Source of the DNA: Saccoglossus kowalevskii
Lineage: Eukaryota > Hemichordata > Enteropneusta > Harrimaniidae
Assembly (NCBI RefSeq): GCF_000003605.2
Contig: NW_003137830.1
Coordinates: 78,417 to 104,645 of the forward strand
Reading direction: 5' to 3'
DNA: 26,229 bases
Shown here: piece after piece, positions 1 through 26,229 of the stretch
Numbering within the stretch: the first letter of the stretch is position 1
Layout of the letters: each line of letters starts with the position of its first letter
Made by a program: the position numbers and the translations under genes
Notes under the pieces: generated by a model
Told to the model about the DNA's origin: nothing
Seen by the model: only the letters and a program-made list of their open reading frames with translations
The model's database searches: none

Positions 1-211
1 ATTTATTGACTAATAACTTGTACGGTGTATTTGTATTTATTAACTAATAACTCAGCGTTGTACGTAAGGTGTATTTGTATATAACGTCGGCAAAAACAAA
101 ATGGCGCAACGAACAATTACGCATGCCAGTGCATGACGTGTACGTGAACAGTTCGTTGTTTGGATGTGTTTGTGCTTATTTGGCGAGTTAGTAGGGGGCT
201 AACCTTAAATC
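1..211. other. 3' flank of the VAMP7-like gene, no gene seen
   Basis: No coding exon is visible. Two AATAAA hexamers on the minus strand (TTTATT at 2-7 and 36-41) could serve as polyadenylation signals for the minus-strand gene ending at 466. If so, the 3'UTR would be about 430 bases long and would include the minisatellite at 212-368. This is inference from the hexamers alone. Confidence 0.3.
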
Positions 212-368
212 TGACGAATCGACTTGTGGGACGAATCGACTTTGGGACGAATTAACTTGTGGGACGAATCGACTTTGGGACGAATCAACTTGTGGGACGA
301 ATCGACTTTGGGACGAATTAACTTGTGGGACGAATCGACTTGGGACGAATGTGATTTGGGACGAATCC
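212..368. repeat. Minisatellite, about 33-base unit made of two 16-17-base halves
   Basis: The core GGGACGAATCGACTT recurs about nine times. Alternate copies differ by CTTGTGGG versus CTTTGGG, giving a 33-base higher-order unit. It lies 98 bases downstream of the stop codon of the VAMP7-like gene, so it may be transcribed. The open frames across it on both strands are by-products of the period (33 is a multiple of 3) and are not genes. Confidence 0.9.
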
Positions 369-465
369 ACCGTCCCCCATCTGAATACATTTACATACAA
401 TTAGTTTGCAATCTATTCAATCCAATAACCCACTTTGCCGTGGCGATTGTAAATCTGGAATTGAA

Positions 466-534
466 TTATTTTCCAGCACAGTGTGGGTAACTGAATCCAC
501 CACATGCTACAGCCACGATGATATAAATTATCAC
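466..534 (-). CDS. VAMP7: Copy A terminal exon: end of membrane helix and lumenal tail
   Basis: After the acceptor TTGCAG, 22 residues and a TAA stop follow: VIIYIIVAVACGGFSYPHC, then AGK. The CGGF-(S/T)-(Y/W)-P-x-C pattern is the recognisable VAMP7 C-terminus. The exon has exactly the same length (69 bases) and phase as the copy B terminal exon at 23471-23539 and differs from it at a few positions. It supplies the second half of the transmembrane helix; the first half comes from the exon at 3502-3549, across an intron of about 3 kb. Confidence 0.93.
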   Translation of the reverse strand: MIIYIIVAVACGGFSYPHCAGK

Positions 535-1665
535 CTGCAAAGAATAAACAAACAAGTGTTCAGACGGTGCTCAATAATCAATATTAGGTTTGAATTTTGA
601 TTCCATGGTGCTGTATATAAGTGTGTGTAACACTGAGACTAACATATAAGTGAATAGGAAGTAGAATGTCCCCGGGGGTGTCACTCTATATCAAAACCTT
701 ACACCATGTGCGTTCTTGCTAAAAAAATAATAGGTCCCTAGGGCTGGCAGCACATTGGCAAACCATACCCCCATACAAACCTTACCCATTGCGGACGCAA
801 TGTAAATTTAGTACCCCCTAGAGCAGACATATTGAAGAAAAAAACACCCCCTATTTCGCTAATAACAGATAATCAAAAATCTGTAATCAGCCAATACACG
901 TACAATATTAACAGCCGTCGGTTGAAACTTTACCAGTATATTCACCTTTCAGTAGTGTGTATATAACAACATAAAACATATTCAAAAATATGTAATCAGC
1001 GAAACCAGGGTCTGACACGTACAATATTCACAATTGTCTGTCAAAACTTGATCAGTATATTCACTTGACCAGTATTTTTAACTTTCAGTCGTGTATATAA
1101 TACCATAAAACATTTTTCGAAAATAACGGGATTTTAATTAGTGAATGGTTCGTTTCGCTAACTATAGATAATTGTTTTATGAAGTTTTATACACGACTGA
1201 AAGTTAAAAATACTGGTCAAGTTTCGTCCGATATTTGTGATTATTGTATCTGTAATTTAATAAGATTCTGTTTCGCCGCGTGATTGCAGATTTTCGATCA
1301 TCTGTAATTAGCGAAACAAACCGTTTACTAATTAAAATCCCGCTGTTTTCGCCAAATGTTTTATGGTGTTATATACATGACTGAAAGGTAAATATATTGA
1401 TAGAATTGTGAAAAGTTTTCTTATTGATGCCATGGATTATAGAAAAGATTATGCAGATTAGATTTATTTTCTGTATTTAACCATAGACCTTTTAAAGTCT
1501 ATGTATTTTCTTTAAGTTTTAAAAGTTTTATTTTTGTTTACTTCCTTTAAGTTTTAAAATGTCGTTTTCTTTTTTCATTTATTTAGTATGTGCATTTTCC
1601 AATAATTATATTGCAGCTCCTAATTACTTATTAGTGAGCCCCCGATGTAAAAGGGTAGCAACAAC

Positions 1666-1756
<91 letters not shown>

Positions 1757-4700
1757 ATACAAATACTGGTCAAGTTTCGTCCGACAGTTGTGAATATGTC
1801 AGACCCTTATTTTGCTGATTACAGGTTTTCGACTATCTGTAATTAGCGAAACGAACCATTTACTGATTATATTGTTATTATCGGCAAATGTTTTATTTCG
1901 TTATATACAATACTGAAAGGTGAATATACTGGTCATGTTTCGTCCGACAGTTGTGAATATTGTACGTGTCAGACCCTTGTTTCGCTGATTACAGATTTCG
2001 ATTATCTGATTAGCGAAACAAATCATTTACTATTAAAATCCCGTTATTTTCGGCAAATGTTATATACACTACTGAAAGCTAAATATACTGGTCAAGTTTC
2101 CACCGACAGTTTTGTACGTGTAAGAACCTTGTTTCGCTGATTAAAGATTTTTGATTATCTGTAATTAGCGAAACGAACCATATACGTATTAAATATTATT
2201 ATTTTCGGCAAATATTTTGTAAATATTGAGCATATAAAACCCATATTCACTGAATACAGTTCAATTTTTATTAGGTGTGTTATCCTGTTTCGTTTCGTTT
2301 CTTCGATTACAATAAGCCTTCTCCGTATGCTCGTGTTGGAAGTGGCGGGTAAGTCCCGGTGAGAAAGTTTGCGGCCTAGTCGGGGCTATGGGTCCGCCAT
2401 TGGGGGCCTAGGGAGGTGTACGAGAGTGGTTGTTGCAAGAGAGGGCCTACAGCGGGCGCAGCAACCCTGTGAGTTTATTTCTGGGGCCTATTGCAGACAT
2501 TAGCATTTTAAAGGGCCTATTTGCCTCCCGCGCGGGCCCGCTCTAGAAGGTGAAAAACACCCCGCTTTCCCACTAAATTTGGAACGCACATGGGGTAGTA
2601 ACAGCATATAGAGTGACCCCCCCGGGAGAGTGTCCTGGAACCCTTGACATCCAATCAGGCAAGTCTTGCAACACCAATCTCTCTTTCCAAGATTCAAATC
2701 ATCCACTGAATGATATAATGACTCACTTTAACAGCGAATCTCAACGGGAGCCATTACAAGAGAGTTTGACAATCAGGACAGTCAAGTTGATGATGTAACT
2801 GAATCAGTGAAGCGTGAATCATGACATGGGTGGTGTAAATAATCGACTAGAACATTGTATGGCTGAAATTGTGAATACATGTGTATTGTGGAGACAATTA
2901 ATGCGAGTGGTGACATGTGAAATGAGTTACCCACTCTCCCGATTAAACATTGATGGATGTACGTGTTGATAAAAGTTGGCTTTGATTGCACATTCACTAG
3001 TACTGTTCACTAGAGTGTGTTAGTGATGGTGATTCAGAGCACAAGAAGTGTTTGGTATTACGCTGAAATATGACCAGATGACCTGTTAATAGGTTAGCTT
3101 AAATTGATGACAATTATGTCCATGGACGATTCCAGCATGAAATTAAATCCACAAGTAGGTTCAAGGATCAAGGCACGCTGCCAATACACAAGTGGCAAAG
3201 TGGATCTTGTCTTTTATACAGTTTGACAGCTATTCATGACGGTAGAAATATATGTGCTGTAAACTAAAAATCCTGGTTCAGAGTGTCTCCTGCAAATTAC
3301 ACTAAATTGAATTATACTATAATTTCTGGCTTGGTGTGTCATGTTTTTGTTAAGGGTTTGTGTTTGACCAATGAGTCAGCTCTAAGTCGATTACAGTTCA
3401 ATAAGCAGCTTCTTTTATGTCACCAGGAAGTGAATTCTAGTATACTAGTATAAGAAGTTGGTCATTAGATTATTGAATAATTACTTATTAATAATACTTA
3501 CTGCAATTATTATAGTCAAGATGATAACTAACATTGGCTTCAGGAAACTCTGAAAAGAATATCAAGAGTTGCATTTCAAGATAATGGCTGATAATAAATC
3601 ATGACTCAGATGCACGTAAATACCAATTAATAATAGTAATAATCACCATAATGTGGGAATCTCATTGGCAACCATATTGCCATTGTACAGACACCGCCCT
3701 GGGAGGAAAAGCCTTACAGGAGTGAAGGTAAGAAAACAGAAAATTGTTTCCTCATACGACTGAAATATTTCTTATTATTACTACTGCATTGAGCACAATG
3801 CATTCTGGTCCAGTGCACTGGAAGCAAGTAATAAGCTGCTTATATTATGTAACATTATTTACATAATTAAATACATATAATGCATAAGCATTGTTCAATC
3901 AAAGAACGTAAGGATATACCTAGAACATGTTGTAGGTATTGATGTAAAGGTGTGACATTAAATAAATTGAAACTCTCTTTTGCTCAGGTACAATTTTATT
4001 ATTGTTTTCACCAAATTGAATCGTATCCGATCACCAATTCGTACAGGAAGTATTGAATGCAAATAATTAAATATATAGTAAGTACGGAAAACATTAATTA
4101 GTTAGCAGGTAAGTAAGAAAGGAAGGGAATATTTAAAATGTTAAAATACATCTAATTATAATGCAAAAACGAAAGTAATCAGTATTATGGAATAGCCGAC
4201 ACATCCATATATCACAGTTTATTGAAATATCATAATTGGTCAATTGTGTATGCAAATTGGGAAATAATATTCATAATATGTGTTTTTTTTAAATAAAGAC
4301 TGAATAACAAAAGGGCTAATGTACTGTTTTACCTACATATGAAGCTTCTGGATTCTTATAACCTAGGAGAGGTTCACGTTCACTATTGTCACGTTTCCCC
4401 TAGAATGAAAAGAAATATAAGAAATGTGGTTAAAAAGGTCCAAGTGATGTAGTAGTAATGTGTCAAAACCAGTTGAGTGTTGAACATGTTGAAAATAACA
4501 AATTCCTTACAACCGACACAAGTAGAGCTATCCAAAGCCGTACACCTTGAATACACCTTGGTCTGACATGTGCACGATGTCGTTGGCGCGACTTTTGTTT
4601 AAATATATATGTCTGGGTATCTTATGTCCACTATAAAATAAATAAATATTTCGTATGATCTTCGCCAGAAAATGTTATTACTTAAACTATGTTCTGAAGG

Positions 4701-7700
4701 GAAAAGGATAAAGGCACGAAAATATAAATATCACTTATATCACTATTTCTGATTTCGGATAACCTTAAACACTCCAGCTATCGATAGAAAACAATGTTAT
4801 TAATTATCACCAAATAGTTCAGAAGGTATTGTATACAATTATTTAACTAATAGCGAATGAAAAAGACAAGTTAATTGAATTTGACACTAGTTATGTAAGT
4901 ATTTTGTTTTCATTATATAAAAATTATTTTCTTGAACCAAAGATACAATGCAGGATTTATATGACCTTAGTTATAATAATCCATATCCAGTCCATAAAAG
5001 CAAACTAATTATCATACAAATTAAAAAAAAATAAAACATTTATAATATTGAATATAATACATATTTTATATATATGATGCCATTGCGTGAGAGAATCAGA
5101 CTGCAGTCACTTTGTATCTGATAGTGAATGATCTATTATTTCCCCCAAATTACTACCATAAATGATTATGAATCGATAGCTCTACTTCTCTACTTGTACC
5201 AATGTGTATACGCTGCAGCATTTATTCAGCGATATCATATCACATTTCTCCCAAACATTTCACTCACATTTGATGCTTCTTGAACACTACCAACTTGGTC
5301 TTCAATACTGGATTCACTTTCATGTATGTCAAGATTACTCTACAATAAAAAAAATAAAAGATGTCATGTGTTTAATATATTTAGAACAATTGACAACTTT
5401 ACCAATTAATCAATCAACCAAAGAAAAGTCAGATACACCTTATGTGTGTCTGAGATATGTAGACAACGATTACAGTTGACAATTAAGTTAAGATTTCTCA
5501 TCATAGGATAGATTCTCTTACATCAGATGATTCTTGAATATTAATTCCAATATTAATTGATGAATATTTAGATATAACTTATGTTAGATTGAGATAATTA
5601 TGTTAATTAAAATGCACACTGGTTATGTATGTTAATTGCTATATATATAACATGATTCAATATGTACCTCATATCCTTGATACAAAACGGTGGTTGTTCA
5701 GATACAAAAGTAACATTTTTAAATTTCCCTTAATTATGATGCAATTAGGTAATGAGTTTTCAAATATTTGTGGTTGTGAAAAATCTAATACATCTATATA
5801 CCACATTTTATTGATTTTATGATCAATAATTATTTTAACCAGGGATTGAATTGTTTCCATCATTCTTAACAAATCAAGGATTTTTTTCTTACATCTGATG
5901 GTTCTTGAATATTATCACCTCGATTGAAATATTCATTACTTGCTTCACTGTCGTGTCCGTCGATTCCCCCCTACAGTGAAAATGATAAAAAATATCTTTC
6001 AATTGAAATACATGTATTATGAACTTAATGATACAATCAAGGAATTGAAGTACAATTGTATTTTACTTGTGTGTATAATGTGTTTCCTTGATACTAAACA
6101 GTGGTATCTGGGTTAAATTACCCACTAATAATAATGCAATTAGTTTTAATAGATTGTGGTTGTTAAATAAAGATCGTAGATTGTGAATTATCCGATAGAT
6201 TGAGGAGTACAAAAATATATTTTCCCATCATTCTTAAAATGCGGCGGTCGTCGAGCAACGCATGCGCAAGATACGTGTCTCATATATGAGCAAAGATGGC
6301 GACTTTTAATGTTACAAAGCTTTACTTAAGTAATTTCTTTGGTGATTGGAAGGTTTCGAAAAGTCACCAGCGGTAATTAGTTCACGTAACGCCCAGGTCG
6401 AAACTCGTACATTTGATTTCTACTAGAAGATCGCATTGGATTGTGGTAAAATTAATGTTTATCAACACAAATGCCGCACATGCGCGGCACGACGACTACT
6501 GACTGCCCTATAATATAAGCACATTGTTTCACTTACATTAGTTCCTTCCTGAAAATTGTTACGCTGGTAAATGTCTTCAATACTTGCTTCACTTTCATGT
6601 CTGTCAAGGTTGTTCTTCCATACAACAGGTAAAAGATGACTTTGTATTGAAATAGGTATTTTATGAACCTATTAATTAATTTAAACTAAAACAATTCACA
6701 AGCATTCTTCGATTAAGATTAAATTTACATGCAAAGAGCATAGTTTCACTTACATCAGATGGTTCATAAATTTTATCACTTTGATTAATGTCATCAATAC
6801 TTATTTTACTTTCCTGTCTGTCTAGGTTTCTCTAAAAATATAAACAGATGTATTTGTATGAAAATACTTATGCTTTGAAACTATTAACTTAATTGAACCA
6901 ATAATCATTGTTCATGCATTCTTTTATCAATTCTGTTGATATGATGCCACTGGGTGAGATGTTCAGACATCAGCATCCGGCTTCTACATGCAAAATAGCC
7001 TTTTTCAAAAATACTTTGTGATTTTGAATTTCTTAAAATTACTTCTATAAATTGATATGAATTGACAGCTCTACTTCTGTCAATGTTAGTGTACCGCAGT
7101 TTTTTTCATCGATATCATTTGTCATTAATTTTGTAGGCTAATGTAATATGTTGTTTTTTCATGGATAAATCGTATATTGGTAACCATCAATGTATTTAAA
7201 TGGGAGTTGTATTTTCAGATATTGTAATGGTGATTCCTAATTCTTTCTTCTAAATAATTTCTGACTAATTATTTAATTAGTCAACAGGGTGACCACGTTG
7301 TTACTAGTTATCTTACGTAATTCCACATTACACACTTATCCTGACTGAACCTTACTATATAAACATTTTGAAATCAGTATTAACACAAGTGGAAAATTAT
7401 ATCGATATTTGGCTAAATGAAAGGCGTTAGAATTAGACTCTTCGACGTAATATAAATAAACTCAGTGTTGAATTTAACTTGAACTTGACACATGCATATG
7501 ATTTGAAGATCTTGTGCATGCGTGTGTGCATGCACCTTTTTCATATATTTCAGATTTTTGTGGAATATCCAATACATCGACACAGCACATTTTATAGACA
7601 ACTATTCTTAGCAAATGAATGAGTTATTCTTAACAAATGAATGATAGTTTCACTCACATTTGATGCTTCTTGAACACTATCACCTTGGTCTTCAATAATT

Positions 7701-10700
7701 GCTCCACTGTCATGTATCTCAAGATTTTCCTACAATAAAAACAATAAAAATCAATCAAAGAAACTTTACAAATATGACAACAGTAATTAAGGAAGAAATG
7801 AAATATTTAGGTTAATTCAAATGTACATTGTTATGTATGTTAATTCCAACAACATTCAATGCATACCACATACCCTTGATACAAAACTGTGTACAACGGT
7901 ATCAAGGTTAAATTTCCCTTAATTATTATGCAAATAGGTATTGAGTTTTCAAATATTTGTGATTTTGAAAAATCAAACACATCCATATACCACATTTTAT
8001 TGAAATTCTATGATCATTTATTTGCAAATTAGGAAATAATATTTCTTTCAATCTGTGTGCTAAAGATACGGAGACAAAGGATAAAGCCATTAAATACTAT
8101 TGAAATGTACATTCGTTATGTATTCTATTTTTATGTATAACATGCTTGATTGATACAAAACAGTGGTATCAGGGTTAAATATACCCTAATTATAATTAGT
8201 TTTCATTGATTGTGGTTGGTTGTTAATTGTAGATTGTGGATTATCCAATACATCAAGGACTACAAAGGAAATAGTCCTCATCATTTTAACATAAGGAGTT
8301 TTGTTTCACTTACATTTATTTTTTCTTGAACATTGTTACCCTGGGTAACGTCTTCAATACTTGCATCACTTTCATGTCTCTCAGGGTGGCTCTACCATAA
8401 AAAAAAAGACAAAAATAAAATTTATATTGGAACATGTGTGTTATGAACCTATTAATTCAACTGAAACTGGACTGAAATAACAGGCATTCTCCAATTAAGG
8501 TTACATTAACAAATAGCTTCCATAAAATAATTTCATTTGCCTGTGTTAAATACTCATGTATTATGTTGAATGTCTGTGAACGATCGTAAAGCAGTAGTGA
8601 TGATAAAATAACAAAGGCTCAGCGGTGTAATGTCTGGTTGGTAAAATTATTCATATGAGATTATTTAATAATTATCAAATACCAGTGATATAGGACGTAT
8701 CATATTAGTATTCATTCATTTTTTTCTTCAATTTTTGATCGATCTCGTTTTAAAACATTGCGATGAGTTAATAATACGCACTGTGAATCTATCCTTGTAA
8801 AAAACAACATTAAGGCTCATTATAGGTGTAATCTACCGCCAACCCAACATCCCATAATTTAGACCAGTTGTCAGATAAGGACAAAGCTTACGTTATCTTA
8901 GAAAACGTATCAAAAGCGATTAAAATATTTCACTATCCAGAGTGTTTAGGGCGTTGTTTACATCGTCAAAAACAAAACAAGTCATAAATTAAAACCACAA
9001 TTAACTCTATCTAACGGCATTTTATCTCAGCTTGTATATATTCCACAAGATTTCTCGTAGTAGAGCTTTATTATACACATAATGTACAGTAAATTGATTT
9101 TTGATTTAGTGTAATGTTTTTATATAATTATGCGGAACAACATTTATTCTTGAAAAATGGACCAGAAAGTATACAAAATCAGCTACTAGTATACTTACAT
9201 CTTCTGTTTTATAGACGGTAATTTTAATTTTACATTTGATATGTAATTGTACCTCTCCATCTCCCAATAAGCTACCTGTAGAGAACAATTATACACATTA
9301 ACGTATGACTGTATACATTCGATTAGTATATACGTCTTACATAGTCAATGGATCACTGAATTCCTATTAATTTGGATATTTTTGGTAGTTTCAGCACAAA
9401 TACGTATGTGATACAAACGGATTTAGTCATTTAAAATTTCCCTAGTATTTCCATGCACATATTTGTTTCACCCATGCCTCGTAGCGATTTTCACAGGTCG
9501 TGAAAGTAAGTCGCATGTTTATGGATCCACACAATAACGCCATATCTTTAATGGAATTGTGTGAAATAAGGCGATCCGACAAATCCGATTTTTAATTTTT
9601 TTATTTAAACATCGAGAAACAGCAGGCACATTCTCTCCGGGTTTTTTTTCGCTTGTTTTAAAAAAAATACTTTTGGAACTAACGCGCATATCGTTTCGTA
9701 TTTTTTGGTCTAACACTAATTGGTGTTCATAATCTAGTATGCAAATGAACACGCACAAATTACGACGACTGCGGCAACTGTGAAAGAAAGAAATGGGGTT
9801 AACGAGATATTCAATTCGTGGCCCTGCAATATCCGATTTCTTCGTTTATATTATTTTTATTTACAACGTAAAGTCAAATAATCCTCTATATATAAGAGTG
9901 AATCACATCGATTCAGGTCTATACTAACACATATACTAGTATAAAGTGATGTAAAATTAATTTAGCTCCGCTGTCAGATGACCCAGCGGAGTTGTTGGTA
10001 TGGGGTATGTCTCTCCGGCGTCGTCCGTCCCGCGTCCCGCATGAAGTTTTCCTTTAAACGACTTCTTCTTCAAAAGTACTTGACCAATTACATTCATATT
10101 TGTACCAAAGGTACTTGGGGGTGGTCCTCTGTCAGATTTGTTAAATTTATTTTCGACAACTAGTTCGAAACCGTAAGTCCAAATGCTGTCATATTTCCAG
10201 CAATGATACTGGCGTGATACTCTGTCAGATTTGTTAAATTTGTGTCAAAATATGCAAATTTGGACTTTTAGTGAATATTTTTGTTATTTTTTTTATTTTC
10301 GACAACTAGTCCGAAACCGTAAGTCCAAATGCTTTGATATTTGTAGCAATGGTACTTGGGGTGGTCCTCTGTCAGATTTGTTAAATTTGTGTCTAAATGT
10401 GGAAATTTGGATTTTTAGTGAATATTTTTGTTATTTTTGGTAAAATATGTTATTTTCGACAACTAGTCCGACACCGTAAGTCCAAATGCTTTCATATTTC
10501 CAGCAATGATACGTGGGGTGCTCCTCTATCAGATTTGTTACATTTGTGTCAAAATTTGGAAATTTGGATTTTTAGTGAATATTTTTGTCAATTTTGGTAA
10601 AAAAATGTTATTTTTCGACAACTTGTCCGAAACCGTAAATCCAAAATCCTTACATATTTCCAGCAATGATACGTGGGATGGTCCTCTGTCAGATTTGTAA

Positions 10701-13673
10701 AATGTCTGTAAAAATATGCAAATTTGGATTTTTAGTGAATATTTTTGTCATTTTTGGTATTTTTTTTATTTTCGACAACTAGCCCTAAACCATAAGTCCA
10801 ATTGCTTTCATATTTCTAGCAATGATACGTGGGGTGGTCCTCTGGTGTCAAAATATGCAAATTTGGATTTTGAGTGAACATTTGTCTCATATTCATTTTC
10901 CATGATAATGAAGACAGCGGAGCTATTTCGACCGTTAGGTCGCTTGTTTTGCTCTGGCTGCCGCGAAAGATAAATGTGATGATGTTTTTTTTCTTACTGT
11001 AGATGCAGATAACAACATTGATGGATGACTGTAACAACATGTTGTGTTGTCACTAAATTGCAACATGGTCGCATATTGGTAGCTATAGTGCGCATGCGTG
11101 TGGTGTGTAATCGTTGACGGTGTAGAGACTCGGACGTGGTGTGTTTATGTGATCAGTATACAACGGGGAATGAGACAATGACTTAAATCAGAAAATATTT
11201 ACCGACTTACCAAGATCTTTCATTGTTAATTTTCTTGCTTCATAATCTATCTTCTTTTCTAACGTCGACAAATTATCTCTGCTGGTATCTTTAGACAAAA
11301 AGTCAACAGCACCATCTACAGTGTCGCTATATTGCGCCTTGGACATTCAAAAAGTGTAAATGTAGTTAGGAAAGAGTTCTAATTTCTCACTTTTCATCAT
11401 GAGTGGGATCGAAAATGAGTCGATAACACTCAACCAATTACATGTGTGGGTCACTTGGAGTTGACTAGAAAATGGCAAGCCGACTTTACAAATAGTTTCA
11501 GTGAGCTAGTTGGGTTGCAATTATTCCCCCCAAAACCTGACTTTATTTCAGTCACTGCATATATAGTCTATGACACAGGTAATGTAATTGCAAGAGCATG
11601 ACATGGTCACCCAGCCTGAACTAGTATGTATGTAGGCACCCGGCCATCTCTCAATCTCCTTGTCATCGTCACTACAGAATAAATAAAGAAAGTAACCTCA
11701 TGGCATGGAATGTATTCTGATGCTATTTGAATATTCTCAGTTTCAGTTTCGCCATGGATACCAGAAGGTCAAAATAACAACTACATGTGCATGTTGCTAG
11801 GATATGCCTGCAATGGGATGAGACAAAGAAGATCTTTTTGATTTCACCTAGCAGCAAGCAACAACCTGAAGTGGTGATGGTTCCAAAATACATGCAACTT
11901 GTTGGACAGCAACATGGTTGGACAGAATGCTTATTAATGTCTTCGCAGACGCTATAGTATTTTTATCTTTACAAAGTAAGGTGAGAAATGAATCGTTGAA
12001 ATGGACGATGTGTTGATTTCATGGTGACCGAGTTTCAAAGATTTAAGTATTATTATAGTAATAGATTAATAAAAAATAATACTGATCGATTTATTTGGAT
12101 TTTCAGCCTTCAAGTGTTAAGCAAACGATTCTAAATACATGTAGTATTGGATGTGCCTATCTCATTTTATGTTGCTGTATTAGATTGTGAATACCCGAAT
12201 AAAAACGAATTTCAAACGAATTTTCAAATTATGCGAATTCAAAGGTCAATGCAATCTGTGCATTAACTGTGGATATTTGGCCAAGTTTTCTGTTTTATAT
12301 TTGCAGCAAATTCACTGGTATTTACAACACTACGACATAATGCAGTCGAGAACACTTTGTGCTTCATATATTACAGGTTGGTGGATTGCCCATTATTGTT
12401 AAAATAATTATAGCTATCTACAATAGAAAGTATGAAGAAGTTAGAATCTATAAAAACGTTTGCAGGAAATCCCATCATTTAAGACTTTGAACCTGTAAAA
12501 TATGTTTAAATATGTCAGAGGTGTTAATCGATGCAGGGATTGTCTGTGTGTCCATCTAATGTGTTATTCTAATATTTGCACTGTGTAAAACAATAATTAG
12601 GTCAAAAACATGTAAAGAATTAACCCCTTTAGCACATTTGTTTAATTTTTAGTGGCACTGAAATATTAATAGTGACCATACATACCATTCGTCCTTGTAA
12701 AAATTCAGATAATTCACTATCCTTTTCGGGGAAATAGGGAAATATAGCAGTTCGATCACTGCGATACTTTGCATATTTGTTGTTAAACCTAATAATAAAC
12801 AACATCTACTGGTAAATTACTAATTTCAATTCATTTGTATGGCTAGAAACATAAAGTGAATGAAATGAAAGCTGAATAGAGGTCTGTCAACTTTGCATAA
12901 ATCAATCTCACGGTAGTGGTCGTACAAAGTCGGTATTCGAGCAGGTAGCAATAGACATGTACCAAAAGAGGCACATATGAATGTGGTTGGATGTTATATA
13001 TGTTACCATTCCTACTCAAATATTGATGCTAACGTGTTTATCATTCAATGTGTATGCATATCCGCCTATAGTAGGGTGTACATAGTATTATGCAACTAAT
13101 AACGCATTTTCAAGCTGCAGACTAGGTAAGATTGTAAGGTAAGATTGATAAATCATAACACATTTGCTGATGATAAAAATACAATATATGAGATGGAATT
13201 ATACAGTGTTTACCGGTGTTTTATGTCTTGAAGATAGCGGAATGCGTTTGCTATTTCAAACTCCTGCAACATGAAGTAACAAATTATTAGAGATATCTGA
13301 GATTATGCCAGGTGTACGAATATGATAAATTAGTTCGCATATGCTACTGCATCACTCTTTAAAGACGTCCATTTACCGATCGTTTGAAGCAACATGTGGA
13401 ATACCTTATCCCATCACCTGAATGTAACAAATTTCTTCAAGATCACAAGGACACTTAACCACGACTTACATCGTCTGTTATACAAAGATACACAATGTCA
13501 TCTTTTGAAATGTAATTGATAAAATAATGATCATCTCTGTATGTCATCATTGCATCTTTGTCCGGAATCTTCATCAGTATCTGTTCTGTCACTTCCATGA
13601 AGTTGCCCTGGCAACTGGCATATTCAGCTATGATTGTGGTTTTACTGGCAATAACACCAAATAAAATAGACAT
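466..13673 (-). CDS. VAMP7: VAMP7-like longin protein with acidic repeat array (copy A), spliced, 14 coding exons
   Basis: Minus-strand exons in transcription order are 13470-13673, 13214-13263, 12686-12788, 11211-11337, 9199-9275, 8314-8391, 7658-7729, 6754-6831, 6537-6614, 5893-5970, 5268-5339, 4337-4399, 3502-3549 and 466-534. They total 1197 bases, 398 residues plus stop, with every junction in phase and every intron GT-AG. Family knowledge: VAMP7 is a tail-anchored R-SNARE of late endosomes and lysosomes, with an N-terminal longin domain that folds back on and regulates the SNARE helix. Seen here: longin domain about 1-119, half a SNARE helix about 137-162, altered segment 163-187, seven acidic repeats 188-360, membrane segment about 366-387, and a lumenal tail with CGGFSYPHC. 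Intact phase over 14 exons argues against a pseudogene. The repeat insertion and truncated SNARE suggest a regulator or adaptor rather than a fusogen; that is inference. Transcript structure is unproven. Confidence 0.85.
840..1170 (-). repeat. Internal repeat units, inverted orientation
   Basis: Two diverged units contain complements of the phrases found at 1190-2230: TTTCGCTAATAACAGATAAT, ATACACGTACAATATT, TATATTCACCTTTCAGT and ATAACGGGATTTTAATTAGT. Together with the direct copies to the right they make a large imperfect palindrome centred near 1175-1190, inside the terminal-inverted-repeat element. Confidence 0.75.
1190..2230 (+). repeat. Internal repeat units, direct orientation, four copies
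   Basis: The unit contains ACTGGTCAAGTTTCGTCCGA, then GTTTCGCTGATTACAGATTT, ATCTGTAATTAGCGAAACGA and TTTTCGGCAAATGTTTTAT. Copies start near 1207, 1765, 1925 and 2087, each 140-190 bases long. The first is separated from the rest by an unrelated AT-rich stretch and the AAAT microsatellite. Repeat-bearing interiors of this kind are common in non-autonomous transposons. Confidence 0.8.
1665..1759. repeat. Microsatellite (AAAT)n, about 23 units
   Basis: An essentially perfect AAAT run lies between two internal repeat units of the transposon. Length polymorphism would be expected. Confidence 0.97.
2635..3501. other. Intron sequence, no feature
   Basis: This is the remainder of the last copy A intron, between the transposon and the exon at 3502. 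I see no exon-like stretch or clear repeat. The short open frames here have no coding character. Confidence 0.6.
3502..3549 (-). CDS. VAMP7: Copy A exon 13: shortened membrane-anchor exon
   Basis: Between acceptor CTTTTCAG and donor GTAAGTATT lies a 48-base phase-0 exon encoding SFLKPMLVIILTIIIA. It corresponds to the copy B exon at 24491-24583 (93 bases). Both begin with Ser and end in a hydrophobic run at the same phase, but copy A lacks about 15 residues. The missing part is the juxtamembrane stretch with TFKKTSKNLARSMCIKN in copy B, which in VAMP7 is the C-terminal part of the SNARE motif. Joined to 466-534 it gives a hydrophobic segment of about 22 residues, enough to cross a membrane. 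Confidence 0.8.
3550..4336. other. Intron with a relic of the duplicated block
   Basis: There is no exon here. Positions about 4195-4280 (ACACATCCATATATCACAG, then TTTATTGAAAT and GCAAATTGGGAAATAATATT) match 7978-8055 in the repeat array. The duplicated segment that spread the acidic exons therefore extends at least this far toward the 3' end of the gene. Confidence 0.6.
4337..4399 (-). CDS. VAMP7: Copy A exon 12: seventh, most diverged acidic repeat, with dileucine motif
   Basis: This 63-base phase-0 exon encodes 21 residues (protein positions 340-360), GKRDNSEREPLL then GYKNPEASY. It follows acceptor TCTAG and ends at donor GTAGGT. The ending PEASY matches QEASN or QEPSD of the other repeats. 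EREPLL fits the acidic dileucine signal [DE]xxxL[LI] that binds AP adaptor complexes. It would lie about 15 residues from the membrane on the cytosolic side. If the donor were not used, the frame would read VGKTVH and stop, giving a soluble product. Onward splicing is preferred because the membrane exon downstream is intact and in phase. Confidence 0.72.
5268..5339 (-). CDS. VAMP7: Copy A exon 11: acidic repeat
   Basis: A 72-base phase-0 exon (24 codons, protein 316-339) after acceptor TTTTATTGTAG and before donor GTGAGTG. It begins SNLDIHESESSIEDQ and ends GSVQEASN. It is about 85% identical at DNA level to the exon at 7658-7729, including the same two-codon deletion relative to the 26-codon form, so the two are block duplicates. 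It carries a SIED site matching the casein kinase 2 consensus. Confidence 0.82.
5893..5970 (-). CDS. VAMP7: Copy A exon 10: acidic repeat
   Basis: A 78-base phase-0 exon (26 codons, protein 290-315) with acceptor CACTGTAG and donor GTAAGA. It begins GGIDGHDSEASNEYF and ends NRGDNIQEPSD. It keeps the D-x-H-(E/D)-S-E-A-S and N-x-Q-E anchors but has lost the SIED tetrad (SNEY instead). Confidence 0.8.
6240..6512. mobile_element. MITE-like insertion between two repeat exons
   Basis: This stretch is more GC-rich than its surroundings and is absent from the paralogous position in block II (about 8295-8300), where the flanks TCATTCTTAAAAT and ATAAG..GTTTCACTTAC are nearly joined. Its ends form imperfect inverted repeats. 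GTCGTCGAGCAACGCATGCGC near 6247 matches the complement of GCACATGCGCGGCACGACGAC near 6476-6498 at about 17 of 23 positions. No transposase is encoded. The small plus-strand frame beginning ATGGCGACTTTTAATG inside it is probably incidental. Confidence 0.6.
6537..6614 (-). CDS. VAMP7: Copy A exon 9: acidic repeat
   Basis: A 78-base phase-0 exon (26 codons, protein 264-289) with donor GTAAGTG and acceptor GTATGGAAG, the weakest acceptor of the array. It begins NNLDRHESEASIED, the best match to the repeat consensus, and ends QRNNFQEGTN. Its closest relative is the exon at 8314-8391. It carries a SIED casein-kinase-2-type site. Confidence 0.8.
6754..6831 (-). CDS. VAMP7: Copy A exon 8: acidic repeat
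   Basis: A 78-base phase-0 exon (26 codons, protein 238-263) with acceptor TATTTTTAG and donor GTAAGTG. It begins RNLDRQESKISIDD and ends INQSDKIYEPSD. The histidine of the consensus is Gln, and the acidic tetrad is SIDD. It lies between duplication blocks I and II and has no obvious partner. Confidence 0.8.
7658..7729 (-). CDS. VAMP7: Copy A exon 7: acidic repeat
   Basis: A 72-base phase-0 exon (24 codons, protein 214-237) with acceptor TTTTATTGTAG and donor GTGAGTG. It begins ENLEIHDSGAIIEDQ and ends GDSVQEASN. It pairs with the exon at 5268-5339. The serine of the SIED tetrad is replaced (IIED). Confidence 0.82.
8314..8391 (-). CDS. VAMP7: Copy A exon 6: first acidic repeat after the SNARE-derived exon
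   Basis: A 78-base phase-0 exon (26 codons, protein 188-213) with acceptor TTATGGTAG and donor GTAAGTG. It begins SHPERHESDASIED and ends VTQGNNVQEKIN. It is closest to the exon at 6537-6614. It is joined in frame to exon 5, which ends YKTED at a codon boundary. Confidence 0.8.
8392..9198. other. Intron sequence, no feature
   Basis: This lies between exon 5 and the first repeat exon of copy A. I find no further repeat exon or recognisable element here. Confidence 0.55.
9199..9275 (-). CDS. VAMP7: Copy A exon 5: diverged second half of the SNARE motif
   Basis: A 77-base exon (2 + 25 codons; protein 162-187) after acceptor CTCTACAG, with donor GTAAGTATAC. It reads (G)SLLGDGEVQLH, then IKCKIKITVYKTED. 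It occupies the same phase and position as copy B exon 25660-25727, which reads (D)TLASRGEKLELL and then VDKTEDLETN. Aligned on Gly-Glu, the arginine that forms the central polar layer of R-SNAREs is Asp167 here. The following heptad pattern is replaced by a basic/beta-like stretch, yet the closing KTED and donor context are kept. The exon is therefore homologous to the SNARE exon but unlikely to form the second half of the helix. Confidence 0.78.
9276..9958. other. Intron sequence, no feature
   Basis: This is the 5' neighbour of exon 5 within the copy A gene. Short open frames only; no exon signature was found. Confidence 0.55.
9959..10928. mobile_element. Non-autonomous transposon with TAGCTCCGCTGTC ends and internal tandem repeats
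   Basis: The left end TTTAGCTCCGCTGTC (from 9961) and the complement of the right end (10913-10928, AAATAGCTCCGCTGTC) share TAGCTCCGCTGTC as terminal inverted repeats. At the left end CTCCGCTG and CAGCGGAG also form a hairpin. The interior carries five tandem units. No transposase frame is present. It lies inside the intron between exons 4 and 5 of copy A. Confidence 0.7.
10155..10880 (+). repeat. Five tandem units of about 146-159 bases
   Basis: The unit begins GACAACTAGTCCGAAACCGT and contains AAGTCCAAATGCTTTCATAT, CAGCAATGATACGTGGGGTG, GTCCTCTGTCAGATTTGTTA and GGATTTTTAGTGAATATTTT. Units start near 10155, 10301, 10458, 10617 and 10774; the last is partial. The overlapping open frames of 60-70 residues here are repeats of the same unit and not genes. 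Confidence 0.9.
11211..11337 (-). CDS. VAMP7: Copy A exon 4: linker and N-terminal half of the SNARE motif
   Basis: A 127-base exon (42 codons + 1 base; protein 120-161) between acceptor AATGTCCAAG and donor GTAAGT. It begins AQYSDTVDGAVDF and continues DNLSTLEKKID and YEARKLTMKDL. The second part aligns with the first heptads of the VAMP7 SNARE helix. The phase (0 in, 1 out) matches VAMP7, whose next exon begins by completing a split codon. An ATG seven bases before the exon start is upstream of the splice site and is not the gene start, because the in-phase longin exons lie further 5'. Confidence 0.8.
11338..12685. other. Intron 3 of copy A, no feature
   Basis: About 1.3 kb between exons 3 and 4. 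A short plus-strand open frame at 12187-12402 has no coding character. I see no repeat family here. Confidence 0.55.
12686..12788 (-). CDS. VAMP7: Copy A exon 3: C-terminal part of the longin domain
   Basis: A 103-base exon (1 + 34 codons; protein 85-119) after acceptor TTTATTATTAG, with donor GTATGT. It begins (R)FNNKYAKYRSDRTAI, then FPYFPEKDSEL and SEFLQGRM. The RF..Y.SRTA..PY pattern aligns with the corresponding VAMP7 segment after the KKRF helix. A later acceptor (TATCGCAG) is also in phase but would remove the conserved RF..Y residues, so the upstream acceptor was chosen. Confidence 0.85.
12789..13213. other. Intron 2 of copy A, no feature
   Basis: 425 bases between exons 2 and 3. The only local oddity is a short direct repeat, GGTAAGATTG, at about 13125-13148. 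Confidence 0.55.
13214..13263 (-). CDS. VAMP7: Copy A exon 2: longin domain helix
   Basis: A 50-base exon (16 codons + 2 bases) after acceptor GTTGCAG and before GTAAAC, encoding EFEIANAFRYLQDIKH plus a split Arg. It aligns with the longin helix containing FERSRAFNFLNEIKKR in vertebrate VAMP7. It lies between exons 1 and 3 with compatible phases (0 to 2). Confidence 0.85.
13470..13673 (-). CDS. VAMP7: Copy A exon 1 (first coding exon): longin domain core
   Basis: This exon encodes 68 residues, starting MSILFGVIASKTTI. It continues with GNFMEVTEQILMKIP and ends DDIVYLCITDD at donor GTAAGT. These are hallmark VAMP7 longin motifs (GNF.EVTEQIL.KIP and IVYLCITDD). The open frame extends 18 codons further upstream, but a good acceptor (TTGTTCTTACAG) ends at 13694. 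The exon therefore probably starts at 13693 with a 20-base 5'UTR, and Met at 13673 is the start. This matches VAMP7 genes in general, which have a non-coding first exon. Confidence 0.93.
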
Positions 13674-13693
13674 GGTGATGTGGTACTTTGAGG
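13674..13693 (-). other. Copy A 5'UTR part of exon 1 (predicted)
   Basis: Twenty bases between the acceptor at 13694-13695 (read on the minus strand as CTTACAG) and the ATG. The separate upstream non-coding exon and promoter were not located. Candidates lie between 13700 and 14950. Confidence 0.5.
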
Positions 13694-14496
13694 CTGTAAG
13701 AACAAACATTGATTTTACACAACCCATTGACTGGTGTCAAGAACGAAATAATTGATTATTGAATTGGAAGACTGAAGCGAGACACATCAGCTAAAATCAC
13801 TTGTCTGGAGAAGTATCCACTGAAATTCGAAACGGGTTCAAGTGAATTTCTGGAATCTAACATTTAGATTTTCGCGTCATTCCAATCGTTGAATTGGCGG
13901 TAAGCAATCGCAATGTAAAGTTTAGCCAGGTTTAGCTGTGATTCTCGAAATTGTGCCTCTGGTCACCACATCTAGTTTTCAACAATAGAATTTGGATTTT
14001 AAGTGAACCGTGCGCAAACCAAGATGCTATTTTCAAATTGAGACTGTTAATAATAATCTTGTTGGTCACATGAGTAATTGAGTGATTTTTTGAATTAGCG
14101 TGCACTACCCATCCGTATCCGTAGTTTCAGATGTTTTGGCACTGAAAGTGGGCATTGCTGTTTACTTGTTTTTGTCTGGTAATATTGTCGGTTCCGTTTT
14201 TGATCTGCTATCATGTGTTATGCAAAGTCGACTTACTCTGCAGCGTCGAATGTGTTTGTGTACATATATACCTATAGTTCAAAGGTCAACAAAAATGAAA
14301 ACGAATTTAAACATGAAAACGAATTTTAAAAAATGAAAACGGATTTTCCAAATTTGAGGAAAATTCATTTGAAGAAGGTAAATAGTTTTAAACAATTGTT
14401 TTTTCTCAGAAACGAAAGTAGGTTTTAAAAATCAATTTCAGAACCAGCAATGTCGCCTGAGTGGAAGTAATATAAATTACACATTTACGAATAAAT
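13694..14496. other. Upstream region of copy A, no gene
   Basis: This must contain part of the first intron, or the promoter, of copy A, but no clear core-promoter signal was seen. At 14290-14345 ATGAAAACGAATTTTAAA-like phrases repeat three times. Confidence 0.4.
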
Positions 14497-14546
14497 AAAC
14501 ACGAGATTTGAACTCACAACTTGGCAAATCCACCTAGCCACTTCAA
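14497..14546 (-). repeat. tRNA-derived SINE fragment
   Basis: On the minus strand TGGCTAGGTGG (complement of 14530-14540) resembles a pol III A box. GAGTTCAAATCTCG (complement of 14502-14515) resembles a B box (GGTTCGAATCC type). The spacing is short but plausible for a decayed tRNA-derived head. No cloverleaf or body was resolved. Confidence 0.35.
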
Positions 14547-14714
14547 CCATAGGTAATTGCAACAGGAGTGTATAATTGAATTATCCTTAGGGTCATATGT
14601 CCACAAGTAAACTATAGAAAGTAAAACAAAAAGGTATGCAACTTCCGTATAGTTCTGGATAGCGCCACCACCAACGAACACAAAAACAATTACTCCCAGA
14701 CAAGCTCCGCCCAT
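14514..14714 (-). CDS. Candidate exon: small hydrophobic protein, unidentified
   Basis: The open frame starts MGGACLGVIVFVFVGGGA, then IQNYTEVAYLFVLLSIVYLW and TYDPKDN. Two hydrophobic stretches flank a short polar turn, as in a small two-pass membrane protein. The 3' third of the frame runs into the tRNA-like fragment at 14497-14546, so only about 45 N-terminal residues could be genuine, and the true exon end is unclear. A GC-box-like GGGCGGAGC overlaps the start, and a plus-strand ATGGCGAGCGAG begins 20 bases away. No family was recognised. It could equally be chance. Confidence 0.25.
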   Translation of the reverse strand: MGGACLGVIVFVFVGGGAIQNYTEVAYLFVLLSIVYLWTYDPKDNSIIHSCCNYLWLKWLGGFAKL

Positions 14715-14974
14715 CGAATGCTATTTCGTGGAAATGGCGAGCGAGTTAAAGGGTCGCATACTGAATGTGCACAATCATCATGTACTTTTGATATTACATG
14801 TAGTTTACCAAGTTTGACAAATTTATAAACATTGGCGTGATTGTCTTTGTATTGAAACGTTGGTAGTCAAAGCCATAGACTTGGTGCCACTGCTTCGGTG
14901 ATTCAAGTTTCCTGGCATGGGCGCTATCGGCGACTTAATTCAATAGCCGAGAAACACGGTGGGGATATTTATTT

Positions 14975-15128
14975 ACAATCGTTTTCACTAAACATTGAAC
15001 AATCAGATTGTGGTAAATGTTGATACATCAGAGCAAGTACCTAATGAAATTGCCACTGATTGTATCACTACTAATCAAAACATTATAACTGTAGCCTAAA
15101 CATGTTTGATACAATGTATAACTGTCTG
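14975..15128 (+). repeat. Left arm of a 154-base inverted repeat flanking the assembly gap
   Basis: It matches the complement of 15744-15897 without gaps, with seven mismatches by eye (about 95% identity). The arms are separated by about 615 bases, 488 of which are unknown. Confidence 0.9.
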
Positions 15129-15186
15129 TACTCAACTCATTTACATAAAATGTTACGTTTGTGTGTGTCCCAGTAGTGTGTCCAGA

Positions 15187-15674
15187 NNNNNNNNNNNNNN
15201 NNNNNNNNNNNNNNNNNNNNNNNNNNNNNNNNNNNNNNNNNNNNNNNNNNNNNNNNNNNNNNNNNNNNNNNNNNNNNNNNNNNNNNNNNNNNNNNNNNNN
15301 NNNNNNNNNNNNNNNNNNNNNNNNNNNNNNNNNNNNNNNNNNNNNNNNNNNNNNNNNNNNNNNNNNNNNNNNNNNNNNNNNNNNNNNNNNNNNNNNNNNN
15401 NNNNNNNNNNNNNNNNNNNNNNNNNNNNNNNNNNNNNNNNNNNNNNNNNNNNNNNNNNNNNNNNNNNNNNNNNNNNNNNNNNNNNNNNNNNNNNNNNNNN
15501 NNNNNNNNNNNNNNNNNNNNNNNNNNNNNNNNNNNNNNNNNNNNNNNNNNNNNNNNNNNNNNNNNNNNNNNNNNNNNNNNNNNNNNNNNNNNNNNNNNNN
15601 NNNNNNNNNNNNNNNNNNNNNNNNNNNNNNNNNNNNNNNNNNNNNNNNNNNNNNNNNNNNNNNNNNNNNNNNNN
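15187..15674. other. Assembly gap (488 N)
   Basis: A run of unknown bases. It lies between the two arms of the inverted repeat, which probably explains the assembly failure. The long 'open frames' through this stretch are artefacts. Confidence 0.99.
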
Positions 15675-15743
15675 AATCGGCGTGAAATTCAAAAAACAAA
15701 ATGTCTAGCGCAAACAATAAAAGAGAGAATGGCGCCTTGGACT

Positions 15744-15897
15744 CAGACAGGTATACATTGTATCAAAAATGTTTATGCTACAGTTATGATGTTTTGATTA
15801 GTAGTGATAAAATCAGTGGCAATTTCATTAGGTACTTGCTCTGATGTATCAACATTTACCACAATCTGATCGTCCAATGTTTAGTGAAAACGATTGT
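15744..15897 (-). repeat. Right arm of the inverted repeat
   Basis: Partner of 14975-15128. Each arm contains an open frame ending SGNFIRYLL-stop. All five differences inside that frame change an amino acid, which argues against selection on a protein. Confidence 0.9.
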
Positions 15898-16539
15898 AAC
15901 GTCACAGAGTCAAGAATAATTTCTCGTCTGTAAAAGATTTTTCAGAGGGCAGGCTAAACAAAGTGGCCATGGTGAAATCCACAACTGTCCGAGTGCTTCA
16001 CCAAAACAACGCATTTGAGGAAGTGATAATTATATCCACGTAGTAAACCCCGGAAGCACTGCATGCTGGGTAACAGGTAACATAATTTGCATTACTTGCA
16101 TGTCCTTGAATTCTAGTGTCTAGAAATTGTGTACACCGTCAATTTTAAAATCACAAACTGCATTTGAAATATGTGCGAATGATATTTATTCCGTTCAAAA
16201 AAAAAACATTTTCACAATTTTCAGTGGAAGTTACCTTTATAGGTCTATTTCGGCAACACCATGTCTTAAACTCGGTTTGTGTAGACCTAATACACTTACA
16301 CCTTGAAAAGTAAATACACTAAATTTAAAAATCGGAAACCTAAGAAATAAATAAAAATATCATTTCGCAGGACATGTTTTTTTTTAATGTTTTGTACCCA
16401 GTGAGAGTTCTCGACAACGAATGTTACTGCTATCTCTCCTGCATTTTTGACACAGAAGCCATATTCATGTTTTATTGGGACTACACATGTGACATGGCTG
16501 TGTGGACATCTCTATCAAATGGCAATTTAATGCGCTATC
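15898..16539. other. Intergenic, no confident gene
   Basis: On the minus strand TTTCACCATGGCCACTTTG (near 15967) has an excellent start context but opens only a 22-codon frame ending just outside the inverted repeat. No further exon could be linked to it. Confidence 0.4.
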
Positions 16540-17560
16540 CTGGCGTCAACCAGGCTCGGTCGAACACAAGCACCTGCGGACCTTAACCAAGGTTCCCACA
16601 AAGTCGCATTCGTTAGTGAATGAATCTTGGCCAGTGGAATTGGCCTTACCATTGAGTCTGTGGCACACTCACCCAGGGTATGGGTAGACCCTTCTGGTGT
16701 TCAGCCTAAGGTTGGATTTGATCTACCGATCATGAGTCAATATATCGACTCGATAATACGGACGTTGATTTCGGTACCTACTACTAATCATTATGGCCAA
16801 CCAACAACGCGCACCCAAACAGTTGTGAAGGGAAGGAGAATATTCCGTCAGACTTTGTCAGCCGCAATGCGCCAGAGTGTACCAAATCAACCTGTCAGAT
16901 ATGCTCATCTGCAAAGCGTGTGGAAGAGTCCATCGCCATGAGCACGTCTGTTGAAGACATATCTATGGGAAACAAATGCAACCAACAGAACAGTCCGGCA
17001 AACGGTCCAGTCAGAATGATTTGAGACGCATACATTCCCATTATACCTAGGGAACTCATCCATCTAAAAAGTTAACTAGCATTAAGGATGATAATCGCTA
17101 TGGCAACACCTTTAATATTGCTAAAGACAGTGGCGGATCCAGAGGGGGGGCAGGGGGCCATGGTCCCTCCCAAACGCATGACGATTCATATCATCTGGAT
17201 TACGCATAGCTTCTTTGCGATTTACGCTCCGTATATCTTAAGCGAAGCTTGGAAAACCCCCCCCCCCCCAATACATTTTGCTGGATCCGTCACTGGCTAA
17301 AGATGGCCTACTTGTGTAGTCAAGCGCAACCCATTCACTCCATCACGTGAATGTATTGTAGTGCCTCAACAGGTGTTAGATGGCCTCCTGACAGCAATCC
17401 ATATACGCCACCCATAACGTTACCAGAGTGTCTACAACTGCGTCGTTAGGACAAATCAAAAACACAGTTGACATCGTCACTAGGGTACGTGGTACTTTGG
17501 CACCAATGAAACAGATGTTGTGCCAACAATGCACAGTACAAAGTACAAACAACTACGGTA
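16540..17560 (+). pseudogene. Decayed retrotransposon pol relic (integrase-proximal region)
   Basis: Segments in different plus-strand frames read like a retroelement polyprotein. They include CQICSSAKRVEESIAMSTSV (about 16890-16950), NDLRRIHSHY, TSIKDDNRYGNTFNIAKDG and [18 protein letters not shown] (about 17350-17413). The last resembles the zinc-binding, integrase N-terminal part of LTR-type retroelements. Stops and frameshifts interrupt it, and a MITE is inserted at 17128-17295. No LTRs were seen. GC content is higher than in the flanks. Family assignment is tentative. Confidence 0.5.
17128..17295 (+). mobile_element. hAT-type MITE, 168 bases, with perfect 8-base target-site duplication
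   Basis: The ends are CAGTGGCGGATCCAG (17128-17142) and the complement of CTGGATCCGTCACTG (17281-17295), matching at 14 of 15 positions. The sequence GCTAAAGA occurs immediately on both sides (17120-17127 and 17296-17303). CAGTG ends with 8-base duplications are characteristic of the hAT superfamily. Runs of G and C lie just inside each end. It carries no coding capacity and interrupts the older retroelement relic. Confidence 0.93.
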
Positions 17561-19429
17561 GTCTGGACAAATCTTAACACAAAGGTTTATATTACATCTA
17601 TATTGGTATTCAATCTTCCTTAAAACAAACTTTATGTCACACACGAAGGTGATGTCGTATTTTAATTCATTTCATAACCCATGTTTTAATTTCTATTTAA
17701 CTGATAACGACCACGTAATTTACGGCACAGCAAAGTGTTCGTTGCTGGTGTTCATAGTTCACAACGTTGGTTATTTTATACTAAGTCTTGTTAACATTTT
17801 ATTATTATTTTCTTGGCTGGCTTGACCCCTTCAACTGCTGTGCGTGTAGTAATCATTCATTAACAAAACACAGAGGAGCCAAGTTACACACAGTGCATTT
17901 TTAAATATCAATTATCAAACACATTGTGCAACACTGTTATGAAATGCATTTTAAGTAGAAACTATTTCCTGGAAAAATCAATTACCAAGGAAATATCACC
18001 TTGACGTACATTCTAACGCAAAACACACAAGATTACGAAGTCCAAAAATTGCCGCGATTAAAAGATAATACACTAAAGAATGGACACATATTTATATCAG
18101 CCCGAGTTATTGGGCTGCAAGCGGCAGTTTACAATCACACGAGAGGGAGTATGTCAGAGAGCTAACCTGGCGCACATCTTGAAGGCTTGAGTATTTTTTG
18201 TTATTATAAATGAAGACGTCACAAATAGTAGTTTTTGTATTTGATAATAGATGACATAAGAGGTAATTACATTACTTACTCGCCTTATCCCGTATACCTG
18301 TCTTCTTGGTACGTGTACTTTAGCTTGTAAATGCAGACTGTTATACTTGCCTTTTTGTCAAAACTATATATATAGAAGATTTAAACTGTTATTGAAAGTA
18401 TCGGGACTCCAGGTAATAATAGTACCCAATTCAGCAATAGTGCTCCTCAGCCAGTTAAAAACTTGCCCACGAAATATCGACGTTGAGGTGCCTTTGGCAA
18501 AACAATGACTTATACTTTCAAATTTGGTATAATGGCCAAAAATACTAAAATTCTGGGTCAAAATGTCCGACTAGATCATAACACGGGGGTCAAAACATAC
18601 CTGTTCAATACAGACTGCGTTTTGGGGTCCAATGATCGGTAAAGGGGTCCGCATTCACCACCTTGGTTGTTATATTTATGGTTTAGTCATAAATCATTGA
18701 TTGAATCATATTTACATTGTTCATATAGGCAACTTTAAAGTGTGAGATTTGTTATGGTTAATTTGCGTTTGTGAAGACACATAAATGAAATTTCGTGAAC
18801 GTCGCTTTGAGCCCGATGAAATTACGTTATTGTAACATAGATGTCGGTGAGTAGTGGTTGGCTAATTGTGGCACTGCAATCACCATATTAAGGTACGACT
18901 TTGTTATTATTTTGAACATTTGTGTACTTGTTTCCTCATGGTTAGCTTCTATCAAAGGTTCATTCAACCATTGAACATCAGAGTGCTTGTTGAAGATCAC
19001 ACTTTTTGCTCTTTGGTGTTAAAATTGCGAAATTATATAAGTGTCATAAGTCGCCTGGAAAAGTGTAGGTAATCTTTAAACTATTATTTTTTAGTTTTAA
19101 ATATAAACTAGAAGTACATTGTATGCGGAATCTCTGAGAAACAATTGTGTGCATCGTGGAGGTATAAACTGTGGATACCTCCATTTTGTTTTGTTGAAGT
19201 TTGTGGCTAGTCCACTTTAAATACCAAGATTAAAGATAAAATAGTAGAGGAGTGGCTAATAATAATATGCTACATCTACAGTTTTAAGACATGTTTTTAC
19301 AGGGTTAAACATTTTCCAGAGTACGGAACAATTTAAATATTTATTTCGAAGAGAGTCCGTTTTTTATTTTATATACAAGTGTATACATATTCGCCACGCT
19401 ATCGATATTCCTAGTTCAGGGCACACTTG
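17561..19429. other. Intergenic, no confident gene
   Basis: Around 18540-18660 the phrase TTTTGACCC (minus strand) recurs in a repeat-like setting. At 18150-18260 a minus-strand TGACGTC, a TTTATAA and a short ATGTGCGCCAG followed by GTTAGC could be a promoter and mini first exon, but nothing downstream confirms it. No other feature was seen. Confidence 0.4.
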
Positions 19430-19569
19430 TTACAATGATTCGCGGTTAACTAGGCTTTTCATTTTCTCGGACGACAACGCATCTTGGACTTTCTTATCCA
19501 AAGTGTTAAAATGCTCAACTCTTTTAATGAGGTGGGTGGTGTTGTGGGCAAGTTTGGCAATCCATTGTC
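19430..19569 (-). CDS. Terminal coding exon of an unidentified gene
   Basis: After a clean acceptor (GTGTATTGCAG) a 140-base exon (2 bases + 45 codons + TAA) reads QWIAKLAHNTTHLIKRVEHF, then NTLDKKVQDAL and SSEKMKSLVNRESL. It looks helical and charged, with a coiled-coil-like run. The other two frames close quickly or end less sensibly, and composition is more coding-like than the flanks. The preceding exon must end in phase 1 and lie at higher coordinates, but I could not find it. No family was recognised. Confidence 0.5.
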
Positions 19570-19809
19570 CTGCAATACACTGACTAAAACAATTTTTCAG
19601 CGAGGGTGAAAATATTTAAAAAAAAAATAATTTAGATCTTCGCTTATATTGACACTTTTTTTATTAAGCTAATTAATAGTTTCTAAATATGAGAAAGTGC
19701 CTCAATTTCCACTCAGATTAGTTATGAATATTTATAAACTAAAGGTGTGGGAATGTATATTTAAAATAAATCCAGGCGTCACTTTGCGTCCAATCGACTC
19801 ATCAGTAAA

Positions 19810-19977
19810 TTAGAAAACCCAATAGAAAGCAAAACCAGCGGCCAGGATCGTGAAACCCGCAACAAGTTGAAAATTGCCACCAGGTCTTCTTTCACGTCTG
19901 TCGGCTTTCCTTTGTTGGTTATTATGTACCAACGCGTTAAGTTTCAATAAACGATACACCACCGAGTCTCTCAGCAT
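19810..19977 (-). CDS. Possible 55-residue tail-anchored protein
   Basis: The frame starts MLRDSVVYRLLKLNALVHNN, has a strongly basic middle (QQRKADRRERRPGG), and ends in a hydrophobic segment FQLVAGFTILAAGFAFYWVF directly before TAA. A short basic stretch followed by a C-terminal transmembrane helix is the layout of small tail-anchored or mitochondrial membrane proteins. An in-frame TAA lies four codons before the ATG, and CAG precedes it, so it could be a complete ORF or the last exon of a longer gene. A second overlapping frame is also open here, which lowers confidence. It lies 240 bases upstream of the exon at 19430-19569 on the same strand. No family was recognised. Confidence 0.4.
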   Translation of the reverse strand: MLRDSVVYRLLKLNALVHNNQQRKADRRERRPGGNFQLVAGFTILAAGFAFYWVF

Positions 19978-22900
19978 CTGGATCAATTACATGTAATTCA
20001 TCCGAGGGCTGAATGAATCAATTATAAAAACAAATGTCATCGCCTCCAATAAAATTAATCATTTTGACCAGTATAAAAATAAAAATGGTCATGATGTCGA
20101 AAAACACTGGTCAATATTGTCGTTAAAATAATGTCGATATCTTGGCCCTTTTTAAAAAATAAAAAAAAAACAGTGTAAGAATGCGAGTATTATTATAACA
20201 TCCTCACTAACCTACACATACTAATAAATATGCAAAAGTTACCAAAAATTCAAACTTCCGGATACTATTTAAGCGTGTTCTATCACTATATGGCAACAAA
20301 GAGTACACAACAAACATGGACAGGATTACAGATGGTGTTTGTTTTCACAGCCAACTTGATGTACATATGCGTAAGGTGAACACAATTTAATCCTCGTAAA
20401 TTCTGTGATAACCAGCCTTTGGTGCCAAGAACGAAACATCTCAAATGTCAATTATAATATTTTCTGAATATCGTTTTTACCGAGTCAGTGCACTACAGCA
20501 AATATTCATACAAGATACTTCATCCTTCAGCAATCTCTGAACCCAACTTTTTATGGTTGTTAATTATATATAGTATCAGCGTTTGAGAAGTATTTTATTA
20601 GAACATAAGACAGACCATTATGAAAAAAAACACACCCTTAAATGCCAGGGATGCATAGCCTTCTATATTTGTCTTCTGAAAAAGTCTAATAGACGAAAAT
20701 CAAAAACAGGCTCCTTCTTCTTGACACATACATTCTTTTTCCATCAGTCAAAATATCTGGGTTATGCCTTTAAATGCACTAAATAACAAATATATACAGA
20801 GCTTTGTAAATGAAACATGTCAGCAATTGCAGAAACAATCTTTGAAGAAATTACATTAGTTAGCAAAAACCATTGACCAGTAGACTCTTGTTGGTTAGGA
20901 TAATTAAAGATGCAATATGAATAATAACTTATATGTTTAATATTGTTGTTCAACACTTCATATTGTAGACCACAAGTCGAATTGTATGTACCAAAAACAA
21001 CCAGGGCCCATATGTATTGGAGAATTTAATTGGTTCATCAAATACTCGAGCTACAAGATCATGATAAATCACAGTGAATAAATAATGTCATTATATAGGA
21101 TGACACACTACTGACAGTCGGACCAATCATGGACCAATCAAGGAACAGCTTGTTTGTTTGACAGGTTTTTACAACATATTATTGTTCTGCCTAGTATATA
21201 CTAGTATGCTTTGACTCAACCGTAGTTGCCAATATAGTTTATATTGTAATATAGAAAGGTAAAATGCAATGTGTTTTACTGAAATAGAAATGGCGACATA
21301 AATGGGAGGTTATATGTATAGTTACTTGCATGACTAGCCATGCTGTTTCAAGTGTAACATCCATACTGTTACTGGTATATAAATTTGTTCCCTCTGTGTA
21401 CAAAACAATAACACAGCATAACTATTACAACATTGTCCATTAAGAATCTAGAATATATAAACAAATGGATAGATGGATACAAGTGCAGCATGATCTTTTC
21501 TTTGCAAGACAAAAAAGTAAGTCCTGCAATAAAATACCTAAACATTTTCTGCGAAAAATATTGCCTAAAATTTAGGTGGGAACAATCCTGACCAAAAATA
21601 GAAAAGAACAATGAAATCGTCATAACTACTTAAAAAATTAAATTAATATTCATGTTCCTCAAATATTACATGTACTGAATCATTCTCAATGTCTCTTATA
21701 GATTACTGTAAAATACTTTATTTTCGCTTGGAATTTATTTTTGCTGAATGCATGTTACAGCGAAAATAAAATCCAGGGAATACATTTTTTCTTATATTCA
21801 ACTTGTCAAAAATAAACTCATACAAAACACCCAAAATATTTTTTTCAGGGAAAATTAAATATCTTACAGTAATATATAATATGACTTGCATAAAAGAGTT
21901 CATTTCTATTTCACCCAAATTTTACTTTACATATTGAAAATTGCATGTGGTAGTCAGTCCAAAATTGAACTTTGGTAAGATCAACAACAATGAGGACAAA
22001 CATTTTCCTCTTATATAACTTGTCCTTCATCTACCATAATACAGCCATGGTAAAAGCTGCAAGAGACACTAAACTTCATCATACAAGGTGGTGGTACGCG
22101 TATATTATTCAAGTGAAAATTTAGAAAGATTCCACTTCAGTATGTTGTTTTTATGGATATGTATCATAATTGTTATTGCAATTTACCCATATAAAGGGCC
22201 CTCCACCCTATCAGTGGAGTACATTAAATTTTGTTTTGATGTACTGTTTTTTTTTTCTGTGAAATCAGTTTGGTCCAGTCATTATAAATTATTCGTCAAT
22301 CACTTGGTTTGACTTAAAACATTCGCAAACGAATTGCAAAGTCTTATATACATATCATAACTGAAATATGACATACTGTTACATGTAAATACTATCAGTG
22401 ATACTTAAATAAGGAGAATATTAACTTACTAACTTGATTCAAATTTTTAAATTTTACATAAATACAATTTTGAGTTCAGACAATTTTTTGATTTAAAAAG
22501 AATATACTCTCAAACCAGAGGCCAAGTAAAAATTATTGATTACAAGATGGTGAATGTAGATTAATAATTAATTGGAACCATGAAAGTGTGTCTGATAAAT
22601 CTGTAATTAGAACAATCAAGATTTCCTTATATTTTCAGTAATTATATAATAATTATACAACATATTTCAGCTGTCATGGCTTTAATTGGGAATATTCTCA
22701 TAGCACAGAAAAGAAATATTACATTATCAGTTATTGTGGGTCAACAATTACAGTGACGCCTTTGATTTGTAAATTACATAACCAACAACACTACCAGCAT
22801 ATTTGTACGAACAGTACAGTTGTGACATGTCACATGCATAGCCATATTCTGTAAGTTAGATTTTAAAAACAATTTACACAGGAAAATTTTATTCCAAATT

Positions 22901-23005
22901 AATAAACAATTTATTATTCAACACACTTGGCAGTTACTACATTCCCTCACGAAAATGGTATGAAATTTAACTTAAAGTATCGTGATATTCAAAAATCAAA
23001 ACTGC
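19978..23005. other. Intergenic, no confident gene
   Basis: About 3 kb of AT-rich DNA. A TATTTAA near 20266 followed by ATGGACAGG at 20316 and a donor GTAAGG at 20371 could be a plus-strand first exon, but no continuation was found. The other short open frames lack coding character. Confidence 0.4.
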
Positions 23006-23011
23006 TTTATT
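23006..23011 (-). terminator. Candidate polyadenylation signal of VAMP7 copy B
   Basis: AATAAA on the minus strand, about 460 bases beyond the stop codon of copy B. Other TTTATT hexamers occur between 22880 and 22915, so the functional site is not certain. Confidence 0.35.
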
Positions 23012-23470
23012 ACAATTGTATACTGTCCATTGATGGTTAGGAATATGAGATAAATAGTGTTGGCATTAGATTAATCAGACAGCATTACTGATACACAGTA
23101 ATAATCCAGTCATACATAGACCATAAAAGAACAATCAGCAAGCAGAGAAGTGGAGCAAGTGTAACACATACATTTTGAATTTTCGTTTATCAAATAGTAT
23201 ACCCTTACAAAAAATCCCAACTCTCAGTAAATCAGTACAAGGCATTGTATGTTCAAATCACTCTAGAGCTTGGCATCCAGGCTATTAAGTTTGTAAGGAT
23301 GCTGTCTATGAACTATATTGAAACAGCAATGTACTGTTACATGCAAACCTATCAGTTTCCTACATGTTTCCAATATACCAAGCCTCACAGACATCACTTA
23401 ATAATATTTAGTAATATCTGTGAGAAGGACCTATTATGTTGAAATGAACTTGTAAATATTGTTGGTCTAT

Positions 23471-23539
23471 TCATTTGCCAGTACAATGTGGCCAGCTGAG
23501 TCCACCACACGCTGCAGACACTATGAAATAAATTATCAC
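23471..23539 (-). CDS. VAMP7: Copy B terminal exon: end of membrane helix and lumenal tail
   Basis: After acceptor CTTTTTGTAG the exon reads VIIYFIVSAACGGLSWPHC, then TGK and TGA. The CGG..WP.C pattern is typical of the VAMP7 C-terminus. It is the same length and phase as copy A 466-534. Confidence 0.93.
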   Translation of the reverse strand: MIIYFIVSAACGGLSWPHCTGK

Positions 23540-26229
23540 CTACAAAAAGAAACATGTTGACATGTATTAATACAACTGTAATTAGGTATCACAGGGAAAC
23601 TATCATTCTGGTGAGGAGTTTGAGTTCTGGTATTAATTAAGTGCTGTATCCATTGTAAAATGTGAGACTCGTATTATTTTAGTCTTTAGAATTGAAAAGT
23701 TAAGTTTACTCATTGCTCCAAAATATAATAAGGGTCATAAGGGAATAGTATTGTGCTTATGGTGGTGGCATACTGTATTAAAACTCCTATTAGCATTGAA
23801 TGACGAAAATGACTATGTGAAAAATGCTGTTTCTATTTTAAAGCTTACTAGCCACAAGAGACTGCTAATTAGTAAATATATCATCATTCAACATGGTTTC
23901 TATTCTTTGTTTAATTGTTTGATTACCTGTATAGGCCATAACACTTATTTACATTTTGCATCTGCACAGTCACTGAATGGCAAGAATCATTCGTTTGCAT
24001 CCATAAATAAAATTATAGCATTGTTTGCTGCTGTTGTTATAAAATATGCTACTATGTGTGCGCCAAATAATAAACAACTTGCGATCAAGTCACAGAAGAT
24101 TGTGAGGTATATTGCTGATTAATGAGCAACATTTGTTATTAGACATTCATGTCCCAGTGCGACGGCCTGTAATGAGCCTCGTATACTGTACAGAATCCTA
24201 CATAGTATTTATATGACCAGTTCAACACCATAATTTCTATTGTGGAAAATTTGCAGTTTTATGTATTTGTTTATGATTTACTTGATAATTTGTGATCAAA
24301 TGGATATAGTACACCATGTGTTAATGTTTGGTGAAAATTTAAAAACATTAAATGTCGAAAATATTACACAAGTATAATAAAGTCGATATAAAAGATGGAA
24401 TAAAAGATACGGTAGTTAACCCCCCCCCCCCAAAAAAAAATATTAGACAAGTACATCTAATGATTAATTTAAAAACACATTTATACTTACAATTAAAACT
24501 ATAACTAAAATGATAGTTAACTTTGCATTTTTAATACACATGGATCTTGCCAAATTTTTACTTGTTTTCTTGAATGTTAAACTCTGAAATGAATAACAAG
24601 AGTGCGATTCAAAAACATGATAGTTGTTATCAAAAGGTAAAGATACAATAATCTTTACACAACACTTCTCTGATACAATGTGCAATTATTATTCTCCAAA
24701 AATATTGTTTTCACACGCACACTGCAGTAATGATGAACCACAAGCTGTCATGATATAGCTAGTAATTAGAATTTCACATAACCATTAGTAACAGATAATA
24801 AGTGTGATCGACTTTGTTAAAGTGTCAATAGCTATCACTATCGATTTTCTTTGCAGATTTTTATTTTTAATAATTTTCGTGTCATCATCCCCAACAAGTC
24901 GACACTGAATACATAGCATAGGTGCTATATTTCAATGTTGTACATCAAATCACTTACAAGTGAAAATATATCAGCAGGGTTACGTGCAAGTCCCCAGAGA
25001 GTGCCATCTATTGAAATCCAGTTTGGTTCAGTGAACCTCAGGGATTACGATACAAGATGACAACTTACCATGGGTCCTGGACACAAAATGTCAAATACAC
25101 TTCCTTCTTAGGAGGCTAAGCCTCTCACTGACGATTTTATGTTTCATTACCCATGGTAGTGTGCATTGTGCATCATAACTTACATAATGGTCTCCATCAC
25201 ATGACCGATTTATTTGGTTATAAAACAGGTGTCACAAACTAGTCAAACAAATGTTGGGATTTCCAGATGATAACAAAAAATACAATACACATTGGTTTTA
25301 ATTTTGTTGGCAATGAAAAGTATACACGTAATGTTAAAAAAACACAAATTCATTGTTTAGACCCATTCACAATAAACATTGCAAACTAGAATAGGCGTTA
25401 GGTGCCTATGAAAACCTAAATTATACTGTAATTAAACTAATTATATTTAGGTGCCAGGAAAGATTGAAATGTTCGAAAAAATTGAGTTTTACGGTACTCA
25501 ACCCTTAATTTTTGTATTGCATTCTATGTTATATTAGTGTTTGACAAAATGTTCAAAATCACAGCTATTGTCACTTTAATCACTGATCAAAGTCTGGTTT
25601 ACTAGTAATTTATTTGTTGAAAAATATACCAAAACAAAAACTAAATCAGCTATACTTACATTTGTTTCAAGATCTTCGGTTTTATCAACAAGTAATTCCA
25701 GCTTTTCTCCCCGTGACGCTAAGGTATCTATCAAGAATTATTACACAAATTTATTAGTTATTATTATTACAAATGTACAATTGATCGCATCCAAGTTCAT
25801 ACTCTTGACATAAATCATATTCTGATTAGAAAGCGTCTAACTTCAAAGTACCTGTAACATAGGTTCTGATAAGGAGTTGATGAAGAAATTGAACTTGATT
25901 TACAGCAAGTCTCAGAAGTTTTGGGGCAGCCAATTTGCAAACTCGCTAGCGAATTGGCTAACTGCTTGGGTTTTGACTAAACGGTTGGCTTTTGAATCTC
26001 GCTGGCGCCGGTTTGTGATGATTTGAGCCCGAAAATGGCCACAGTCAGCTGGCGTGATAATATTATAAATGCGATTAATCTACCGATATTTATTATATGA
26101 GGTTAACCTTCTTGAACACTGCTTGAAACTAAATAGACAAGTTGAGAAACAGTTTCCTACAAATCAGGGAGAAAATAACAAACTTTCACACTCAAACGAT
26201 CCGTTGGGGTAACATTAAGCCAACCGCTG
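23471..26229 (-). CDS. VAMP7: VAMP7 (copy B), 3' part only; runs off the window
   Basis: Visible exons in transcription order are 25660-25727, 24491-24583 and 23471-23539, all GT-AG and in phase. Together they encode the second half of an R-SNARE motif with its central arginine (ASRGEKLELLVDKTED), the juxtamembrane TSKNLARSMCIKN, a transmembrane helix, and the VAMP7 tail CGGLSWPHC. Family role: a tail-anchored R-SNARE that pairs with Q-SNAREs in late endosome, lysosome and secretory fusion. The longin exons must lie beyond 26229. This is the conventional copy and the reference for how far copy A (466-13673) has diverged. The two are head-to-tail with about 9.8 kb between them. Confidence 0.88.
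23540..24490. other. Intron of copy B, no feature
   Basis: It contains a 123-codon plus-strand open frame (23751-24122, starting at TTG) with no recognisable motif, judged a chance frame, and a homopolymer C11-A9 tract at 24421-24439. Confidence 0.55.
24491..24583 (-). CDS. VAMP7: Copy B membrane-anchor exon
   Basis: A 93-base phase-0 exon between TTTCAG and GTAAGTATA. It encodes SLTFKKTSKNLARSMCIKN, the end of the SNARE motif and basic juxtamembrane stretch, then AKLTIILVIVLI, the start of the membrane helix. The pattern (K/T)TS(K/R)NLAR.MC.KN is diagnostic for VAMP7. Confidence 0.95.
24584..25659. other. Intron of copy B, no acidic repeat exon found
   Basis: This intron is positionally equivalent to the one in copy A that holds the seven repeat exons, but no such exon is seen here. 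At 24958-25036 an exon-like minus-strand stretch (79 bases, not a multiple of 3) and a GGTTCAGTGAACC palindrome occur; neither fits as a cassette. Confidence 0.55.
25660..25727 (-). CDS. VAMP7: Copy B SNARE exon with the central-layer arginine
   Basis: A 68-base exon (2 + 22 codons) after acceptor TCTTGATAG and before donor GTAAGTATA, encoding (D)TLASRGEKLELLVDKTED, then LETN. The arginine of SRGE is the R-SNARE zero-layer residue. The split-codon phase matches that between exons 4 and 5 of copy A. Confidence 0.95.
25728..26229. other. Intron of copy B
   Basis: The upstream SNARE exon is not in the window. At 25935-25965 GCCAATT and AATTGGC flank the perfect palindrome TCGCTAGCGA, in a locally GC-richer stretch where a minus-strand frame of about 50 codons is open (25910-26065). 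It may be a repeat; no identity was recognised. Confidence 0.45.

What the first reader, a model, noticed from the sequence alone, without database searches (positions are those of the whole stretch)
4337..8391. Tandem array of seven acidic repeat exons inserted into a VAMP7 gene
Seven minus-strand exons (63, 72, 78, 78, 78, 72 and 78 bases), all phase 0-0 with clean splice sites, encode a recurring 21-26 residue unit. Its core is NLDRHESEASIED followed by Q..NN.QE..N. They lie between the SNARE-derived exon and the membrane exon of a gene whose 5' exons are unmistakable VAMP7 longin domain. The predicted product is 398 residues, nearly double a normal VAMP7. I know of no described longin SNARE with such an insert.
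Basis: partly seen in the sequence, partly recalled or inferred. Interest (0 to 1): 0.88.

Follow-up and report, generated by a model that had tools for sequence, protein, structure and literature searches.

The report
SNARE-less VAMP7 copy with repeat exons
A duplicated copy of a membrane-fusion gene (VAMP7), apparently in an animal, seems to have lost its fusion engine and gained a string of small repeated exons in its place, giving a membrane-anchored regulator rather than a fusion protein; no transcript has yet been seen.

Summary
The exons are real. Seven minus-strand exons (4337-8391) have the stated lengths, GT-AG borders and phase 0-0, and continue the frame of a 398-residue product with a clear VAMP7 longin domain (E=1.7e-28 to a solved VAMP7). 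Six of seven share a repeat unit; the 63-base exon does not (2639 of 3000 shuffles score as well). The interpretation needs changing. The last three exons of a sibling VAMP7 lie upstream and match Synaptobrevin at 78 bits. The finding's product has no such match: its exon 6 is decayed, with the zero-layer arginine aligned to aspartate, and its exon 7 is 45 bases shorter. The array sits in the intron between them. So this looks like a non-SNARE, membrane-anchored longin, like human VAMP7j and plant phytolongins, with a long acidic linker, probably disordered. Kept frames and splice sites argue against a pseudogene (about 1e-5 under neutrality, rough), but dN/dS near 0.74 cannot be told from 1. 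The unit was not found elsewhere in the readable genome. Expression and spread are untested.

The parts
13470..13673 (-). L1: start codon and longin residues 1-68; a candidate splice acceptor places the exon start at 13693
   Evidence: human SYBL1 also starts translation in exon 2 (PMC3123573, passage seen)
13214..13263 (-). L2: longin
12686..12788 (-). L3: end of longin domain (to residue 119)
11211..11337 (-). S1: exon 5 by position and phase (0 to 1); the SNARE N-terminal half is not significantly recognisable
   Evidence: 363 of 5000 shuffles
9199..9275 (-). S2: decayed exon 6 (phase 1 to 0); zero-layer Arg aligned to Asp
   Evidence: 3 of 5000 shuffles; DNA E=7e-6 over exon end, donor and intron of the sibling's exon 6
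8314..8391 (-). R1: repeat exon, 26 aa
7658..7729 (-). R2: repeat exon, 24 aa
6754..6831 (-). R3: repeat exon, 26 aa
6537..6614 (-). R4: repeat exon, 26 aa
5893..5970 (-). R5: repeat exon, 26 aa
5500..5543 (-). remnant of a further repeat exon: 3' end and donor kept, 5' half and acceptor not seen by eye
   Evidence: (84% over 44 bases to the end of R5), sequence
5268..5339 (-). R6: repeat exon, 24 aa
4337..4399 (-). R7: 21-aa exon, no detectable homology to R1-R6; carries the acidic dileucine-type sequence EREPLL
3502..3549 (-). TM1: exon 7 by position, phase and acceptor side, 48 nt against 93 in the sibling; starts the membrane anchor
   Evidence: 81% over 42 bases (mostly intron before the acceptor) to the sibling, E=4e-4; exon protein alone not significant (322 of 5000); sibling exon checked
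466..534 (-). TM2: exon 8, rest of the anchor, VAMP7-type tail, stop codon
   Evidence: 56 of 69 bases identical to the sibling's exon 8; E=3.5e-16
23471..25727 (-). last three coding exons (25727-25660, 24583-24491, 23539-23471) of a sibling VAMP7 with a SNARE domain recognised by Pfam

Best explanation
The gene is a tandem duplicate of VAMP7 that has become a non-SNARE, membrane-anchored longin. Shown by sequence: longin domain and C-terminal anchor are kept; the SNARE core is decayed (exon 6), shortened (exon 7) or unrecognisable (exon 5); six homologous phase 0-0 exons plus a seventh of unclear origin lie in the intron between exons 6 and 7, and array sequence spread by segmental duplication. 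Inferred: with no SNARE motif to fold back on the longin domain, its binding trough stays open. The protein then rides in endosomal vesicles, binds trafficking partners of the AP-3 delta/Hrb kind without being able to fuse membranes, and modulates or competes with the sibling VAMP7, as VAMP7j does in human cells. The array is an acidic, probably disordered spacer between longin domain and membrane; since each exon is a whole number of codons at phase 0, exons can be skipped, so its length could be varied by splicing. R7 may add an adaptor-binding dileucine signal.
For: VAMP7 longin (PF13774 E=1.2e-17; E=1.7e-28 to solved VAMP7). No PF00957 match in the product, against 78 bits for the sibling exons. 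Borders related to the sibling's on both sides of the array. Frame, splice-site and composition evidence for coding. Neutral simulation: keeping six open, in-frame, spliceable repeat exons has a probability of about 1.6e-5 at the measured intron divergence (5e-4 to 7e-9 over the branch lengths tried). Repeat exons are 71% identical on average, flanks of 100 bases 55% and 50%. Six of nine AP-3 interface residues of VAMP7 are identical and the other three are M, M, I (residue list PMC3549491, passages seen). Array on the disordered side of a charge-hydropathy boundary. VAMP7j is dominant negative over full-length VAMP7 in neurite assays (PMC10743575, passages seen).
Against: No transcript or protein evidence. 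Pooled dN/dS among R1-R6 is 0.74 and not distinguishable from 1 (bootstrap pN/pS 0.53-1.42; 84 of 300 column permutations as low; 4 of 15 pairs above 1), so no protein-level constraint on the repeats is shown. EREPLL-type motifs arise in 16% of shuffled arrays. The interface residues are no better conserved (6 of 9) than the longin domain at large (44 of 76). The link of TM1 to exon 7 rests on position, phase and mostly intronic DNA. The sibling's longin exons could not be read, so selection on the longin domain could not be measured inside the species. No other species was available for comparison.
Confidence: 0.62

Rival explanations
1. A recently silenced or never-expressed duplicate: the open frames are a remnant of a gene that no longer works.
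For: dN/dS near 1 in the repeats; exon 5 hardly recognisable and exons 6 and 7 degraded; a remnant repeat exon shows that decay happens here.
Against: No stop, frameshift or broken splice site in 14 exons, although outside the exon edges no match to the sibling's 3.4 kb beats E=0.054 and five array-intron blocks have diverged by about 20%; size differences are multiples of three (72/78; 77 against 68; 48 against 93); longin 58% identical to solved VAMP7 over 76 residues.
Confidence: 0.17
2. The array serves as alternative cassette exons: the main transcript joins S2 directly to TM1 and the repeats are included only in some tissues, giving a family of linker lengths. This is compatible with the best explanation, not exclusive of it.
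For: Every array exon is a whole number of codons in phase 0-0, and S2-TM1 is also phase 0, so any subset keeps the frame.
Against: No transcript data. Donors of R5 (GTAAGAAA) and R7 (GTAGGTAA) depart from GTAAGT/GTGAGT, but so do those of L2 and L3, so donor strength says little.
Confidence: 0.35
3. A working R-SNARE with a long extra linker.
For: Exons 5 and 6 persist in position and phase.
Against: No PF00957 match for the product; its SNARE region joined to the anchor without the array gives only E=0.43, on the anchor part; zero-layer Arg aligned to Asp; exon 7 is 45 bases (15 residues) shorter than the sibling's.
Confidence: 0.04
4. The array belongs to a separate nested gene.
For: Only that no transcript links them.
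Against: No in-frame Met codon lies between residue 158 (S1) and residue 366 (TM1), so the array cannot start its own protein without another exon; phases match on both sides; borders are related to the sibling's intron 6.
Confidence: 0.03

Closest known systems
Human VAMP7j (SYBL1 splice form skipping exons 5 and 6)
   Same: Longin domain joined to the VAMP7 membrane anchor without a working SNARE motif (PMC3123573, section 7 read; PMC10743575, passages).
   Different: VAMP7j is a splice form of the normal gene and keeps the C-terminal SNARE half; here the loss is in a separate gene and seven exons are added.
Phytolongins (land plants)
   Same: VAMP7-family duplicates with longin and anchor but the SNARE motif replaced by another region (PMC2779197, abstract and part 1 of section 4; PMC4861013, abstract).
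   Different: Derived from plant VAMP72; the PhyL region is 60-90 residues and is not described as an exon array in the parts read; here residues 120-360 (241) stand in that place, 173 of them in the seven-exon array.
Sec22a and Sec22c (mammals)
   Same: Animal longin proteins with membrane anchor and no SNARE motif (PMC10743575, passage).
   Different: Sec22 family, not VAMP7; no repeat array is mentioned in the passage seen.
Plant VAMP727
   Same: VAMP7-family member with an acidic insertion (PMC2779197, part 1 of section 4).
   Different: Its insertion is a loop inside the longin domain; that it remains a SNARE is recalled, not checked.

Membership tests
VAMP7 R-SNARE | VAMP7-type longin domain | tested here: met
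   PF13774 E=1.2e-17; four VAMP7 chains at 1.7e-28 to 4.8e-28, YKT6 0.03, SEC22b 0.07
VAMP7 R-SNARE | R-SNARE motif with zero-layer arginine | tested here: not met
   no PF00957; exon 6 aligned to the sibling gives Asp at that place (gap placement in that alignment is not certain)
VAMP7 R-SNARE | C-terminal transmembrane anchor and VAMP7 tail | tested here: met
   16 of 22 residues equal to the sibling's last exon
Non-SNARE longins (as a kind: VAMP7j, Sec22a/c, phytolongins) | longin domain plus anchor, no SNARE motif | tested here: met
Phytolongins proper | PhyL region homologous to the plant proteins | not tested
   no plant sequence was compared
Phytolongins proper | descent from plant VAMP72 | tested here: inconclusive
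   best matches among solved structures are VAMP7 chains (mammalian by recall) and the sibling is adjacent, but no tree with plant proteins was made
Pseudogene | broken frame or splice sites | tested here: not met
   14 of 14 exons open, 13 of 13 introns GT-AG
Expressed gene | transcript covering longin, array and anchor | not testable with these tools
   no RNA data available

The most novel reading that the evidence does not exclude
An animal lineage evolved its own counterpart of phytolongins: a dedicated VAMP7-derived, non-fusing longin whose distance from the membrane is set by a run of interchangeable acidic exons that can be spliced in or out, making it an adjustable decoy or cargo-adaptor hub for the VAMP7 pathway.
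Probability: 0.3. Interest if true: 0.66.

Novelty: new variant of a known kind. Interest (0 to 1): 0.5.

Why it matters
If expressed, it would be a gene-encoded, VAMP7-derived non-SNARE longin in an animal, showing that loss of the SNARE motif after VAMP7 duplication happened outside plants as well. It would give a natural test of what the longin domain does on membranes when it can neither fuse them nor be closed by its own SNARE motif, and a traceable case of coding exons multiplying by duplication inside one phase-0 intron.

Tried and rejected
Other copies of the repeat in the same genome, by protein (9 matches, 8 in this gene and 1 at the sibling's last exon, anchor part only) and by DNA of the R1-R2 block (6 matches, all in this gene's array and its introns). 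An origin as a dispersed transposable element has no support in the sequence searched; parts of the genome read N and the first look of that tool is loose.

A hidden intact SNARE exon inside the gene: none found. The sibling's longin exons upstream: none found in what can be read, much of which is N. Two further longin-domain loci on other contigs, with SNARE exons that look Ykt6/Sec22-like by eye (label recalled, not tested), were dropped. Weak hits on two contigs (E=0.32, E=0.98) were not pursued.

Rfam at gathering scores and ARAGORN found nothing in the window.

Literature, open-licence full texts only: 120 papers, 20 listed; 4 papers; 0 papers; 165 papers, 15 listed. None of the listed titles describes a VAMP7 duplicate without a SNARE motif in an animal, or a longin with a repeat-exon array; the unlisted ones were not seen. 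The species could not be named; 'animal' is an inference from exon phases like the human gene's and from longin similarity.
Full report
Observation. On the minus strand, 14 coding exons run from 13673 to 466 and give 398 residues; 13 of 13 introns are GT-AG. The seven array exons have the stated lengths and are phase 0-0. Seven of seven are open in the frame that carries on from the longin exons; the second frame holds 0 to 2 stops per exon (none in 4 of 7) and the third 5 to 8; no mononucleotide shuffle of 2000 keeps all seven open in the first frame. G+C by codon position in R1-R6 is 0.56, 0.31, 0.20, a pattern usual for coding sequence (recalled). A candidate splice acceptor 20 bases before the ATG (exon start 13693) fits the human gene, whose start codon is in exon 2 (PMC3123573, passage).

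Repeats. R1 to R6 are truly related: for each, 0 of 1000 shuffles reaches its score against the other five. R7 is not: 2639 of 3000 shuffles do as well or better. Introns on both sides of R7 match array introns (4920-4841 with 5650-5572, 67%; 4283-4137 with 8058-7904, 70%), so R7 either diverged beyond recognition or was caught up in the array. The array grew by segmental duplication that carried introns along: 8511-7538 (R1-R2) aligns with 6729-5757 (R4-R5) at 60% over 1034 columns; R3-R4 (70% over 203) and R2-R6 (88% over 102) are further pairs. A remnant with the end and donor of a repeat exon lies at 5543-5500. Protein and DNA searches of the own genome found the unit nowhere else, with the limits that parts read N and the first look is loose.

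Sibling gene. At 25727-23471, same strand, are the last three coding exons of another VAMP7. Joined, they match Synaptobrevin PF00957 at 78 bits. Much of the sequence beyond the window on that side reads N, and the sibling's longin exons were not found in what can be read. No other VAMP7 longin exon was found in the genome; the weak extra hits had E=0.32 and 0.98.

What happened to the SNARE part. The product's longin domain is VAMP7 (PF13774 E=1.2e-17; solved VAMP7 chain 4b93_A, mouse by recall, E=1.7e-28). The product has no PF00957 match in a scan set to E up to 10, though the program's filters drop most matches above about 0.1. S1+S2+anchor joined without the array scores 10.9 bits (E=0.43), on the anchor. 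Against the sibling: S2 is the decayed exon 6 (3 of 5000 shuffles; DNA E=7e-6 across exon end, donor and intron), and the zero-layer Arg aligns to Asp. TM1 stands where exon 7 should be, 48 bases against 93; the support is position, phase and an 81% match over 42 bases that are mostly intron before the acceptor (E=4e-4); the short protein comparison is not significant (322 of 5000). S1 has the position and phase of exon 5, but its likeness to the VAMP7 SNARE N-terminal half is not significant (363 of 5000) (all). TM2 is clearly exon 8 (E=3.5e-16; 56 of 69 bases). The array thus lies in intron 6, which is phase 0 in both genes. In human SYBL1, exons 1-4 encode 114 residues, skipping exon 5 alone breaks the frame and skipping exons 5 and 6 together keeps it (PMC3123573 section 7); here exons up to L3 encode 119 residues and S1, S2 have phases 0-1 and 1-0, the same plan.

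Is it a working gene? For: intact exons, while outside the exon edges the introns show no match to the sibling's 3.4 kb better than E=0.054. Repeat exons are 71% identical on average against 55% and 50% for their 100-base flanks, the flanks being harder to align. A neutral simulation with divergence (JC 0.24) and indel rate from five chosen array-intron blocks gives about 1.6e-5 for six repeat exons staying open, in frame and spliceable; branch lengths 0.08 to 0.20 give 5e-4 to 7e-9. It assumes independent branches and a gap-tolerant alignment, so it is rough; stops alone are weak evidence (0.18 for six exons at the measured divergence). Against: pooled dN/dS among R1-R6 is 0.74, with bootstrap pN/pS 0.53-1.42, 84 of 300 column permutations as low, and 4 of 15 pairs above 1. 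The array therefore shows retention of frame but no proven constraint on its residues, as would fit a spacer, or recent relaxation.

How it may work. In VAMP7 the SNARE motif folds back on the longin domain; AP-3 delta and Hrb use the same trough, and AP-3 binds only when the SNARE motif is engaged in a SNARE complex (PMC3549491, passages). VARP binds the closed form (PMC10743575, passages). A longin with no SNARE motif should be open: free for AP-3/Hrb-like partners, blind to VARP, unable to fuse. Six of nine interface residues are identical and the others are M, M, I, no better than the 44 of 76 overall, so the trough is kept but not specially conserved. VAMP7j, a human form with longin and anchor but no working SNARE motif, is dominant negative over VAMP7a in neurite assays (PMC10743575, passages). 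The array (173 residues, pI 4.17, 43 acidic against 13 basic) falls on the disordered side of a charge-hydropathy boundary. R7 holds EREPLL, which fits the acidic dileucine pattern [DE]xxxL[LI] (pattern recalled); 16% of shuffled arrays hold one by chance. These functional steps are inference; none was tested.

Not a nested gene: no in-frame Met codon lies between residues 158 and 366, and the phases fit on both sides.

Known relatives. Non-SNARE longins are a known kind: phytolongins (PMC2779197, abstract and part 1 of section 4; PMC4861013, abstract), Sec22a/c and VAMP7j (PMC10743575, passages). This gene fits the kind by architecture, not by shown descent from any of them, and differs by the exon array and by being, as far as can be inferred, an animal VAMP7 duplicate. 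Searches in open-licence full texts listed no description of one. Hence a new variant of a known kind, interest 0.5: the architecture is unusual, but expression, spread and function are open.

Noticed in passing
23471-25727 (-): Last three coding exons of a second VAMP7 with a SNARE domain, directly upstream of the finding's gene; its 5' exons could not be read.
   Followed up: yes
14973-15128 and 15744-15899: 156-base inverted repeat, 96% complementary, with an N run between the arms; possible hairpin element or assembly fold-back.
   Followed up: partly
10146-10844: Tandem repeat of period 157 (3.5 copies over 10293-10844) or 316, in the intron between S1 and S2.
   Followed up: no
213-367: Minisatellite of 16/33 bases about 100 bases past the stop codon of the finding's gene, within or next to the likely 3' UTR.
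   Followed up: no
1900-2213: 159-base repeat, 2 copies, 82% matches, in the last intron.
   Followed up: no
19810-19977 (-): Small open frame of 55 residues with a hydrophobic C-terminus; no Pfam match.
   Followed up: partly
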